A stretch of DNA of 64,000 bases from an uncultured Bacteroidota bacterium. GTDB lineage: Bacteria; Bacteroidota; Bacteroidia; Chitinophagales; Chitinophagaceae. This document shows, piece after piece, positions 1 to 64,000 of this stretch. Every line of letters starts with the position of its first letter. The first letter of the stretch is position 1. Where the stretch lies: positions 1 through 64,000 of the forward strand of contig CAINUN010000083.1 in the NCBI GenBank assembly GCA_903853805.1. The letters run 5' to 3'. The position numbers and the translations under genes are program-made. The notes under the pieces were generated by a model. The model had not been told where the DNA came from. It ran no database searches and saw only the letters and a program-made list of their open reading frames with translations.

Positions 1-31
1 AAAACCCTTTACAGTCTTTAGTTGAGGGCAT

Positions 32-68
32 AAAAAAAGGCAACCAATATGAAATTGATTGCCTTTTA
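32..68 (-). terminator. Rho-independent terminator after tRNA-Pro
   Basis: An inverted repeat (AAAAGGCAA ... TTGCCTTTT) with a short loop is followed on the minus strand by a run of T. It lies just downstream of the minus-strand tRNA-Pro and probably ends the tRNA transcript. Confidence 0.7.
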
Positions 69-71
69 GAA

Positions 72-146
<75 letters not shown>

Positions 147-211
147 AACTAGAGTTTATTGATGAAACTTACCTCATCAAAACCAGTAAAAAGAACGTCC
201 GCTTTTTCAAG

Positions 212-300
212 CGGTGAGGGAGGGATTCGAACCCTCGGTACGCGGTAAAACGTACGACAGTTTAGCAAACTGTTGGTTTCGGCCTCTCACCCACCTCACC
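212..300 (-). tRNA. tRNA-Ser (anticodon GCT)
   Basis: The reverse strand has acceptor stem GGTGAGG/CCTCACC and discriminator G, which is typical for Ser. The anticodon stem-loop CAGTTTGCTAAACTG gives GCT. A long variable arm built from GTACG/CGTAC-type pairing gives the 89-nt length of a class II tRNA. It reads AGC/AGU serine codons. Confidence 0.95.
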
Positions 301-417
301 AATAATTTTCAGAAGTTTAAGTCTGAGAAACTATTAAAAGAGCTATAGCGTTTTTAGCTAAAGGACTGCAAAGATATAAGTCTTGCAGAAAAATCAAAAT
401 AATTTTCAAAACAGTTT

Positions 418-1899
418 TTACAGGCTTGCCAAATGAACTTTTTGTTGCACTTCCAACACTTGTTCTTTGTATTCTGTATCAGTATCCATCAGGTTTTCAA
501 CAGTTTGGCAAGAATGAATAACAGTAGTATGATCGAAGCCACCAAAATGTTCGCCAATGTTTTTCAAAGAACTCTTAGTAAATTTCTTGGCAAGGAACAT
601 GGTGATTTGACGCGCTTGAACCACTTCACGCTTTCTGGTTTTAGCCATCAATCTTTCGTAAGGAATATTATAGAATTCGCAGACCATTTTTTGAATGTTC
701 TGAATGGTGAGTTCGCGAGCTTTTGTTTTCACAAAATTCTTCATCACCTTCTTTGCAAGATCGAGGTCAATCTCTTTCCTATTAAGCGTTGATTGGGCAA
801 AAAGGGCTATTAATGCGCCTTCCAATTCACGTACATTATTATTGACGTTGTAGGCTACATACTTAACCACTTCATCCGAGATTTCTAAACCTTCTTGGTG
901 CATTTTCAAGCGAAGAATTTGCTGTCTAGTTTCAAAATCGGGTGCTTGAATATCGGCATTTAAACCCCAACGAAAACGACTGATTAATCGTTCTTGCATG
1001 CCTTCCAAATCTTTTGGTGCGGTGTCGCTTGTCAAAATGATTTGTTTGCCACTTTGATGTAAATGATTGAAGATGGCAAAGAATACATCTTGTGATTTTA
1101 CGGCGTTGATGAAGAGGTGAATATCATCGAGAATCAACACATCTATCAATTGATAGAAGTGAATGAAATCGTTAATTTCATTATTCTTTGAGTGATCAAT
1201 AAACTGATTGATAAACTTCTCAGCACTTACATAAAGCACGGCTTTGTTTGGGTGCAAACGACGCACTTCATTGCCTATAGCTTGCACCAAATGTGTTTTG
1301 CCCCAACCACATCCACCAAAGACAACCAATGGATTGAAAGAAGTAGCTCCGGGCTTTTGGGCCACATGCAAACCGGCAGAACGCGCTACCCTATTGCAAT
1401 CGCCTTCAATAAACTTATCGAAAGTGTAATTGCTATTTAATTGTGGGTCAATTTGTACACGCTTTAAGCCAGGAATGGCATAAGGAGTTTTGATGTTGTT
1501 CGGGTCATCCCACTTGAGTGGCATGTCCACATAATTGTTCTCTTTCGATGGTTTAGCATAGGCGCTACCTGGCATATTGATGGATACCGGATTGCGTTTA
1601 GTTGCTGCGCTTTCCATCAAGATTCGGTATTCCAATTTACCGTCTTTACCTAAGACCCGTTTAATGGTTTTACCTAGAAGTTCTACATAATGCTCTTCAA
1701 GCCATTCATAAAAAAACTGGCTTGGAACCTGAAGTGTAAGGACATTACCCGTCAATGCTACCGCACGAATTGGTTCAAACCAAGTTTGAAATGTTCGCCA
1801 ATTGACATTATCCTTTATGACCTCTAAGCACTTTGCCCAAACTGCTTCAGAATCGCTATTAATTTTACCCTGTTTCGTATCTACCTGGTGTTGCTCCAT
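418..1899 (-). CDS. dnaA: Chromosomal replication initiator DnaA
   Basis: This is the initiator ATPase that melts oriC, and its 493 aa is a normal length. Domain I is at about residues 15-95. The AAA+ core has Walker A GGCGWGKT at 195-202 and Walker B LILDDIHLF near 255. The C-terminal domain IV holds the DnaA-box signature GGFDHTTVIHS. The Walker A loop has Cys and Trp where many DnaA proteins have small or aliphatic residues. It is transcribed alone toward two tRNAs. No clear TTATCCACA-type DnaA boxes are visible in the 235 bp upstream, so the origin is not obviously here. Confidence 0.97.
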   Translation of the reverse strand: MEQHQVDTKQGKINSDSEAVWAKCLEVIKDNVNWRTFQTWFEPIRAVALTGNVLTLQVPSQFFYEWLEEHYVELLGKTIKRVLGKDGKLEYRILMESAATKRNPVSINMPGSAYAKPSKENNYVDMPLKWDDPNNIKTPYAIPGLKRVQIDPQLNSNYTFDKFIEGDCNRVARSAGLHVAQKPGATSFNPLVVFGGCGWGKTHLVQAIGNEVRRLHPNKAVLYVSAEKFINQFIDHSKNNEINDFIHFYQLIDVLILDDIHLFINAVKSQDVFFAIFNHLHQSGKQIILTSDTAPKDLEGMQERLISRFRWGLNADIQAPDFETRQQILRLKMHQEGLEISDEVVKYVAYNVNNNVRELEGALIALFAQSTLNRKEIDLDLAKKVMKNFVKTKARELTIQNIQKMVCEFYNIPYERLMAKTRKREVVQARQITMFLAKKFTKSSLKNIGEHFGGFDHTTVIHSCQTVENLMDTDTEYKEQVLEVQQKVHLASL

Positions 1900-2134
1900 A
1901 GTTTAATGACTACTATTATTGTTATTCCCTCCCGCCTTACATAATGATGTTTGGTGCAACGATTTATTCGTTCAATATTGCTCTTTTCTAATCAACTTAA
2001 TCTTCTAAATGCTTCTTGCTTCTTCTAAAATACTTACTAACGCTAACGTTGTTGTTGTGTAATAATTGGTTCAAACTGCTTTTTTGAGCAGGGGAACGAA
2101 ATTGCTAACATTTTGTTGAAAAAAAAAATCATTA

Positions 2135-3064
2135 TCAATTTGTTTGTTTGCTAATTATTACAGATTGGGTTTGTAGCAGATTGGAGCTTTTTTTGTCATC
2201 AAAAATAAAATCCAAACGGCCTAATCTAAGTCCGGCCCAACCTACCTGATTTATCAACACTTCTTTACCTTTCTTGTTCCTAATAACCTTTGGCTCGTCT
2301 AAAAAAGTGTGGGTATGCCCGCCAATGATAAGGTCAATGTGTTCCGTTTCTTTTGCAAGAATTAAATCACTTACTTTATTGTAATTGTATTCATAACCAA
2401 GATGGGAAAGGCATATTACAAAATCGCAATGTTCCTGCTTTTTCAGTTTTTCGGAAATAGACCTGGCAATCTGTATTGGTTCTATGTATATCGTCTTTCC
2501 ATAAGACTCATCAGGCACTAAACCTTTTAATTGAATGCCCAAACCAAAGAGACCGATTTTCAAACCGCCTTTCTTGATAATTGTGTATGGCTTTGTTTTC
2601 CCCTCTAAGGCAGTTCCTGAGAATTCATAATTAGCAACCAACACCGGGAAATTAGCATGAATTAACTGATTTGCAAATCCATCTACCCCTGCATCAAAAT
2701 CGTGATTCCCCATTGTTACTGCATCATACCGCATCATACTCATAGCTTTCATTTCAGGCTCTCCCTTGTACAAGTTAAAGTAGGGCGTTCCTTGAAAGAT
2801 ATCACCTGCATCAAGCAATAAAACATGCTCTTCTTCACTACGAATTTGAGCTATTAATGCAGCACGCGCTGCCACCCCACCTTGCCCTTCATATTTACTT
2901 CCATCCATCGCAAAAGGTTCTAAACGACTATGAACATCGTTGGTGTGGAGTAGGGTAAGTTTGATTGGCTTTGAAGATGCAAAGCTTTCAAAAGGAAAAC
3001 CACCCAAAGCAAATAATGCACTACCAGTAGCTGTTCGTTTAATAAAGGTTCTTCTATTCAACAT
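2135..3064 (-). CDS. Tat-exported metallophosphatase (5'-nucleotidase catalytic domain)
   Basis: This is the calcineurin-like catalytic half of a UshA/5'-nucleotidase. The metal-binding motifs are LLHTNDVHSR (about 38-47), DAGDIFQG, GNHDFDAG and GGHTHTF. The N-terminus has a twin-arginine signal, NRRTFIKRTATG, followed by a hydrophobic stretch, so export by Tat is likely. At 309 aa it lacks the C-terminal nucleotide-binding domain. That domain is encoded by the upstream gene, which overlaps it by 11 nt. The two products probably act together on extracytoplasmic nucleotides. Confidence 0.88.
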   Translation of the reverse strand: MLNRRTFIKRTATGSALFALGGFPFESFASSKPIKLTLLHTNDVHSRLEPFAMDGSKYEGQGGVAARAALIAQIRSEEEHVLLLDAGDIFQGTPYFNLYKGEPEMKAMSMMRYDAVTMGNHDFDAGVDGFANQLIHANFPVLVANYEFSGTALEGKTKPYTIIKKGGLKIGLFGLGIQLKGLVPDESYGKTIYIEPIQIARSISEKLKKQEHCDFVICLSHLGYEYNYNKVSDLILAKETEHIDLIIGGHTHTFLDEPKVIRNKKGKEVLINQVGWAGLRLGRLDFIFDDKKSSNLLQTQSVIISKQTN

Positions 3065-3794
3065 ACTCTATTCTTTTTTCAAGATTTGGATGTAAAGGCA
3101 AGTGTTGTAATTCAAGCTGTTGCACATATTCGATCAATGCATCGCGTAGAAAAATACTAGTGTATCTTTTCTTTAGCAGTTCAAAGAAATCGCAATTATC
3201 GCCGCCTCTTGCCAAGTAATCGCTAAGCGTAATTTTGTAAATAACATTGTCATTTATAGGTCTCCCATTCAGTAGAATATCTTGTGCTTCTTTGTCTTTT
3301 ATTTTGAATGTGATTCCCGCTACTGGCCAGCCTTTCCCTTTTGCAATATGATTACACAAGCGTTTCAAAAGTTCGCCTGAAACTTCCAAAATTGTGACTG
3401 TATTATCAAAAGGCATTAACTCAAACATCTTACCTCTTGTAAGCACTCCAGGTGCTATATAATTGATACGGATGCCTCCATAATTTACAAACGAGGCGAC
3501 AACTTTTCTATCTAATTTTTGGGCAGCAATTAATTGTGCATCTGCCATAAAATTCCCCAAAGTACTTTCGGGCTGTGCTTTTGTTAGCGGAATATCGGTG
3601 TGACCAATCACCACATTCATTTGTGTATCCACACCAACTTTATATGGGGCTAACATCTTCACCAAGTTACTATCCAATTTGCCTGTATTGTTAATCGTAT
3701 AGAGTTGATGCGTTTTTTGCTGCAACACCAATGGATGATGGCAACTTGCAAAAAACAATGCAATGAGTAATAATTTTGCAAACAAAGATTTCAT
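3054..3794 (-). CDS. Lipoprotein with 5'-nucleotidase C-terminal domain
   Basis: This 246-aa protein has a lipoprotein signal with a lipobox-like cysteine (ALFFASCHHP). The rest matches the 5'-nucleotidase C-terminal domain, which binds and positions the nucleotide: ESTLGNFMADAQ, NYGGIR, PFDNTV and LSDYLARGGDNC. There is no metallophosphatase domain. The catalytic partner is the next gene downstream, with overlapping ends that suggest translational coupling. The two halves carry different export signals (lipoprotein here, Tat there). Confidence 0.88.
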   Translation of the reverse strand: MKSLFAKLLLIALFFASCHHPLVLQQKTHQLYTINNTGKLDSNLVKMLAPYKVGVDTQMNVVIGHTDIPLTKAQPESTLGNFMADAQLIAAQKLDRKVVASFVNYGGIRINYIAPGVLTRGKMFELMPFDNTVTILEVSGELLKRLCNHIAKGKGWPVAGITFKIKDKEAQDILLNGRPINDNVIYKITLSDYLARGGDNCDFFELLKKRYTSIFLRDALIEYVQQLELQHLPLHPNLEKRIEYVE

Positions 3795-3880
3795 AAAGAA
3801 ATAGTTGAAAATAAAGATTGCTAAAAGTAACGGATTTGATTTTTATTTTCTTTCCAAATCGGCTACAATAAATAAATTTG

Positions 3881-5041
3881 ATGGTGGTCTATGCTCCCAA
3901 AAAAATTCGGAATAAAATTGTTTCTCCTTTGAAAGTCTTTATTGCTGATAGTCGTTCAACAGGAATCATTTTGATAGCCTGTACAATACTCTCATTGACC
4001 ATTAGCAATTTATCGTTCGGGCAAGATTATGTGGCGTTTTGGCAACAGAAATTATGCTTCACTCAAATACTTCATTTACCAGAAAACTACCTACACATCA
4101 TCAACGATGGGTTGATGAGTATTTTCTTTTTGCTTGTTGGTCTTGAAATAAAAAGAGAATTGTTGATTGGTGAAATTTCACAACTCAAGAAAGCATTGTT
4201 ACCCATTATAGCTGCCATTGGTGGCATGGTGATTCCTGCATTAATTTATTTAGCCTTTTGCAGTAGTTCGTCCTTCTCCAATGGTTGGGGGATTCCAATT
4301 GCAACTGACATTGTATTTTCCTTGGCCATTCTTTCCTTGCTTGGTAATAGAGTTCCTCTTTCACTAAAAATATTCTTGATGGCATTGGCAATAATTGATG
4401 ACCTAGGGGGCATTGTTACCATCGCATTGTTTTATGCTGTCGCCATTAATTGGTCGTACGTTTTATTATCGTTCGTAATCAGTTTCTTGATGTATTTTTT
4501 GGGGAAGAAAAAATATCTATGGCTTCATTTCTTAACGGGAATTGTACTTTGGTATTTTCTCTATAACTCTGGAATTCATCCAACAATTGCCGGTGTTATA
4601 TTTGCAATGACTTTTCCTCTTTCTAGTATTGAAATGCTTGAGCGAAAGTTACATTTCCCTGTCAATTTCCTCATCTTGCCATTGTTTGTATTAGCGAATA
4701 CCACCCTGATTTTCCCTGGAAATTTCACAACCATCTTTCATTCAAAAGTTGCTCTTGGAATTTTCTTTGGGTTAGTCGTAGGTAAGCCCTTAGGTATAGT
4801 ATTGTTCAGTTGGCTTAGTGTACGATTAAAGATGGCAACATTACCACATGGTGTTCGCTGGCAACAACTGATAGGAGTGGGCATTGTTGCAGGAATTGGG
4901 TTTACCATTTCCATTTTCATTGCCACCTTAGCCTTTCAAGGGAATGAACAACAAACAATTGCTAAGATGGCAGTACTCATGTCGTCTGTTGTAGCAGCTA
5001 TTTTGGGCTATGTTTTTTTGAGCAAACAAAAATCAACTTAA
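3881..5041 (+). CDS. nhaA: Na+/H+ antiporter NhaA
   Basis: This inner-membrane sodium/proton antiporter is about 386 aa with many hydrophobic helices, the usual NhaA size. The paired transport aspartates are in IIDDLGGI near residue 165. Other family motifs are FFLLVGLEIKREL and PIATDIVFSLAIL. ATG 3881 is chosen, although a TTG lies one codon upstream. A TAAATTTG box (3873-3880) abuts this ATG. The stop overlaps the convergent glycosyltransferase by 9 nt. It should support sodium and pH homeostasis. Confidence 0.95.
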   Translation: MVVYAPKKIRNKIVSPLKVFIADSRSTGIILIACTILSLTISNLSFGQDYVAFWQQKLCFTQILHLPENYLHIINDGLMSIFFLLVGLEIKRELLIGEISQLKKALLPIIAAIGGMVIPALIYLAFCSSSSFSNGWGIPIATDIVFSLAILSLLGNRVPLSLKIFLMALAIIDDLGGIVTIALFYAVAINWSYVLLSFVISFLMYFLGKKKYLWLHFLTGIVLWYFLYNSGIHPTIAGVIFAMTFPLSSIEMLERKLHFPVNFLILPLFVLANTTLIFPGNFTTIFHSKVALGIFFGLVVGKPLGIVLFSWLSVRLKMATLPHGVRWQQLIGVGIVAGIGFTISIFIATLAFQGNEQQTIAKMAVLMSSVVAAILGYVFLSKQKST

Positions 5042-6082
5042 TTTTTTAGGTTGAAAATTCAACTTAGAAAACTGCCGCTTCTTCAAAGCAAAATATTGCC
5101 AAATAATGCTCTTGTTGTAATTACCAATTGTGTTTCGAACGGTGATGATTTTTTGAGCTTCCCTTCTTTTTTGCAGCCACATTGCTAACCCTCCATAAAA
5201 ACTGAAATGTGCTTTGATGATTGTGACCATTTCTTTCCATTTACCGCCCGCAAGCATTTGCAATCCGGCAATGCCATCAAGAACTAAACGTAAAGGAAAG
5301 AGCCAAAGCAATTTACTTGCTTTCTCATTTTTGAGCAGAAGAATTAGACTATTTCGGAAATTGTAAAATAATTTTTGTGGACTGCCATAAGAAATCACAC
5401 TGCCTCCAACATGAAAGACGGTTGAACTTCCAATGTAACCAATTTTGTAGCCCATGTTTTTCAGGCGCCAACACAAATCAACCTCTTCCATATGTGCATA
5501 CAAATCTTTATCGAGACCACCGGCTTTATGATATAAATCTGCCCGTACCATTAAACATCCACCTGAAGCCCAAAAAACTTCGATATCATCATTGTATTGT
5601 TGGTTGTCTTTTTCCAAATCATTGAAGATGCGACCCCGACAAAATAGATAGCCCCACTTATCCATAAAACCACCTGCAGCACCTGCATATTCAAAGAGTT
5701 CTCGCTCGCGCCAATACCTGATTTTGGGCTGACAAGCTGCTAACCCTTCATAATGTTGCATAGCATGAAGCAAAGGAGGAAACCAATTTTGAGTCACTTC
5801 AAAATCGGCACTCAGCAAGACATAATACTTGGCTTTTATTTGTAGCAACGCTTCATAATAACCATTAGAAAATCCACGGTTAATAGCAATTTGAAGGGTT
5901 TTTACTGAAGGGAAATTTTCAAGAATATAGTCATGTGTATCATCTGTTGAAGCATTATCAACCACTACAACCTCATAACCACTAACAGCCTCCGCTACAA
6001 TTGTAGGCAAAAAAAGTTCATGCCACTTTTTCCCATTGTAGCTTAGTATGACGACCGCAGTTTCTTGATCGCAAACAATCAT
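5033..6082 (-). CDS. Glycosyltransferase family 2
   Basis: This 349-aa GT-A glycosyltransferase has the GT2 start AVVILSYNGKKW, the nucleotide-sugar motif VVVVDNASTDDT, a DxD-like LLSADFEV, and the downstream acceptor motifs ASGGCLMVRADLY and MEEVDLCWRLK. The C-terminal 100 residues are amphipathic or hydrophobic, as in membrane-associated rhamnosyltransferase-like GT2 proteins. The donor and acceptor cannot be told from sequence. It follows a small membrane protein gene by 14 nt and is probably co-transcribed with it. It likely acts in surface polysaccharide synthesis. Confidence 0.88.
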   Translation of the reverse strand: MIVCDQETAVVILSYNGKKWHELFLPTIVAEAVSGYEVVVVDNASTDDTHDYILENFPSVKTLQIAINRGFSNGYYEALLQIKAKYYVLLSADFEVTQNWFPPLLHAMQHYEGLAACQPKIRYWRERELFEYAGAAGGFMDKWGYLFCRGRIFNDLEKDNQQYNDDIEVFWASGGCLMVRADLYHKAGGLDKDLYAHMEEVDLCWRLKNMGYKIGYIGSSTVFHVGGSVISYGSPQKLFYNFRNSLILLLKNEKASKLLWLFPLRLVLDGIAGLQMLAGGKWKEMVTIIKAHFSFYGGLAMWLQKRREAQKIITVRNTIGNYNKSIIWQYFALKKRQFSKLNFQPKKLS

Positions 6083-6096
6083 GTTTTGCGAGGAGA

Positions 6097-6315
6097 TTAT
6101 TTATACTCGGGTTCGTATAAGGTGTTCTTAGGCACTTCTATTCCCTCTGTACTTTTATATCTGTGCTCCCACAAATTGTAACAACCTGCCCAGGAGAAAA
6201 TGAATAGTCCGAAGAAGAACAAAAGAAAAAGAAAGCGAGATTTGGTTGGTTTGCTCAACTCAATATCCGCTGGATTATCAATTAAGTTTTCCTGAAAGTT
6301 GTTTTGTGCACTCAT
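6097..6315 (-). CDS. Small single-TM membrane protein, unknown
   Basis: This 72-aa protein has a polar N-terminus of about 28 residues, one strongly hydrophobic helix (FLFLLFFFGLFIFSWAGC) and a short charged tail. I recognise no family. It is 14 nt upstream of the GT2 gene on the same strand, which suggests co-expression. It is divergent from the sensor kinase gene. Confidence 0.6.
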   Translation of the reverse strand: MSAQNNFQENLIDNPADIELSKPTKSRFLFLLFFFGLFIFSWAGCYNLWEHRYKSTEGIEVPKNTLYEPEYK

Positions 6316-6403
6316 TGAGTAATTGAAAATTTTCGCTCACAAAAATATAGTTCTTCTTTCAAAATCACAATAATTTTACCTTGCTGACGTTTGTCAAAGG
6401 ATT

Positions 6404-7540
6404 ATGCGCCAATTTTTTAACTGGAAAACTTCTTTAAGTCTGATTGCGATGCTATTTGTGGTGACTTCTTTGAGTTACACCAATCAGTTAGCGCATCGGC
6501 TAGCCAAAGAAGAAAAAAAGAAGGTGGAACAATTGGCATTTAGTATCAAAACCTTAACTACTGCGACCAACAACGAGGAAATTAGTTTTGCTCAAACTTT
6601 CGTCAGCCAAAACAATACTATTCCTCTAATTATTACAGATGACAAAGAACGCATTAGTGACTATAAAAACATTGATATAAAAGGTGTACCCAACGTCAAG
6701 AATTATCTAAAAAAACAACTCCAACTCTTTAAGGAAATGCACGAGCCAATTGTGGCTGAATATGATGGTGGTAAAACCTATGTTTTCTACGGAGAATCTA
6801 ATTTGCTTTACCAGCTCAAACTCTTTCCTTATGTGCAAATGACCATCATTTTTCTTTTTCTTATATTGGTTATTGTTTCACTAACTGCTGCCAATCGTTC
6901 TATGCAAAACCGTGTATGGGTGGGCTTGTCAAAAGAAACAGCACATCAATTAGGAACACCTTTAAGTTCCCTAGAAGCATGGATAGAATTGCTTAAAGAA
7001 AGTGAGTGTAGCCCAGAAACGGTCATTGAAATGCAAAAAGACATCGATCGTTTAAAGTTAGTTGCCGACCGTTTTAGTAAAGTAGGTAGCGAGCCCCAAT
7101 TATTGCAAGAAAATGTTGTGGCTAGAGTCCGCGAGATGGTGGACTATATGCAAAAGCGCGCGCCAAAAAAAGTGCTTTTTCATTTAAAGATTCAAGAAGA
7201 AGATGTAGAAACTTTATTAAGCGGACCATTGTTCGATTGGGTATTAGAGAATCTAATGCGCAATGCCCTTGATGCGCTTGAGGGAAAAGGAAATATTTTC
7301 ATAAATGTCACTAACCACCCGGATATTATTTGGATAGATGTGAAAGATGATGGAAAGGGAATTCAAAAACATTTACTCAACAAAATCTTCCGTCCAGGGT
7401 TTTCCACTAAAAAAAGAGGATGGGGGTTAGGGCTTTCTCTTTCTAAAAGGATTATTGAAAAATACCACCACGGCAGTTTGTTTGTCAAGCAATCGGAACT
7501 TGGTAAGGGAACTACCTTTAGAATAGTATTGAGGAGGTAA
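6404..7540 (+). CDS. Sensor histidine kinase
   Basis: This membrane two-component kinase has 378 aa. It has an N-terminal TM helix (about 10-27), an extracytoplasmic loop of about 115 residues and a second TM (about 143-162). The HisKA-type H box ETAHQLGTPLSSL carries the phosphorylated His. The HATPase domain has an N box (ENLMRNALDAL), G1 (DDGKGIQ) and G2 (GWGLGLSLSKRII). There is no HAMP or PAS domain and no response regulator next to it, so it is an orphan kinase and its signal is unknown. A TACCTTGC -7-like box lies at 6377-6384. Confidence 0.92.
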   Translation: MRQFFNWKTSLSLIAMLFVVTSLSYTNQLAHRLAKEEKKKVEQLAFSIKTLTTATNNEEISFAQTFVSQNNTIPLIITDDKERISDYKNIDIKGVPNVKNYLKKQLQLFKEMHEPIVAEYDGGKTYVFYGESNLLYQLKLFPYVQMTIIFLFLILVIVSLTAANRSMQNRVWVGLSKETAHQLGTPLSSLEAWIELLKESECSPETVIEMQKDIDRLKLVADRFSKVGSEPQLLQENVVARVREMVDYMQKRAPKKVLFHLKIQEEDVETLLSGPLFDWVLENLMRNALDALEGKGNIFINVTNHPDIIWIDVKDDGKGIQKHLLNKIFRPGFSTKKRGWGLGLSLSKRIIEKYHHGSLFVKQSELGKGTTFRIVLRR

Positions 7541-7587
7541 TGACATCAATACGGTTTTATTTATTCTAATAGGGAAGGAAAATAATT

Positions 7588-8307
7588 TTACCACCCGCTT
7601 GCAAGGATATCTGCAATATGAATCGTTTGGATTGGGAATTGGTTTTTATCAATATAGGCTTGTATGTGCATCATACAGCTCACATCGGTGCTTATGATAT
7701 ATTGTGCACCTGTTGACAGAGCGCTTGCAACTTTAGTTTGTGCCATTCCCACAGAAATAGATTCAAATTTCACAGCAAATGTGCCACCAAAACCACAGCA
7801 GGTTTCTGCCTCTTTCATTTCAACTATTTCTAAGCCTTTTACTTTTTCTAGCAATTTACGTGGCGCTAGTTTAATGCCACACTCCCTAAGTGCACCACAA
7901 CTATCGTGGTAGGTAGCCTTGCCTGAAAAAATAGCACCTATGTCATCCACTTTAAGCACTTCTATAAGAAACTCAGTGAATTCAAACATGCGTTTCACAA
8001 CCTTTTGGGCATCGTTGTGCTCAGGACTATTTTCGAAAAGTCGCTCATAGTAATTACGTGAAAAACCTGTGCAACTACCGCTTGGTGCAACTATATAATC
8101 TACGCCTTCAAAATCGCTTAAAAATTTTTTAGCAACAGCCCTTGCTTCATCCCAATAACCCGCATTAAAAGCAGGCTGTCCACAACATGTTTGTTTTGTG
8201 TTGAAAGAAACCTTACACCCAAGTTTTTCTAAGATCTTCACCATATTCATACCCGTTTCTGGGTAAAGTTGATCTACAAAGCAGGGTATGAAAAGTTGTA
8301 CGTTCAT
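7588..8307 (-). CDS. (Fe-S)-binding protein, LutA/GlpC-like (two CCG domains)
   Basis: This 239-aa protein has two cysteine-rich CCG domains, with motifs TCCGQPAFNAG near residue 40 and TCCGFGGTF near residue 170, plus HDSCGALRE. This is the architecture of LutA/YkgE, a subunit of an L-lactate or glycolate oxidation complex that passes electrons through iron-sulfur centres. The usual partners LutB and LutC are not adjacent, so the substrate is uncertain. It precedes nothing obviously related, and ribH lies 28 nt upstream on the same strand. Confidence 0.85.
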   Translation of the reverse strand: MNVQLFIPCFVDQLYPETGMNMVKILEKLGCKVSFNTKQTCCGQPAFNAGYWDEARAVAKKFLSDFEGVDYIVAPSGSCTGFSRNYYERLFENSPEHNDAQKVVKRMFEFTEFLIEVLKVDDIGAIFSGKATYHDSCGALRECGIKLAPRKLLEKVKGLEIVEMKEAETCCGFGGTFAVKFESISVGMAQTKVASALSTGAQYIISTDVSCMMHIQAYIDKNQFPIQTIHIADILASGW

Positions 8308-8335
8308 GTATTTAGTATGGTTGTTCTTAATAAGG

Positions 8336-8845
8336 TTATTTGGCGTTTTCTCTACAAAAATGAATCATTTTCAAAGCAGTTAATGCAGCTTCTTCCCCTT
8401 TATGTCCATGTATGCCACCTAGTCTTTCCCAAGCTTGGTTTTCATTATCAACAGTCAATACACCAAAGACTGTGGGAATAGGTAGCATAAGATTGAGTTG
8501 TGTAATGCCATCTGTTACCGCTTTACTTACATATTCAAAATGTGGCGTTCCTCCGCGAATGACTGCACCAAAGGCTATTATAGCTTCAGGTTGTTCTTCA
8601 ATTGGTTTCAATGAAAAAGACTCCCAAGTCTTCTTGCATGCAAATGGCAACTCAAAACTTCCAGGAACCGCATTCGATACAATAACTTGGGCATCAAATT
8701 CATTTAGAATTCTTTTACAACCTATTAGTTGTTCAGAAACGATAAGATCATTCCACTCGGTAAAAACCAAAGCAACACGGGCTTTTTTTAAATTGCCAAG
8801 TATTACTCTGTCAAAAAGACTGGAACTGTTTGATGATTGAGCCAT
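8336..8845 (-). CDS. ribH: 6,7-dimethyl-8-ribityllumazine synthase
   Basis: This is the penultimate riboflavin enzyme. It joins 5-amino-6-ribitylaminouracil to dihydroxybutanone phosphate. At 169 aa it is the normal size. Motifs are FTEWNDLI (substrate-binding aromatic), VPGSFELPFACK, AFGAVIRGGTPHFEYVSKAV with the catalytic His, and PTVFGVLTVDNENQA. ribBA is far away at 34.8 kb, so the pathway is dispersed here. No FMN riboswitch is seen upstream. Confidence 0.95.
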   Translation of the reverse strand: MAQSSNSSSLFDRVILGNLKKARVALVFTEWNDLIVSEQLIGCKRILNEFDAQVIVSNAVPGSFELPFACKKTWESFSLKPIEEQPEAIIAFGAVIRGGTPHFEYVSKAVTDGITQLNLMLPIPTVFGVLTVDNENQAWERLGGIHGHKGEEAALTALKMIHFCRENAK

Positions 8846-9068
8846 AAATCTTTAAACGGTGCGCTAAGATAGTTCGCTTTGATGTTTGATAAAAAAAAGG
8901 GCTAAAATTGATTTGAATTGCGACCTTTTGGTAGGTTAATGAACCGACTTCAGTAAAAGTTCTTTAAGTGATTAAAATGTTAATTAATGTTGTAAGCACT
9001 ATTGATAGAAGTGCTCCAGATATTTTTGAGCGTATCTGACTATTATTTTTAAATAAAAATCACTGTTT

Positions 9069-10103
9069 ATGAAATTATTTGCTGCAGTTCTAACAACTAT
9101 TTTAGTTGCTATCACTTTTCAAAAAAGTATTGCTACCGTTAGAATCGTCAACAACAACGCAAACTCACCGGCCCAATACACAAACTTGCAAACTGCCATT
9201 GATGTCAGTGCTGTCGGAGATACTGTATATATCCAAGGTTCGCCAAATCCTTACGGTAACATTACTATCAATAAAAAAATGGTACTAATTGGTGCAGGTT
9301 ATGCTACCAATATGTCAAGCAATATTGGTAGTATTTCATTGGATACGAATATTAATGCTGTTCCTGCTCAAATTGTTTCAGGTATGCGCATTGTTGGATG
9401 CCATATTGATGGACTTTCTTTTGCATCGGCTGCAAATGGTTTGATTCACAACGTAGTTATTGAAAGAAATTACATTGGGAGTATGAATATTGGTGGGAAC
9501 GGATGGGTCATTCGTAATAACACCATTAATCAAGGAACTATTTACTTAAATGCTTACAGCAATTTTGTTATTAGTAATAATGTTTTTGCGCCTGGACGAA
9601 TTAATGGTACAGGTTCCTCGACAGGAATTATTATTGCCAACAACATTTTTCTTGGAGACTTGAGTGGTGTATGTCTTTACAACCTAAATAATGGCACTAT
9701 TATCAATAATATTTTCTGGTATTGTACTTCAGGTTTTATTTCAAGTGTAGCAGGTGCTGTTTTCAATAATAATATTGTTTATGGAACAACTACTACATTG
9801 CCACCACCATCTAATACTGGAATTAACAATCAAAATCAAGTGAATCCGTTTTTCCTAGCAGTACCTTCATCGACAACGGCTGCTGCTGTACCGAATTATA
9901 ACTTTGGGTTTATTTCAAATTCTACAGCGATTAACGCAGGTACTGATGGAACTAATATTGGTGTTACCGGAGGCGCATATCCAATGCAATTCTTCAATGG
10001 ACTTGCACCGATTCCGCTTGTTACTGAATTCAACATCAACAATCCGATTGTATATCCGAATCAATTACTGAACGTAAATTTTAAGGCTAAGAAAATTAAC
10101 TAA
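9069..10103 (+). CDS. Exported right-handed beta-helix protein
   Basis: This 344-aa protein has an N-terminal signal peptide (KLFAAVLTTILVAITF) followed by Asn-rich rungs such as VIRNNTINQGTI, FVISNNVFAPG and GTIINNIFWYC. Those rungs are typical of right-handed parallel beta-helices (NosD/pectate-lyase fold). No catalytic motif is recognised. It ends shortly after a FNINNPIVYP strand and has no T9SS sorting domain of its own. The next gene, 18 nt downstream, does carry one, so the pair may be exported or assembled together. Confidence 0.75.
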   Translation: MKLFAAVLTTILVAITFQKSIATVRIVNNNANSPAQYTNLQTAIDVSAVGDTVYIQGSPNPYGNITINKKMVLIGAGYATNMSSNIGSISLDTNINAVPAQIVSGMRIVGCHIDGLSFASAANGLIHNVVIERNYIGSMNIGGNGWVIRNNTINQGTIYLNAYSNFVISNNVFAPGRINGTGSSTGIIIANNIFLGDLSGVCLYNLNNGTIINNIFWYCTSGFISSVAGAVFNNNIVYGTTTTLPPPSNTGINNQNQVNPFFLAVPSSTTAAAVPNYNFGFISNSTAINAGTDGTNIGVTGGAYPMQFFNGLAPIPLVTEFNINNPIVYPNQLLNVNFKAKKIN

Positions 10104-10121
10104 AGAAATAGCTTCAAAGCC

Positions 10122-11387
10122 ATGCGGATTTCAAGAAAAAAAATAAGAATACTACTAACTGTATTTGTGAGTTTGTTAGTGTTTCAAATAAAAGCACAAC
10201 AAGTCAATTACGGCGAATATTTCTTTGATCAGGATCCCGGAATTGGGTTTGGGTTTCCTATCGGTATGGCTGCTGCAGACTCTGTGAATATCAATTTAAA
10301 CATCAGCAACACGAGTTTGACACAAGGATTTCATACCCTATTTGTTAGAGTAAGAAATAGTGCCGGCAAATGGAGTTTTTTTCAGGGAAGAAAATTTTTT
10401 ATTCGCCCTGTTGAGCCAATAGTTTCACCTAAAGTAGTTGCTGCAAATTTCTTTATTGACTCCGACCCTGGTTTTAACGGTGGCACAACAGTCAATTTTT
10501 CTCCAGCTGATTCGGTAAGTAATAATGCAACAACACCAACGAGCACACTTACAAATGGTTTTCATAAGCTGTATATGCGCGTAAAAGACAGCCTAGGCAA
10601 TTGGAGTCTTTACAAAAGCATGGATTTCGATGTTGATGCTTTGGCGCCTGTTGTTCCTGCTAAAATTGCTGGAGCAGAATATTTCTATGATACGGATCCA
10701 GGTTTGGGAAATGGTGTTTCAGTAACAACGCCGATTGATGATTCAGTAAGCGTGAATACTGGGTTTAACTTTAATAATGTTCCTGGCATTTTTCACTCCA
10801 TATATTTTCGGACCAAAGACAGTAATGGTGTTTGGAGTCATTATACACAAGGTTTTATGTATAAAGACATCAACCCAATGATCCAATCATCTAAAATAAC
10901 GGCGGCAGAGTATTTTCTTAGCCATGATCCAGGAATGGGTAACGCAACACCTGTTTCCTCTTTTGCAGCAGCAGATAATATTGACATCAACTGTTCGGTT
11001 GCAACAACAGGTTTAGGATTTGGGTATGATTCTCTTTATATCCGTGTAAAAGACAGTAGTGGCGTTTGGAGTTTGCCTGTAAGAAACACCTTTAAAGTAG
11101 TGGACCCCGCTAAAGTGAATGATGTTGTTTTTAATGGCGATTTTGATGCAATTATTACACCTAATCCTGCAAAAGAAAATACTACTATTCAAATTAATTC
11201 TACAGAGCCTGTAATTGTTACCATTAAGGTATTTACAACCGTAGGTGCTATAGTTTCTGAAACTGCGACTTCAGTTCATGGTTTACTACAATACCCGCTC
11301 GATGTAAATAACCTTTCTTCTGGCACCTACTTTGTAGAAATTAACGCAGGTGAAAACAAATTGGTGAGGAAGTTGGTGAAGCTCTAA
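10122..11387 (+). CDS. T9SS type A sorting domain protein with four internal repeats
   Basis: This 421-aa secreted protein has a signal peptide ending near IKAQQ. Four repeats of about 70-80 residues follow, at roughly 28-94, 106-170, 182-247 and 258-323. Each has the pattern AEYFxDxDPGxGxG, DSVxxN, then GFHxLYxRVKDSxGxWS. The C-terminal 80 residues (ITPNPAKENTTIQI ... LSSGTYFVEI ... KLVKL) are a type IX secretion sorting domain, so the protein should be surface-anchored or released. Its function is unknown. It is likely in an operon with the beta-helix gene. Confidence 0.8.
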   Translation: MRISRKKIRILLTVFVSLLVFQIKAQQVNYGEYFFDQDPGIGFGFPIGMAAADSVNINLNISNTSLTQGFHTLFVRVRNSAGKWSFFQGRKFFIRPVEPIVSPKVVAANFFIDSDPGFNGGTTVNFSPADSVSNNATTPTSTLTNGFHKLYMRVKDSLGNWSLYKSMDFDVDALAPVVPAKIAGAEYFYDTDPGLGNGVSVTTPIDDSVSVNTGFNFNNVPGIFHSIYFRTKDSNGVWSHYTQGFMYKDINPMIQSSKITAAEYFLSHDPGMGNATPVSSFAAADNIDINCSVATTGLGFGYDSLYIRVKDSSGVWSLPVRNTFKVVDPAKVNDVVFNGDFDAIITPNPAKENTTIQINSTEPVIVTIKVFTTVGAIVSETATSVHGLLQYPLDVNNLSSGTYFVEINAGENKLVRKLVKL

Positions 11388-11453
11388 ATTAAAACTAATT
11401 CTTTTAGGGTTTTTTCAACAAAACTTTTACCCCTCCTTAACTATTCCCTCCTT

Positions 11454-11461
11454 TATCTTTG
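11454..11461 (+). promoter_or_regulatory. -7 box of aroQ promoter
   Basis: TATCTTTG matches the Bacteroidota -7 consensus TAnnTTTG. It ends only 5 nt before the aroQ ATG, so the transcript would have a very short or absent leader. No good -33 TTTG is visible at the usual spacing. Confidence 0.45.
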
Positions 11462-11466
11462 GAAAC

Positions 11467-11898
11467 ATGATTTCCATTGCCATTATCAACGGTCCCAACT
11501 TAAATTTGATAGGAACGCGCGAACCTGCTATTTATGGCAAGGTGTCGCTAGATAATTATTTACAATCGCTTGCGGAAAAATATAAAGACAAGGCTTCGTT
11601 TCATTGTTTTCAAAGCAATGTGGAAGGGGAGTTGATTAATTTCTTGCATGATTGTAGGGGAAAAATGGATGGCATCATCCTCAACGCAGGAGCTTATACC
11701 CACACAAGCATTGCCATTGCCGATGCTGTTGCTGCCATTGAAATCCCTACCCTTGAAGTTCATATTTCTAATGTGATGGCAAGGGAAGACTATCGCAAAA
11801 CTTCTTTTATTGCTAGTAAATGTGTAGGGGCTATCAGTGGTTTAGGGTTGTATGGTTATGAGGCTGCTATTGGCTATTTTTTAGCTAAGAAAAACTAA
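11467..11898 (+). CDS. aroQ: 3-dehydroquinate dehydratase, type II
   Basis: This shikimate-pathway enzyme dehydrates 3-dehydroquinate. Its 143 aa is the normal length. The family start IAIINGPNLNLIGTREP is present, with the catalytic Tyr in EPAIYG. Further on are FQSNVEGELINFLHD, ILNAGAYTHTS and the active-site His in LEVHISN. It sits 10 nt upstream of the transglutaminase gene on the same strand. Confidence 0.96.
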   Translation: MISIAIINGPNLNLIGTREPAIYGKVSLDNYLQSLAEKYKDKASFHCFQSNVEGELINFLHDCRGKMDGIILNAGAYTHTSIAIADAVAAIEIPTLEVHISNVMAREDYRKTSFIASKCVGAISGLGLYGYEAAIGYFLAKKN

Positions 11899-11908
11899 GA
11901 TAAAAAGT

Positions 11909-14554
11909 ATGAGAATAGAACGCGCAACATCTTACAACGAATGGCTTGCCAAGCTGTTGTTTTTGCTGCTGCCTACCTCTTGCATTCTCTATTTCCTTTT
12001 AGGAAACATCTCCACTTATTTCGGCATCATTGGCGATCCTCATGCGGGTTTGTTTTCATTCTTGCCGGCTATCAACAATATTAGTTTTGAGTTGTGCTTG
12101 TTTATATCGGCAGGCATGCTTGCAAGCAGTTTGTTTCATGCCTTTCGATTTCGGTTTTTGCCGGGATTTGTGTTGGTAGTGGGCTTGCTATATGCAGTGT
12201 TCGAAGGGTTGGACAACCTATCTACAGGAGAGTTTGATGCATTTTTTATTGCCGTTCAATTTTTGAGATTCACCATTTTATTTTCTGTAGGATGGTTGTT
12301 GGGTTATGGGTTTACGAGGCTGCGCTATTTTTCTATTTTGGTGAGTGGCGTCTTATTGGTGGCTTGTGTGTTGCTCATTGCCAAAGCCAACAACGACTCT
12401 GTGATGAAACTGATGCAGGCATTCGCTCCTGCCCTACTCTATTCGGTTTATATTGTATTCACCGCCGAACAGATTTATAATTACAACGACAAGTCGCAAC
12501 AATTTTGGTGGTTTTTAAGTAGAAGAGTGATTTTGTTTGGCTTGCTTAGTTTGTTATTGCTTGTAGGAGTCTACTTTAAAATGCAAAAAGAGATTGAAGA
12601 AACGGTGGCAAATTATGGCGGTGGTGGCAAAGGTGGTAAAAACAGCATGCTGAAACAAAACAAGGACGGCACGTTTGACCTCAACAATTATTCTCGCCTG
12701 TCGAGCAGCTTAGGACGAAGCAATGAACTCCTTTTTTGTGCGCATATCAACAATTATTTTCCAGGAACAGAAGTGCCCAACCCCTTGTACCTTACGGCAT
12801 TTTACTATACCAAATTCGACACTAGCACCGAGACTTTTGAACGAGATGAAAAAATACCGAACAACGATTTATTTTTACCAGACCCTTCTAAAATTCCGCT
12901 CTTTTTTACCAAAGTAGATTCGTCAGTTATTAGAAATAGCTTGAGTAATAAATTTCGCCATACTGTGGATGTAGAGATTTATTGCAGGCAATTATCGCCC
13001 AATACTTACCTCGCCCCACATACTGGATTTTTTGTTCAACCCATAACTGTAGAAAAAGATTTTAAAGATGCTTTCAAAACAGCCTATCGTTCCAAAGGAT
13101 TTGTATCGGATTTAAACAGCGCCTATTTCATTTACAATGCGCCCGACTCGGCTATTCGTAAGTTTCAACAGCAACGATTTGATGTGCTTCGTTCGGTAAA
13201 AGATTATGATAGCCTCGATGAAAAATTCATGCGCTATTATACGTTTATGCCATCGGATGCTAAGTTTCAAAACATATCTAAACTAGCCCTTCAAGTAACC
13301 CAAAAAGCAACTACGCCTGTTGACAAAATAATTGCTATTCGCGATTGGTTTTTATCGAAAGATGAGAATGGCGAACCCTTGTTTAAATACACCGATAATC
13401 CCGGTATTCCAGATATTCCTAGTGCTTCGAAACTGACTTATTTCTTGTTTGAAAACCATAAAGGCTATTGTGCTTATTATGCTGGCGCCACTTTATTTAT
13501 GCTGCGCGCTTTGGGTATTCCTTCACGCATTGCAGTTGGTTTTTTAACTGTTGACCGCAGCGATAAAAATAAAGGTTGGTATTGGTATTATGCCGATCAG
13601 GCACATGCTTGGGTTCAGGTTTATTTTCCTGGATATGGTTGGTTAGATTTTGATACTACGGTTGGGAATAGCGATGCGCAAGAAAGCCCGAAACCAGATG
13701 GAACACCACCTATGCAACCACCAAGAGCCTGGTTGGCTGCCGATGGATGGATAGAAAATGTGGACACGCTGAAAAAGCAAATGACCTTCCACTTCAACCA
13801 CATGATTTTTCATGATAAAGAATACAACAGTCAAAGTGAAAAAGTGGTGATAATGGACATGAAAATTGCCTCTATAAAAAGAGACAGTGTGGATGTGCTT
13901 TTAGCTTCCATTCAAAAAGGAGATAGCGCAACTGTAGTTTCCTATGCCGAAGCATTTAAGAAAATGGAACCCGGCAATGAAAACATGAATAGCATTGTGT
14001 CTAAATTTCCAGTGCCTTCCCCTGTTGATGAGGTATATTTAAAGCATAAAAACGTTCATGAAAAAATAAAACCTCAAGCCAAGGAAGCAAAAGAACAACC
14101 CTTCGATTGGAAACACGCATTCTTGATTACTGGGTACGTTCTTTTAGGCTTAGGCTTAATATGGCTCTTGTTGCCGTTAATTGTTTTTGCGTTTTATCTA
14201 TTAAAAATCAAACAAGCCAATGTTAACCAAAAGCCCTACTGGATTTACCGAACCATCTGTTTTTACTTGCATCAATTAGGGATTCACCGAACTGAGCAAA
14301 CCCCGATGCAATTTGCCCGCAAAACTGTGGATAGCAACTACAACACGAAGTTTGCAGCTTTCATGAATATTTATCTGAAACAGAAATATGCAAAACAGAC
14401 CTTGAACACCAACGAAATGAATTGGATTGTAACCTTTTACCCTGAGTTCATGAAACAAATCAAAGATCATTTCAATTGGAAAAAGCGATTGATTTCTTTC
14501 TCAAAACCGTTGGATACTGTTCGGTTTTTTATGAGCATTGAATATGAAGATTGA
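11909..14554 (+). CDS. Membrane transglutaminase-like protein
   Basis: This 881-aa inner-membrane protein has about 7 TM segments in its first 230 residues and a large periplasmic part. The transglutaminase core carries a putative triad: Cys in KGYCAYYAG (about 519), His in DQAHAWVQVYF (about 565) and Asp in GWLDFDTTVG (about 579). Another TM follows near 740 and then a DUF4129-like cytosolic tail. This matches the TgpA/transglutaminase-like family, whose substrates are mostly unknown. The protease form of the fold is also possible. Confidence 0.85.
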   Translation: MRIERATSYNEWLAKLLFLLLPTSCILYFLLGNISTYFGIIGDPHAGLFSFLPAINNISFELCLFISAGMLASSLFHAFRFRFLPGFVLVVGLLYAVFEGLDNLSTGEFDAFFIAVQFLRFTILFSVGWLLGYGFTRLRYFSILVSGVLLVACVLLIAKANNDSVMKLMQAFAPALLYSVYIVFTAEQIYNYNDKSQQFWWFLSRRVILFGLLSLLLLVGVYFKMQKEIEETVANYGGGGKGGKNSMLKQNKDGTFDLNNYSRLSSSLGRSNELLFCAHINNYFPGTEVPNPLYLTAFYYTKFDTSTETFERDEKIPNNDLFLPDPSKIPLFFTKVDSSVIRNSLSNKFRHTVDVEIYCRQLSPNTYLAPHTGFFVQPITVEKDFKDAFKTAYRSKGFVSDLNSAYFIYNAPDSAIRKFQQQRFDVLRSVKDYDSLDEKFMRYYTFMPSDAKFQNISKLALQVTQKATTPVDKIIAIRDWFLSKDENGEPLFKYTDNPGIPDIPSASKLTYFLFENHKGYCAYYAGATLFMLRALGIPSRIAVGFLTVDRSDKNKGWYWYYADQAHAWVQVYFPGYGWLDFDTTVGNSDAQESPKPDGTPPMQPPRAWLAADGWIENVDTLKKQMTFHFNHMIFHDKEYNSQSEKVVIMDMKIASIKRDSVDVLLASIQKGDSATVVSYAEAFKKMEPGNENMNSIVSKFPVPSPVDEVYLKHKNVHEKIKPQAKEAKEQPFDWKHAFLITGYVLLGLGLIWLLLPLIVFAFYLLKIKQANVNQKPYWIYRTICFYLHQLGIHRTEQTPMQFARKTVDSNYNTKFAAFMNIYLKQKYAKQTLNTNEMNWIVTFYPEFMKQIKDHFNWKKRLISFSKPLDTVRFFMSIEYED

Positions 14555-14627
14555 TAGATTTATTATCAGCAACTATGCTTAACTTTACGGTAGATTTTTT
14601 TCAAAAACCCTAAAAATCATTTCACTC

Positions 14628-14825
14628 ATGGCAATCAAAGGAAAAACAATTGCTGCCCTTTTAGTTGGTGCTGCAGTCGGTGCAACTGTTACATACTTAC
14701 TCACTACAGATAAAGAAACCCGTAAGGAAAACATGGACAAGTTAAAAAACAAAATTGCAGACCTAAAATTAAAACTCGCCAAGGATATGCCTCAGGATAT
14801 TGAGAGCGAAATCTTTAATTCTTAG
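14628..14825 (+). CDS. YtxH-like small membrane protein
   Basis: This 65-aa protein has one TM segment with small residues (IAALLVGAAVGATVTYLL) followed by a Lys/Glu-rich helix (TDKETRKENMDKLKNKIADL). That is the typical YtxH arrangement, associated in many bacteria with envelope or general stress. It is the first of three closely spaced genes with the holin-III-like protein and an unknown. Confidence 0.7.
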   Translation: MAIKGKTIAALLVGAAVGATVTYLLTTDKETRKENMDKLKNKIADLKLKLAKDMPQDIESEIFNS

Positions 14826-14836
14826 TAGCATACCCT

Positions 14837-15199
14837 ATGGATTTTGTAAAGAAATGGACGGACAAAATCGCTCGGTATTTTGATTTAAAAATCAGCCTAC
14901 TTAAGCTTGGACTCATCGAAAGAATTTCCGGTGTTTTTAGTACGCTTGTGTTTGTGCTGATTGCTTTTTTTATTGGGTTTTGTATCCTTTTATTCTTTGG
15001 ACTTACATTAAGTGAGTGGTTTTATTCTCTAACAGACAGTAAAATTCTGGCTTATCTGATAACCACTTTTGTTTACTTTCTATTATTCATTTTGTTGCTT
15101 GCTTTCCGAAAAAAAATCACAGGTTTTTTCAGTGGCATCTTCATTGGGATTTTGACCGAAACAGATGAGGAAGAACCTAAAATTTCAGATTCAAAATGA
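14837..15199 (+). CDS. Holin superfamily III-like membrane protein
   Basis: This 120-aa protein has an amphipathic N-terminus (KWTDKIARYFDLKISLLKLG) and two long TM helices (about 35-60 and 75-95). The pattern resembles the phage-holin-III/YqjE-type families found beside YtxH genes. It overlaps the next gene by 4 nt (ATGA). There are no phage genes nearby, so a housekeeping envelope role is more likely than lysis. Confidence 0.7.
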   Translation: MDFVKKWTDKIARYFDLKISLLKLGLIERISGVFSTLVFVLIAFFIGFCILLFFGLTLSEWFYSLTDSKILAYLITTFVYFLLFILLLAFRKKITGFFSGIFIGILTETDEEEPKISDSK

Positions 15200-15579
15200 A
15201 GCTTTATTCTAGGCAACTAAATTCTGTTAAGGAACTCAAAACAGAAAAGCTACTCCTTCAAAAGCAACTGAAGGGACTAGAAGATTTGTCGTTAAATAAT
15301 TTAATGGAAGATGGATTGAAAGAGCTCAATGCATTTGGAAAAAAAGGACTCATAGTTGTTTTTACTTCGCTCTTTAAAACCAAGAAAATTTCGCTGCTAG
15401 ATGAACTGATTGGGTTGGCACCTTTTATTATGAATGTATTTACTAATGAAGGTGCAGAACAAGAAAAATCAAAAGAGCAAATCCCGGATGAAATTTGGGA
15501 TAGCTATTTGAAATGGGAAGCAATGAGTTGGGTTTTTACATTGTTTGCAGGCTTGTTCAAGAAGAAGAAGAAAAAGTAA
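15196..15579 (+). CDS. Conserved hypothetical, third gene of envelope cassette
   Basis: This 127-aa protein starts inside the stop of the previous gene (ATGA). It has an N-terminal coiled-coil-like stretch (about 10-40), two moderately hydrophobic segments (about 50-85) and a Lys-rich C-terminus (FAGLFKKKKKK). No family is recognised. Position and overlap suggest that it works with the YtxH and holin-like proteins, perhaps at the membrane. Confidence 0.65.
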   Translation: MKLYSRQLNSVKELKTEKLLLQKQLKGLEDLSLNNLMEDGLKELNAFGKKGLIVVFTSLFKTKKISLLDELIGLAPFIMNVFTNEGAEQEKSKEQIPDEIWDSYLKWEAMSWVFTLFAGLFKKKKKK

Positions 15580-15604
15580 CCAATTTCAAGAATTCCACTT
15601 TCAT

Positions 15605-16870
15605 TTATTGTTTCATCAGCGACAATCCCACGGTGCAGTGTAAACACTTTTTAGGTTCACAATAACGATGAAACAACTGAATCATTGATTGGGAATGCAA
15701 TGCATTTTCTGCTGTTTTTCCTGCTTCGTTCCAATGTCTGATAATGCTGTTTTGTTCTGGTTTTATGGATTGTAATAATTGCAACGCTGCTTCTTGTTCG
15801 CTTTCCTTGCCTTGATATTGCGCATACAAAAACTTGACTGGCGCAATGGTGTTGATGATGATGTTATCTACACTGGTTTTCCCTAAATTTTTGATAGCTT
15901 TTTTATTGGGTTCATCATCCAATCTAAAATGCGTTTGCCAATAGTCGCTTGCATGAACATCAAGCAGTTCAGTCATTTCTTGATAGGAAAAACTTTCTAT
16001 CATTTTAGAAAACAAATGAAGCGACCGATGAACCAACGAAGCAAATTGTGCGATGCGAATAGTAGGAAAATTTGCGGGACGTAATCGAAGGAATTTCCAC
16101 AAATGAGCGGAAATGGGTTGTAGTTTGTATTTCTTGCGGAGGTATTGGTATTCTGCTTTAAGTTGGTTGGGATATTCATCCTTAAAATCTGCATTAAGCA
16201 TGCCTGCTTGTCCAAATAACAATGCTTCAATTTGAAGGAGTTTTTCTTTATGTTTAGAAAGAGTGTTTAAAGGTATAGATTGTGCTAACAAAAGAAAGGG
16301 GACAGCATTGGTTTTAAATCCAAAATTCATTGCCATTCTCCAGTAAAAAAGCAAACTCCAATCGCCAGCAGATTGTTGCAATTGAGCTTTCCAATCAATC
16401 AGTTTTTCTTCCCATCTTTCTGCCAACAAACTATGCAACCAACCTTCCCAAGTTATGGATTTCACATTTTGCAATTGCCCATTACAAGCTATGGGTTGCA
16501 AGTTGCCAATCAGGTTTTGATATTGCGCAATAGTGTTGGGAGTAATGGCATTTTTCAATTCAAGTGTCGGAAAAATATGCGAAGAAAGTTCTGCGTCATT
16601 TTCATAAACAACATGCAATATCAAGTTGTGATATGCTTGGTCGTTGTCATGCCCATGTTTCAACCAATCGCTACAGCGCACATGCAATTCAATATTGCCT
16701 ACAAGAGTGGTGTTGCCAATTTTTATTCTTGCTTCGCTAAAATCAGGTCCAGCATCGGTATTCTTTTTCCCTGGAAAAATAATGGTGATTTGTTCACCCT
16801 GAGTTGAAAATAGTCCAGTAGGCTGAAACAAACTGAATTGCCAAATGAATTGTAGCAGCATTTCATTCAT
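15605..16870 (-). CDS. DUF2851 family protein
   Basis: This 421-aa protein starts with LLQFIWQFSLFQPTGLFS, then NTDAGPDFSEARIKIG, GNIELHVRCSDWLKHGH and NLILHVVYEND, the conserved N-terminal half of DUF2851. The C-terminus has a Cys cluster (CEPKKCLHCTVG). The acidic and histidine motifs have suggested a nuclease-like fold for the family, but its function is not established. It lies 39 nt downstream of pyrF on the same strand. Confidence 0.85.
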   Translation of the reverse strand: MNEMLLQFIWQFSLFQPTGLFSTQGEQITIIFPGKKNTDAGPDFSEARIKIGNTTLVGNIELHVRCSDWLKHGHDNDQAYHNLILHVVYENDAELSSHIFPTLELKNAITPNTIAQYQNLIGNLQPIACNGQLQNVKSITWEGWLHSLLAERWEEKLIDWKAQLQQSAGDWSLLFYWRMAMNFGFKTNAVPFLLLAQSIPLNTLSKHKEKLLQIEALLFGQAGMLNADFKDEYPNQLKAEYQYLRKKYKLQPISAHLWKFLRLRPANFPTIRIAQFASLVHRSLHLFSKMIESFSYQEMTELLDVHASDYWQTHFRLDDEPNKKAIKNLGKTSVDNIIINTIAPVKFLYAQYQGKESEQEAALQLLQSIKPEQNSIIRHWNEAGKTAENALHSQSMIQLFHRYCEPKKCLHCTVGLSLMKQ

Positions 16871-16909
16871 AACCGATTCATTGAAGTCAAAAATTAATGG
16901 TTCTTGGTC

Positions 16910-17710
16910 TTAAAAAAAAGCAGCCATTTCTTGTTGGTATGCAATTGCAGCATCGTGCGCTTTTGCTGCAAAATCATTTCCTGATGAGGAATAAATAACA
17001 GCGCGAGAAACATTAATAAGAATGCCACCATCTTCGTTCAATGTGTTTTTGCAAACCGTTGGCACATCTCCACCTTGCGCACCCACACCAGGAATAAGAA
17101 AAAAATGTTGAGGCAACAAGGAACGAACATGCTTTAATTGGTCTTCACGAGTGGCACCAATGACAAACATGATATTGTCGGGGCTGCCCCAAGTAGCTAC
17201 GGTTTTCAACACCTTTTCATAAAGAAATTCATCGCCAAAGGACTGCAACTGAAAATCTTTGCTTCCCGCGTTAGAAGTCAATCCAAGCACAATTGCCCAT
17301 TTGTCTTTAAAACCAAGGAAAGGTTTCACACTGTCTTCGCCCATATATGGCGCAACTGTGACACTGTCATAAGGATAGGTTTCGAAAAAAGTTCGCGCAT
17401 ATTGCTCAGAAGTATTGCCAATGTCGCCACGTTTGGCATCGGCAATAGTGAAGATGTTTTGAGGAATGTATGCTAGTGTTTTTTGCATAGTGAGCCATCC
17501 TTCAATGCCTTGTGCTTCATAAAAAGCAGTGTTGATTTTATAAGCAACCGTTACTTCTTTGGTAGCATCAATAATGGCTTTATTGAAGGCAAAAGCAGGG
17601 TCTTTTTCCTGTAAAAGATGTTGTGGAATTTTTTGCAAGTCAGTATCTAAACCAACACACAGCACCGATTTTTTTTGATGAATTTGCTGAACAAGCGTTT
17701 GACGATTCAT
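16910..17710 (-). CDS. pyrF: Orotidine 5'-phosphate decarboxylase (subfamily 2)
   Basis: This enzyme makes UMP in pyrimidine synthesis. The catalytic loop TIADAKRGDIGNT holds the Lys and Asp residues. Other motifs are SVLCVGLDTDL, VTVAPYMGEDSVKPFL and IPGVGAQGG. The length (266 aa from the chosen ATG) fits the longer subfamily-2 enzymes. I start at MNRQTLVQQ (17710), because the seven residues upstream are not typical. Confidence 0.95.
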   Translation of the reverse strand: MNRQTLVQQIHQKKSVLCVGLDTDLQKIPQHLLQEKDPAFAFNKAIIDATKEVTVAYKINTAFYEAQGIEGWLTMQKTLAYIPQNIFTIADAKRGDIGNTSEQYARTFFETYPYDSVTVAPYMGEDSVKPFLGFKDKWAIVLGLTSNAGSKDFQLQSFGDEFLYEKVLKTVATWGSPDNIMFVIGATREDQLKHVRSLLPQHFFLIPGVGAQGGDVPTVCKNTLNEDGGILINVSRAVIYSSSGNDFAAKAHDAAIAYQQEMAAFF

Positions 17711-17882
17711 AATAGGCAAAGATAAAAGCAATGCTGATTTACCGATATAACAATGTTCTTTATTTCTTATCTAATTTTAATTTTTTGAACAAAATTTTCT
17801 GAAAGGAATTGCTATTTTGTATTTCGAACTTCATATTTAGGATTTGGCGCTTTTTTCTTGCTTAGCAAAATTTCTCAACCAT

Positions 17883-17890
17883 TATCTTTG
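17883..17890 (+). promoter_or_regulatory. -7 box of valS promoter
   Basis: TATCTTTG matches TAnnTTTG and lies 37 nt before ATG 17928. A TTGC about 22 nt upstream could be the -33 element. Its position inside the longer possible reading frame argues against a start at 17844. Confidence 0.5.
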
Positions 17891-17927
17891 CTATCCTTCA
17901 AAAAATACGAAGCACGAATCATTATCT

Positions 17928-20558
17928 ATGGAATTGAGCAAGAACTTTCAGCACCGAGAATCGGAAAACAAATGGTATGAACACTGGGAAAAACAAGGTT
18001 ACTTTAAAAGTGTGCCTGATGGCAGACCCGCCTATACAGTGGTCATCCCACCACCCAATGTTACCGGTGTGCTGCACATGGGTCATGCCCTAAACGATAC
18101 CGTTCAGGATATTTTGGTGCGCCGCGCCAAAATGCAGGGCATGAACACTTGCTGGGTCCCCGGCACCGACCATGCGTCTATTGCCACTGAAGCAAAAGTG
18201 GTAGCGATGTTGCGTGAAAGAGGTATTGACAAGAAGAATTTGAGCCGCGACGAGTTTTTGAAATATGCTTGGGAATGGAAGGAAAAATATGGCGGCATTA
18301 TCCTACAACAACTCAAGAAACTGGGCTGCTCGCTCGACTGGGACAGAACCACCTTCACCATGGATGAAGATTACTATGCTGCGGTGATTCGGGTGTTTGT
18401 CGAATTGTATGAGAAAGGTTACATCTTTCGTGGCGTGAAGATGATTAACTGGGACCCAAAAGCCAAAACTGCACTCAGTGATGAGGAAGTAAACTACAAA
18501 CAAAGCAATTCAAAGCTCTATCATGTTCGCTACCGAATTGAAGGAGATGAAGAAGAATACATCACCATTGCCACGGTTCGCCCAGAAACTATTTTAGGGG
18601 ATACTGCTGTGTGTGTTCATCCTGAAGATCCGCGCTATGCGCACCTTAGGGAAAAGCACTGTTTCATTCCACTCATCAATCGTAGAGTGCCAATCATTTT
18701 CGATGAGTACATTGATATGGAATTTGGTACAGGTGCTTTGAAAGTAACGCCTGCCCACGATATCAACGACTATAATCTGGGTTTGAAACATCACCTAGAA
18801 GTGATTGACACCCTCAATGAAGATGGCACGATGAGCGCGGCAGCCCAATTATATGTGGGCGAAGACCGTTTTTCCGTGCGCAAAAAAATTGTAGTGGATT
18901 TAGAAGCAATTGGTTGCTTGGTAAAGGTGGAAGAATATGTGAATCAGGTAGGTTATAGCGAACGTACCGATGCAGTTATTGAACCCCGCCTTTCTATGCA
19001 ATGGTGGTGCAAGATGGAAGAGCTGGCAAAACCTGCCTTAAACGCAGTACTTTCTGAAGAAATAGAATTTTACCCCGGTAAATTCAAAAACCTCTACCGT
19101 CATTGGATGGAAAACATCAAAGACTGGTGCATAAGCCGTCAGCTTTGGTGGGGACAAAGAATTCCGGCATGGTACGATGAAAAGGGCAATATTTACGTTG
19201 CCCAAAACGAAGCCGATGCTTTGGAAAAAGCTGCAGCAAAAAGAAACCTTCCTAAAGAAAGCATCAACCTTCGTCAAGAAGAAGATGTGCTCGATACCTG
19301 GTTTTCTTCATGGCTCTGGCCCATGGAAGTTTTTAACTGGAATGAAGATGCCAGCAATAAAGACCTTAACTATTATTACCCCACCAACACCCTCGTAACC
19401 GGTCCGGATATCATATTTTTCTGGGTAGCGCGAATGGTGATGGCAGGTTATGAATTTATGGGGCAAAAGCCTTTTAATCAGGTTTATTTCACAGGGATTA
19501 TTAGGGATAAGCAAGGTAGAAAAATGAGTAAATCCCTAGGCAATTCTCCCGATTTGTTAGAACTTATCGAAAACTTCGGAGCAGATGCCCTAAGGTTTAG
19601 TATCATGATTTCCTCACCTGCGGGCAATGATTTATTGTATGATGAAAGTCTATTGGATCAAGGCAAGTTCTTCTGCAACAAAATGTGGAATGCCTTAAAA
19701 CTCATCAAAACCTGGGAAGACAGAGCCGATAAAAACTTAACAGACGAACAAGCTGAATTTTCAATTGCTTGGATGGAAAGTAGAATTGCTGCTACTTCTA
19801 TCCAATTGGAAGACATGTACAAGGACTTCCGTTTAAGCGAAGCGCTGAAAACCATCTACTCCCTGATATGGGATGATTTCTGCAGTTGGTATTTAGAATG
19901 GGTGAAGCCTGCCATGGACCAACCTATTGCCAACAAGGTTTATCAAAAGACGATTGATATTTATGAGCGCCTTATGCAGTTATTGCATCCTTTCTTGCCC
20001 TTTGTTACCGAAGAAATTTATCAGCTTTTAAGAGAAAGAAAACAAGGCGATGATTTGATTGTTCGCCAGCTGCCTGCAACCATGCATTCGGATGACACTA
20101 TTTTGAAAAAAGGTGTTTTATTACAAGAAGTGATCAGTAGCATTCGTGATACCCGCAATAAAAACCAGCTCAAACCCAAAGACACGATTCAACTTTGGAT
20201 AGATAGCAACAATAAGAATTTCTATGAAGAAATTCAGGGAATCTTAAAACGTCAGGTCAATGCCGAAAGTCTTGCTTTTACGAATGAAACGGTGCAAGGA
20301 AGCATTTCTATTGTTGTACAAACCGATAAGATTTATCTTGGTGCAGAAGCAGCACCTGTTAATAAATCGCAACAAAAAGCAGAGATGCAAAAGGAAATGG
20401 ATTACCTCAAAGGTTTTTTAGAAAGTGTGGAGAAAAAACTGTCTAACGAACGCTTTATGAGTAATGCAAAACCTGAAGTTATTGATGGAGAAAGAAAGAA
20501 AAAAGCCGATGCAGAAGCAAAGATGCGTGCATTGCAAGAAAGTTTTAGTTTATTGTAA
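17928..20558 (+). CDS. valS: Valyl-tRNA synthetase
   Basis: This class I synthetase charges tRNA-Val. It is 876 aa from MELSKNFQHRE. The HIGH-type motif is PPPNVTGVLHMGHAL (about 39-53). The editing domain has TVRPETILGDTAV, and the KMSKS loop is GRKMSKSLGN near residue 530. The anticodon-binding domain and a C-terminal coiled-coil arm (from EMQKEMDYLKGFLE to the end) are complete. The frame is open further up to 17844, but that part is atypical and contains the promoter box. Confidence 0.97.
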   Translation: MELSKNFQHRESENKWYEHWEKQGYFKSVPDGRPAYTVVIPPPNVTGVLHMGHALNDTVQDILVRRAKMQGMNTCWVPGTDHASIATEAKVVAMLRERGIDKKNLSRDEFLKYAWEWKEKYGGIILQQLKKLGCSLDWDRTTFTMDEDYYAAVIRVFVELYEKGYIFRGVKMINWDPKAKTALSDEEVNYKQSNSKLYHVRYRIEGDEEEYITIATVRPETILGDTAVCVHPEDPRYAHLREKHCFIPLINRRVPIIFDEYIDMEFGTGALKVTPAHDINDYNLGLKHHLEVIDTLNEDGTMSAAAQLYVGEDRFSVRKKIVVDLEAIGCLVKVEEYVNQVGYSERTDAVIEPRLSMQWWCKMEELAKPALNAVLSEEIEFYPGKFKNLYRHWMENIKDWCISRQLWWGQRIPAWYDEKGNIYVAQNEADALEKAAAKRNLPKESINLRQEEDVLDTWFSSWLWPMEVFNWNEDASNKDLNYYYPTNTLVTGPDIIFFWVARMVMAGYEFMGQKPFNQVYFTGIIRDKQGRKMSKSLGNSPDLLELIENFGADALRFSIMISSPAGNDLLYDESLLDQGKFFCNKMWNALKLIKTWEDRADKNLTDEQAEFSIAWMESRIAATSIQLEDMYKDFRLSEALKTIYSLIWDDFCSWYLEWVKPAMDQPIANKVYQKTIDIYERLMQLLHPFLPFVTEEIYQLLRERKQGDDLIVRQLPATMHSDDTILKKGVLLQEVISSIRDTRNKNQLKPKDTIQLWIDSNNKNFYEEIQGILKRQVNAESLAFTNETVQGSISIVVQTDKIYLGAEAAPVNKSQQKAEMQKEMDYLKGFLESVEKKLSNERFMSNAKPEVIDGERKKKADAEAKMRALQESFSLL

Positions 20559-20567
20559 ATTAGCAAT

Positions 20568-21053
20568 ATGAAAAAGACCCTGAACCTGTTTACTGTTATT
20601 GTTTTGATAGGTTTTAGTCTGCACCTTTGGGCGCAGACTAAAACGAATACTGGCAATAAACTCGTTACTGCTAAAAGAGTGAAGCCTAACCTGATTTACG
20701 GTTATCTTGGACACTCTAACCTTAGAGAGGGGAAAATCAGTAAGAAGGTTTTTGATTCTTTATTGAAGCAAGGAATAACAGCTAAAGACTCTTTGGGTTT
20801 TTCTTATAAACTCGATGAATTTGTGTTCAGCTACGGCGAACGTTCCTTGTATGAAGACTCTATCGGAAACCCGATTATCCTTACCGACATGCTGCAAGAA
20901 TATTGCCTTGGCGATACCATTACACCAATACTGAAACAAAGCATTTTTAAACGCACTAAACCCGGCGACACTTCATACCTCGAAAACATTAAAGTACAAA
21001 CACAATGGGGGCAAATGCCAGCAAAAAGCATGCGTCTGATTTTGACTAAGTAA
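20568..21053 (+). CDS. Exported hypothetical protein, possibly GldM C-terminal-like
   Basis: This 161-aa protein has a signal peptide (TVIVLIGFSLHLWAQ). The mature part has the run GKISKKVFDSLLKQGITAKD, FSYKLDEFVFSYG, then LENIKVQTQWGQMPAKSMR. It resembles the beta-sandwich pattern at the C-terminus of GldM, but no GldKLN genes are near. I am not sure of this; it may simply be an unknown exported protein. A terminator follows. Confidence 0.6.
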   Translation: MKKTLNLFTVIVLIGFSLHLWAQTKTNTGNKLVTAKRVKPNLIYGYLGHSNLREGKISKKVFDSLLKQGITAKDSLGFSYKLDEFVFSYGERSLYEDSIGNPIILTDMLQEYCLGDTITPILKQSIFKRTKPGDTSYLENIKVQTQWGQMPAKSMRLILTK

Positions 21054-21073
21054 GTAGCTTTAAAACAAAAAAA

Positions 21074-21099
21074 ACACCTTGAGATAAGGTATTTTTTTA
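21074..21099. terminator. Convergent terminator
   Basis: The stem ACCTT-gagat-AAGGT has an A run on one side and a T7 run on the other, so it could work in both directions. It separates the convergent exported-protein gene and the BI-1 family gene. Confidence 0.7.
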
Positions 21100-21116
21100 T
21101 TGACGTATTTAAAAAC

Positions 21117-21857
21117 TCAGTTTCTTCTGTTGCCAAAAAGGCGAAGAAGGAAAAGGAAGATGTTGATGAAATCGAGGTAAAGATTGAGAGCGCCAAGGAT
21201 GGAAAGCTTTTTTACTTGCGCTGCCCCTACGCCTTCATATTCTACACCTGCACCAATTCTTTTTAGTTTTTGCACATCATATGCAGTGAGTCCTGTGAAG
21301 ACCATTACACCTATAAAGCTAACGATGTAATCCATTGTGCCGCTGTGCATAAACATGTTGATGATGGAGGCAATGATGATGCCTACAAGTCCCATCATCA
21401 TGATGCGACCAAAACCGGTTAGATCTTTCTTGGTAGTGTATCCCATTACTGCCATTACGCCAAACATTGCAGATGCAGAAAGGAAACAAGTCATGATAGA
21501 GCCTGCGGTGTAAGCCAAAAGAATGAAGCTAAAGCTGATGCCGTTAATAGCAGAGTAAGCAAGGAATAAACCTGTGATGGCAGTTGCACTCAAGCGATTG
21601 AAGGCAAATGACATGAGCATCACAAAGCCAAGGGGTGCAAACATAACGACCCAACCAAGTGGGTTCATTTTGCCAGTGGAAAGGTCAACTAAATAGCCCA
21701 ACAAACTTTCGTTGGAAGCAAAGAGATAAGCCATTACAGCAGAAAGACCTAAGCCGATGAACATCCACAAGAATACATTTGCCATAAAGGTTTTGGCAAC
21801 GGTTTGGGAGTCATTAAGAACGTAGGTTTTGTTGAAGAATTGATTTTGGTCGTTCAT
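21117..21857 (-). CDS. Bax inhibitor-1 / YccA family membrane protein
   Basis: This 246-aa protein has about seven TM helices. It shows the BI-1 family pattern: VFLWMFIGLGLSAVMAYLFA at the first helix, later GLTAYDVQKLKR with the conserved Asp region, and LNLYLDFINIFLFLLRLFG at the end. Related proteins form calcium-leak channels or modulate membrane proteases, but the role here is not shown. It lies 44 nt downstream of pruA. Confidence 0.92.
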   Translation of the reverse strand: MNDQNQFFNKTYVLNDSQTVAKTFMANVFLWMFIGLGLSAVMAYLFASNESLLGYLVDLSTGKMNPLGWVVMFAPLGFVMLMSFAFNRLSATAITGLFLAYSAINGISFSFILLAYTAGSIMTCFLSASAMFGVMAVMGYTTKKDLTGFGRIMMMGLVGIIIASIINMFMHSGTMDYIVSFIGVMVFTGLTAYDVQKLKRIGAGVEYEGVGAAQVKKLSILGALNLYLDFINIFLFLLRLFGNRRN

Positions 21858-21901
21858 TGTTATTGAATTTTTATTTTTAAAAGTAGTGAGTATTTTTTTG
21901 T

Positions 21902-23536
21902 TTAGTCAGCTTGATGAAAAGCATAGCGATAATCGGTTACAGGAACATAAGTTTCTTTAATCGTTCTAGCGCTTAACCAACGGTACAAATTCAATGCCGA
22001 GCCTGCTTTGTCATTCGTTCCTGACGCTCTTGCACCTCCGAATGGTTGTTGTCCTACCACCGCGCCTGTCGGTTTGTCGTTGATGTAAAAGTTGCCGGCA
22101 GCATTTACAAGCTTACTTGTCATGACTTCAAGGGCATATCTATCTTGTGCAAAGATGGCACCGGTGAGTGCATAACCTGAAGTTTTGTCAACAACGGGCA
22201 ACATTTCTTCCCATTTATCAGCATCATAAATATGAATGGTCAACACCGGACCAAAAAGCTCTTCGCACATGGTTGTGTAATTAGCATCGAAGGCTTCGAT
22301 GACCGTTGGCTCAATGAAATAACCCTTAGATTTATCATAACCGCCACCACAAATGATTTGTGCTTTGCCGTTGCTGTTTTTTACTTCATCAATATATTTT
22401 GCAAGGCTGTTGAAAGAAGCTTCATCAATCACTGCATTCACGAAATTGGTGAAATCATCCACAATTCCCATCTTCATCGTCTTCACTTCTGCCACCAATT
22501 TGGTTTTGATTGCTTCGGCAAGATTGGAAGGGATATATGCACGCGAAGCCGCGCTGCATTTTTGTCCTTGATACTCAAAAGCACCGCGAGCAAGATTGGC
22601 AGCTACTGCATCGGCATTGGCTGTTGGGTGTGCAAACACAAAATCTTTTCCGCCTGTTTCGCCAACAATGCGCGGATAGGTTTTGTATTTATGAATATTG
22701 TTGCCAATGCTCTTCCACATGTTTTGGAAAACGCCTGTTGAACCCGTAAAATGTACGCCTGCAAAGTCAGGATGACTGAAACAGATTTCGCCAACAACCG
22801 GACCGCTCGTATAAACTATATTAATGACGCCATCCGGCAAGCCTGCTTCTTTCAAAATCTCCATAAACACACTTGCTGAATAAATTTGGGTATTGGCAGC
22901 CTTCCAAACCACCACATTGCCGCACATTGCAGGCGCAGTTGGCAAATTTCCTCCTATTGCTGTGAAATTAAACGGCGTTACGGCGAGCACAAAACCTTCT
23001 AACGGACGATACTCGGAGCGGTTATGAAATGCAGGAGTGGATATAGGTTGTTGCTTATAAATTTCTGTAAGAAAATGAACATTGAAACGAAGGAAATCAA
23101 TCAATTCGCAAGCGCTATCAATCTCTGCTTGATAAGCATTTTTGCTTTGAGCGAGCATCGTAGCAGCATTCATGCGAAAACGATATTTGGTAGCCAACAA
23201 CTCTGCCGCTTTTAAGAAAATAGCCGCCCTATGTTCCCAAGGGGTAGCCGCCCATTTTTCTTGCGCAGCCAATGCCGCATCAATTGCCTCACGAACATGC
23301 ACATCTGTGCCCACATGAAACTGTCCCAAAACATGAGCCGTTTCATGAGGAGGATGAATGGTTTTTGTATTGCCCGTGCGCACTTCATTTCCGTTGATGT
23401 ACATCGGAATATCGCGCTGTTGCGCTTTCAATTCTTTAAGGGCTTCTTGAAGGGCTTTTCTTTCGGCAGAACCCGGGGCATAATTGAGCACAGGCTCGTT
23501 CTTGGGTTCAGCGAAATTGAAATAGGCGTTATGCAT
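21902..23536 (-). CDS. pruA: 1-pyrroline-5-carboxylate dehydrogenase
   Basis: This NAD-dependent enzyme oxidises P5C to glutamate in proline and arginine breakdown. It is 544 aa from MHNAYFNFAEP. The aldehyde dehydrogenase motifs are RIVGETGGKDFVF with the general-base Glu, and GQKCSAASR with the catalytic Cys near residue 323. GAFEYQGQ and FGGARASGTNDKAG are also present. The upstream Met at 23566 overlaps the -7 box, so the later start is preferred. The ornithine aminotransferase at 51.2 kb makes its substrate. Confidence 0.95.
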   Translation of the reverse strand: MHNAYFNFAEPKNEPVLNYAPGSAERKALQEALKELKAQQRDIPMYINGNEVRTGNTKTIHPPHETAHVLGQFHVGTDVHVREAIDAALAAQEKWAATPWEHRAAIFLKAAELLATKYRFRMNAATMLAQSKNAYQAEIDSACELIDFLRFNVHFLTEIYKQQPISTPAFHNRSEYRPLEGFVLAVTPFNFTAIGGNLPTAPAMCGNVVVWKAANTQIYSASVFMEILKEAGLPDGVINIVYTSGPVVGEICFSHPDFAGVHFTGSTGVFQNMWKSIGNNIHKYKTYPRIVGETGGKDFVFAHPTANADAVAANLARGAFEYQGQKCSAASRAYIPSNLAEAIKTKLVAEVKTMKMGIVDDFTNFVNAVIDEASFNSLAKYIDEVKNSNGKAQIICGGGYDKSKGYFIEPTVIEAFDANYTTMCEELFGPVLTIHIYDADKWEEMLPVVDKTSGYALTGAIFAQDRYALEVMTSKLVNAAGNFYINDKPTGAVVGQQPFGGARASGTNDKAGSALNLYRWLSARTIKETYVPVTDYRYAFHQAD

Positions 23537-23563
23537 AAAAAAGGTTTTTTTAAAATAATGCTG

Positions 23564-23593
23564 CAAAGCTAAATTAATTCAATTGTTGGCAAA
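23564..23593 (-). promoter_or_regulatory. pruA promoter
   Basis: On the minus strand TTTG (-33), an 18-nt spacer and TAGCTTTG (-7) match the Bacteroidota primary sigma factor pattern. The start point would be about 20-25 nt upstream of ATG 23536. Confidence 0.65.
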
Positions 23594-23717
23594 GTGATTA
23601 TTGACACAAGGGAAGGTTAATGTTGAAGTAGTCGTGGATTGTGATTGTTGAACTACAAATTTATTTCACCTAATATTTGCTACTATTTATTCAATTTTAC
23701 CAACTAGAAAAGAAAAA

Positions 23718-24062
23718 ATGTACGAACATAAACACCAAAAATTAGCTCCTCACGCTGTCTTTATAAAAAGAATAATTTGGAATCTTACAGTTGCATGTTT
23801 TTTATTAGTAACCTGTCTTACTATTGGTATCTTGGGTTATCATTTTAGCGATGGCATATCATGGATAGATTCTTTGCACAATGCCTCGATGATACTTAGC
23901 GGAATGGGTCCTGTTGTAGAGATAAAATCAGTTGAAGGAAAATTGTTTTCTTCGTTCTACGCCTTGTTTAGTGGCGTCGCATTCATTACGAATATTGGCA
24001 TCATACTCACACCCTTAGTACATAGACTTTATCATAGCCTTCACGTGGAGGAAGAAGACTAA
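23718..24062 (+). CDS. Two-TM ion-channel-like protein with degenerate filter
   Basis: This 114-aa protein has a TM helix at about 25-45 and another at about 80-103, with a pore-like segment between. The spacing DSLHNASMILSGMGP ... EGKLFSSFYALFSGVAF follows the potassium-channel pore pattern (D-x-L-x-x-x-S-x-x-x-L-T-x-x-G-x-G, then G-K-L-F-x-x-x-Y-A-L). The selectivity filter TVGYG is replaced by SGMGP. It may be a channel of altered selectivity or a non-conducting relative. Its 3' end overlaps the convergent rnc by 4 nt. Confidence 0.65.
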   Translation: MYEHKHQKLAPHAVFIKRIIWNLTVACFLLVTCLTIGILGYHFSDGISWIDSLHNASMILSGMGPVVEIKSVEGKLFSSFYALFSGVAFITNIGIILTPLVHRLYHSLHVEEED

Positions 24063-24775
24063 GTAATATTTAGTTTTTCAATTGCTTTTTGTGCAGCTAC
24101 TTGCCCAGCATCTTTTTTATTAAAGCCGTTGCCAGTAATTATTACTTCACCATTTAGAACAATACCAACTGTAAATACCCTTCTTGTTCCTTCTGTTTTC
24201 TCTTCAATGGATTCAAAGACTAAAGTGTGTCCTTTTTTCTGGGCCCAACTTAAAAGTTGATTTTTGTAGTTGGTATCAGTGCTTTCAATGTGTTCAATGT
24301 CAATGTATGGTTTGATGATTTGCTGAATGATAAACTTCCTGGTTTTAATAAACCCTTTATCAAGATAAACAGCACCTATCAATGCCTCGAGTGCGTTGCC
24401 AAAAATATGACTGCGGCTCAATCCTCGGTCGCTGTTGTTGTATTGAACTAGTTTCTGTAATCCCATTCGCATAGCAACATTGTTCAACGACTCGCGGCGA
24501 ACGATTCTGCTGCGTAATTCGGTAAGATATCCTTCTGGCTGGTTCGGGTATCGTTTAAAGAGGTATTCGGCTACAATAGCCCCAAGAACAGCATCACCTA
24601 GAAACTCAAGACGTTCATTGTTCTGCTCAACCTCTTCAAGCTTTGAACGATGCATCAACGCAAGTTGATAGTAAGGAAGATACTCGGGGATAAAACCCAA
24701 AATATGTTCCAATTGCAACACGAGCTGCTTGTTTGGAGAAAAAAAACTGAAAATCTTAGCGGTGATTCGCCTCAA
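24059..24775 (-). CDS. rnc: Ribonuclease III
   Basis: This double-strand RNA endonuclease has 238 aa. The signature NNERLEFLGDAVLGAIVAEY is at about 54-73. A second acidic motif is GNALEALIGAVYLDKG. A C-terminal dsRNA-binding domain follows (YKNQLLSWAQKKGH ... AGQVAAQKAIEKL). It is one nucleotide downstream of fabF in the acpP-fabF-rnc operon, a conserved order. Confidence 0.96.
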   Translation of the reverse strand: MRRITAKIFSFFSPNKQLVLQLEHILGFIPEYLPYYQLALMHRSKLEEVEQNNERLEFLGDAVLGAIVAEYLFKRYPNQPEGYLTELRSRIVRRESLNNVAMRMGLQKLVQYNNSDRGLSRSHIFGNALEALIGAVYLDKGFIKTRKFIIQQIIKPYIDIEHIESTDTNYKNQLLSWAQKKGHTLVFESIEEKTEGTRRVFTVGIVLNGEVIITGNGFNKKDAGQVAAQKAIEKLNIT

Positions 24776-24776
24776 A

Positions 24777-26039
24777 CTATTCTTCGAATTTTTTGAAGAT
24801 CACGGATGCATTGTGACCTCCAAAACCGAATGTGTTACTTAATGCAGCACGCACTTTGCGGTCTTGTGCTTTATTAAAAGTAAAGTTTAGGCGGGCATCA
24901 AATGCCGGATCATCGGTAAAGTGATTAATTGTTGGTGGAATTTTGTCGTTAATGACAGCCATGACGCATGCAATAGCTTCAATCGCACCAGCTGCACCCA
25001 ACAAGTGGCCGGTCATGGACTTAGTAGAACTAATGTTCAAGTTGTATGCTTGCTCACCAAATACTTTTTGAATTGCTGTCACTTCACTGATATCGCCAAG
25101 CGGAGTAGATGTTCCATGAACATTAATGTAATCAATGTCTTCAGGTTTCATACCAGCATCGTCTAGTGCATTCAACATTACATTATAAGCGCCTAATCCT
25201 TCAGGATGTGGTGCTGTAAGATGATAAGCGTCGGCACTCATGCCGCCACCTGCTACTTCTGCATAGATTTTAGCACCACGACGTTTGGCATGTCCCAAAT
25301 CTTCAAGAATCATACAACCGCCACCTTCACCCATAACAAAACCATCACGGGTTACATCAAAAGGACGACTGGCAATTTTCGGTGCATCATTTCTTTCAGA
25401 CAATGCTTTCATGGCGTTAAAGCCACCAATACCAGCTTCTGTAACTACAGCTTCTGATCCTCCACAAACAATAGCATCAGCTTTACCCAAACGGATATAG
25501 TTCAGTGCATCTATTACAGAGTTGGTAGAAGAAGCACAAGCACTTACTGTAGAAAAATTGGGTCCACGAAAACCATACCTCATAGAAATGTGTCCAGAGG
25601 CAATGTCAAGGATGAGTTTTGGAATGAAGAACGGGCTAAAACGAGGAGTACCATCACCAGCATAGAAATTTTTCATTTCTTCAATGAAGGTAATCATACC
25701 ACCAATACCCGATGCCCAAATGACACCAACACGGTCTTGATTAACAACTCCTTCAATGTTGATTCCAGCATCTTCTACTGCCTGAATAGCAACAGCTACG
25801 GCAAATTGAGAAAAGCGGTCGAGCTTTCTAGCCTCTTTACGATCGAAATAATTTTCAGGGTTGAAGCCTTTTACTTCACAAGCAAATCTAGTTTTAAACT
25901 TGCTTGCATCAAATTGTGTAATGAAATCGGCACCCGATACACCATTAATCAAGCCTTCCCAATAAGCTGGTACGGTATTGCCCAATGGAGTAAGGGCACC
26001 GATACCGGTAACGACAACGCGTTTGTGCGGTAAATTCAT
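24777..26039 (-). CDS. fabF: 3-oxoacyl-ACP synthase II
   Basis: This condensing enzyme of fatty-acid elongation has 420 aa. The catalytic Cys is in STVSACASSTNSV (about 165). The two His are in NVHGTSTPLGD (about 309) and SMTGHLLGAAGA (about 342). I start at MNLPHKRVVVTG; a Met two codons earlier is possible. It is 35 nt downstream of acpP, its substrate carrier. Confidence 0.97.
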   Translation of the reverse strand: MNLPHKRVVVTGIGALTPLGNTVPAYWEGLINGVSGADFITQFDASKFKTRFACEVKGFNPENYFDRKEARKLDRFSQFAVAVAIQAVEDAGINIEGVVNQDRVGVIWASGIGGMITFIEEMKNFYAGDGTPRFSPFFIPKLILDIASGHISMRYGFRGPNFSTVSACASSTNSVIDALNYIRLGKADAIVCGGSEAVVTEAGIGGFNAMKALSERNDAPKIASRPFDVTRDGFVMGEGGGCMILEDLGHAKRRGAKIYAEVAGGGMSADAYHLTAPHPEGLGAYNVMLNALDDAGMKPEDIDYINVHGTSTPLGDISEVTAIQKVFGEQAYNLNISSTKSMTGHLLGAAGAIEAIACVMAVINDKIPPTINHFTDDPAFDARLNFTFNKAQDRKVRAALSNTFGFGGHNASVIFKKFEE

Positions 26040-26074
26040 TAACAATCTTTAAAAGTTCTGGATGACCGAAAAAA

Positions 26075-26311
26075 TTACTTTACGTGTTCTTCGAGATAAG
26101 AAATAGCTTGTCCCACAGTAGTGATGGTTTCAGCTTGTTCATCAGGAATAGAAATGTTGAATTCTTTTTCAAATTCCATGATCAATTCTACTGTATCCAG
26201 GGAATCAGCACCAAGATCATTGGTGAAGCTGGCTTCAGTCAAAACTTCTGATTCGTCAACACCAAGTTTGTCAACAATAATTTTCTTTACGCGATTTGCA
26301 ATTTCAGACAT
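26075..26311 (-). CDS. acpP: Acyl carrier protein
   Basis: This 78-aa acidic four-helix protein has the phosphopantetheine attachment Ser in [16 protein letters not shown] (about residue 38). It carries acyl chains in fatty-acid synthesis and heads the acpP-fabF-rnc operon. Confidence 0.97.
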
Positions 26312-26339
26312 AGCTAATGCAATTTAAATTTTAATGGTG

Positions 26340-26369
26340 CAAAAATATACTTTTTGACAAATTGCAAAA
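26340..26369 (-). promoter_or_regulatory. acpP operon promoter
   Basis: On the minus strand TTTTG, a 17-nt spacer and TATTTTTG fit the -33/-7 pattern, about 30 nt before the acpP ATG. The spacing is slightly short. Confidence 0.5.
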
Positions 26370-26425
26370 CTAATTTCCAATCTTTCTTGAAAAATGGTTT
26401 AGAAAAATGTGAATAACGCTCATTA

Positions 26426-27094
26426 TTAATGGTTAATGCGCTCTTCAACTATCCTACCATCCCTCATAATCAAAATTCTATCAGTCAATTTCGCCAATTC
26501 TTCGTTGTGAGTAATCATTATAAAAGTTTGGGTCAATTCCTTCCTCAGGTTTAAAAATAGCTCGTGAATAGTTTGTGCATTGGTGCTATCTAAGTTTCCT
26601 GTGGGCTCATCTGCCATTACAACAGAAGGATTATTGACCAATGCACGGGCAATTGCAACGCGCTGTTGTTCGCCCCCTGAAAGCTCCGAAGGTTTATTAT
26701 CCAATTTATTGCCCAATCCTACTTTTTCAAGCATGGAAACTGCCTTTTTCAAGGCTTCTTTTCTTCCTGTGCCATTTATCCAAAGTGGAATAGCTACATT
26801 TTCTTCGGCACTAAACTCAGGCAATAGATGATGAAATTGAAAAACAAAACCAAGATGTTTATTGCGAAACGCTGCCTGCTTTTTTGCAGTCAATTGGTTT
26901 AACTGAATGCCATCTATCGAAATTCTGCCACTGTCTGTTTTGTCTAATGCGCCTAATAAATGAAGCAATGTGCTTTTTCCTGCGCCCGACGGACCAATGA
27001 TAGACACCACTTCTCCTTTGTTTACATGCAGTGAAACATCATTCACCACCAAAAGGGAACCATATTTTTTTACAAGGTTTTCTGCCTGAAGCAT
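26426..27094 (-). CDS. lolD: LolD-like ABC transporter ATP-binding protein
   Basis: This 222-aa ATPase has Walker [10 protein letters not shown] (about 34-42), Q loop [18 protein letters not shown], signature [15 protein letters not shown] and Walker [14 protein letters not shown]. Length and the [13 protein letters not shown] stretch match LolD, the motor of lipoprotein release from the inner membrane. No LolC/E permease is adjacent, so another MacB-like ATPase cannot be excluded. Confidence 0.85.
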
Positions 27095-27188
27095 GGGGTA
27101 AAATTAGTTAATAGTATCTTCCGAAAACTTGAAAACTTCTTAATAATTGTTGGTTAATTATCCTCCAATCAAATTAAGCTCAAATAAA

Positions 27189-27219
27189 TTTGCTTTTGTG
27201 GTCTGAAAACCTACTTTTG
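27189..27219 (+). promoter_or_regulatory. Promoter of DUF2795 gene
   Basis: TTTG, a 19-nt spacer and TACTTTTG exactly match the Bacteroidota consensus. The -7 box ends 33 nt before the ATG at 27253. Confidence 0.7.
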
Positions 27220-27252
27220 CCAAAATTGACAAACCCATAAAATTACTGCGTT

Positions 27253-27474
27253 ATGTTTTGGACTTTAGAACTTGCTTCCCACTTAGAAGACGCTCCGTGG
27301 CCAGCCACTAAAGACGAGTTGATTGATTATGTCATTCGCTCGGGAGCACCACTTGAGGTAGTAGAAAACTTGCAGGAACTCGACGATGAAGGTGAAATTT
27401 ATGAAGGTGTAGAAGACATTTGGCCTGACTACCCAACACAAGAAGATTTCTTCTTCAACGAAGACGAGTATTAA
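27253..27474 (+). CDS. DUF2795 family small acidic protein
   Basis: This 73-aa protein has the family pattern LEDAPWPATKDELIDYVIRS, then GAPLEVVENLQELDDEGE. It ends in a strongly acidic tail (DEY). The function is unknown; the fold is thought to be a small helical unit. It is monocistronic, with a clear promoter and terminator, which suggests high expression. Confidence 0.85.
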   Translation: MFWTLELASHLEDAPWPATKDELIDYVIRSGAPLEVVENLQELDDEGEIYEGVEDIWPDYPTQEDFFFNEDEY

Positions 27475-27505
27475 ACTGAAAAACTGAGGGTTACATCCTT
27501 AAACT

Positions 27506-27536
27506 GCCCCGATATTTTCGGGGCTTACTTTTTTAT
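27506..27536 (+). terminator. Terminator of DUF2795 gene
   Basis: A 7-bp GC-rich stem GCCCCGA/TCGGGGC with a 5-nt loop is followed by a T-rich tract. Confidence 0.85.
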
Positions 27537-27554
27537 TATTTTTTAAGGTTAAGG

Positions 27555-27790
27555 TCAGGAATGAGCTCCGCTAAAACGTTTGACTTTCTTTTTGATGGCA
27601 CTAACAATGGCGTAAAGTAGAGATGCCACATATTCAGACATAGCACGACAATATGTTTTTTTGAAACTGAAAACGTACTCAGTGACTGGATTGATTTGCC
27701 CAATTCCTCGTCAATCGTAACGAATGACAACATAGAATCGAGAAGTGACTCGTCAGGAATATTGTTTAGCAATAAACATTGAAAGTCAAT
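27555..27790 (-). pseudogene. Probable decayed gene remnant (frameshifted)
   Basis: One minus-strand frame reads NNIPDESLLDSMLSFVTIDE and runs past EELGKSIQSL to 27536, with no ATG start. A second frame reads QINPVTEYVFSFKKTYC, then AMSEYVASLLYAIVSAIKKK, stopping at 27555. Adding one G to the GGG of EELG (minus strand, about 27690) would fuse them into one plausible protein. I do not recognise the family. It could also be chance open frame in noncoding DNA. Confidence 0.35.
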
Positions 27791-27854
27791 GTTTATAAAT
27801 GAAAAACTTCGGCTATTAATTTACCAATTTGGGATTGGACAAGAGAGTGAAAAC

Positions 27855-28166
27855 TTAATCATCTCCCCAATCTTTGCCAGTTACTTTATGTAAACTATCA
27901 AAGTAAATGACAGGGATATCGGACTTTAAATTGTCAGTGTTCATTATGAACTTAAAATAAGTATTGCTGGTATCTAAAGCTAAAGGTTCGCCTACTAATT
28001 CTTTCACTTCTTCAATACTCATTCCGACTTCAATCTTTTCGAAACTTCTTTTTGTAAAAAATGGCTCTAAAAATATTTGGTACACGAATAATCCAATGGC
28101 AAAGACAAATGTTATGGTCAGAATAATAGCTTTCCTAAATCTTTTGAAAAAAGAAGACAAATTCAT
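27855..28166 (-). CDS. Membrane-anchored protein with BamE/SmpA-like motif
   Basis: This 103-aa protein has one N-terminal TM (IILTITFVFAIGLFVYQIF). A short periplasmic domain follows, starting FEKIEVGMSIEEVKELVGEP. That motif is the hallmark of the BamE/SmpA-OmlA-like fold. There is no lipobox. The role is unknown. It lies 25 nt downstream of the DUF2807 gene and may be the last gene of the cytochrome oxidase transcript. Confidence 0.6.
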   Translation of the reverse strand: MNLSSFFKRFRKAIILTITFVFAIGLFVYQIFLEPFFTKRSFEKIEVGMSIEEVKELVGEPLALDTSNTYFKFIMNTDNLKSDIPVIYFDSLHKVTGKDWGDD

Positions 28167-28191
28167 TTTCTATTTTTTTACAAAAAAGCCC

Positions 28192-28914
28192 TTACTTATC
28201 TGCCACAATTCCACCAAGCCCTACCGTGCTCGATTTCACGATTGGGTTGCCACGATAGCGAATTTCTCCGCCACCATTTACAGTGCCATCAAGAGTTTTA
28301 ATCGCAGTAACTTTTATTTCGCCAGCACCTGCAATCTCTGCTATTACATCTTGAGTTTGTACACCAAAACCTTTGATGCTACCAGCCCCTGAAATAGTAT
28401 AGTTAGCATGGTGAACCGTTCCTTTCTCAAAACTCACATCGCCAGCGCCATTGATTTCAGTTATCAAGCTTTCAGCGTTCAACGATTGAATTTTGATATT
28501 GCCTGCACCATTGATGGTAAGGTGAAAATCCTTGCTTTGAAGATTGCCATCAATAGTCACATCTGCTGAGCCATTAATTTCTAAATCCTCTAAAGAAGCT
28601 ACTGTGATATCCGCAACGATGTCTTTATCCGAATCAAAATCAAGTGATTCATCTAACTTATGAATTTTCAAAGTATTGCCTATTACTTGAGTTTGAATTT
28701 CTTTCAACAAGTTCTTGTATCCAGAAATTTGAACAGAAGCTTTTGCACCTTCTTTGATATGAATATCAGCTTCGAGCGGAACGCTAATTTCTACTTTATT
28801 AAAGTCACCGGTTTCGCGTGGGTCAACTGTAGACTCGCCCTCTCCAATTGTTAGCTTGCTGCCGCAAGAGGCAAAGAGAATTATTGAAAATAATGCAGTG
28901 ATAATCTTATTCAT
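28192..28914 (-). CDS. DUF2807 (head GIN) lipoprotein
   Basis: This lipoprotein of about 240 aa has the lipobox LFASCGS. The mature part is a beta-solenoid of short repeats such as DLEINGSADVTIDG, HLTINGAGNIKIQ and ITEINGAGDVSFEKG, typical of the DUF2807 putative auto-transporter adhesin domain of Bacteroidota. ATG 28914 overlaps the upstream stop by 8 nt, suggesting translational coupling; ATG 28926 is the alternative. The function is unknown. Confidence 0.8.
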   Translation of the reverse strand: MNKIITALFSIILFASCGSKLTIGEGESTVDPRETGDFNKVEISVPLEADIHIKEGAKASVQISGYKNLLKEIQTQVIGNTLKIHKLDESLDFDSDKDIVADITVASLEDLEINGSADVTIDGNLQSKDFHLTINGAGNIKIQSLNAESLITEINGAGDVSFEKGTVHHANYTISGAGSIKGFGVQTQDVIAEIAGAGEIKVTAIKTLDGTVNGGGEIRYRGNPIVKSSTVGLGGIVADK

Positions 28915-29131
28915 TGTGTGTTTCATTTTTTTGAGATTTCCAGTAAAGAAAACCAATGGTAAGCATAATCGTAAGAGGAAAAGCAGCGAGGTAAAGAATT
29001 CCATTATTCATACCCTTAGCTTTTTTATCATTCAAGCCATTGGCAACTTTGGTGCAAACACTACATCCCTGAGCAAAAACTTTTGGTGAAGCAAAAGCAA
29101 GCAACAAAACCAACAAGAAGCCTTTTCTCAT
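28907..29131 (-). CDS. Small exported CxxC protein of the oxidase cluster
   Basis: This 74-aa protein starts at MRKGFLLVLLL, with signal peptide cleavage likely near VFAQG. Immediately after comes a CSVC motif, then a TM helix (ILYLAAFPLTIMLTIGFLYW). The open frame extends 28 codons upstream, but that part overlaps the DUF420 gene and looks non-coding. A small CxxC membrane protein beside SCO and oxidase genes suggests a role in copper or thiol handling; this is inference. Confidence 0.65.
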   Translation of the reverse strand: MRKGFLLVLLLAFASPKVFAQGCSVCTKVANGLNDKKAKGMNNGILYLAAFPLTIMLTIGFLYWKSQKNETHNE

Positions 29132-29154
29132 GCAATAAAAGTAGAGTTTTCGTA

Positions 29155-29694
29155 TCAATAATAAGGCGAAATCAATAAATAAACCACTACACCAGTGATG
29201 CTCACATACAACCACAATGGAAAGGTGTATTTCGCCATCTTTTTATGTTGTTCATACTCGCCAGTCAATGCACGATAGGCAGTAAAAAGAATAAAAGGAA
29301 GAATGATCGCTGCTAAAATGATGTGTGTGGTAAGTATAAAAAAATATAAATAACGGATTGTGCCCTCACCACCAAATTTTGTATCTCCTGCAAAAAGATG
29401 ATGGGCGATGTAAGAAACTAAAAACAAAACAGAAAGCAAAATGGCACCAAACATCAGGTTGCGATGAAGGGTAAAGTTTTTTTGTTTCACAGCAGCTAAT
29501 GCCGCAAAAAGGGTGATGGAAACAAGCGAGTTGATAACTGCATTGATTTTAGCAAAAACATGCACTTCAAAACCAAGATCAACATTGAGTTTAAATTTGG
29601 AAAGCAAGACAACAGCTGCAAATACTACGAAAGAAACTGTAATGATAAGTAAGCGGGCTGTTTTATCGTTTTTCTTAAAAACAGGTTGTAACAT
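29155..29694 (-). CDS. DUF420 family membrane protein
   Basis: This 179-aa protein has about five TM helices. Conserved His residues lie in YIAHHLFAGDT and LTTHIILAAIILP, and the C-terminus has KYTFPLWLYVSITGVVVYLL. This is the DUF420 family, linked by context to cytochrome oxidase assembly (CtaM-like). It is directly downstream of the SCO gene. Confidence 0.85.
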   Translation of the reverse strand: MLQPVFKKNDKTARLLIITVSFVVFAAVVLLSKFKLNVDLGFEVHVFAKINAVINSLVSITLFAALAAVKQKNFTLHRNLMFGAILLSVLFLVSYIAHHLFAGDTKFGGEGTIRYLYFFILTTHIILAAIILPFILFTAYRALTGEYEQHKKMAKYTFPLWLYVSITGVVVYLLISPYY

Positions 29695-29706
29695 TTAGTG
29701 AAAAAT

Positions 29707-30435
29707 TTATTTGGTTTGTTTTTTCTTTTCCATGGTCAATAATGAAAGGTCGTAAGCACACTTAGAAATTTCAAAACTATCTAAGCCTGCATAATAACCT
29801 CTAATGAATCGGTCGCCATCGAGGATGGTTATTTTCTCTGTATGAATAAAATCTTCAGCACCCCCATCGCCTTCACCCACTGTAAGTTTCAATTCGTAGC
29901 GAGCAAAGTCATAAATTTTTTTCTTATCGCCCGTAAGCATATACCAATGATCGTGGTCCACACCATATTGGTCGGCAAATTTTCTAAGTTGTTGAAAAGA
30001 ATCTCTTTCAGGATCAACAGTAAGTGAAATGAACTGTATTTGGTTGTCTAATTGCTCTTCCCTTTTTGGGTCTTTGCGAAATGCACGCAGCAATAGCTTC
30101 ATGTTTTTGGTAAGCTTTGGACATACAATAGGGCAATGACTGAAGAAGAAATCAACCACAAGTATTTTTCCTTTCAGGTCTTTATTTAAAGAAATTGATT
30201 GACCTAATTGATTGACAAGAACCAAATCGGAAACCTGATGATATTCCGTATCAACAACCTGTTTACCTTTCACTGTTTTAGGAATTATACTTTCAACTCC
30301 ATATTTTCTTGGCAATAGCAACTTGTCTTTATGCAATAACTTGGCAATAAGAAAAAAAGATAGCGGCACTATGGAAGTAACCGCTATCGCTATTAATAAT
30401 TTAAGCAGAAGATTTTTACTTTTTGGTTGGCTCAT
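29707..30435 (-). CDS. SCO1/SenC family copper chaperone
   Basis: This 242-aa thioredoxin-fold protein is anchored by an N-terminal TM. The copper-binding motif is SHCPIVCPKLTKNM, with the third ligand His probably in DFIHTEKI. SCO proteins deliver copper to the CuA centre of cytochrome oxidase subunit II. It sits 3 nt after the subunit IV gene. Confidence 0.92.
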   Translation of the reverse strand: MSQPKSKNLLLKLLIAIAVTSIVPLSFFLIAKLLHKDKLLLPRKYGVESIIPKTVKGKQVVDTEYHQVSDLVLVNQLGQSISLNKDLKGKILVVDFFFSHCPIVCPKLTKNMKLLLRAFRKDPKREEQLDNQIQFISLTVDPERDSFQQLRKFADQYGVDHDHWYMLTGDKKKIYDFARYELKLTVGEGDGGAEDFIHTEKITILDGDRFIRGYYAGLDSFEISKCAYDLSLLTMEKKKQTK

Positions 30436-30438
30436 TAA

Positions 30439-30894
30439 TTAAGAATGAGATTCAATTACTTGAGTTGTATTATTTCTATTTGGTGAGGTATTGTTCATAT
30501 CTAACCAAAATCCACCATCGTAAAGGAATGCTATAATAAACCAAATGAAGAGAACCAATGGAATTAATACAGCAATCATAAAGTTTTTCAATTCATCACC
30601 AAGATGCATGAATACAGAAACAATATAGCCTGCCTTTAATAAAGTCAGCCCGAGGAAAAAAGTGGCAACCAATGCTTTTGGCATTGAGTGGCTAAAAAAC
30701 ATACCAACAATAACCTCAGCAATAGTGATGGCTAATAAAAACCAGAATACTTTCCAGATTCTACCAACTTGTTTTTTGCTGCCTTCCGATTTCAGGTCAT
30801 GTCCAAAATGATGGTTCATCAAACCAGAGTATAGAGCCGATTGATCACCTTCGTATAAATGTTGTGTGCTTGATTCGTTATTAAGTTGTGACAT
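30439..30894 (-). CDS. Cytochrome c oxidase subunit IV family protein
   Basis: This 151-aa protein has three TM helices. The pattern is VFWFLLAITIAEVIVGMFFS, then LLKAGYIVSVFMHLGDELKN with the conserved MHLGDE, then LVLFIWFIIAFLYDGG. It corresponds to the prokaryotic COX4/CtaF family. It is 43 nt downstream of a subunit III gene. Confidence 0.85.
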   Translation of the reverse strand: MSQLNNESSTQHLYEGDQSALYSGLMNHHFGHDLKSEGSKKQVGRIWKVFWFLLAITIAEVIVGMFFSHSMPKALVATFFLGLTLLKAGYIVSVFMHLGDELKNFMIAVLIPLVLFIWFIIAFLYDGGFWLDMNNTSPNRNNTTQVIESHS

Positions 30895-30937
30895 TTTTAT
30901 TCTTTGTTTTTAGTAGTGGAATCTTGTTACAAAAAAT

Positions 30938-31684
30938 TTAGAGTAGATAGAAACAGGTAAATACAAATACCCAAACCAAATCTACAAAGTGCCAGTACAA
31001 TCCGATTTTTTCAATCATTTCATAATGACCTCTTTTATCGTAAGTACCGTTCACCGTATTAATCAGAGCAATGATTAAAAAAACAACACCGCTCAAAACG
31101 TGACCTCCGTGGAAGCCCGTAATGGTGAAGAAGTAGTTATAGAAATCATGTGTAGCTTGCAAGCCAGCACCTGTTTTAAAGGCAGGATTATCAATAGTTT
31201 TAGAATTAAAGAAATGTTCGAAAGTTTCTTTTGCAGTATTGATATCTGTAAAAGAACCCCACCAAGCACCTTGATGGCTTAAGTGAGTCCATTCCCAAGC
31301 TTGACAGCTAAGGAAACAAATACCACCAATGATGGTAAACAATAACCACTTAATCACTCCTTTTCTATCACCATAATGCCCAGCGTGAACAGCTAATACC
31401 ATTGTAACCGATGACATGATAAGGATGAAAGTCATTAAACTCACAAATAACAAAGGAAGGTTTGCTTCACCCATAAACGGGAAAGCATGGAACACTTTGT
31501 TAGGATCTGGCCACACTGCACTAAAGAAGCGAGTTGTACCATAAGAAATGAGGAAGGAGCCGAATGTAAATGCATCTGATAATAGGAAGAACCACATCAT
31601 CATTTTACCGTAGCTGACGTTGAAGGGAGATCTTCCTCCACTCCATACTTTTCTTTCAGCATTTGCTGCCGTTGCTTGTGCCAT
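30938..31684 (-). CDS. Cytochrome c oxidase subunit III
   Basis: This 248-aa protein has about six TM helices. Subunit III features are MMWFFLLSDAFTFGSFLISY, LLFVSLMTFILIMSSVTMV, FYNYFFTITGFHGGHVLSGV and GLYWHFVDLVWVFVFTCFYL. It is the longer of two subunit III genes here. Confidence 0.92.
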   Translation of the reverse strand: MAQATAANAERKVWSGGRSPFNVSYGKMMMWFFLLSDAFTFGSFLISYGTTRFFSAVWPDPNKVFHAFPFMGEANLPLLFVSLMTFILIMSSVTMVLAVHAGHYGDRKGVIKWLLFTIIGGICFLSCQAWEWTHLSHQGAWWGSFTDINTAKETFEHFFNSKTIDNPAFKTGAGLQATHDFYNYFFTITGFHGGHVLSGVVFLIIALINTVNGTYDKRGHYEMIEKIGLYWHFVDLVWVFVFTCFYLL

Positions 31685-31742
31685 AATAGATTAAACAGTA
31701 TTAGTTAGGTCGTAAAAATTGAGTGCGAATTTGCGGATAATT

Positions 31743-32348
31743 TTATTGATTTGCTATAAAGAAGATGAATAAATATATCCACAATAAGTCCACAAAGTGC
31801 CAATAAGTGCCAATTACCTCCCAAGCAACCAAAGTTGGAGGGGTCATTTTTTTCCAAGTTGCCTTCATGTAAACAATGCCCAATGCTATTATTCCACCAA
31901 TAATATGAAGGAGATGAAGCCCAGCGATAACAAACAAAAAAGATTCACTTGGGTTGCCATTTACTTGAACTGGCAATGAAAGATTTTGTTGTTCACCACT
32001 TAGAATGACTTGTTGTGGTTGATTGTATAATTGTTGAAATCCAAAGTATTGTAACACAACAAAGACGATGCCCAGCACCAAGGTAAGGAGCATCCATTGC
32101 TTTAATTTGGCAGTTTCTTTTTTCTTAAATGCGCTTATACCCAATGCTAAGGTTACGCTACTTGTAATAATTACCACTGTGCTAACCCAAAATATTTGAG
32201 GCAATTGATAGCTGCGCCACATCCCACCTGATTGTTTCACCACATAAGCACTTGTCAATCCTGCAAACATCATCACTATACTTGCAATGGCAAGCCACAT
32301 AGCAAACTTATGTGGGTGGATTTTTTTATTTTCTACAGTAGAAGTCAT
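31743..32348 (-). CDS. Heme-copper oxidase subunit III (second copy)
   Basis: This 201-aa protein has five TM helices: KFAMWLAIASIVMMFAGLTS, FWVSTVVIITSSVTLALG, LHLLHIIGGIIALGIVY and TYWHFVDLLWIYLFIFFIA. It is a shorter paralogue of the next gene. Bacteroidota often carry this pair in tandem. It is 14 nt downstream of cyoE. Confidence 0.9.
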   Translation of the reverse strand: MTSTVENKKIHPHKFAMWLAIASIVMMFAGLTSAYVVKQSGGMWRSYQLPQIFWVSTVVIITSSVTLALGISAFKKKETAKLKQWMLLTLVLGIVFVVLQYFGFQQLYNQPQQVILSGEQQNLSLPVQVNGNPSESFLFVIAGLHLLHIIGGIIALGIVYMKATWKKMTPPTLVAWEVIGTYWHFVDLLWIYLFIFFIANQ

Positions 32349-32362
32349 TATTGAAATAGTTG

Positions 32363-33262
32363 TTACAGTTTGTCAAATAATAGTGCCAATAAAACAGTTG
32401 GCAAATACACAAATGAAGTGTACATCACCATTTTTGCGCTTTTTTTATCGTTTTTTCTAAAAAAATTATAGGAGGCAAGGAAATACAATAAACCTAATGC
32501 CATGCTTACCCACATACCAATATTCCCGCTAAGCTGAATGGTTCTAGGCATTACGACTAATGGTATTAAAACTAGACTATAAAACATGCATTGTAAACCT
32601 GTGAATTTTGTTTTACCTTCTTTGCTTGGCAACATAAATATACCTGCTTTGCAATAATCTTCATATCCCACCCAAGCTATAGCCCAAAAATGTGGAAACT
32701 GCCAGAAAAATTGAATGAGGAAAAGTATCCATCCACCAATACCAATACTTCCTGTTGCTGCTACCCAACCAATCAATGGTGGAAATGCACCGGGAATAGC
32801 ACCAATAAACACAGCAACTGGGTGAATTTTTTTCATCGGTGTATAGGCAAAGGCATATAAAAGCAGCGATAAAAAACTAAGTCCGCCAGCAAACCAATTG
32901 AAATATAACCCAAGAACTATAGAGCCTGAGAACCCTGTAATAAAAGCAAATATCCAAGCTTCAGTAGTCGAAATTCTTTCTTGAGGAAGTGGGCGTTGTT
33001 CGGTACGCTTCATGAGCTTATCGCTGTAACGCTCCAATACTTGATTGATGGCATTAGCGCCACCTGTTACTAACAATCCACCAGTGAAAAGAATTATTAC
33101 TTCTTTCCAAGCAAAAGATATTCCTGGAGCAATAAGATAGCCCACTACACTACTAAAAACCACCATAAAACTAAGGTTAGGTTTCAGCAATTGCGCATAA
33201 TCCTTCAATCGAGCAACGAGGATGAAATACCATTTTGCCTTCATTGATTCTTCCTGCAACAT
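32363..33262 (-). CDS. cyoE: Protoheme IX farnesyltransferase (heme O synthase)
   Basis: This UbiA-family membrane prenyltransferase makes heme O for the oxidase. It has 299 aa and about eight TM helices. The first Asp-rich motif region is ANAINQVLERYSDKLMKRT. Other family motifs are RTEQRPLPQERIS, YTPMKKIHPVAVFIGAIPGA and FFWQFPHFWAIAWVGYEDY. Either Met1 or Met7 (33244) could be the start. It heads the oxidase assembly operon. Confidence 0.95.
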   Translation of the reverse strand: MLQEESMKAKWYFILVARLKDYAQLLKPNLSFMVVFSSVVGYLIAPGISFAWKEVIILFTGGLLVTGGANAINQVLERYSDKLMKRTEQRPLPQERISTTEAWIFAFITGFSGSIVLGLYFNWFAGGLSFLSLLLYAFAYTPMKKIHPVAVFIGAIPGAFPPLIGWVAATGSIGIGGWILFLIQFFWQFPHFWAIAWVGYEDYCKAGIFMLPSKEGKTKFTGLQCMFYSLVLIPLVVMPRTIQLSGNIGMWVSMALGLLYFLASYNFFRKNDKKSAKMVMYTSFVYLPTVLLALLFDKL

Positions 33263-33292
33263 GAATAGTTAATGAAATTTATTTTAAATGCG

Positions 33293-33322
33293 CAAAGGTA
33301 ACTTTTCGCAGTTTGACTGAAA
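33293..33322 (-). promoter_or_regulatory. Promoter of the oxidase assembly operon
   Basis: The minus strand has TTTC (-33, one mismatch), an 18-nt spacer and a perfect TACCTTTG (-7), 30 nt before the cyoE start. Confidence 0.6.
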
Positions 33323-33337
33323 TATTTTTTTGAAATA

Positions 33338-33961
33338 CTACAATAAAGGCTTCCAAATATTTCTTGTTGGCTCCAAGTTGTTAGCACTTTTCAACAACAC
33401 TAATAAAAACTCGTTTTCTGATTTTTTACTTCTCTTCAACATTCGCTGAATAGATTCTGTTGTTTGTTCAAAAGTAGAAGTCAGATTCATTTTCCAAACA
33501 TTATTTTCTTTGTAGAAATTCATGAATACAGGTGTCTTTTGTTTGTTCACCAACATTTGTCCGCGAGCAGAGACTTTATCAATAGTAACCTCGCCCAAAT
33601 CAGTTCCTTGCAAAGAAGCCTTGCTTATCAATCCTTTTTGAACAGAGAGGGTAAAAAGTCCTTTACCATCTTTTCCCTGCAATTCTTTTTTAGTAAGTTG
33701 GTGTCTTACACTTAACACCATCAGTCGGTCAAATAGGCTTAAGTGTTGAAGTTTTATACTGTCGTCATTTCGTACATGTTGCAATACTTCATTATAGTAA
33801 TTAATGGTTTTGCTATCCACAAAATTTACCGCATCACCACCTCTATCTTGTAGGATTGCGTCGCGGTAAAAACCAAAACATTTTTTCACTTCATTGGTTT
33901 CGTTTTGTGCAAAAACCCAAAGAGGAAATAGCAAGGCAACAATTGTCAATACTCTTTTCAT
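33338..33961 (-). CDS. Exported hypothetical protein
   Basis: This 207-aa protein has a signal peptide (VLTIVALLFPLWVFAQ). The mature region has helical segments, then a strand-rich part ending FMNFYKENNVWKMNLTSTFE. The pattern recalls SnoaL/NTF2-like exported domains, but no family is certain. It is 18 nt downstream of the DUF1569 gene on the same strand. Confidence 0.65.
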   Translation of the reverse strand: MKRVLTIVALLFPLWVFAQNETNEVKKCFGFYRDAILQDRGGDAVNFVDSKTINYYNEVLQHVRNDDSIKLQHLSLFDRLMVLSVRHQLTKKELQGKDGKGLFTLSVQKGLISKASLQGTDLGEVTIDKVSARGQMLVNKQKTPVFMNFYKENNVWKMNLTSTFEQTTESIQRMLKRSKKSENEFLLVLLKSANNLEPTRNIWKPLL

Positions 33962-33979
33962 TGTTTTTCTTATTAAATA

Positions 33980-34429
33980 TTATACTCCAAACTGACGAAG
34001 ATGATGATCCATATGTTTATACATCGAAATGCCCCATTGTTCGGGAGTAAGGTGTCCAAAAAAACCATGCGGATGACGCGTTACTTTTTCTAAACCACCA
34101 CGAACAAAATCGTTCATGATGGCTTTCAGTTTTTGTTTTTCGATTTCAAAATCGCGTTCATTGGAAATAATGAAGTCTTTACCTGTTGGCGAATTTTTAT
34201 CAAAAGGTTTTTCACTCAAATATTTCCCTTTTAAAAGGGGACCTAATATTTTTCCAATAAACAATTGTGGAGTGTTTTTATTTCCAATTGCCATTTCAAA
34301 AGTTTCGGTGCAATGTGCCATCATTTGTGATACATTCATCTTACCCCATTTGCGCTGTGATTTTGGTGTGAGATTATCCATACGTGCGTTGATTTCTTCC
34401 AACACACCGTTTTGAAATAAGGTATTCAT
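33980..34429 (-). CDS. DUF1569 (DinB-like) protein
   Basis: This 149-aa helical protein has the DinB-like metal-binding His pattern: KMNVSQMMAHCTETFEMAIG, then HPHGFFGHLTPEQWGISMYK, then MDHHLRQFG. It resembles DUF1569 of the DinB/YfiT superfamily. The catalytic role is unknown; relatives include thiol transferases. Confidence 0.75.
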   Translation of the reverse strand: MNTLFQNGVLEEINARMDNLTPKSQRKWGKMNVSQMMAHCTETFEMAIGNKNTPQLFIGKILGPLLKGKYLSEKPFDKNSPTGKDFIISNERDFEIEKQKLKAIMNDFVRGGLEKVTRHPHGFFGHLTPEQWGISMYKHMDHHLRQFGV

Positions 34430-34793
34430 TCCTAAGATTAATTTCTGTTCGAAAGTAAATTAGATTTTGGTACAAAGTCGTAAAGATTTTCTATGAAATT
34501 AAGTGACGCAGCAAAGATGTATTGAAAGAAAAAAATTCAAATTATATGAAGCCACCTTAGTCTGAATGATGGTATGATTTAGCCTTTGATCGCATTTTGA
34601 CAATTTGTTTTTATAATAGTTGAATACATTTTTAGAAAAGAAAAATACACGGAAGCCCCTATAATTTTAAGAGAAAATACAAACCGCTGGTGTCCAATAA
34701 GTATTATTGTTTCAAAGATTTTTAAATGCGGATGATAACAATAAACAAAGAAACCCCATCAACGAAAAAATCACTCAGCAAGAATGTTTCCAT
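34430..34793. other. Gene-free stretch upstream of ribBA
   Basis: This AT-rich stretch holds no convincing coding frame. I looked for the conserved blocks of an FMN riboswitch and did not find them. A frame open in phase with ribBA from 34707 looks non-coding. Confidence 0.5.
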
Positions 34794-34801
34794 TACTTTT
34801 G
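34794..34801 (+). promoter_or_regulatory. -7 box of ribBA
   Basis: TACTTTTG lies 22 nt before ATG 34824 and fits TAnnTTTG. No TTTG is seen at -33. It supports the downstream start. Confidence 0.4.
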
Positions 34802-34823
34802 TGGACAAATGCCCAAAGCATCC

Positions 34824-36029
34824 ATGTATCCACTAGACTCTATTGAAAGTGCTTTAGAAGACCTAAAAAAAGGAAAACTCCTAATTGTTGTTGACGATGA
34901 AGATCGTGAAAACGAAGGAGATTTCATAGCAGCAGCAGCCAATGTGACCCCAGAAGTCATCAACTTTATGACCAAACATGGTCGTGGTTTAATATGTGCA
35001 CCCTTGCCCGCAAAGCGTTGCGATGAATTACAACTGAACTTGATGGTGGATAAAAATACGGAACTTCACCAAACTCCTTTTACTGTATCTGTGGATTTGA
35101 TTGGGTATGGATGTACGACTGGCATTTCAGCTCAAGATCGTGCAAAAACTGTTCAAGCATTATTAGATCCCAATATCAAACCCAATGACCTCAGCCGCCC
35201 TGGACATATTTTCCCTTTAAAAGCAAGAAACGAAGGAGTATTACGTAGAGCAGGACATACCGAAGCTGCGGTTGATTTGTCGAGAATGGCAGGTTTTGAA
35301 CCTGGAGGCGTGATTGTTGAAATCATGAACGATGATGGTTCGATGGCAAGATTGCCACAGTTGATTGAAATTGCTAAGAAATTTGATTTGAAAATCATTT
35401 CTATTAAAGACTTGATTGAATATCGTTTGCGCACTGAAAGCCTCATTGAAGAAGAAGTGCGTGTGCTAATGCCAACAAAGCATGGTGATTTTGAATTAGT
35501 TTGTTTTCGTCAAACAAATACTGGGGAACAACACATGGCGCTCATTAAAGGAAAATGGGAGAAAGATGAACCGGTGATGGTACGCGTTCATAGTAGTTGT
35601 TTCACTGGTGACATTTTACACTCCCTACGTTGCGATTGTGGCGATCAATTACAAAAAGCTATGGAAATGGTGGAAGTTGCTGGTAAGGGTGTGGTATTGT
35701 ACATGAATCAGGAAGGTCGTGGCATTGGGTTGCTCAACAAACTAAAAGCTTATAAATTACAAGAAGAAGGTAAAGATACTGTTGAAGCAAATCTTGCATT
35801 AGGTTTTAAAAATGACCAACGCGATTATGGTGTTGGCGCTCAAATCCTTCGTTATCTTGGTGTTTCCAAAATAAAACTCATCAGCAATAACCCAAGAAAA
35901 CGTGCAGGTTTGAATGGTTATGGCTTGGAAATAGTAGATGCATTGCCTATTGAAATCAAACCAAATCCACACAACGAATTTTACCTTAAGACGAAGAGAG
36001 ATAAACTTGGTCATGAAATCCTAAAATAA
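34824..36029 (+). CDS. ribBA: Bifunctional DHBP synthase / GTP cyclohydrolase II
   Basis: This 401-aa fusion makes both riboflavin precursors. The N-terminal half (about 4-205) is dihydroxybutanone phosphate synthase, with [11 protein letters not shown] and RPGHIFPL, then [14 protein letters not shown]. The C-terminal half is GTP cyclohydrolase II, with zinc ligands in [18 protein letters not shown] and the catalytic region [14 protein letters not shown]. The start [18 protein letters not shown] fits homologues; the 39 codons upstream do not. Its product feeds RibH (8.3 kb). Confidence 0.95.
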
Positions 36030-36041
36030 ACAGTTGTTGTT

Positions 36042-37220
36042 TTGAAACTGCTTTTTCTTGCAAATAGAATTCCTTATCCTCCATATCGTGGCGATAAACT
36101 CAAGATATTTAATCTAGCAAGTAGGCTTGCTGAAAAGCATGAATTGTTCTTACTGACATTTACTGAAACCGATGAAGACAAACAATATAAAAAAGAACTC
36201 GAAAAGGTTTTTAAGGAGGTTCATCTCGTACATTTTCCAAGATGGAAATCTTTATTACAATGCCTAAAACATTTGTTTAGTGATTTACCTTTTCAGGTTG
36301 CCTATTTTCAATCATCTGAATTAAGACATAAGCTCAAAAATTTGTTGCAGCAACATCAGTTTGACGGTATTCATGTACAACATTTACGAATGGCACCTTA
36401 TCTCATGAAGAGAAAAGACTTGCCTATCATACTTGATTTGCCAGATGCTTTTTCGCTTTATTGGGAAAGACGAAAGAACATTCATCGAGGTTATTTTCAA
36501 ACTTTGTTTGAAAATGAAGAACAAAAACGTGTGTTGCTTTTTGAAAAAAAAGCATTGAAGGAATTTAAGTATTCACTTGTTTGCTCACGAGAAGACTTAG
36601 AATATCTAAAACAGAAACATAAGATTCAAAATCTTAGGCTTTTGCCTAATGGTGTGGACCTAAAAACGTTTAAAGCAGACAAACATGATTATTCTCATAA
36701 CCACACTTTGCTTTTTACTGGCAATATGGATTATGAACCCAATGTGGATGCTGTGATTTATTTCACAAAAGAAATTTTGCCGTTAATTCATAGTCAGTTT
36801 CCTCAAGTGAAATTCATGATTGCGGGACAGAGACCTATTTTAAAAGTGCAAGAGCTTGCAAATGACAAAGTAGAAATTACTGGCTTTGTAAAAGACCTTG
36901 CAAAAGTTTACAATAGTGCAAGTATTGTGGTTGCCCCGTTAAGATTTGGAGCAGGCACACAAAACAAAGTGTTAGAAGCAATGGCAATTGGTATTCCAGT
37001 TGTTTGTTCTAACATTGGTTTTAAAGGATTAGGGATTGAAAGTGGAGAAGGTGCTTTTATGCAAACGGAGGCAGCCTCATTTGCACAGTCTGTTTGTGCA
37101 TTATTAGCTTCAGAAAATCTCCGAAAGCAAACAGGAGAAAAAGGGAAAGAAATAATCCAAAAAAAATTTGACTGGGATGTAATTGCCAATCAATTGGAAT
37201 TATTATTTAAAGAAATATAG
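36042..37220 (+). CDS. Glycosyltransferase (GT4 type, TIGR03087-like)
   Basis: This 392-aa GT-B enzyme starts with TTG (KLLFLANRIPYPPYRGDKL), the typical opening of the TIGR03087 group. The donor-binding C-terminal half has LLFTGNMDYEPNVDAV, VEITGFVKDL, then IVVAPLRFGAGTQNKVLEAM. Many relatives sit in exosortase-linked exopolysaccharide loci, but no such genes are here. The substrates are unknown. It lies 12 nt downstream of ribBA. Confidence 0.85.
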   Translation: MKLLFLANRIPYPPYRGDKLKIFNLASRLAEKHELFLLTFTETDEDKQYKKELEKVFKEVHLVHFPRWKSLLQCLKHLFSDLPFQVAYFQSSELRHKLKNLLQQHQFDGIHVQHLRMAPYLMKRKDLPIILDLPDAFSLYWERRKNIHRGYFQTLFENEEQKRVLLFEKKALKEFKYSLVCSREDLEYLKQKHKIQNLRLLPNGVDLKTFKADKHDYSHNHTLLFTGNMDYEPNVDAVIYFTKEILPLIHSQFPQVKFMIAGQRPILKVQELANDKVEITGFVKDLAKVYNSASIVVAPLRFGAGTQNKVLEAMAIGIPVVCSNIGFKGLGIESGEGAFMQTEAASFAQSVCALLASENLRKQTGEKGKEIIQKKFDWDVIANQLELLFKEI

Positions 37221-37237
37221 TCTTATTTCTTTATGAG

Positions 37238-37558
37238 CTACCATATTAAATCATCTTCAACAACAAAATTGGTCTGCTTATTTTCAGTTCTTGATATTGC
37301 TTTTTGAAGTTGTCGTTCATAAATGAGAAGAGCCAAATTGTCAATTGCATGCTCATTATCAAGCAAAGCCAACTTTGTTTTTTGTTCAGGAATATCAAGT
37401 CTATAAAGCGTTTGAAAAAACGTTTCAGCATTTCCATGAAGTAACTCTGATATTTTAAGCTTAAGTAATTGAAGAATCACGTCTTCATTAATCGTTTCTG
37501 GAATTGATAAATAAAAATCCTTCTGAAGCGCAGCCAGTATTTCTTCTTCAATTGCCAT
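37238..37558 (-). CDS. Conserved hypothetical, helical
   Basis: This 106-aa acidic, mostly helical protein has no signal or TM. Recognisable stretches are ISELLHGNAETFFQTLYRLD and NLALLIYERQLQKAI. No family is recognised. It follows the terminator of the PKD protein gene and converges with the glycosyltransferase gene. Confidence 0.65.
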   Translation of the reverse strand: MAIEEEILAALQKDFYLSIPETINEDVILQLLKLKISELLHGNAETFFQTLYRLDIPEQKTKLALLDNEHAIDNLALLIYERQLQKAISRTENKQTNFVVEDDLIW

Positions 37559-37587
37559 TTACTTTTGTAATTTGAATAGTTAAAAAT

Positions 37588-37619
37588 AAGAAAAGAGCCG
37601 TTATCACGGCTCTTTTCTT
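37588..37619 (-). terminator. Terminator of PKD protein gene
   Basis: A perfect 13-bp stem (AAGAAAAGAGCCG / CGGCTCTTTTCTT) with a 6-nt loop lies 20 nt downstream of the stop on the minus strand. Confidence 0.9.
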
Positions 37620-37639
37620 ATTTAAGCAAATATATTTAA

Positions 37640-38959
37640 CTATCGAAGAAGCGTCACATTGTCTTGATATTTTTCTGAATTTCCATCTTTAAAATCTACA
37701 CTAATCAAGTAGATGTAAACACCACTTGGTTGGTCTTTGTCATTAAACTTACCATCCCATCCACGTCCGTCAATTTTGGTTGTTTCAAAAATAAGTTCAC
37801 CCCAACGATTGAAAATAGACATCTTGAAATTTGTAGCTCCTCTAGATAATAATTGACGAGGAAGAAAATAGTCATTCATACCATCTCCATTTGGTGTGAA
37901 ACTATTAGGAATATCAAGGTAGCAATCTTTAAATACTTCGATGCTGTCTGAATTTTCGCATCCATCTAGAGTAACTTTGGTAGTATAAATACCGGGGTGT
38001 CTTGCCATAATAGAAGAAGATGTTTCTCCAGTATTCCAAAACCAAGATGCAGTTGGATTTCCCGCATTGATAAAGTCACCAATTAATAATGGTGAACTAT
38101 TTGGACACATGGTTGTGTCAGGTCCAAGGTTGATAACGGGGAACGGTCTTATAACCATACTTTTTGTAAAAGTTGCATCAGGGCAATTACGGTATTGAGC
38201 AATAAAATTAATCGAGAAATTACCAGCTGTATCATAAGCATGTAAAATATTTTCTTTATTAAGGAAGAAATTACCATCACCAAAATCCCAAATAATCCTA
38301 GTGAGTCCTGACTTAAGGTAATCGCCAAAGAACGTTATACCTTTTCCTTCACAAAGAATTGAATCTGACATTGTAAAATTGGCATAAGGGATTGTATCCA
38401 CTACAATTGGCATATAGAACGTATCAAAACAAGGGATATCATCTTTAACAACCATCATCACTTGATAAGTTCCTGGAATTGGATAAACATGAGTAGGGTT
38501 AGTAGACGTTGCTGTAGTACTGTCGCCAAAATCCCAATAATAAGTAGCATTAGTACCTGAAGATTGGTTAGTAAAAGTCAAAAGCTGATTAGCACAAGCA
38601 CTATCATCATCTACTTTGAACAATGCTTTTATTGGATGCATGGTATTTACTTGGTGAGTTACCGAGTCTTTACAAATACCATTTGTAACTACAAGTTTTA
38701 CATTGTAAACCCCTTGTGTTAGGTAAATATGAGTAGGTTTTGCGGCTGTATCGCCAGTACCATCTCCGAAATACCATTTATTAAAGGTGTTTTGAACAGA
38801 ATTATTTTTAAAAACAACGGTATCTTCAGAACAACCTTTATGCAACTTAAAAGTAAACGCAGCAATGACTGGAGGGTCAACTAAATTGATGGGACCCACA
38901 ACATTTGAAAAACAAAGTCCTTTGAAAACAATAATGCTATCATAAACACCTGCTGATAA
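37640..38959 (-). pseudogene. PKD/gliding-motility C-terminal surface protein, 3' part
   Basis: This is the downstream part of a large surface protein, in frame with the gene ending at 38960. After the TGA the frame continues LSAGVYDSIIVFKGLCFSN and then runs into several PKD domains (YYWDFGDSTTATSTNPTHVY, IIWDFGDGNF). It ends in a gliding-motility-associated type B sorting domain (NSFTPNGDGMNDYF, FNRWGELIFET, GWDGKFNDKDQPSGVYIYL). Only from the ATG at 38899 could it be translated separately, and then without a signal peptide, so it would not be exported. Confidence 0.85.
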
Positions 38960-40090
38960 TCAACCCATGCTGATATAACCATAGATCGTTGAGGTAACTG
39001 CTACAGGCGGTTGCTGAACTCCGTTCTTTTTATAATGAACACTATAAATTTGGTTTGGGTCTAACCCATACAATGTATAAAAGCCGTTAGTTCCTCCACA
39101 AGTGGTAGGATTCCCTTTAGAAGCAGGAAAATTAGGATTATTAGGTTGAGGATTAATATTGGTGATAGTAGGACCGCCTCCGATTGATACTGTAACTGTA
39201 TCTCTTAAAGTATCTGCACATTTAACTGTCTCTGCCACATAAAAAGTTGTATTTGCTGGAGAAACAGAAATAGATGTTCCTGTACCAATTAACGTTGTAC
39301 CATTTGCATACCAACTAATTGTTGAGCCAGGTGATGGGATTGGTGCGTATGGGATTGGGATTATATTAAAGGTTGAAGTCGAAATAGGGATAAATCTATG
39401 ACTACTTTGAACTGCAGACCATTGAGTTGGATAATTTCTTCCGGTAACCCAATATGCTAATGTACCTGTATTATCTTGAACGCCTTCTATTGCAGCGCCT
39501 GTATTCCATGTTGGACAGTTTGGTGCATTACCTATATGAACTTCAATTTCATTACTAGTTTCGTAAAGAATAATTTGGAATGAAGCTAGTAAAGTTGTGC
39601 AACTAAACATGGCACAACCGCAGAAATTGATAACATATTTTCTATTTGGGGCAGTTCCAATTGTAGCAGTTTCAATTACACCAGGTGATGTTGTAAGTCC
39701 AGGATATATGTCGCAATAAAAACCCATAATGGAGTTAAGAACATTTGTATTTCCTGGAATTGCTGAAGTGATAGACCATGGAGAAAATGCACTCGCGTTT
39801 GCAACATTAAAACTGATATAACCGTTCTGAGAAACTACACAACTTGTATAATTATTCCCAAAGAAATTAAATGAGAAGCCTAAATTCTGTACTGGTGAAT
39901 AGGAATCGTCTAATGAAGGAAAAGCAAGAGGTGTCAACACCCCTGAACCAATAGTTGCTTGTAATGTTGTACTTGTATTTGGACAAATAGTAGTGTCTGG
40001 TGTAGTTATTTGCAACTGAGCCTTTGTTTGAATGCTCATAAAAAACAGCACAACAATTAGGCACTGGGAATAACGTATCATTAATCGCAT
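38960..40090 (-). pseudogene. PKD surface protein, 5' part (interrupted by in-frame TGA)
   Basis: This 376-aa part has a signal peptide (QCLIVVLFFMSIQTKAQ). It contains an Ig-like start (TTPDTTICPNTSTTLQAT), then a jelly-roll-like region and an Ig-like motif (AETVKCADTLRDTVTV). It stops at TGA 38962-38960 in the middle of a typical linker, GYISMG-stop-LSAGVYDSI. One base change (GGA to TGA) explains the stop. The whole reading frame from 40090 to 37640 would encode about 816 aa. Both halves are otherwise undamaged. Confidence 0.85.
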
Positions 40091-40236
40091 AGTTTTACGA
40101 ATTAGCTTAGTTAAGACAGAAAAAATGATGTTTTCGTTGGCTCTAAATTAGTTGATTTTGAAATAATAATTCAAAAAAACATGATAATCTTATTTTAATG
40201 CCTCTATATCCTTCTTATATCCTAACATTTTATCTC

Positions 40237-42216
40237 TCAAACGTGCGGCTTCCATAAAGTCAGTTTCCTTTGCAGCTTTCCCATTTTCGTTTTTGTTTGA
40301 ATGATAAGCTGCTCTAATTCAGCTCTAGTTTTATAAACCGACTCTTCTTCTGCAGCAATATTAAAACTGTCATCAGTAATGGCATATTTGCTGTTTTCAT
40401 CGAAACCTTTGATGTCTAAAACAGAAGTTTGTCCAAAAATTTGTTGTTTACTTTTTTGAATAGTTGTTGGCGTAATGCCGTGTACCAAGTTATACATAAT
40501 TTGTTTTTCTCTTCTGCGTTCAGTTTCGTCTATGGTTCGTTGCATGCTTTTAGTTATTTTATCAGCATAAAAAATAACCATGCCATTTACATTTCTTGCA
40601 GCTCTTCCTGCCATTTGGGTAAGCGATCGTTCATTTCTTAAAAACCCTTCTTTATCAGCATCAAGAATAGCCATCAAAGAAACTTCAGGTAGGTCCAAGC
40701 CTTCTCTTAAAAGATTCACCCCAACCAAGACATCAAAAGTTCCCAATCTTAATTCTCTTAATATTTCTACTCGTTCAAGTGCATCAATTTCAGAGTGGAT
40801 AAATCGTGAATTGACGTCAATCCTTTTCAAATATTTATCCAATTCTTCTGCCATTTTTTTGGTGAGGGTGGTTACCAAAACACGATCACCATTTTTCACT
40901 CTTTTGTCAATTTCATCCAGTAAATCATCTATTTGATTAATACTCGGACGTACTTCAATAGGTGGATCGAGCAAGCCGGTTGGGCGAACAATTTGTTCTA
41001 TCACCACCCCTTCACATTGTTCTAATTCATAAGGACCAGGAGTTGCGCTAACAAAAACAATTTGATTGAGCACATTTTCAAACTCATGAAAATTTAAAGG
41101 GCGATTATCTAATGCAGATGGCAATCGAAAACCATAATCTACCAAGTTCATTTTTCTGCTACGGTCGCCACCATACATACCACCAATTTGTGGAATAGTA
41201 ACGTGGCTTTCATCTATAATCAATAAAAAATCTTTTGGAAAATAATCTATCAAACAAAATGGTCTTGTTCCGGGTTCTCTTCTGTCCAAAAACCGAGAAT
41301 AATTTTCAACACCGCTGCAATAGCCTAATTCTTGAATCATTTCCAAATCATAAGATACACGCTCTTTGATTCGTTGTGCTTCTACATGCTTACCAATACT
41401 TTTAAAATATTCCGACTGAGCAAACATTTCATCTTGAATTTCATGAATGATTTGCGCCATTTGGTCTTTGGGTGCTATATATAAATTAGCAGGAAAAACA
41501 GCTGCGTTTTCCATAGGCGCAATTCGCTTACCAGATTCTATTTCAAAGCTTTCTATCTCATCAATTTCGTCTCCAAAAAAACTGATTCGATATCCATAAT
41601 CTACATAAGGCAGGTTGATATCAATCGTATCTCCTTGCACTCGGAAAGTACCCCTTGCAAATTCCCCTTGACTTCGATTGTACAACGCATTTACTAAGGA
41701 ATGAAGAAAGAAGTTTCTAGAAATTTTATCTCCTTTAGAAATGCGGATGATGCTGTTTTCATATTCAGCAGGATTTCCTATTCCATATATACAAGACACA
41801 GAAGCCACCACGATAATATCACGTCTACCACTCAGCAAACTTGAAGTTGCTCTAAGTCTTAATTTCTCCAATTCTTCATTGATAGAAAGGTCTTTTTCGA
41901 TATAGGTGTTGGATGTTGGAATATAAGCTTCAGGCTGATAATAATCGTAGTAAGAAACAAAATACTCAACTGAATTTTTAGGAAAAAACTGACGAAACTC
42001 ACCATATAATTGCGCTACCAACGTCTTGTTGTGGGTGAGAACCAAGGTAGGTTTTTGAACTTGTTGAATAACGTTGGCAATCGTAAAAGTCTTTCCCGAC
42101 CCTGTGACACCCAAAAGGGTTTGAAATGGTTCTCCCATAACAATTCCTTCCGTAAGGTGATGAATTGCTGCGGGTTGGTCACCGGCGGGTTGAAAAGGAC
42201 TTTCGAGTTGAAACAT
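40237..42216 (-). CDS. uvrB: UvrB excinuclease subunit, C-terminus lost by frameshift
   Basis: This DNA-damage recognition helicase starts at MFQLESPFQPAGDQP. It has Walker A GVTGSGKTFT (about 34-43), the beta-hairpin region YYDYYQPEAYIP and motifs LLIIDESHVT and GVNLLREGLDLPEV. The frame ends after 659 aa with LTLWKPHV, which is not UvrB-like. Reading one base over continues KAAKETDFMEAARLRDKM to a stop at 40190, restoring the UVR domain (675 aa). One missing A in the A5 run (plus-strand T5, 40290-40294) explains it. The lost domain normally binds UvrC. Confidence 0.93.
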   Translation of the reverse strand: MFQLESPFQPAGDQPAAIHHLTEGIVMGEPFQTLLGVTGSGKTFTIANVIQQVQKPTLVLTHNKTLVAQLYGEFRQFFPKNSVEYFVSYYDYYQPEAYIPTSNTYIEKDLSINEELEKLRLRATSSLLSGRRDIIVVASVSCIYGIGNPAEYENSIIRISKGDKISRNFFLHSLVNALYNRSQGEFARGTFRVQGDTIDINLPYVDYGYRISFFGDEIDEIESFEIESGKRIAPMENAAVFPANLYIAPKDQMAQIIHEIQDEMFAQSEYFKSIGKHVEAQRIKERVSYDLEMIQELGYCSGVENYSRFLDRREPGTRPFCLIDYFPKDFLLIIDESHVTIPQIGGMYGGDRSRKMNLVDYGFRLPSALDNRPLNFHEFENVLNQIVFVSATPGPYELEQCEGVVIEQIVRPTGLLDPPIEVRPSINQIDDLLDEIDKRVKNGDRVLVTTLTKKMAEELDKYLKRIDVNSRFIHSEIDALERVEILRELRLGTFDVLVGVNLLREGLDLPEVSLMAILDADKEGFLRNERSLTQMAGRAARNVNGMVIFYADKITKSMQRTIDETERRREKQIMYNLVHGITPTTIQKSKQQIFGQTSVLDIKGFDENSKYAITDDSFNIAAEEESVYKTRAELEQLIIQTKTKMGKLQRKLTLWKPHV

Positions 42217-42306
42217 TGAGAATAAAATTAAGGGTTTTAGAAAATGTATAATTAACGTTGAAAGCCAATACTCGAATTTACTAACAGAATAAATAGTAAA
42301 CAAACA

Positions 42307-42314
42307 TAGCTTTG
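42307..42314 (+). promoter_or_regulatory. -7 box of exported protein gene
   Basis: TAGCTTTG matches TAnnTTTG and ends 18 nt before ATG 42333. No good -33 element is seen. Confidence 0.35.
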
Positions 42315-42332
42315 CAAACAAAATAAATTACT

Positions 42333-43106
42333 ATGCCTACTAAATTTCTGTTTGTTTGTCTCTTAGCACTTTCTTCTTTTGCTCATGCACAAAATTCGGT
42401 TACAGTCAATGATTTTTCACAATCTCCAGCATTTGCTGATGCAAAGCTCACCATTAAAGAGGTGAAGGCAATTCCATCAGGAGATTCAGTAAGAATTACT
42501 TTTAGTTTTGACGTAAAAAACTATCAACTAAAAAATCAAACTGATGATGCTATAGGAAAAATGTGTAGCAATTCCGATAAAGGTCAACACATTCATTTCA
42601 TTCTCGACAACAAACCTTACGTAGCACTTTATGAACCTAAACAAGAAATAATTTTAGCCAAAAACTCAGAACATTATGTGCTTTGTTTCCTTTCACGCTC
42701 TTATCATGAGTCTTTAAAACAAAAAGGTGCGTCTGTACTTTACCATTTCAAAATAAATGAAAATGGGAACTTGGTAAAAATGAAAGAACCTAAAACACCG
42801 ATGGTTTTTTATAGCCGTCCAAAAGGGGACTATTTAGGAAAAGATGCAGTCAATGTGTTGTTTGATTTTTATGTTTGGAATGCAAAACTTGGCAAGCATT
42901 ACAAAGTAAAAGCTGACATTACTTCTGCCGGTAATAATACATCTGTAAGTATTGATAATTGGAAAGCTTATTCGCTTAAAAATCTTTCTATGGGAAAGAA
43001 TTCTATTAAACTCACACTTGTTGATAGTAAAGGGAATAAAGTAGAAGGACCTCAAACCGAAGTCAATCGCGATTTTAATCTTGCAGAGCAAGAAGGAAGG
43101 AAATAG
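42333..43106 (+). CDS. Exported hypothetical protein
   Basis: This 257-aa protein has a signal peptide (FLFVCLLALSSFAHAQ). It has two beta-rich halves. The first contains GQHIHFILDNKPYVALYEPK, a pattern seen in copper- or ligand-binding beta-sandwich domains of Bacteroidota. The second ends with YSLKNLSMGKNSIKLTLVDS, an Ig-like strand set. The function is unknown. It is divergent from uvrB. Confidence 0.7.
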   Translation: MPTKFLFVCLLALSSFAHAQNSVTVNDFSQSPAFADAKLTIKEVKAIPSGDSVRITFSFDVKNYQLKNQTDDAIGKMCSNSDKGQHIHFILDNKPYVALYEPKQEIILAKNSEHYVLCFLSRSYHESLKQKGASVLYHFKINENGNLVKMKEPKTPMVFYSRPKGDYLGKDAVNVLFDFYVWNAKLGKHYKVKADITSAGNNTSVSIDNWKAYSLKNLSMGKNSIKLTLVDSKGNKVEGPQTEVNRDFNLAEQEGRK

Positions 43107-43143
43107 TAAGCAACATTTCTTTTATTGGAATTTAATTTTCCGT

Positions 43144-44505
43144 TTACACTTCTTTCCCTTTCCATTTTTTACTTCTTAAATAGAAGAAAGAAATGACAAG
43201 AAGCGAAATCCAATAAACATACTCAGACCCCCACGCCCATGTAAGCGATAATTTCATTTTCTCAATGACAAAGTAACAATATAGGAGATATAAAAAGATA
43301 GCAGTAATTTCCATCGTGAGATTCATAATAGTATTACCAGTGCCCACCACTGCGTTAAACAATACTGTAGAAGCCGACATGATTATTGTAGAGCCTAATA
43401 CAAGAAACATTGCCGGTTTTGCAAGCGCAATAATTGCAGAATCGTTTCTATAAATGCCAATAAAACTCTCAGAAAAAATAAAAACAAGCAGACAAATACT
43501 AAAGGCGTAAACAAAGCTAAGTGTAGCAATTTTTTTGACGAGATTCATTACTTGATTGCTTTTGCCTTGTCCAATAATATTGCTCACCATATTGTTGCTT
43601 ACAGCACTGAATGCCCAAATACCAACCCAAATAAACCCAAACATGCTCCGTATTATTTGAGAAGCAGCCAATTCTCGATTGCCTAAATGCTCAACATAAA
43701 AGAAGAAAATCTGCCAACCACCGATGCTGAATAAATACTGGATAATCAATGGAGATGCTACTTTCAAACTGTTCTTAGATAAAGCAACATCAAAACTCAT
43801 TTGTTTATGAATAGGATATGTATGATGAAACCTGTTGAAAAAAAACACAGAAAACATTACCAAACATTGAACCAACTCAGCGAGAATAGAAGCAACGGCT
43901 GCACCTACAATGCCCATGATAGGAAAACCTGCATGCCCGAAAATGAGTAGGTAATCAAAAAGAATATTGACTACTGTTGCGGCTAATGAACCATAAACCA
44001 AAAACCTCGACTGTTGAATGGAAATGAAAAACCCATTGAGCAATTGTGTGAGCATGAGAAAAGGTAAGCCCCATACTCTAATGTATAAAAAATTAACACT
44101 GCTTGAAATGTTTTGTTGGTCGTGAAGACTGAAACTAAAAATGATAGGTGCCAGCCAAAGACAAAGCATCATCATGCCCATACTGCAAAGAAATGAAAGT
44201 AATAAACCAGTAGAAAGAGAAGCAGCAAGTCCTCTACTATCTCCTTCACCAGCACGCCTACTAAACATGATTTGCATACCATTGCTCAAACCATAACCCA
44301 CCATAGCAAAAGTGAGATAAAAGATTCCCGCCACTCCATTTACACGAAGCTCCAACTCTCCAAATTTCCCGAGGAAAATGGAGTTAGCCACAAAACTTAT
44401 TTGCGGAATAATTTGCGCAAACAAAATGGGCAATGCAAGGCGAATAATGTATTTATTGGAGATGACTGCTTTCACAAAAATTGAAATCGGGAGTAAGATA
44501 AGCAC
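43144..44505 (-). CDS. MATE family efflux transporter
   Basis: This 453-aa protein has twelve predicted TM helices. It has the MATE opening LALPILFAQIIPQISFVANS and GVAGIFYLTFAMVGYGLSNG. The second half has the symmetry-related VASPLIIQYLFSIGGWQIFF. MATE proteins export drugs or metabolites using sodium or proton gradients. The substrate cannot be told. Confidence 0.9.
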   Translation of the reverse strand: MLILLPISIFVKAVISNKYIIRLALPILFAQIIPQISFVANSIFLGKFGELELRVNGVAGIFYLTFAMVGYGLSNGMQIMFSRRAGEGDSRGLAASLSTGLLLSFLCSMGMMMLCLWLAPIIFSFSLHDQQNISSSVNFLYIRVWGLPFLMLTQLLNGFFISIQQSRFLVYGSLAATVVNILFDYLLIFGHAGFPIMGIVGAAVASILAELVQCLVMFSVFFFNRFHHTYPIHKQMSFDVALSKNSLKVASPLIIQYLFSIGGWQIFFFYVEHLGNRELAASQIIRSMFGFIWVGIWAFSAVSNNMVSNIIGQGKSNQVMNLVKKIATLSFVYAFSICLLVFIFSESFIGIYRNDSAIIALAKPAMFLVLGSTIIMSASTVLFNAVVGTGNTIMNLTMEITAIFLYLLYCYFVIEKMKLSLTWAWGSEYVYWISLLVISFFYLRSKKWKGKEV

Positions 44506-44579
44506 AAAGCTTTGGTTGATGTCATGGCTTTTCTTGATTAGAATTTCACAAAATAATTCTACTATTGTATTGCCATTTT

Positions 44580-45422
44580 ATGATAGAAACATCTTCCAGC
44601 GTAGTCAACTATAAAACATACAATGTGGTAGAGGGCGATGCCCTGCTGGCACAAGTATCAAAAATTATTTGTGTCATTCTTCCCAAAGGATTCGTAATCG
44701 GTGGATTCAGCGACCGTGGCGATATGCTCATGATTCGTTATAACGACTATCCAAAAGATTTACAAGATTGGGTTCCTGATTTTTTTGATCATCGTTTTGC
44801 TGAAGAACCTCTTTTACAAAGACCTGAATTGGTGGTGGCTATTTATGTACTTTCCCATAAAAACATGTTGGTACCTAATAACCTTTATGATCCCGTAACT
44901 GCTAGTACTTGGTTGAAAAAAATATTTTTTATTGAAGAAAGCGAATCCATAGACCAATTCAATATTCAAGAAGAAAAAGCAACTTACCTTTTTGCTTGGC
45001 CATCTGCCATCAAAGGACTTGCTGCTCGCTATTGTCCCAATGCAAGGTTCTTGCCATTAGGCGCTTTTCAATTCACTCAATTATACAAAGCTGAAAGTGC
45101 TTTTCAAATTGCTCTGACTGGCAATATGATAGCAGCTACCTACTACAAACACAGAACGCTACAATGGCATCAGGCTTTTCAATACCAAACGGTAGAAGAT
45201 ATTGCCTACAAATTGTTGCAAGTGTGCAAGGAGTTTAACCAACCAATTGATGAAGTGGAAGTGTTTTATACTACAGCATTTAACGACTTGAATAGAGTTG
45301 CAGATGACCTCACTCAATATATTCCCAACATCAAAGCAATGGAAGCAGGTGTGATGGTAACAAACCCTGATTGGGCATCAACCGTAAGTTTGTTTCAAAG
45401 ACTATATACATGCGCATTGTAG
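44580..45422 (+). CDS. DUF3822 family protein
   Basis: This protein of about 280 aa starts at MIETSSSVVNYKTYNV. The family pattern includes GGFSDRGDMLMIRYNDYPKD and ALTGNMIAATYYKHRTLQWH. DUF3822 is a Bacteroidota family that appears related to the actin/RNase H-like fold, with no established function. Its 3' end overlaps rsmD by 13 nt, followed by coaD, so it is probably co-translated with them. Confidence 0.8.
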   Translation: MIETSSSVVNYKTYNVVEGDALLAQVSKIICVILPKGFVIGGFSDRGDMLMIRYNDYPKDLQDWVPDFFDHRFAEEPLLQRPELVVAIYVLSHKNMLVPNNLYDPVTASTWLKKIFFIEESESIDQFNIQEEKATYLFAWPSAIKGLAARYCPNARFLPLGAFQFTQLYKAESAFQIALTGNMIAATYYKHRTLQWHQAFQYQTVEDIAYKLLQVCKEFNQPIDEVEVFYTTAFNDLNRVADDLTQYIPNIKAMEAGVMVTNPDWASTVSLFQRLYTCAL

Positions 45423-45958
45423 GTGGCGAGTTTAGTGGCAGAAGATTCAATCCTCCTGCAAATATTCCTGCGCGACCTACTACAGATGTTGCTAAAGAGG
45501 GACTATTCAATACGCTTGAAAACCTCCTCGATTTTGAACATGCAAAAACCTGCGACATATTTGGTGGTACGGGCAGTATCAGCTACGAATTAGCTTCTCG
45601 TGGTGCAACCGATTTAACGCTTATTGAGCGAGATGCCACAAGCATTCTTTTCATTAAAAAGACGGCGCAAGCATTGGGGATTTATGATAAAATGAACATC
45701 ATTAAGGGCGATGTGTTTCGGTTTATGAAACAAAGTACCGAACGATATCATTTTATTTTTGCAGGACCTCCTTATGCCTTAGAAAACATTGACGAACTCC
45801 CATTGCTAGTGTTCGAAAAAAACATGCTGCTTCCCTATGGGATTTTTGTATTGGAACACACCCCGCGCAACGATTACCAACAACATCCTCATTTTATGAG
45901 AATGAAAAATTATGGCACCACCGTTTTTAGTTTTTTTAAACAACCAACCGAAGCATAA
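45410..45958 (+). CDS. rsmD: RsmD family 16S rRNA (guanine966-N2)-methyltransferase
   Basis: This 182-aa methyltransferase starts MRIVGGEFSGRRFNPP, typical of RsmD, then RPTTDVAKEGLFNTL and the SAM-binding DIFGGTGSISYELASRG. The catalytic motif IV reads IFAGPPYAL rather than the usual DPPY, so the Asp is replaced by Gly. If the motif is correct, activity may differ or another residue may compensate. It overlaps DUF3822 by 13 nt and is followed by coaD after 1 nt. Confidence 0.88.
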   Translation: MRIVGGEFSGRRFNPPANIPARPTTDVAKEGLFNTLENLLDFEHAKTCDIFGGTGSISYELASRGATDLTLIERDATSILFIKKTAQALGIYDKMNIIKGDVFRFMKQSTERYHFIFAGPPYALENIDELPLLVFEKNMLLPYGIFVLEHTPRNDYQQHPHFMRMKNYGTTVFSFFKQPTEA

Positions 45959-45959
45959 C

Positions 45960-46421
45960 ATGGAACGCATCTGTTTATTTCCAGGAACATTTGACCCCAT
46001 TACCAAAGGGCATGTGGATATTATTGAACGTGCTGCCTCTTTGTTTGACAAACTAGTGATAGGCATAGGTATCAATTCATCCAAAGAACCTATGTTTAGT
46101 GTAGAGCAGCGTTGTGCTTGGATGCAAGAGCTATTTCATGAAGACCCGCGTATCGAAGTTGTGGGCTATAAGGGCTTGACTATTGATTATTGCAAAGAAA
46201 TTAATGCCCATTACATCCTTCGGGGCATTCGCTATATCTCCGACTTTGAGTATGAAAAAGCCATTGCCGATATGAACCGTATGTTAGCGCCCGATATCGA
46301 AACTATTTTTCTTACCTGCTCGCCAATTTATTCTACCATTTCATCAACACTTGTGCGCGATGTCATTCGCAACAATGGCAACATTAGTTTGTTTGTGCCC
46401 GATATAGTAAAGGTTGTATGA
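45960..46421 (+). CDS. coaD: Phosphopantetheine adenylyltransferase
   Basis: This 153-aa enzyme makes dephospho-CoA. The nucleotidyltransferase motif FPGTFDPITKGHVDII contains TxGH. The second signature is YSTISSTLVRDVI. The start at MERICLFPG is set by family alignment and the 1-nt gap to rsmD. The rsmD-coaD order is common in many bacteria. Confidence 0.96.
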   Translation: MERICLFPGTFDPITKGHVDIIERAASLFDKLVIGIGINSSKEPMFSVEQRCAWMQELFHEDPRIEVVGYKGLTIDYCKEINAHYILRGIRYISDFEYEKAIADMNRMLAPDIETIFLTCSPIYSTISSTLVRDVIRNNGNISLFVPDIVKVV

Positions 46422-46610
46422 TTTTTGTAACTGTCAACTATTTTTTTAACACAAAGAAAAAAGGTATCTAAGAAGTAAAGAACACAAAGTTCATTAAAAA
46501 ATCATCTTTTAAGAGATGGGATTGATCCTAAAATCTAACAGGTTTCTAAAACTTTATAGATTTATTTAACAATTAATTGGACTTTGGTGCGCTTCTTCTT
46601 CTATTATCAT

Positions 46611-46639
46611 AAAAAAAGCCGCCCAAATGCAGCTTTTTT
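46611..46639. terminator. Convergent terminator (coaD / pntB)
   Basis: An imperfect hairpin AAAAAAAGC-CGC-ccaaat-GC-AGCTTTTTT has A and T runs at both ends. It lies between the convergent genes and can serve both. Confidence 0.65.
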
Positions 46640-46671
46640 AGATTTTAGTATTTTGTACTTCTAATTTTTAC

Positions 46672-48066
46672 TTAAACATTTTTCAATTCACTCACCAAGT
46701 CTTGCAATACTTTCTTAGCATCGCCAAAAAGCATTGAAGTTTTAGGTTTGTAGAAAAGGTCGTTTTCAATACCTGCATAACCTGGTTTCATGCTACGCTT
46801 GTTCACAATCACATGGTCGGCTTTTTCAACTTCAAGAATTGGCATTCCGTAAATAGGACTTGCAGGGTCTTCTTTAGCCGCTGGATTTACTACGTCATTT
46901 GCACCAATAATCATCACTACATTGGTAGTGCTCATTTCATCATTGGCATCTTCCATTTCCTTCAATTTTTCGTAAGGAACATCAGCTTCTGCAAGCAGAA
47001 CGTTCATGTGTCCTGGCATACGACCCGCAACCGGATGAATACCATAACTCACTTCCACTCCTTTTTCGTTTAATACTTTTTCAAGTTCATGACAAGCATG
47101 TTGTGCTTGCGCCACTGCCAAACCATAACCTGGAATAATCATTACTTTTTGAGCATAAGCCATTAACACAGCTGTGTCGCTCAAAGAAATTTCTTTGTAG
47201 TTGCCTCCTTCTTTTGAAACTCCACCACCAGCAATGGTTTTATTTCCACCAAACGAACCAATCAGTACGTTTTTCAACGAACGATTCATGGCGTTACACA
47301 TCAAAATAGTAAGAATGGTACCCGCAGAACCTACAAGGATACCGCCTGTAAGCATAACAGGATTGTTGTATAAAAATCCTCCGAAAGCCGCGGCACAACC
47401 TGTAAAAGAGTTCAATAAAGAAATTACTACCGGCATATCTGCACCGCCAATTGGCATTACAAACAAGATTCCATAAAGAGCAGCAAGTGCTAACATGCCA
47501 TAAAAGAACGCAGATGAAGTACTAAATCCGCCAATGAGCATTATAGCTAAGAATAAAAGTCCGCCAAAAAGCAAGAAGTTGATGATTTGTGCGCCCGGAA
47601 TAGTGTGGTCGTTGATTCTTCCATTGAGTTTTCCCCAAGCAACCATGCTACCCGCAAAAGATACCGTACCGATAATCATTCCTAAAATAATGACTACGAG
47701 TTTGCCCGTTTCTGGATTGGGGTCGTGGTGGTATTCAATTAATGAAATGAGCATGGCACAAGCGCCTCCCATACCATTGAACAAGCTTACCATTTCAGGC
47801 ATGGCTGTCATTTGTACTTTTTTGGCAGCAATCGTACCTACAAAGGTTCCAATAAGTAGTCCGCAAAAAATCCAAGGATAATTACCAAGAGATGCTCCTG
47901 CTTCATTTTTATACAAAAAAATGGTTGCGAAAATGGCTATGGTCATACCAAAAGCAGCCACAAGATTTCCTTTGCGTGCTGAATCAGGGTGAGAAAGCAT
48001 TTTCAAACCCATGATGAATGTGACTGAGCCTATGAGATAGCTTAAAGGAAGCAATATTGATTCCAT
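46672..48066 (-). CDS. pntB: NAD(P) transhydrogenase subunit beta
   Basis: This 464-aa protein has about nine TM helices in the N-terminal 260 residues. Its NADP(H)-binding domain III has VMIIPGYGLAVAQAQH and GIHPVAGRMPGHMNVLLAEA, then VMIIGANDVVNPAA. It couples proton flow to hydride transfer from NADH to NADP+. It is the last of three pnt genes. Confidence 0.96.
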   Translation of the reverse strand: MESILLPLSYLIGSVTFIMGLKMLSHPDSARKGNLVAAFGMTIAIFATIFLYKNEAGASLGNYPWIFCGLLIGTFVGTIAAKKVQMTAMPEMVSLFNGMGGACAMLISLIEYHHDPNPETGKLVVIILGMIIGTVSFAGSMVAWGKLNGRINDHTIPGAQIINFLLFGGLLFLAIMLIGGFSTSSAFFYGMLALAALYGILFVMPIGGADMPVVISLLNSFTGCAAAFGGFLYNNPVMLTGGILVGSAGTILTILMCNAMNRSLKNVLIGSFGGNKTIAGGGVSKEGGNYKEISLSDTAVLMAYAQKVMIIPGYGLAVAQAQHACHELEKVLNEKGVEVSYGIHPVAGRMPGHMNVLLAEADVPYEKLKEMEDANDEMSTTNVVMIIGANDVVNPAAKEDPASPIYGMPILEVEKADHVIVNKRSMKPGYAGIENDLFYKPKTSMLFGDAKKVLQDLVSELKNV

Positions 48067-48123
48067 TGTTTATTTTATTTAAAGAGCTTTTCCAAAATTT
48101 GAAACTTTAGAAAAGGTTGTGAA

Positions 48124-48450
48124 TTATTTTTTCTTCTTTTTCTTTTTATCAAACATTTCCAACATTCTGTCAGTAACCACAAAACCGCCAACCACATTCA
48201 ATGTTCCGAGAATGACGGCAAGGAAACCAAGCGTAAGTGCCAGATAGTCATCAGTTGAAGCTTGACCCATAACAATGATAGCTCCGATGATTACTACTCC
48301 ATGAATGGCGTTGGCACCACTCATTAAAGGTGTGTGTAAAACAGAAGGCACTCGAGAAATCACTTCAATTCCCAAAAAGATGGAAAGAATAACGATAGTG
48401 ATTAAACGATAAGTTGCCGGATCTGTAAAAAGGTTCGTTAAGAAATCCAT
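48124..48450 (-). CDS. pntA2: NAD(P) transhydrogenase subunit alpha, membrane part
   Basis: This 108-aa protein has three TM helices: ITIVILSIFLGIEVISRVPS, HTPLMSGANAIHGVVIIGAI and LAVILGTLNVVGGFVVTDRM. It corresponds to the membrane portion of PntA as a separate polypeptide, as in three-subunit transhydrogenases. The symbol is by analogy (pntAB in some systems). The Lys-rich C-terminus is unusual. Confidence 0.93.
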   Translation of the reverse strand: MDFLTNLFTDPATYRLITIVILSIFLGIEVISRVPSVLHTPLMSGANAIHGVVIIGAIIVMGQASTDDYLALTLGFLAVILGTLNVVGGFVVTDRMLEMFDKKKKKKK

Positions 48451-48474
48451 ATTATTTATAAATATTTTACTTAT

Positions 48475-49593
48475 TTATGAAATTAATGCTTGAAGTCTAT
48501 CGTTGACAATCTTAGAATCGTGCGCCATACAAGAACCTTTCACAATATCATCTTCCCAATTAAGGTTAATGCTTCCTTCTTTGTTAATGATGAGTTTAAG
48601 GAAGTTCAACATGTTCTTGCTGTATAATTTACTTGCATCAGAAGAAGTTGTTGCAGGTAAAGCAGAATTACCAATGATAGTAACGCCTTTATGCATGATA
48701 GTTTCACAATCCTTTGTCAAATCGGTATTACCGCCAGTAACGGAAGCCAAATCAATGATTACAGAACCAGCACGCATATCTTCTATCATTTCTTTGGTGA
48801 TGAGAATCGGTGCTTTTCTGCCAGGGATTTGAGCGGTAGTAATGATAATGTCTGATTTCTTGGCGTGTTCGTGAATCTTTGCTTTTTGTTTCTGTTGAAA
48901 CTCTTCGCTTTGTTCTACAGCATAACCACCTGCTTTTGAAGCATCGGCAGCGCCTTCTACTTCTACGAATTTTGCTCCAAGGCTCATTACTTCTTCCTTT
49001 ACTGCTGGGCGCGTATCAAAAACTTCTACCACAGCACCGAGACGGCGAGCAGTGGCAATGGCTTGAAGACCTGCAACACCTGCACCCAATATCAACACTT
49101 TTGCAGGAGCAATACTACCTGCAGCAGTCATGAACATTGGAAAATAACGACTGTATTGAAATGCTGCTAATAAAACCGCTTTATAACCAGCAATATTTGC
49201 TTGTGAACTCAACACATCCATTGCTTGTGCACGAGTAGTACGAGGAATCATGTCCATGCTAAACACAGTCCATCCTTTGCTAGCCCATTCTTTCATCATA
49301 ACGCTTTGAAAAAGTGGTTGGAAAACACCAACGACTATAGCGCCAGACTTAATTTGAGCAGGAACATTTTGAGGATGGAAGCTGAGCAGGATGTCTGCTT
49401 CTTTAGCTACGGATGCCGCATCTTTAATGCTTGCACCAGCATCTGTGTAAGAAGAATTGCTGAAAAAAGCTCGTTCGCCCGCGCCATCTTCAATGTACAC
49501 AGTAACATTCATTTTCACAAACTGTGCAACTACTTCCGGTACTAATGAAACTCGGGTTTCAGGAGCTTGCTCCTTTAAAACGCCTATGACCAT
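48475..49593 (-). CDS. pntA1: NAD(P) transhydrogenase subunit alpha, NAD-binding part
   Basis: This 372-aa soluble domain I binds NAD(H). It has an alanine-dehydrogenase-like fold with IGVLKEQAPETRVSLVPEVV, the Rossmann motif VLILGAGVAGLQAIATARRL and IITTAQIPGRKAPILITKEM. It is the first of the three pnt genes and 24 nt before the membrane part. Confidence 0.95.
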   Translation of the reverse strand: MVIGVLKEQAPETRVSLVPEVVAQFVKMNVTVYIEDGAGERAFFSNSSYTDAGASIKDAASVAKEADILLSFHPQNVPAQIKSGAIVVGVFQPLFQSVMMKEWASKGWTVFSMDMIPRTTRAQAMDVLSSQANIAGYKAVLLAAFQYSRYFPMFMTAAGSIAPAKVLILGAGVAGLQAIATARRLGAVVEVFDTRPAVKEEVMSLGAKFVEVEGAADASKAGGYAVEQSEEFQQKQKAKIHEHAKKSDIIITTAQIPGRKAPILITKEMIEDMRAGSVIIDLASVTGGNTDLTKDCETIMHKGVTIIGNSALPATTSSDASKLYSKNMLNFLKLIINKEGSINLNWEDDIVKGSCMAHDSKIVNDRLQALIS

Positions 49594-49619
49594 AAGAATT
49601 TATGTCTTTAAATCGGGGC

Positions 49620-49650
49620 GCAAAGTAGGCTGAAATTCACTTTCTACCAA
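49620..49650 (-). promoter_or_regulatory. Promoter of the pnt operon
   Basis: The minus strand has TTGG, a 19-nt spacer and TACTTTGC, close to the Bacteroidota pattern. The -7 box is 26 nt before the ATG. Confidence 0.45.
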
Positions 49651-49686
49651 CAAAGGCTGATATATGTCAGCGTTTTGAGCATTTCA

Positions 49687-50952
49687 TCATTTCAAAACCA
49701 CCTGAACTGTCTTCCTTGTCTTTTGCTCCAATAATATATACTTGTTTTTAGTTAGCTCGTTCAAAATATCAGGTGTGTAATGACGAACAGTAAGCAAACC
49801 CACATTTTCATTTCTCAATACCGAATAGTCTTTTTCCAATGTTGCAACCAATTGTTTGATTTTATCTGCTTTGTTATCAATACAGGCAACAAAGGAAATC
49901 GCAGCGTTTTGAATGAGGTTAATTTTAATTTTAAGATCGTGGAAAATGCTGTAAATAAAACTCAGGTTGTCTTCTGTAATAAAAGAAAAATCTCTTGTCG
50001 TAACTTGTAAAAGTACTTGGTCTTTTTTCAACACAATCAATGGTGGATAGAAAATGCTATTGACATCATTTTGAATCAAAGTGCCTTCCAATTCCTTATT
50101 CAAAAAGCACTTTACATACAACGGGATACTGTTGTTTTGAAGGGGTTTAATGGTTTTGGGGTGAATGACCTGCGCTCCGTAATAAGCCATTTCAATCACT
50201 TCGTGATAAGAGATAGCTTCAATTTTTACGGTGTTTTGAAACTCTTTAGGGTCGGCATTGAGGAAGCCTTCAACATCTTTCCAAATCGTTACGCTTTTTG
50301 CTTGTAACATCGCAGCAAGCATTGCCGCTGTATAATCCGAACCTTCACGACCTAAGGTCACGGAAACATTATCTTGGGTGGCTCCAATAAATCCCTGGGT
50401 AACTATTTTCTTCCCTTGAAGCAGCAGTCCTGCCATTTTCTCTTTTGCATTTGCTTCCGAAAAATGCCAATCTACTACAGCATCGCGGTAGGTATCGTCT
50501 GTACGGAAAACATCGCGGGCATCTATCCATTCCAGATTTTCGCCTTCTTGTTGCAGGTAATAGGCGAAAATTTTAGTAGAAAAAATTTCACCCAAACACA
50601 CTATTTGGTCGTAGGAATAATCATACTTGGTAGCATCTACATCATCTATTGCCCAAAGCAATTCGGTGAAGAGCACATGGAAATCTTTAGCAAAAGTCAG
50701 ATAGTTGGTTTCGTTTAAAATTTCATTAGCATATTGTAGGTGTTGCTGTTCTAATTCCTGCGCCAATTGCTTGGCTTCTTCATTATTGTTTTTGCAGGCG
50801 GCGTTTACAATAGCCTCTAAGGCATTGGTTGTTTTGCCCATTGCCGAAACCACCAACACCAATTGGTCTTTGGATTCTTTGATAATGGGCAACAAAGCCT
50901 TCATTCTTTCAGGTGTGGCTATGGATGCCCCACCAAATTTGTAAACCTGCAT
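49687..50952 (-). CDS. Aspartate kinase (monofunctional)
   Basis: This 421-aa enzyme does the first step of the lysine/threonine/methionine branch. It has the kinase opening VYKFGGASIATPERM, GREGSDYTAAMLAAML and GAQVIHPKTIKPLQNNSIPL. A C-terminal ACT-like region for feedback control follows (LLQVTTRDFSFITEDNLSFI). There is no homoserine dehydrogenase domain. Confidence 0.93.
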   Translation of the reverse strand: MQVYKFGGASIATPERMKALLPIIKESKDQLVLVVSAMGKTTNALEAIVNAACKNNNEEAKQLAQELEQQHLQYANEILNETNYLTFAKDFHVLFTELLWAIDDVDATKYDYSYDQIVCLGEIFSTKIFAYYLQQEGENLEWIDARDVFRTDDTYRDAVVDWHFSEANAKEKMAGLLLQGKKIVTQGFIGATQDNVSVTLGREGSDYTAAMLAAMLQAKSVTIWKDVEGFLNADPKEFQNTVKIEAISYHEVIEMAYYGAQVIHPKTIKPLQNNSIPLYVKCFLNKELEGTLIQNDVNSIFYPPLIVLKKDQVLLQVTTRDFSFITEDNLSFIYSIFHDLKIKINLIQNAAISFVACIDNKADKIKQLVATLEKDYSVLRNENVGLLTVRHYTPDILNELTKNKYILLEQKTRKTVQVVLK

Positions 50953-51169
50953 GTATTGTATTTAAGTATCGAATTGAGGTTGTAAAACTACTTTCAAAAA
51001 AAGGAATGAAGAAATTGGAGGAAAACAAAAAGGCGCTGAAGATGTATAGTCCCTTTTTTTTTAAATAAACACAAGAACCCAAAAAGGTTCATAAAACATA
51101 AGAATTGATCAAAACTCTAAAAGAAAACTCAGTGTGATCTAAGTTTCCTTTACAAACAAGAAAAACCAA

Positions 51170-52402
51170 CTACAAACTCGCCAACGAACTACTAATAATC
51201 TCCACACATTCATCTATGTGTTCTTGGGTAATTATGAGTGGTGGTGCGAAACGAATTTTATCACCGTGTGTAGGTTTGGCAAGCAAGCCATTATCTTTCA
51301 TCTTCAAGCATAAATCCCAAGCAGCTTCTTTGTTGGGATGATCAATAACAATCGCATTCAGTAACCCTTTTCCACGAACAATGGAAATATGAGGATGGTT
51401 TAAATCAAGCAATTTCTTCCTTAAATATGCACCTTGAATGGCTGCATTTTCTGCCATCTTTTCTTCTTTCAAAACTTGTAAAGAAGCAATAGCCACACGG
51501 CAAGCCAAAGGATTGCCACCATAAGTAGAACCATGTTCGCCAGCTTTGATGGTGAGCATAATTTCGTCATCGGCAAGCACCGCACTCACAGGCAGTGTTC
51601 CTCCCGAAAGGGCTTTACCAAGAATCAAAATATCGGGGCGCACCGCTTCGTGATCGCAAGCAAGCATCATTCCTGTACGTGCCAATCCTGTTTGAATTTC
51701 ATCAGCAATAAACAACACATTGGCAGCTTGACACATGGCGGCTGCTTTGCTCAAATAGCCTTCATCGGGCACCACCACACCTGCTTCTCCTTGAATAGGT
51801 TCTACCAAAAACCCACATACATTTTTATCTTGCAAAGCTGCTTCCAAAGCATTTAAATCGTTGAAAGGAATTACTTCATAACCGGGCATAAACGGTCCGA
51901 AATTTCTTTTAGAAGAAGGGTCGGTGCTAAAAGAAACTACATTTAAAGTTCGTCCGTGAAAATTGTGTGTGCACACCAAAATCTTAGCATTGTTTTCGTC
52001 AATGCCTTTCACTTCATAAGCCCATTTACGCGCGAGTTTTAAAGCCGTTTCAACGGCTTCAACACCTGTGTTCATTGGCAACACTTTGTCGTAGCCAAAA
52101 AGCGAAGTGATGTATTCGGCATATTCGCCGAACCAATTATTATGAAAAGCGCGAGAGGTTAACGTAAGCGTCTGTGCTTGTTCAATAAGTGTTTGAATGA
52201 TTTTAGGATGACAATGACCTTGATTCACTGCTGAGTAACCCGAAAGAAAATCGAAATACCTTTTTCCTTCCACATCCCACATAAAAACGCCCTCTCCTCT
52301 ATCAATAACTACAGGAATTGGATGGTAATTATGTGCGCCAAAACGCTCTTCTTTTTCTAAATAAACTTGTGATGCGGAAGTTGTAAAAGCAGTAGAAATC
52401 AT
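51170..52402 (-). CDS. rocD: Ornithine aminotransferase
   Basis: This PLP enzyme converts ornithine to glutamate semialdehyde, which cyclises to P5C. It is 410 aa from [11 protein letters not shown]; the open frame continues 70 codons up, but that part is unlike the family and overlaps ltaE. Motifs are [40 protein letters not shown] and the PLP-lysine region [18 protein letters not shown]. PruA (21.9 kb) acts next in the pathway. Confidence 0.93.
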
Positions 52403-52483
52403 CCCCAAAACTAAGCAATCAATTTTGAAGTTTTTTTCACTTGCAATTGTTCTCCTATTTTCACTCTTGAAAAACAAGAAAAG

Positions 52484-53506
52484 ATGAAAAGTTTTGCGAG
52501 CGATAATTATGCAGGCGTTTTGCCCGAAGTGATGCAAGCATTGCATGCAGCCAACAGCGAACATGCGGTGTCTTATGGCAATGATGTGCTGACGGAAAGA
52601 GTGCGCCAACAATTTTGTGAAGTGTTTGGTGCCGAGGTGGAAGTGTTGTTTGTCTTCAACGGAACTGGGGCTAATGTGTTGAGTATTTCAAGCGCCACAC
52701 AAACCTTCAACTCTGTGCTTTGTGCCGACCTTTCTCATATTTACTGCGATGAATCCACCGCACCTGAAACCATTACAGGTTGTCGTTTTTTTCCGATTCC
52801 TATTAATGAAGAAGGCAAAATAGAAGTAGTAGCAATTGAACAAAGAATCATTCGAAAAGGCGATATTCATTATGCACAACCTGCAATGATATCCGTTACC
52901 CAAACCACGGAATATGGAACGGTTTATTCGTCCGCTCATCTTAAAGAAATTGGTGACTTAGCCAAGCAACACGATTTGTATTATCATATTGATGGCTCAA
53001 GGTTTTTCAATGCTGCAGCAAGTTTGGGTTGTAGTTTAAAAGAAATAAGCACTGATGTCGGCGCTGATATTCTTTCACTTGGAGGAACAAAGATTGGAAT
53101 GATGTATGGCGAAGCGGTGGTGGTTTTCAATAAAAGTTTAGCAGAGAAAATTCGATTCAAACAAAAGCAAGTAATGCAATTGGCTTCTAAAACAAGATTT
53201 ATTGCTGCCCAATTTGAAGCCCTTTTCATCAATGAACTCTGGAAAAAACCAGCCAATCATGCCAATCAAATGGCGCAAGTTTTATTTAATGGTCTAAAAG
53301 AAATTTCGCAAGTACAAATCACCAAACCTGTAGACGCCAATGTGGTTTTTACTATTCTACCCAAAGATATTATCCCCGCTCTTCAAGTTGAATATCCGTT
53401 TTATGTATGGAATGATTTCACCAACGAAGTGCGCTTGATGTGTTCCTTTGATACTAGTGAACAAGAAGTGGAAGCTTTTCTTATTAAACTGAAGAGTTTG
53501 ATTTAA
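52484..53506 (+). CDS. ltaE: Low-specificity threonine aldolase / beta-eliminating lyase
   Basis: This 340-aa PLP enzyme cleaves threonine to glycine and acetaldehyde. Family features are [63 protein letters not shown] and the PLP-binding lysine in [17 protein letters not shown]. It is divergent from rocD, with starts 81 nt apart. Confidence 0.9.
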
Positions 53507-53512
53507 GTTGAT

Positions 53513-53998
53513 TTATTTATAAACACAGCAACTGCCTTTGAGTAAATGTCCTGAAAGTTCCATGCGCTTTGCTTCATCAAGCATGTTAAACTCACGACTC
53601 ATCAAACCAAAACCATCATCAAAACCAATCAAGGTTGTTGCTGCAAAATTGATAGTTTCTAAAGTAAGTTCTCGCAAGTGAATGCAACCTTCACTGCCAC
53701 CTATGCGCAAGGAAATGTGTTTGGTAATTCCTCTTTCTATTTTCAACCCAACCAATAGTTTGGCTTTCTCTGCCACACAAGGACATTCGGTATGCGGATG
53801 ACTTGCAAACTCACTCTTTGCATGAACTATTGTTTTTGATTGAGGCTCTACATGAATATTGAGTCGAATGAGATGATATGGGTCGAGGAAAGTTGCTTCC
53901 AACATAAGATGACCGTTTTCTAATTCAAATGCCTGGATGCCAATATCTCTTTTCGAGACCAATCTTTTTACAGGAATTCTTTCTTGGTTTGTTTCCAT
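53513..53998 (-). CDS. DUF2889 family protein
   Basis: This 161-aa protein has the DUF2889 pattern: GHLMLEATFLDPYHLIRLNI, VGLKIERGITKHISLRIGGS and GCIHLRELTLETINFAATTL. It ends in a Cys pair (KGSCCVYK). The function is unknown. It converges with the threonine aldolase gene, 6 nt apart. Confidence 0.75.
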   Translation of the reverse strand: METNQERIPVKRLVSKRDIGIQAFELENGHLMLEATFLDPYHLIRLNIHVEPQSKTIVHAKSEFASHPHTECPCVAEKAKLLVGLKIERGITKHISLRIGGSEGCIHLRELTLETINFAATTLIGFDDGFGLMSREFNMLDEAKRMELSGHLLKGSCCVYK

Positions 53999-54033
53999 GG
54001 TTTCAAAGGTCAGTTTTTCTTTTTAAAAAAATA

Positions 54034-54065
54034 TTTGGTCAGAAAAATTAGACAATATACTTTTG
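54034..54065 (+). promoter_or_regulatory. Promoter of SPFH-Arc operon
   Basis: TTTG, a 20-nt spacer and TACTTTTG match the Bacteroidota consensus. The -7 box ends inside the first TGATATCA octamer. Confidence 0.65.
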
Positions 54066-54082
54066 ATATCAAATTGATATCA
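54064..54082 (+). promoter_or_regulatory. Putative operator: two TGATATCA octamers
   Basis: TGATATCAAATTGATATCA is a 9-bp inverted repeat around one base. It is also two copies of the self-complementary octamer TGATATCA, centres 11 bp apart (one helical turn). It overlaps the end of the -7 box and the expected start point, 14 nt before the SPFH ATG. That position suits a repressor. Confidence 0.65.
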
Positions 54083-54096
54083 TTAAATCAAACTTT

Positions 54097-54960
54097 ATGG
54101 AAAAGATTACCAAACCAACCAACGGTTATCAAGCGCTATTCATTTCAATAGCCACTTTTTTACTCTCAGTTTATTTACTGTCACAAGTAGAACAAAACAT
54201 CATGCTACTTTGGGGTGCAATTCCTTGCCTCATCATCACCGTTTTTGTTTGGAAAGGCTTGATGATTATTCAACCTAACCATGCAAGAGTATTGACCCTT
54301 TTTGGAAAGTATGTAGGCAGTGTAAAAGAAAACGGACTTTTATTTATCAATCCATTTTACACTAGCAGCAAACTCAGTCTTCGTGCACAAAACCTCGCAA
54401 CGCCTACCCTGAAAGTAAACGACAAAATGGGTAACCCCATTGAAATAGGCGCTGTCATTGTGTGGCAAATTCAGAACACTTATAAAGCTGCTTATGAAGT
54501 TGCCGATTTCAACTCTTATGTAAAAACACAAAGCGAAGCTGCACTTAGAAACTTAGCGACTAGTTTTGCTTACGACAATATTGAAGATGAGCATGCTAAC
54601 ATCACATTGCGTGAAGGCGGTCAGAAAGTAAATGAACTTTTGGAGCAAGAACTAAACGAACGGTTATCAACAGCGGGAATTTTGGTGAACGAAGCACGCA
54701 TCATGCACCTTGCATATGCACAAGAAATTGCTGGGGCAATGTTGCAACGCCAACAAGCTACTGCCATTGTAGCCGCTCGTTATAAAATTGTAGAAGGCGC
54801 TGTGGGCATGGTGGAAATGGCTTTGGAAATGTTGAGCAGTAAACAAATTGTGGAACTAGATGAAGAAAAGAAAGCAACGATGGTGAGCAATTTATTGGTT
54901 GTACTTTGTGGTGAACGTGGCGCACAACCTGTTTTAAATACAGGCACCTTGTATTCCTAA
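54097..54960 (+). CDS. SPFH / Band 7 domain membrane protein
   Basis: This 287-aa protein has two N-terminal hydrophobic segments (about 15-65). The SPFH domain follows with VLTLFGKYVGSVKENGLLFI, IEIGAVIVWQIQNTYKAAYE, AGILVNEARIMHLAYAQEIA and then AMLQRQQATAIVAARYKIVE. It is a stomatin/prohibitin-like scaffold that should oligomerise at the membrane. The small Arc-like gene 24 nt downstream is a recurrent neighbour of such genes in various bacteria. Confidence 0.9.
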   Translation: MEKITKPTNGYQALFISIATFLLSVYLLSQVEQNIMLLWGAIPCLIITVFVWKGLMIIQPNHARVLTLFGKYVGSVKENGLLFINPFYTSSKLSLRAQNLATPTLKVNDKMGNPIEIGAVIVWQIQNTYKAAYEVADFNSYVKTQSEAALRNLATSFAYDNIEDEHANITLREGGQKVNELLEQELNERLSTAGILVNEARIMHLAYAQEIAGAMLQRQQATAIVAARYKIVEGAVGMVEMALEMLSSKQIVELDEEKKATMVSNLLVVLCGERGAQPVLNTGTLYS

Positions 54961-54984
54961 CCCTAAATTTCAAATCATTTCATT

Positions 54985-55176
54985 TTGGCCGCAAAAAAAA
55001 GTTTTGTTTTAAGAGTGGACGAAGACACTTATAAAGCCCTTGAAAAATGGGCTGCCGATGAATTTCGAAGTGTTAACGGACAAATTGAATGGCTTGTTGA
55101 CAAGTCTTTGAAAGATGCAGGGAGGAAGAAAAAGGAAACCACTCAAGATGCAAAAAAGAAAAATGATGTTATTTGA
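54985..55176 (+). CDS. Arc-like small DNA-binding protein
   Basis: This 63-aa protein starts with TTG (AAKKSFVLRVDEDTYKALEK). The ribbon-helix-helix pattern is a beta strand FVLRVD, then helix EDTYKALEKWAADEFR, then SVNGQIEWLVDKSLKDAG, which matches Arc-family repressors. The tail is Lys-rich. It follows the SPFH gene and is a candidate regulator of the operon through the TGATATCA operator. Confidence 0.8.
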   Translation: MAAKKSFVLRVDEDTYKALEKWAADEFRSVNGQIEWLVDKSLKDAGRKKKETTQDAKKKNDVI

Positions 55177-55234
55177 GACAATTCTTATAAATTATTGCCA
55201 ATAACTCTTGTAGTCAATACATAAAAAAAATCAT

Positions 55235-55269
55235 AAAAAAACTTCCGCCCCCAAAGCGGAAGTTTTTTT
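55235..55269. terminator. Strong hairpin terminator after SPFH-Arc operon
   Basis: A perfect 14-bp stem (AAAAAAACTTCCGC / GCGGAAGTTTTTTT) with a 7-nt loop lies 59 nt downstream of the Arc-like gene. It can work in both directions, so on the minus strand it would also end any transcript that crosses the 21-bp repeat array. Confidence 0.9.
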
Positions 55270-55279
55270 ATGCCGATAC

Positions 55280-55510
55280 TTTAGTTTGAGTTGTTGTGAG
55301 TTGTCTTTTAGTAGTCATTAATCTACCTTACTAAATCATTTATGTACTTTTCGATGTAATTAGTTAACCTTTTGCAATCATGAATTTACTCTACTATATC
55401 ATTAGTTTACATTTTGAGATCATTAATTTACCTTACCATGTAATTAATTTACCTTTAAAGAGAATTAGTGTCTCTTTCTAAGTAACTAATTGTCTTTTTG
55501 AAGTAATCAT
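55280..55510 (-). repeat. Tandem array of eleven diverged 21-bp repeats
   Basis: Reading the minus strand from 55510, eleven contiguous 21-nt units can be aligned with no net indel. The core of each unit is close to ATGATTTCAAAAGG preceded by TTA or CTA and followed by TAAA. Units differ at a third or so of positions. If translated in this frame each unit would be a heptapeptide like L-M-I-S-K-G-K, but most units carry stops (TAG or TAA). A stop TAA at 55270-55268 directly follows and then the terminator hairpin. It could be a decayed repeat gene, a noncoding RNA or a binding array (21 bp is two helical turns). Confidence 0.8.
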
Positions 55511-55601
55511 AGTGAAAATCCATTAACCGAAGTTTGGCAAAGCAGTTTGTCAAAGCACCAATCCACTCCCCCATTAAATCCTCACTCATTATCTTCGCTT
55601 A
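55511..55601. other. Spacer between repeat array and dnaG
   Basis: No gene seen. TATCTTCG at 55590-55597 resembles a -7 box (one mismatch), 4 nt before the dnaG GTG. No matching -33 was found. Confidence 0.35.
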
Positions 55602-57551
55602 GTGATTCTTCAATCGAGCATACAGGAAGTGATGAACCGCGCCGACATTATTGAAATTGTCGGGCAGTTTGTTCGTTTGAAAAAACGGGGTGCCAATTAT
55701 ATAGCTAATTGCCCTTTTCATTCTGAGAAAACACCTTCGTTTTCGGTGAGCGCATCAAAGGGCATTTACAAATGTTTTGGTTGTGGTAAGGCAGGCAATG
55801 TGGTCAATTTTGTGCAAGAGCATGAAAAACTCACTTACCCTGAAGCCATTCATTGGCTGGCTGACTATTATAAAATTGCGCTTGAAGAAACAGAGCGGTC
55901 TCAAGAACAAATTCAGCATCATCAAGTAGAAGAAGCTTTACGCATCTTAAACGAATATGCGGCTAAGTTTTTCAACGAATCATTGCTACAAACTGAAGAA
56001 GGGCAAAACATAGGACTATCTTATTTTAAGCAAAGAGGTTTAAGAAAAGAAATCATCGACCGTTTTCATTTAGGTTATAATGCCGAAGACGGACAAAGTT
56101 TTTATAAAGAAGCCACCCAAAAAGGATATACCACCGAACTGCTTGAAAAAGCAGGATTGATAAAAAACCGCAACGGTCAGTTTTTTGATAATTATCGTGG
56201 TAGGGTCATTTTCCCTATTCAAAACATGACGGGTCGTGTGCTTGGATTTGGTGCCCGCATTTTAAAAAGCAACGACAAAGCACCCAAGTACATCAATTCG
56301 CCAGAGAATGAACTCTATGTCAAAAGCAAAGTGCTATATGGCATGTTTCAAAGCCGACAGGCAATCAATAAGCAAGACGAATGTTTTTTGGTGGAAGGCT
56401 ATACCGATGTTATCAGTTTACACCAAGGTGGCGTAGAAAATGTATTAGCGAGTAGCGGAACTTCGCTTACAGAAGATCAACTTCGATTGATTGGTCAGCT
56501 TACCAAAAACCTTACTATACTTTACGATGGTGATGCTGCGGGCGTAAAGGCTGCATTGCGTGGGTTGGACATGGCTTTGTCGCAAAGCTTCAATGTAAAA
56601 CTCGTGTTGCTACCCGAAGGCGAAGACCCTGATAGTTTTATTCAAAAGCAAGGCTCTTCTGGTTTTCATGAATACGTGAAAAGCAATAAACAAGATGTCA
56701 TTTCTTTTCGGGTACAAGTTGGTTTAAAAGATGTAGGGAATGACCCCATTGCCAAATCGAAACTTATTAATGAAATAGCCGAAAGCATTTCTAAAATCAA
56801 TAAGGCAGAAGACTTTGCGTTGCAAGATTATTATATCCGCGAAACGGCAAGTAAACTACAAATTGAAGAAGCTGGATTAGTTAACCTTATCAACAAATTC
56901 ATTCGCGATAGAGTTGAACAAGAAAGAAGAATTTCGAGAAGAGAAGAAGATAATCCTATCCCACAAGAAGCAACAACTGATTTTCCCGAACCCATTCTCT
57001 CCATTAATAAATTAGATGCAGAAGCATTGCAAGAATGGGAATTGATTAGAGCTTTGATAGAACATGGCTTCAAAAGTTATGCAGGATATGAAAGTGCGGC
57101 ATCAATGATTTATGAACGTGTGGATCCTGAGCTATTTACCACCAAAGCAGTGAGCGAGATTTATGCTGCCTACTTCAATTTCAAGAAAGTTTATGAGCAA
57201 TATCCGGAAATGAGTTACTTTCTCAATTATCCTGACGAAACTATTCGCAGGCAAATGATTACCATTTTGCACACAAGAAATGAAATCAGTCATAATTGGA
57301 AAGAACTATACCAAATTGAATCGCTGAATGGGGAACATAATTATCTTAATGAACTTGACAGTGCGCTATCTTATTTCGAGTTGAAAAAAATTTTGAAAAT
57401 GCAAGAAGAGCTTACACAGCATTTCAGAACAGAAACCGATCCTGAAAAAATCCAATTACTACAAAGAAAGTTTTTGGCATTGCGTAATTCTGAAAAAGAA
57501 ATTGTGAGCAAGCACGGAACGGTTGTTTTATCCTTAGTGAAAAAGAAATAA
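55602..57551 (+). CDS. dnaG: DNA primase
   Basis: This 649-aa protein starts with GTG (ILQSSIQEVMNRADIIEIVG). The zinc-binding domain has CPFHSEKTPSFSVSASKG (about 40-57) and CFGCGKAGNVVNF. The Toprim core has VEGYTDVISLHQGGVENVLA and LYDGDAAGVKAALRGLD. The C-terminal helicase-interaction part is divergent, as usual. It primes lagging-strand synthesis. It is 2 nt before ruvX. Confidence 0.97.
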   Translation: MILQSSIQEVMNRADIIEIVGQFVRLKKRGANYIANCPFHSEKTPSFSVSASKGIYKCFGCGKAGNVVNFVQEHEKLTYPEAIHWLADYYKIALEETERSQEQIQHHQVEEALRILNEYAAKFFNESLLQTEEGQNIGLSYFKQRGLRKEIIDRFHLGYNAEDGQSFYKEATQKGYTTELLEKAGLIKNRNGQFFDNYRGRVIFPIQNMTGRVLGFGARILKSNDKAPKYINSPENELYVKSKVLYGMFQSRQAINKQDECFLVEGYTDVISLHQGGVENVLASSGTSLTEDQLRLIGQLTKNLTILYDGDAAGVKAALRGLDMALSQSFNVKLVLLPEGEDPDSFIQKQGSSGFHEYVKSNKQDVISFRVQVGLKDVGNDPIAKSKLINEIAESISKINKAEDFALQDYYIRETASKLQIEEAGLVNLINKFIRDRVEQERRISRREEDNPIPQEATTDFPEPILSINKLDAEALQEWELIRALIEHGFKSYAGYESAASMIYERVDPELFTTKAVSEIYAAYFNFKKVYEQYPEMSYFLNYPDETIRRQMITILHTRNEISHNWKELYQIESLNGEHNYLNELDSALSYFELKKILKMQEELTQHFRTETDPEKIQLLQRKFLALRNSEKEIVSKHGTVVLSLVKKK

Positions 57552-57553
57552 TT

Positions 57554-57964
57554 ATGGCGCGCATCCTTGCAATAGATTACGGAAAGAAAAGAACAGGCAT
57601 TGCCGTGACAGACCCTAATAAAATAATTGCCACTGCATTAGAAACCGTTGATACAAAAGAACTCATTGGTTTTTTGAAAAAATATTGCAGTACTGAACCT
57701 GTAGAAAAAATAATAATTGGCTACCCTCTCAACTTTGATGATTCGGCTACAGATGCCACCCCACTTGTTGAGAAATTTATCCCCAAGTTTCAACATGTTT
57801 TTCCAAATATTCCTATTGAAAAAGCTGACGAACGCATGACTTCAAGCATGGCATCAAAAGCTATTGCTCAAATGGGATTGAAAAAGAAAGAGCGAGAACA
57901 AAAAGAGTTAATTGATGCTGTAAGTGCCGTAATTCTATTGCAAGAATATCTTGAAAGCCAATAG
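57554..57964 (+). CDS. ruvX: Holliday junction resolvase-like / YqgF nuclease
   Basis: This 136-aa RNase H-fold protein has ILAIDYGKKRTGIAVTD with the first acidic residue. It has IIIGYPLNFDD and the final acidic residue in ADERMTSSMA. YqgF/RuvX acts in 16S rRNA 5' end maturation in E. coli and is also annotated as a resolvase. It follows dnaG by 2 nt, so is co-transcribed. Confidence 0.93.
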   Translation: MARILAIDYGKKRTGIAVTDPNKIIATALETVDTKELIGFLKKYCSTEPVEKIIIGYPLNFDDSATDATPLVEKFIPKFQHVFPNIPIEKADERMTSSMASKAIAQMGLKKKEREQKELIDAVSAVILLQEYLESQ

Positions 57965-58014
57965 CTATATTTGCAACCTTAATTATAAAAATCTAATAAA
58001 AAATCATCAATTAA

Positions 58015-58593
58015 ATGGTTTTACCTGTAGTAGCCTATGGTCATCACATGCTTCGAAAAATGTGTGAAGACATCACCCCTGAATATCCTGAATTGCAAAA
58101 ACTCATTGAAGATATGTGGGCAACCATGTATCATACCAATGGAGTTGGCATTGCCGCGCCTCAAGTGAATCGTGGAATACGTTTGTTTGTAGTAGATACC
58201 GAGCAAATTGTAGAAGGATTTGACAATGAAGACAAACTTGAATACCCTGATGAAAAACCAATCAAGCAAGTTTTCATCAACGCACAAAAAATTGAAGAGT
58301 CAGGAAAACCTTGGTCATATAACGAAGGGTGCCTCAGCATTCCAAAAGTGAGAGAAGATATTAGTCGTCACGCTTCGGTTCGTATCAAATTTTTAGATGA
58401 AAACTTCCAAGAACAAGAAAGCATTTTCGATGGAATTACAGGAAGGGTCATTCTTCATGAATATGACCACATTGATGGTAAACTATTTATAGATTATTTG
58501 CCTCATTTAAAGAAAAGACTTATCAAGAAAAAGCTAGAAGATATTAGTACTGGAAAAGTAAGAGTAGACTATAGAATGTTATTACCGAAATAA
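58015..58593 (+). CDS. def: Peptide deformylase
   Basis: This metalloenzyme removes the N-formyl group from nascent proteins. It is 192 aa, with motif 1 GVGIAAPQ (near residue 45), motif 2 EGCLSIP and motif 3 HEYDHIDGKLF. A TATATTTG -7-like box lies at 57966-57973, so it may have its own promoter in addition to read-through from dnaG-ruvX. Confidence 0.96.
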   Translation: MVLPVVAYGHHMLRKMCEDITPEYPELQKLIEDMWATMYHTNGVGIAAPQVNRGIRLFVVDTEQIVEGFDNEDKLEYPDEKPIKQVFINAQKIEESGKPWSYNEGCLSIPKVREDISRHASVRIKFLDENFQEQESIFDGITGRVILHEYDHIDGKLFIDYLPHLKKRLIKKKLEDISTGKVRVDYRMLLPK

Positions 58594-58621
58594 AAAATCC
58601 CTGCTAACACAGGGATTTTTT
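58592..58621. terminator. Convergent terminator (def / hypothetical)
   Basis: A 12-bp stem (AAAAAATCCCTG / CAGGGATTTTTT) with a short loop directly follows the def stop and serves both convergent genes. Confidence 0.88.
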
Positions 58622-58641
58622 ATGCTTATTTCTTTTTGAAA

Positions 58642-59103
58642 TTATTCCTCTTCACCTACATAAACACTTAATTGAGCTTCTGTCAACTCATCGCCCTCAA
58701 ACCAAAGACTGATACCAGACTCTTCAACGATATATAAACTGCAACCTGGATCTTCACGAGATATTTCTTCGTCTTCTTCAGGTTCTCCGTAACCTTTCTT
58801 GCGAAAGTCTTCTAACACTTCTTGTTTGTTTCTGCCAATCAATGGCTTACCATCCAACAAAAATTCATCAGAACTGATGGCAACACTGCTGAGCAACCAA
58901 TTGTTTTCTTCATCGAAAGAAAGAGAAAGCGAAAGTTCATCATAGTGCCAGGCTTCCGTTTCGTCACCTTTTATTTCAGATAGAGAATAGCGTTCAACTT
59001 CTGAGGGTTTTCCAAGGATTTTTTGCACTTGATCACGAGTGCTATCGAACAATAATTTTCCTAGACCTGTGCCTAATTGGATATTTTGAATTTCTGAACT
59101 CAT
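58642..59103 (-). CDS. Hypothetical acidic protein
   Basis: This 153-aa very acidic protein has LGTGLGKLLFDSTRDQVQKI near its N-terminus, then GKPSEVERYSLSE, a strand pattern WHYDELSLSLSFDEE and an acidic tail (YGEPEEDEEISRED). The start recalls BamE/SmpA-like proteins (FDSTRDQVQKILGKPSEV), but without a signal peptide. Its function is unknown. Confidence 0.7.
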   Translation of the reverse strand: MSSEIQNIQLGTGLGKLLFDSTRDQVQKILGKPSEVERYSLSEIKGDETEAWHYDELSLSLSFDEENNWLLSSVAISSDEFLLDGKPLIGRNKQEVLEDFRKKGYGEPEEDEEISREDPGCSLYIVEESGISLWFEGDELTEAQLSVYVGEEE

Positions 59104-59268
59104 AAAATATTATTTTAGGCAAAGGTAGGAACCTCTTACATAAACAATAAATTTTTAGGAAATAATTAAGTTGGAATTGTAAAAAGTGGAATTGTATCTT
59201 TACCTTGTAAAAAAACAGAAAGAGCAATTATATTTGCTATAAACTCTAAATTAAAAACATTCTCTTTT

Positions 59269-60021
59269 ATGAATCTCTACGTTAGCAATCTGAGCCCCAC
59301 AACTTCAGAAAAAGAACTAGATAAAGCCTTTTCAGAATTTGGTATAGTGGTTTCCACAAAAATCATTGTTGACCCTGCTACTGGAATGCCAAAGGGTTTT
59401 GGTTTTGTTCAAATGTCTGAAAAAAACGAAGGCAAAGAAGCAATTATCAACCTCGACATGACTTTTCTTGACGGGATGATTATCAACGTAAAAGAAGCCA
59501 ACGTGACTAAAGGTGCTGGTGGAAGTGGCAGCTTCAGACCAAGTAGCGGCGACAGAAACAGAAGACCTTCAGGTGGCGGAAGTTATAATAGAGACTCTAA
59601 CGGAGGAAGCTACAATAGCGACCCTAACGCACCACGGAGAACTTTTAATAGTGATAGACCGTATAACTCCGACAGAAGACCAGCAAGCGATAGACCTTAT
59701 AACTCTGACAGAAGACCTTCTAGTGATAGACCATACAACTCCGAAAGAAGACCTTCTAGCGATAGACCATACAACTCCGAAAGAGGTCCATCTAGTGATA
59801 GACCATATAATTCTGAAAGAAGACCTTACAATTCAGATAGACCCTATAATTCTGACCGTAGTTCTAATGACAGACCCCATAACGCTGAAAGAAGACCTTA
59901 CAATTCCGAAAGAAATAATAGCCAGCCAAAGACAAATAATGAGCCTAATTTCAATCGTTTAGACAACAACGATAACAAGCCGCTTAATGACGACAATAAG
60001 TGGAATAGTTTAGACTATTAA
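59269..60021 (+). CDS. RRM RNA-binding protein with repeat tail
   Basis: This 250-aa protein has one RNA-recognition motif (about 1-80). RNP2 is NLYVSNLS and RNP1 is KGFGFVQM. A Gly/Ser/Arg-rich linker follows. Then come about five copies of a 12-residue repeat like SDRPYNSDRRPS, ending in an Asn/Asp-rich tail. Bacterial RRM proteins of this kind are often cold-induced RNA chaperones. The long repeat tail is low-complexity and may promote condensation; this is inference. Confidence 0.9.
   Translation: MNLYVSNLSPTTSEKELDKAFSEFGIVVSTKIIVDPATGMPKGFGFVQMSEKNEGKEAIINLDMTFLDGMIINVKEANVTKGAGGSGSFRPSSGDRNRRPSGGGSYNRDSNGGSYNSDPNAPRRTFNSDRPYNSDRRPASDRPYNSDRRPSSDRPYNSERRPSSDRPYNSERGPSSDRPYNSERRPYNSDRPYNSDRSSNDRPHNAERRPYNSERNNSQPKTNNEPNFNRLDNNDNKPLNDDNKWNSLDY
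59650..59829 (+). repeat. 36-bp tandem repeats in RRM gene
   Basis: About five copies of a 36-bp unit encode the 12-residue repeat. Units differ mostly at third positions and by the S-D / S-E exchange, so the peptide is conserved more than the DNA. Confidence 0.85.
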
Positions 60022-60041
60022 TTCTGCATAAATTTCCTTTG

Positions 60042-60076
60042 AAAAACCTCATTGTTACAAGCAATGAGGTTTTTTG
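60042..60076. terminator. Convergent terminator
   Basis: A 13-bp stem (AAAAACCTCATTG / CAATGAGGTTTTT) with T and A runs lies between the RRM gene and the convergent hydrolase gene. Confidence 0.88.
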
Positions 60077-60089
60077 TAAATAGAAGAGT

Positions 60090-60737
60090 TCAATAAAAGG
60101 AATAAACGATTTGGAGATGATTATCGTTGGCAAGCAACCCTGGATTACAACCTTTAACCCCTTCAGGAATTTTCTTGTTTATCTTACGATAATAATCCTT
60201 CCAAGCAGGAAAAGACTTTTTAGTATTTGGATCTTTAAACGTCATGGGTTGAAGGTGAAAAAAGGCTGCACCATTGTTTGCAAATTTGTAGGCATCGAAT
60301 ATCAATTCACTACAATAGTATTTTCCGTTATTGGGAAGAAAAGCATCATCATAAAGAACCCCATCTTGATTCAATGCAAATAAGACTGCCTTTTCATTTA
60401 ATTTTTCAAACTCATTTCGTAACCTACCAACAACAACTTTGGGTTTCCCTATGATATTTGTTTGTCTTTTCAGAAAATCGTTTACTGTAGTTAAATGAAC
60501 TTTTTCTCCAATTGCTTCAACTACCCAAACCGAATCATTTTTCACAACCACCAAACCAACATGGGAAAAGTGCTTGTCTTTATATGCAGGCGTTACTTTT
60601 TCTATGGCATCACAAAGTGGTCCACAATCAATATCTTGAAAAAGAAAATCGCCGTTTTGAAAATGAAAAGACTCTGTATTTTGAGCTAAAATAAATTGAG
60701 AAACAGTAAGTAGAAATACAGTCAGAATTAGTTTCAT
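60090..60737 (-). CDS. YiiX-like NlpC/P60-type cysteine hydrolase
   Basis: This 215-aa exported protein from MKLILTVFLLTVSQFILAQ has the fold-typical motifs: GDFLFQDIDCGPLCDAIEKV, KHFSHVGLVVVKND with the His, and YYCSELIFDAYKFA with the Cys. It matches the YiiX/YebB-like papain-type family (peptidoglycan-linked or lipid hydrolases). The upstream Met at 60770 is less likely, because the signal peptide starts at the later Met. Confidence 0.85.
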   Translation of the reverse strand: MKLILTVFLLTVSQFILAQNTESFHFQNGDFLFQDIDCGPLCDAIEKVTPAYKDKHFSHVGLVVVKNDSVWVVEAIGEKVHLTTVNDFLKRQTNIIGKPKVVVGRLRNEFEKLNEKAVLFALNQDGVLYDDAFLPNNGKYYCSELIFDAYKFANNGAAFFHLQPMTFKDPNTKKSFPAWKDYYRKINKKIPEGVKGCNPGLLANDNHLQIVYSFY

Positions 60738-60833
60738 GGTTTGTCTAAACAGTTTTTTTGGGGAAATCAAGGGACAAATCTATTTTGCAGACACAAATTT
60801 TACGTAAATTAAGCCTCTAAATATTTTTCTTCA

Positions 60834-63173
60834 ATGAAAAAGAAATTTACTCAACCACTTTTCAAGTTCGTTTTTGCAGCATTGTTAGCGTTTGTAAATA
60901 CAGATGTTAAAGCTGGGTTTACCCAAGTAGCACTAAGTGGGTTTAACCACGATGTAATTGCCAACGGTGTAGGTGTCCCCACGACTTCTACAACTGCATC
61001 CTTTGATAATGTAAACTACTGCCTTGTTGCACCAGATTATAAGCTAAATGCAACTAGTCCTTCACCAACATATAATTTACCCGCAAATGGAGTGATAAAT
61101 AGTATGAGTACAACTGGTGTTTCGTGGCAACTTGCTAATTATACTGGAGCTAATTCTTTAAAACTAACTACTTCTGGTCAATTAGGAACGCTGTCTTTGT
61201 TGAATACAAATCTAAGAGGAGATATTTACTTATTAGTAGGTGCTGGCGATGCAACAGGTACCGTAACAGGTAACATTACTGTTACTTTTAGTGACAATTC
61301 TACCCAGATTTTTTCAAACATTACATTTACAGACTGGTTTGTTTCAGCTACAAATATTGCAATGCAAGGATTCGGAAGAGTGGCAAGAGCAACAGGGTTA
61401 TTAGATGGTTCGACTACTACGTTAACTCCAAAATTGTTCGAAGTAAAATTGACAATGACTTTATTAAACTCATTAAAAGCCATTTCAAGTATTACCTTAA
61501 CTAAAAACACAACAAATGGAAGTATCAATATTTTAGCTGCAAACGTTAATAATGTTACTTGTTTCCCAACTTTTGGTCTATCCTCTACAAATGTCACCTT
61601 AAATACTGCAACCTTAAAATGGAATTCTGTTACTTCTACTTTAGGTTATGAATATACCATTAATACTTCAGCTACACCGCCATCATCTGGAACATATATT
61701 TCTGACACATTTATTACTGCAAGCAGTTTAAATGTTGGTTCATCTTATTATTTGCACGTAAGGAACAAATGCAGTGCTACTAGTTTTTCAGCTTGGAACA
61801 GTATCTTGTTTTCAACTTTACCTTGCCCTGCTGTTGATACTCCGTTGACAATTACAAATAACAATCCAGGTTCAGCTACATTTAATTGGGTTGGTTCAAG
61901 CACTTCAGGTGTTGTTGGCTACCAATATGCAGTTACAACTAGTAATATGGCACCTACTTCTTGGTTACTTACGACAAGTTCTTCAGTTAATTTAACTGGG
62001 TTGACGCCTGGGACTACTTATTATGCTTGGGTTCGTACAAATTGTTCCAATACTACATCAGGTTGGAAGTACACTACATTTTACAATCCATATCCACCAT
62101 GTGGTTTGCCTTCTAACGTCGTAGTTTCAAACATCAATATGCATGCAGCTAGAATTACTTGGACAAATGGAACCAACTATAATTCTTACAGATTTTCAGT
62201 TGACACAAATCCTAATCCGCCTTCAAATGGTGGTGCAACAATTTTTGATTCTACTTATGATGCCTTAAACCTTTCTCCAAATACACAGTATTATATTCAT
62301 CTAAGAACACATTGCGGAGGATTAAATTACACACAAAATTGGAGGCTAGATTCATTTATGACCACATCGACTTGTATGAGTACTATTGTTCCTTATATTG
62401 ACAGTTTCTTTGCTGATAGGGCTTACATTAGATGGAATAAGTCACTTGGTGCTAAGAACTATGAATATGTACTCAATTTCTCATCCACACCTCCAATTGG
62501 AAATGGCTATCCAGTCTTTGATACGACTGCGGCTCCTATGAATTTATACAGTGGAACAAAATATTATGTACATTTAAGAGTACGTTGCGATACAAGTAAC
62601 GCTTCAGCGTGGGCAACCGATTCGTTTACTACCCCAACTCACTGTGTTCCCACAGCTATTCCATCTGTAACAACTGTTACTTCAACTAAGGTTACAATTA
62701 CTTGGTCTTCTGTAAGTGTAGCCGCTTATTACGAAACCTTTCTTTCCTCTTCTCCTGTACCACCACTTGTAGGTGCAGCAACTTCCAACTTATCCTACTC
62801 CAGCAACACACTCATTCCAAATACAGTTTATTACTTCCATATCCGCTCATATTGTAGTGCAGGGGATATTTCTACTTGGCAAACAGTAATGTTTAAAACT
62901 GAACCAGTAGGGATTTCTTCAGTTGATGAAAAAGTATTTTCTGTAGAAGCTTATCCAAATCCAGTTTCCAACGACTTGCACATAAAGATTGTTGGTAGCA
63001 TAAAAGAACATTGTAGCGTTTCTTTGTTTGACCTTTCAGGAAAGCAGCTTCTTGAAAAGGAGATTATTGAAGAGGATACCATTATCAATATGAATGATTT
63101 TTCTTCCGGCATGTATATTCTCAAATATTTTGATGAAGAAACTACAGGTGCAGTTAGATTACTGAAACAATAA
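60834..63173 (+). CDS. T9SS protein with Cys-paired FN3 domains
   Basis: This 779-aa secreted protein has a signal peptide (FVFAALLAFVNTDVKA). An N-terminal beta domain runs to about residue 240. At least five fibronectin III domains follow (about 243-690). Each begins with a Cys (CFPTFGLSS, CPAVDTPL, CGLPSNVV, CMSTIVPY, CVPTAIPS) and has another near its end (RNKCSA, RTNCSN, RTHCGG, RVRCDT, RSYCSA). It ends with a T9SS type A sorting domain (VEAYPNPVSNDLHIKI). Confidence 0.85.
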   Translation: MKKKFTQPLFKFVFAALLAFVNTDVKAGFTQVALSGFNHDVIANGVGVPTTSTTASFDNVNYCLVAPDYKLNATSPSPTYNLPANGVINSMSTTGVSWQLANYTGANSLKLTTSGQLGTLSLLNTNLRGDIYLLVGAGDATGTVTGNITVTFSDNSTQIFSNITFTDWFVSATNIAMQGFGRVARATGLLDGSTTTLTPKLFEVKLTMTLLNSLKAISSITLTKNTTNGSINILAANVNNVTCFPTFGLSSTNVTLNTATLKWNSVTSTLGYEYTINTSATPPSSGTYISDTFITASSLNVGSSYYLHVRNKCSATSFSAWNSILFSTLPCPAVDTPLTITNNNPGSATFNWVGSSTSGVVGYQYAVTTSNMAPTSWLLTTSSSVNLTGLTPGTTYYAWVRTNCSNTTSGWKYTTFYNPYPPCGLPSNVVVSNINMHAARITWTNGTNYNSYRFSVDTNPNPPSNGGATIFDSTYDALNLSPNTQYYIHLRTHCGGLNYTQNWRLDSFMTTSTCMSTIVPYIDSFFADRAYIRWNKSLGAKNYEYVLNFSSTPPIGNGYPVFDTTAAPMNLYSGTKYYVHLRVRCDTSNASAWATDSFTTPTHCVPTAIPSVTTVTSTKVTITWSSVSVAAYYETFLSSSPVPPLVGAATSNLSYSSNTLIPNTVYYFHIRSYCSAGDISTWQTVMFKTEPVGISSVDEKVFSVEAYPNPVSNDLHIKIVGSIKEHCSVSLFDLSGKQLLEKEIIEEDTIINMNDFSSGMYILKYFDEETTGAVRLLKQ

Positions 63174-63180
63174 AAATAAA

Positions 63181-63215
63181 CAACAAAAAAGCCTCCTTCT
63201 GGAGGCTTTTTTGTT
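63181..63215. terminator. Convergent terminator
   Basis: A long stem (CAACAAAAAAGCCTCC / GGAGGCTTTTTTGTTG) with a 4-nt loop lies between the FN3 gene and the FAD oxidoreductase gene. Confidence 0.93.
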
Positions 63216-63217
63216 GT

Positions 63218-64000
63218 TTATTTTTTCATAAATTGGATTGCAGCATCAGCACAATTTTCCCCATCAATTGCAGCAGAAACAATTCCGCCCGCATATCCTG
63301 CACCTTCAGCGCATGGAAATAGTCCTTTAATTTGTGTGTGCTGAAATGATACTTTATCCCTTGGTATTCTTACGGGTGAGCTTGTTCGACTTTCTGTTGC
63401 TACCATGATGGCTTCATTGGTAAAATAGCCTTTCATTTTTTTTCCAAAATCAATCATGGCTTGCTTCAAGGAAAGATTCACTTCCAATGGCAAAACTTCA
63501 GACAATGAGACACTTGCAACTCCAGGTAAATAAGAGCATAGTGGCAAAGTAGAAGATGCTTTATTGCATGTGAAATCAACTAATCTTTGTGCTGGTGCAA
63601 CTAATTTTCCACCCCCTATTTCAAATGCTTTTCTTTCTACCATTTGCTGATATTGCAAACCTGAAAGATTTCCTTTGAAACCATAATTTGCAAAATCCTT
63701 CTCATTTACTGAAACTACAGTGCCGCTATTAGCAAATGGATTATTTCGCTTACTTGGCGACCAACCATTCACCACAATTTCATTGGGTGCGGTTGCAGCT
63801 GGTGCAATAATTCCACCAGGACACATACAGAACGAGAAAACACCTTTATCATTTATTTGAGTCACTAATGAATAGCTAGCTGGTGGTAACAATTCATCAC
63901 GCACTGAACATTTATATTGTGCTTGGTCAATCAACAGTTGTGGGTGTTCAATCCTAACACCAAGCGCAAAAGATTTGGTTTCGAGTTTTATTTTTTTCAA
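63218..64000 (-). CDS. FAD-dependent oxidoreductase (partial, N-terminus outside)
   Basis: This is the last 260 residues of a larger flavoprotein of the uncharacterised NAD(P)/FAD-dependent dehydrogenase group. Family motifs are KSFALGVRIEHPQLLIDQ, FCMCPGGIIAPAATAPNEIV and GWSPSKRNNPFANSG. The C-terminal FAD-binding region has GLFPCAEGAGYAGGIVSAAI. The reading frame continues past the window edge, so the real start is upstream. The substrate is unknown. Confidence 0.88.
   Translation of the reverse strand: MKKIKLETKSFALGVRIEHPQLLIDQAQYKCSVRDELLPPASYSLVTQINDKGVFSFCMCPGGIIAPAATAPNEIVVNGWSPSKRNNPFANSGTVVSVNEKDFANYGFKGNLSGLQYQQMVERKAFEIGGGKLVAPAQRLVDFTCNKASSTLPLCSYLPGVASVSLSEVLPLEVNLSLKQAMIDFGKKMKGYFTNEAIMVATESRTSSPVRIPRDKVSFQHTQIKGLFPCAEGAGYAGGIVSAAIDGENCADAAIQFMKK

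Follow-up and report, generated by a model that had tools for sequence, protein, structure and literature searches.

A gene for a predicted surface protein of the type IX secretion system (T9SS) is interrupted by a single in-frame TGA in the draft genome of an uncultured member of the Chitinophagaceae. The TGA is probably a recent nonsense allele in the sequenced population, one that would prevent type IX secretion of the protein. The gene lies on the minus strand at 37640..40090 of the window, which here means the whole 64,000-nucleotide stretch of DNA that was analysed, and its 816 codons, the TGA included, are followed by a terminal TAG. The significance of the finding is small: it is an ordinary event, a surface-protein gene with a premature stop in one draft genome. 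It does present a uvrB-linked T9SS-type cargo gene that is strongly constrained in other genera; here it is broken, and five of six congeners lack it at that place. We infer that the stop is recent, that surface display is lost and that loss of the gene is in progress. A literature search listed no paper on this gene.

The interrupted frame and its domains

On the minus strand the translation reads MRLMIRYSQ...ISMG*LSAGVYD...NVTLLR*, where the internal asterisk is the TGA (codon 377; 38960..38962, minus strand) and the final one is the terminal TAG (37642-37640). A search of the whole genome returned the same region as an 835-codon stop-to-stop frame with one TGA inside. Both results agree with the first-pass annotation, which had described a frame open from 40090 to 37640 save for the TGA at 38962-38960. 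An 8-base direct repeat, TATCAGCA, flanks the TGA on both sides (window 38951-38975, minus strand), possibly by chance; compared with the aligned homologues, the window gene has no frame-changing insertion at this repeat. Promoter-like sites (10, versus a mean of 13.3 and a standard deviation of 3.6 in shuffles) and terminator-like sites (2, versus 1.8 and 1.3) showed no excess.

The TGA divides the gene into a 5’ part of 376 codons (38963..40090, minus strand), with an N-terminal hydrophobic signal-like segment and the start of a repeat-like beta region, and a 3’ part of 439 codons (37643..38959, minus strand), with three PKD stretches and a C-terminal T9SS type B sorting domain (PF18911, PF00801, PF13585, TIGR04131). 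All PKD and CHU_C/TIGR04131 domains lie after the stop. The PF18911 match scores 121 bits, and the sorting domain (37661..37915, minus strand) scores 60.7 bits with TIGR04131 (cut-off 35) and 67.1 with CHU_C PF13585 (cut-off 27). The 5’ part alone had no Pfam match, and the read-through protein gave a weak Ig_7 match below the cut-off. Signal-like segments were judged by eye, both in the 5’ part and in the intact homologues, whose N-terminal segments appear similar to that of the window protein. As the TGA lies between the signal-like segment and the sorting domain, the two would be on separate polypeptides unless the stop is read through. The domain positions thus uphold the earlier claim that the stop parts the sorting domain from the N-terminal signal, the latter being signal-like by eye.

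Excerpts from PMC12618676 describe T9SS cargo as carrying a Sec signal peptide and a C-terminal domain (CTD). Among type B CTD proteins, PMC9143113 names SprB of Flavobacterium johnsoniae, and it gives PorP-like proteins as possible anchors for proteins of this type. The window protein resembles type B CTD cargo with PKD repeats (TIGR04131 / CHU_C PF13585) in having the same sorting domain over cut-off and PKD beta domains, but its gene is interrupted by a stop. It is far shorter than SprB.

The first-pass annotation placed the stop inside a normal linker. This description was not borne out. The motif L-x-A-G-x-Y stands right after the stop and recurs as tandem repeats in relatives, which puts the stop inside a repeat-like region that is not clearly a linker. 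In a structure model built from six sequences (mean pLDDT 54), the stop falls between strands at 373-375 and 383-389; with pLDDT under 50 at residues 1-344 and 376-385, the model offers a hint of strands around the stop and no more.

Full-length homologues and the uvrB neighbourhood

The read-through protein was searched against 394 family genomes drawn from a larger group, with at most two candidates scored per genome. Matches at 1e-100 were obtained in 69 of them, the window genome included. Seven other genomes from four genera (G031, G143, G023, G213, G171, G090 and G107) have nearly full-length matches at 44-53% identity, and in each the gene is one ORF of 800-832 codons with no internal stop. 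An eighth nearly full-length match, in G287 (37% identity), also has an open frame and was left out of the alignment. The window genome’s own paralogue, on contig C19, is intact as well, with an 817-codon frame and 40% identity. Identity to the same seven homologues is 33-53% before the stop (346-363 columns) and 49-54% after it (437-439 columns). Because both sides of the stop align to the same single-frame proteins, the in-frame open region is not a chance occurrence.

The conserved upstream neighbour is uvrB (40237..42321, minus strand), its identity confirmed by family models (TIGR00631 and NF003673, both over cut-off). In all seven full-length homologues (loci L011, L012 and L037-L041), as in the window, uvrB lies just upstream on the same strand; it was not found beside the window genome’s own paralogue or beside L030. 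Sequence and position behind uvrB agree, and on these grounds the window gene is taken to be the orthologue of a uvrB-linked T9SS cargo gene of other genera. Single-frame homologues together with the uvrB adjacency in all seven likewise indicate that a single gene, interrupted by a stop, occupies the region, and not a pair of genes. The first-pass annotation had read it as a single gene split by a nonsense codon, and the uninterrupted homologues on both sides support that reading. The case it had named as contrary, orthologues that also carry the stop as two genes, was found in none of the seven, which lack any stop.

In the case of the stop codon itself, the same homologues give a different picture from the one proposed. 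A single base change from GGA had been suggested; it is possible but was not borne out, as the stop column holds Asn in four of the seven full-length homologues (AAC, AAT) and Tyr in three (TAT). The expectation of orthologues with Gly therefore fails for the closest seven. The wider set of 105 BLAST alignments over the position, in which repeats within one protein are counted several times, gives Gly 70, Asn 20, gap 7, Tyr 3, Ser 2, Thr 2 and Ala 1. Gly at this column is common in the more distant repeats. Gly as the ancestral residue was thus left unconfirmed. No close relative with the gene was found, the best full-length homologues being 52-53% identical.

The genus of the window genome shows a different arrangement. 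All seven of its genomes, counting the window genome, have uvrB. Behind it, five of the six congeners have other genes, with no match to either half of the window gene in the available sequence of at least 1.1 kb; in the sixth, the contig ends 255 bases past uvrB. Searches of the six congeners found no match to the full-length gene. Their best matches to the full protein start at residue 318 or later and lie on contigs other than that of uvrB, so we take them to be paralogues. The gene may be undergoing loss in the genus, with the window genome keeping a broken copy, a reading drawn from its absence behind uvrB in five of six congeners.

Conservation on both sides of the stop

The count of conserved columns took one sequence from each close group, five of eight in all. 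Where the four other lineages are identical, the window gene agrees with them at 60 of 65 columns upstream of the stop and at 120 of 141 downstream. When each of the other lineages was left out in turn, the corresponding values were 60 of 67-103 before the stop (58-90%) and 120 of 133-144 after it (83-90%). Before the stop, agreement of the window gene is therefore slightly above that of the other lineages; after it, the value lies within their range. Branch lengths for the two halves are 0.52 and 0.42 for the window gene, 0.53 and 0.41 for L011, and 1.32 and 0.51 for L041. Close homologue pairs within two other genera have dN/dS of 0.02-0.07 in both halves (dS 0.57-1.22), values that mark the gene as normally constrained and its family as one that, by this comparison, is under strong purifying selection. 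dN/dS gave no usable measure of relaxed selection on the window gene’s own branch, because its synonymous divergence from the homologues is either saturated or could not be computed. At the conserved columns the window copy shows no visible relaxation: agreement is not below that of the other lineages, and no further stop or frame break occurs in the 816 codons. The absence of visible decay in either half means that the stop is recent, is an assembly or strain error, or is weakly read through.

The recent nonsense allele is the reading that we favor. An orthologue of the intact uvrB-linked cargo gene would have acquired a premature UGA, and translation would end at residue 376 in the repeat-like beta region. 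The exported N-terminal piece would lack the type IX sorting domain. The part with the PKD and sorting domains would go unmade or, if translation restarted, would remain cytoplasmic because it lacks a signal peptide. Because the stop lies between the signal-like segment and the sorting domain, neither piece would be displayed like the intact protein, and the surface protein would be lost, as judged from its architecture. As for a nonsense pseudogene, the homologues are intact in the same place, all seven of them next to uvrB. An old pseudogene would be expected to show decay beyond the single stop, and none was seen, which argues against an old event; as a nonsense pseudogene, the gene allows only a recent one. 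The window gene resembles the bacterial genes with a single nonsense codon described in PMC7918605, which are recent pseudogenes or readthrough candidates: it has one stop, its homologues are intact, and its frame and conservation persist on either side. However, the window stop is known from one genome only.

Alternative explanations for the TGA

As far as tested, this genome uses UGA as a normal stop codon. Among 59 ORFs of the window, picked by hand and possibly including non-genes (the 3’ half was counted and the 5’ half left out), ten end in TGA, 38 in TAA and 11 in TAG. The gene uvrB is among those ending in TGA. This bears out the earlier argument that TGA-ending genes speak against recoding of the stop. 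Release factor RF2 is present over cut-off in one open frame. The SelB model gave eight matches in the genome, none over cut-off. No UCA anticodon was found among the 32 tRNAs called by ARAGORN from 33 tRNA matches, the uncalled one being partial and at a contig end; in this search 150 of 240 first-look candidates were scored, and 30 loci plus three extra stretches were read by ARAGORN. An intact RF2, the lack of SelB over cut-off, the lack of a UCA anticodon and the ten TGA-ending ORFs together indicate that UGA is read as stop.

tRNA-Trp(CCA) was surveyed in the window genome and its relatives (L084:1501-1572; L137-L166), and 28 of 30 loci gave a tRNA-Trp call. A24 is present in 25 of the 28 and a G27-U43 pair in 24, those of the window genome included. 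A suppressor tRNA-Trp specific to the window genome was rejected, as two relatives have an identical tRNA and most of those read share its features.

An error of sequencing, assembly or strain mixture is unlikely, and we consider it less likely than a recent nonsense allele. In that case most of the population would have a sense codon, and the TGA would be either a minority variant or a mistake in the consensus. Such an error would account for the lack of other damage in 816 codons and for the conservation kept in both halves. The genome is also a draft of 106 contigs (3,516,469 bases), another PKD/CHU_C gene in it is likewise interrupted, at a C8 tract, and the direct repeat brackets the stop, although that may be chance. 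However, the longest run of equal bases within 30 bases on each side of the TGA is three, so the commonest error motif is absent, and completeness and contamination of the assembly are rated at 100% and 0.04%. Two working genes, with the 5’ ORF encoding a short secreted protein and the 3’ ORF starting anew, are very improbable. A GTG at 38899 in the 3’ part could in principle serve as a start, but the stop falls within a repeat-like region, inspection by eye showed no signal-like segment at the start of the 3’ ORF, and none of the seven homologues is split.

Recoding of UGA, whether genome-wide or as selenocysteine, has nothing but the in-frame TGA itself in its favor. It was rejected on the RF2, SelB and tRNA results given above; the TGA-ending ORFs also oppose it, and the homologues carry Asn or Tyr at the column, not Cys or Trp, leaving it a negligible probability. 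Low-level readthrough by tRNA-Trp would yield a little full-length protein, so that expression is down but not off, and it would fit the frame and conservation preserved after the stop. According to excerpts from PMC7918605, in-frame stops with dN/dS below 1 are widespread in bacterial genes and readthrough has been suggested, but most such stops are short-lived. In the genome’s tRNA-Trp (numbered by hand), position 24 is A and the anticodon stem is topped by a G27-U43 pair, and G24A is among the changes shown to facilitate UGA readthrough in the excerpted text of PMC13092985. However, both features are common to most of the relatives read, two of which have an identical tRNA-Trp, so the window genome is not singled out and its tRNA-Trp does not explain the stop there. 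RF2 is intact, and the base after the TGA is T, which is not the leakiest context. Leaky UGA is thus improbable. Still more doubtful is a wider form of the idea, in which UGA leaks enough throughout the family, whose tRNA-Trp has A24 and a weak pair topping the anticodon stem, to act as a natural low-expression valve. In-frame UGA codons in large surface proteins would then be tolerated and tune display and, taken with the C8-interrupted protein, several adhesins would be kept switchable or dimmed. If readthrough were shown, the gene would exemplify the tuning of surface display by a stop codon in Bacteroidota.

The second interrupted PKD/CHU_C surface protein of the same genome (L128:2621-7878; G000:C50:47620-52877) is encoded by frames of 614 and 1154 codons that overlap at the C8 tract. 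No run of seven or more C or G occurs in the congener loci L130-L133. Phase variation, a frameshift mutation or an error of assembly could each explain the interruption. In four congeners the gene is one frame of 1968-1977 codons.
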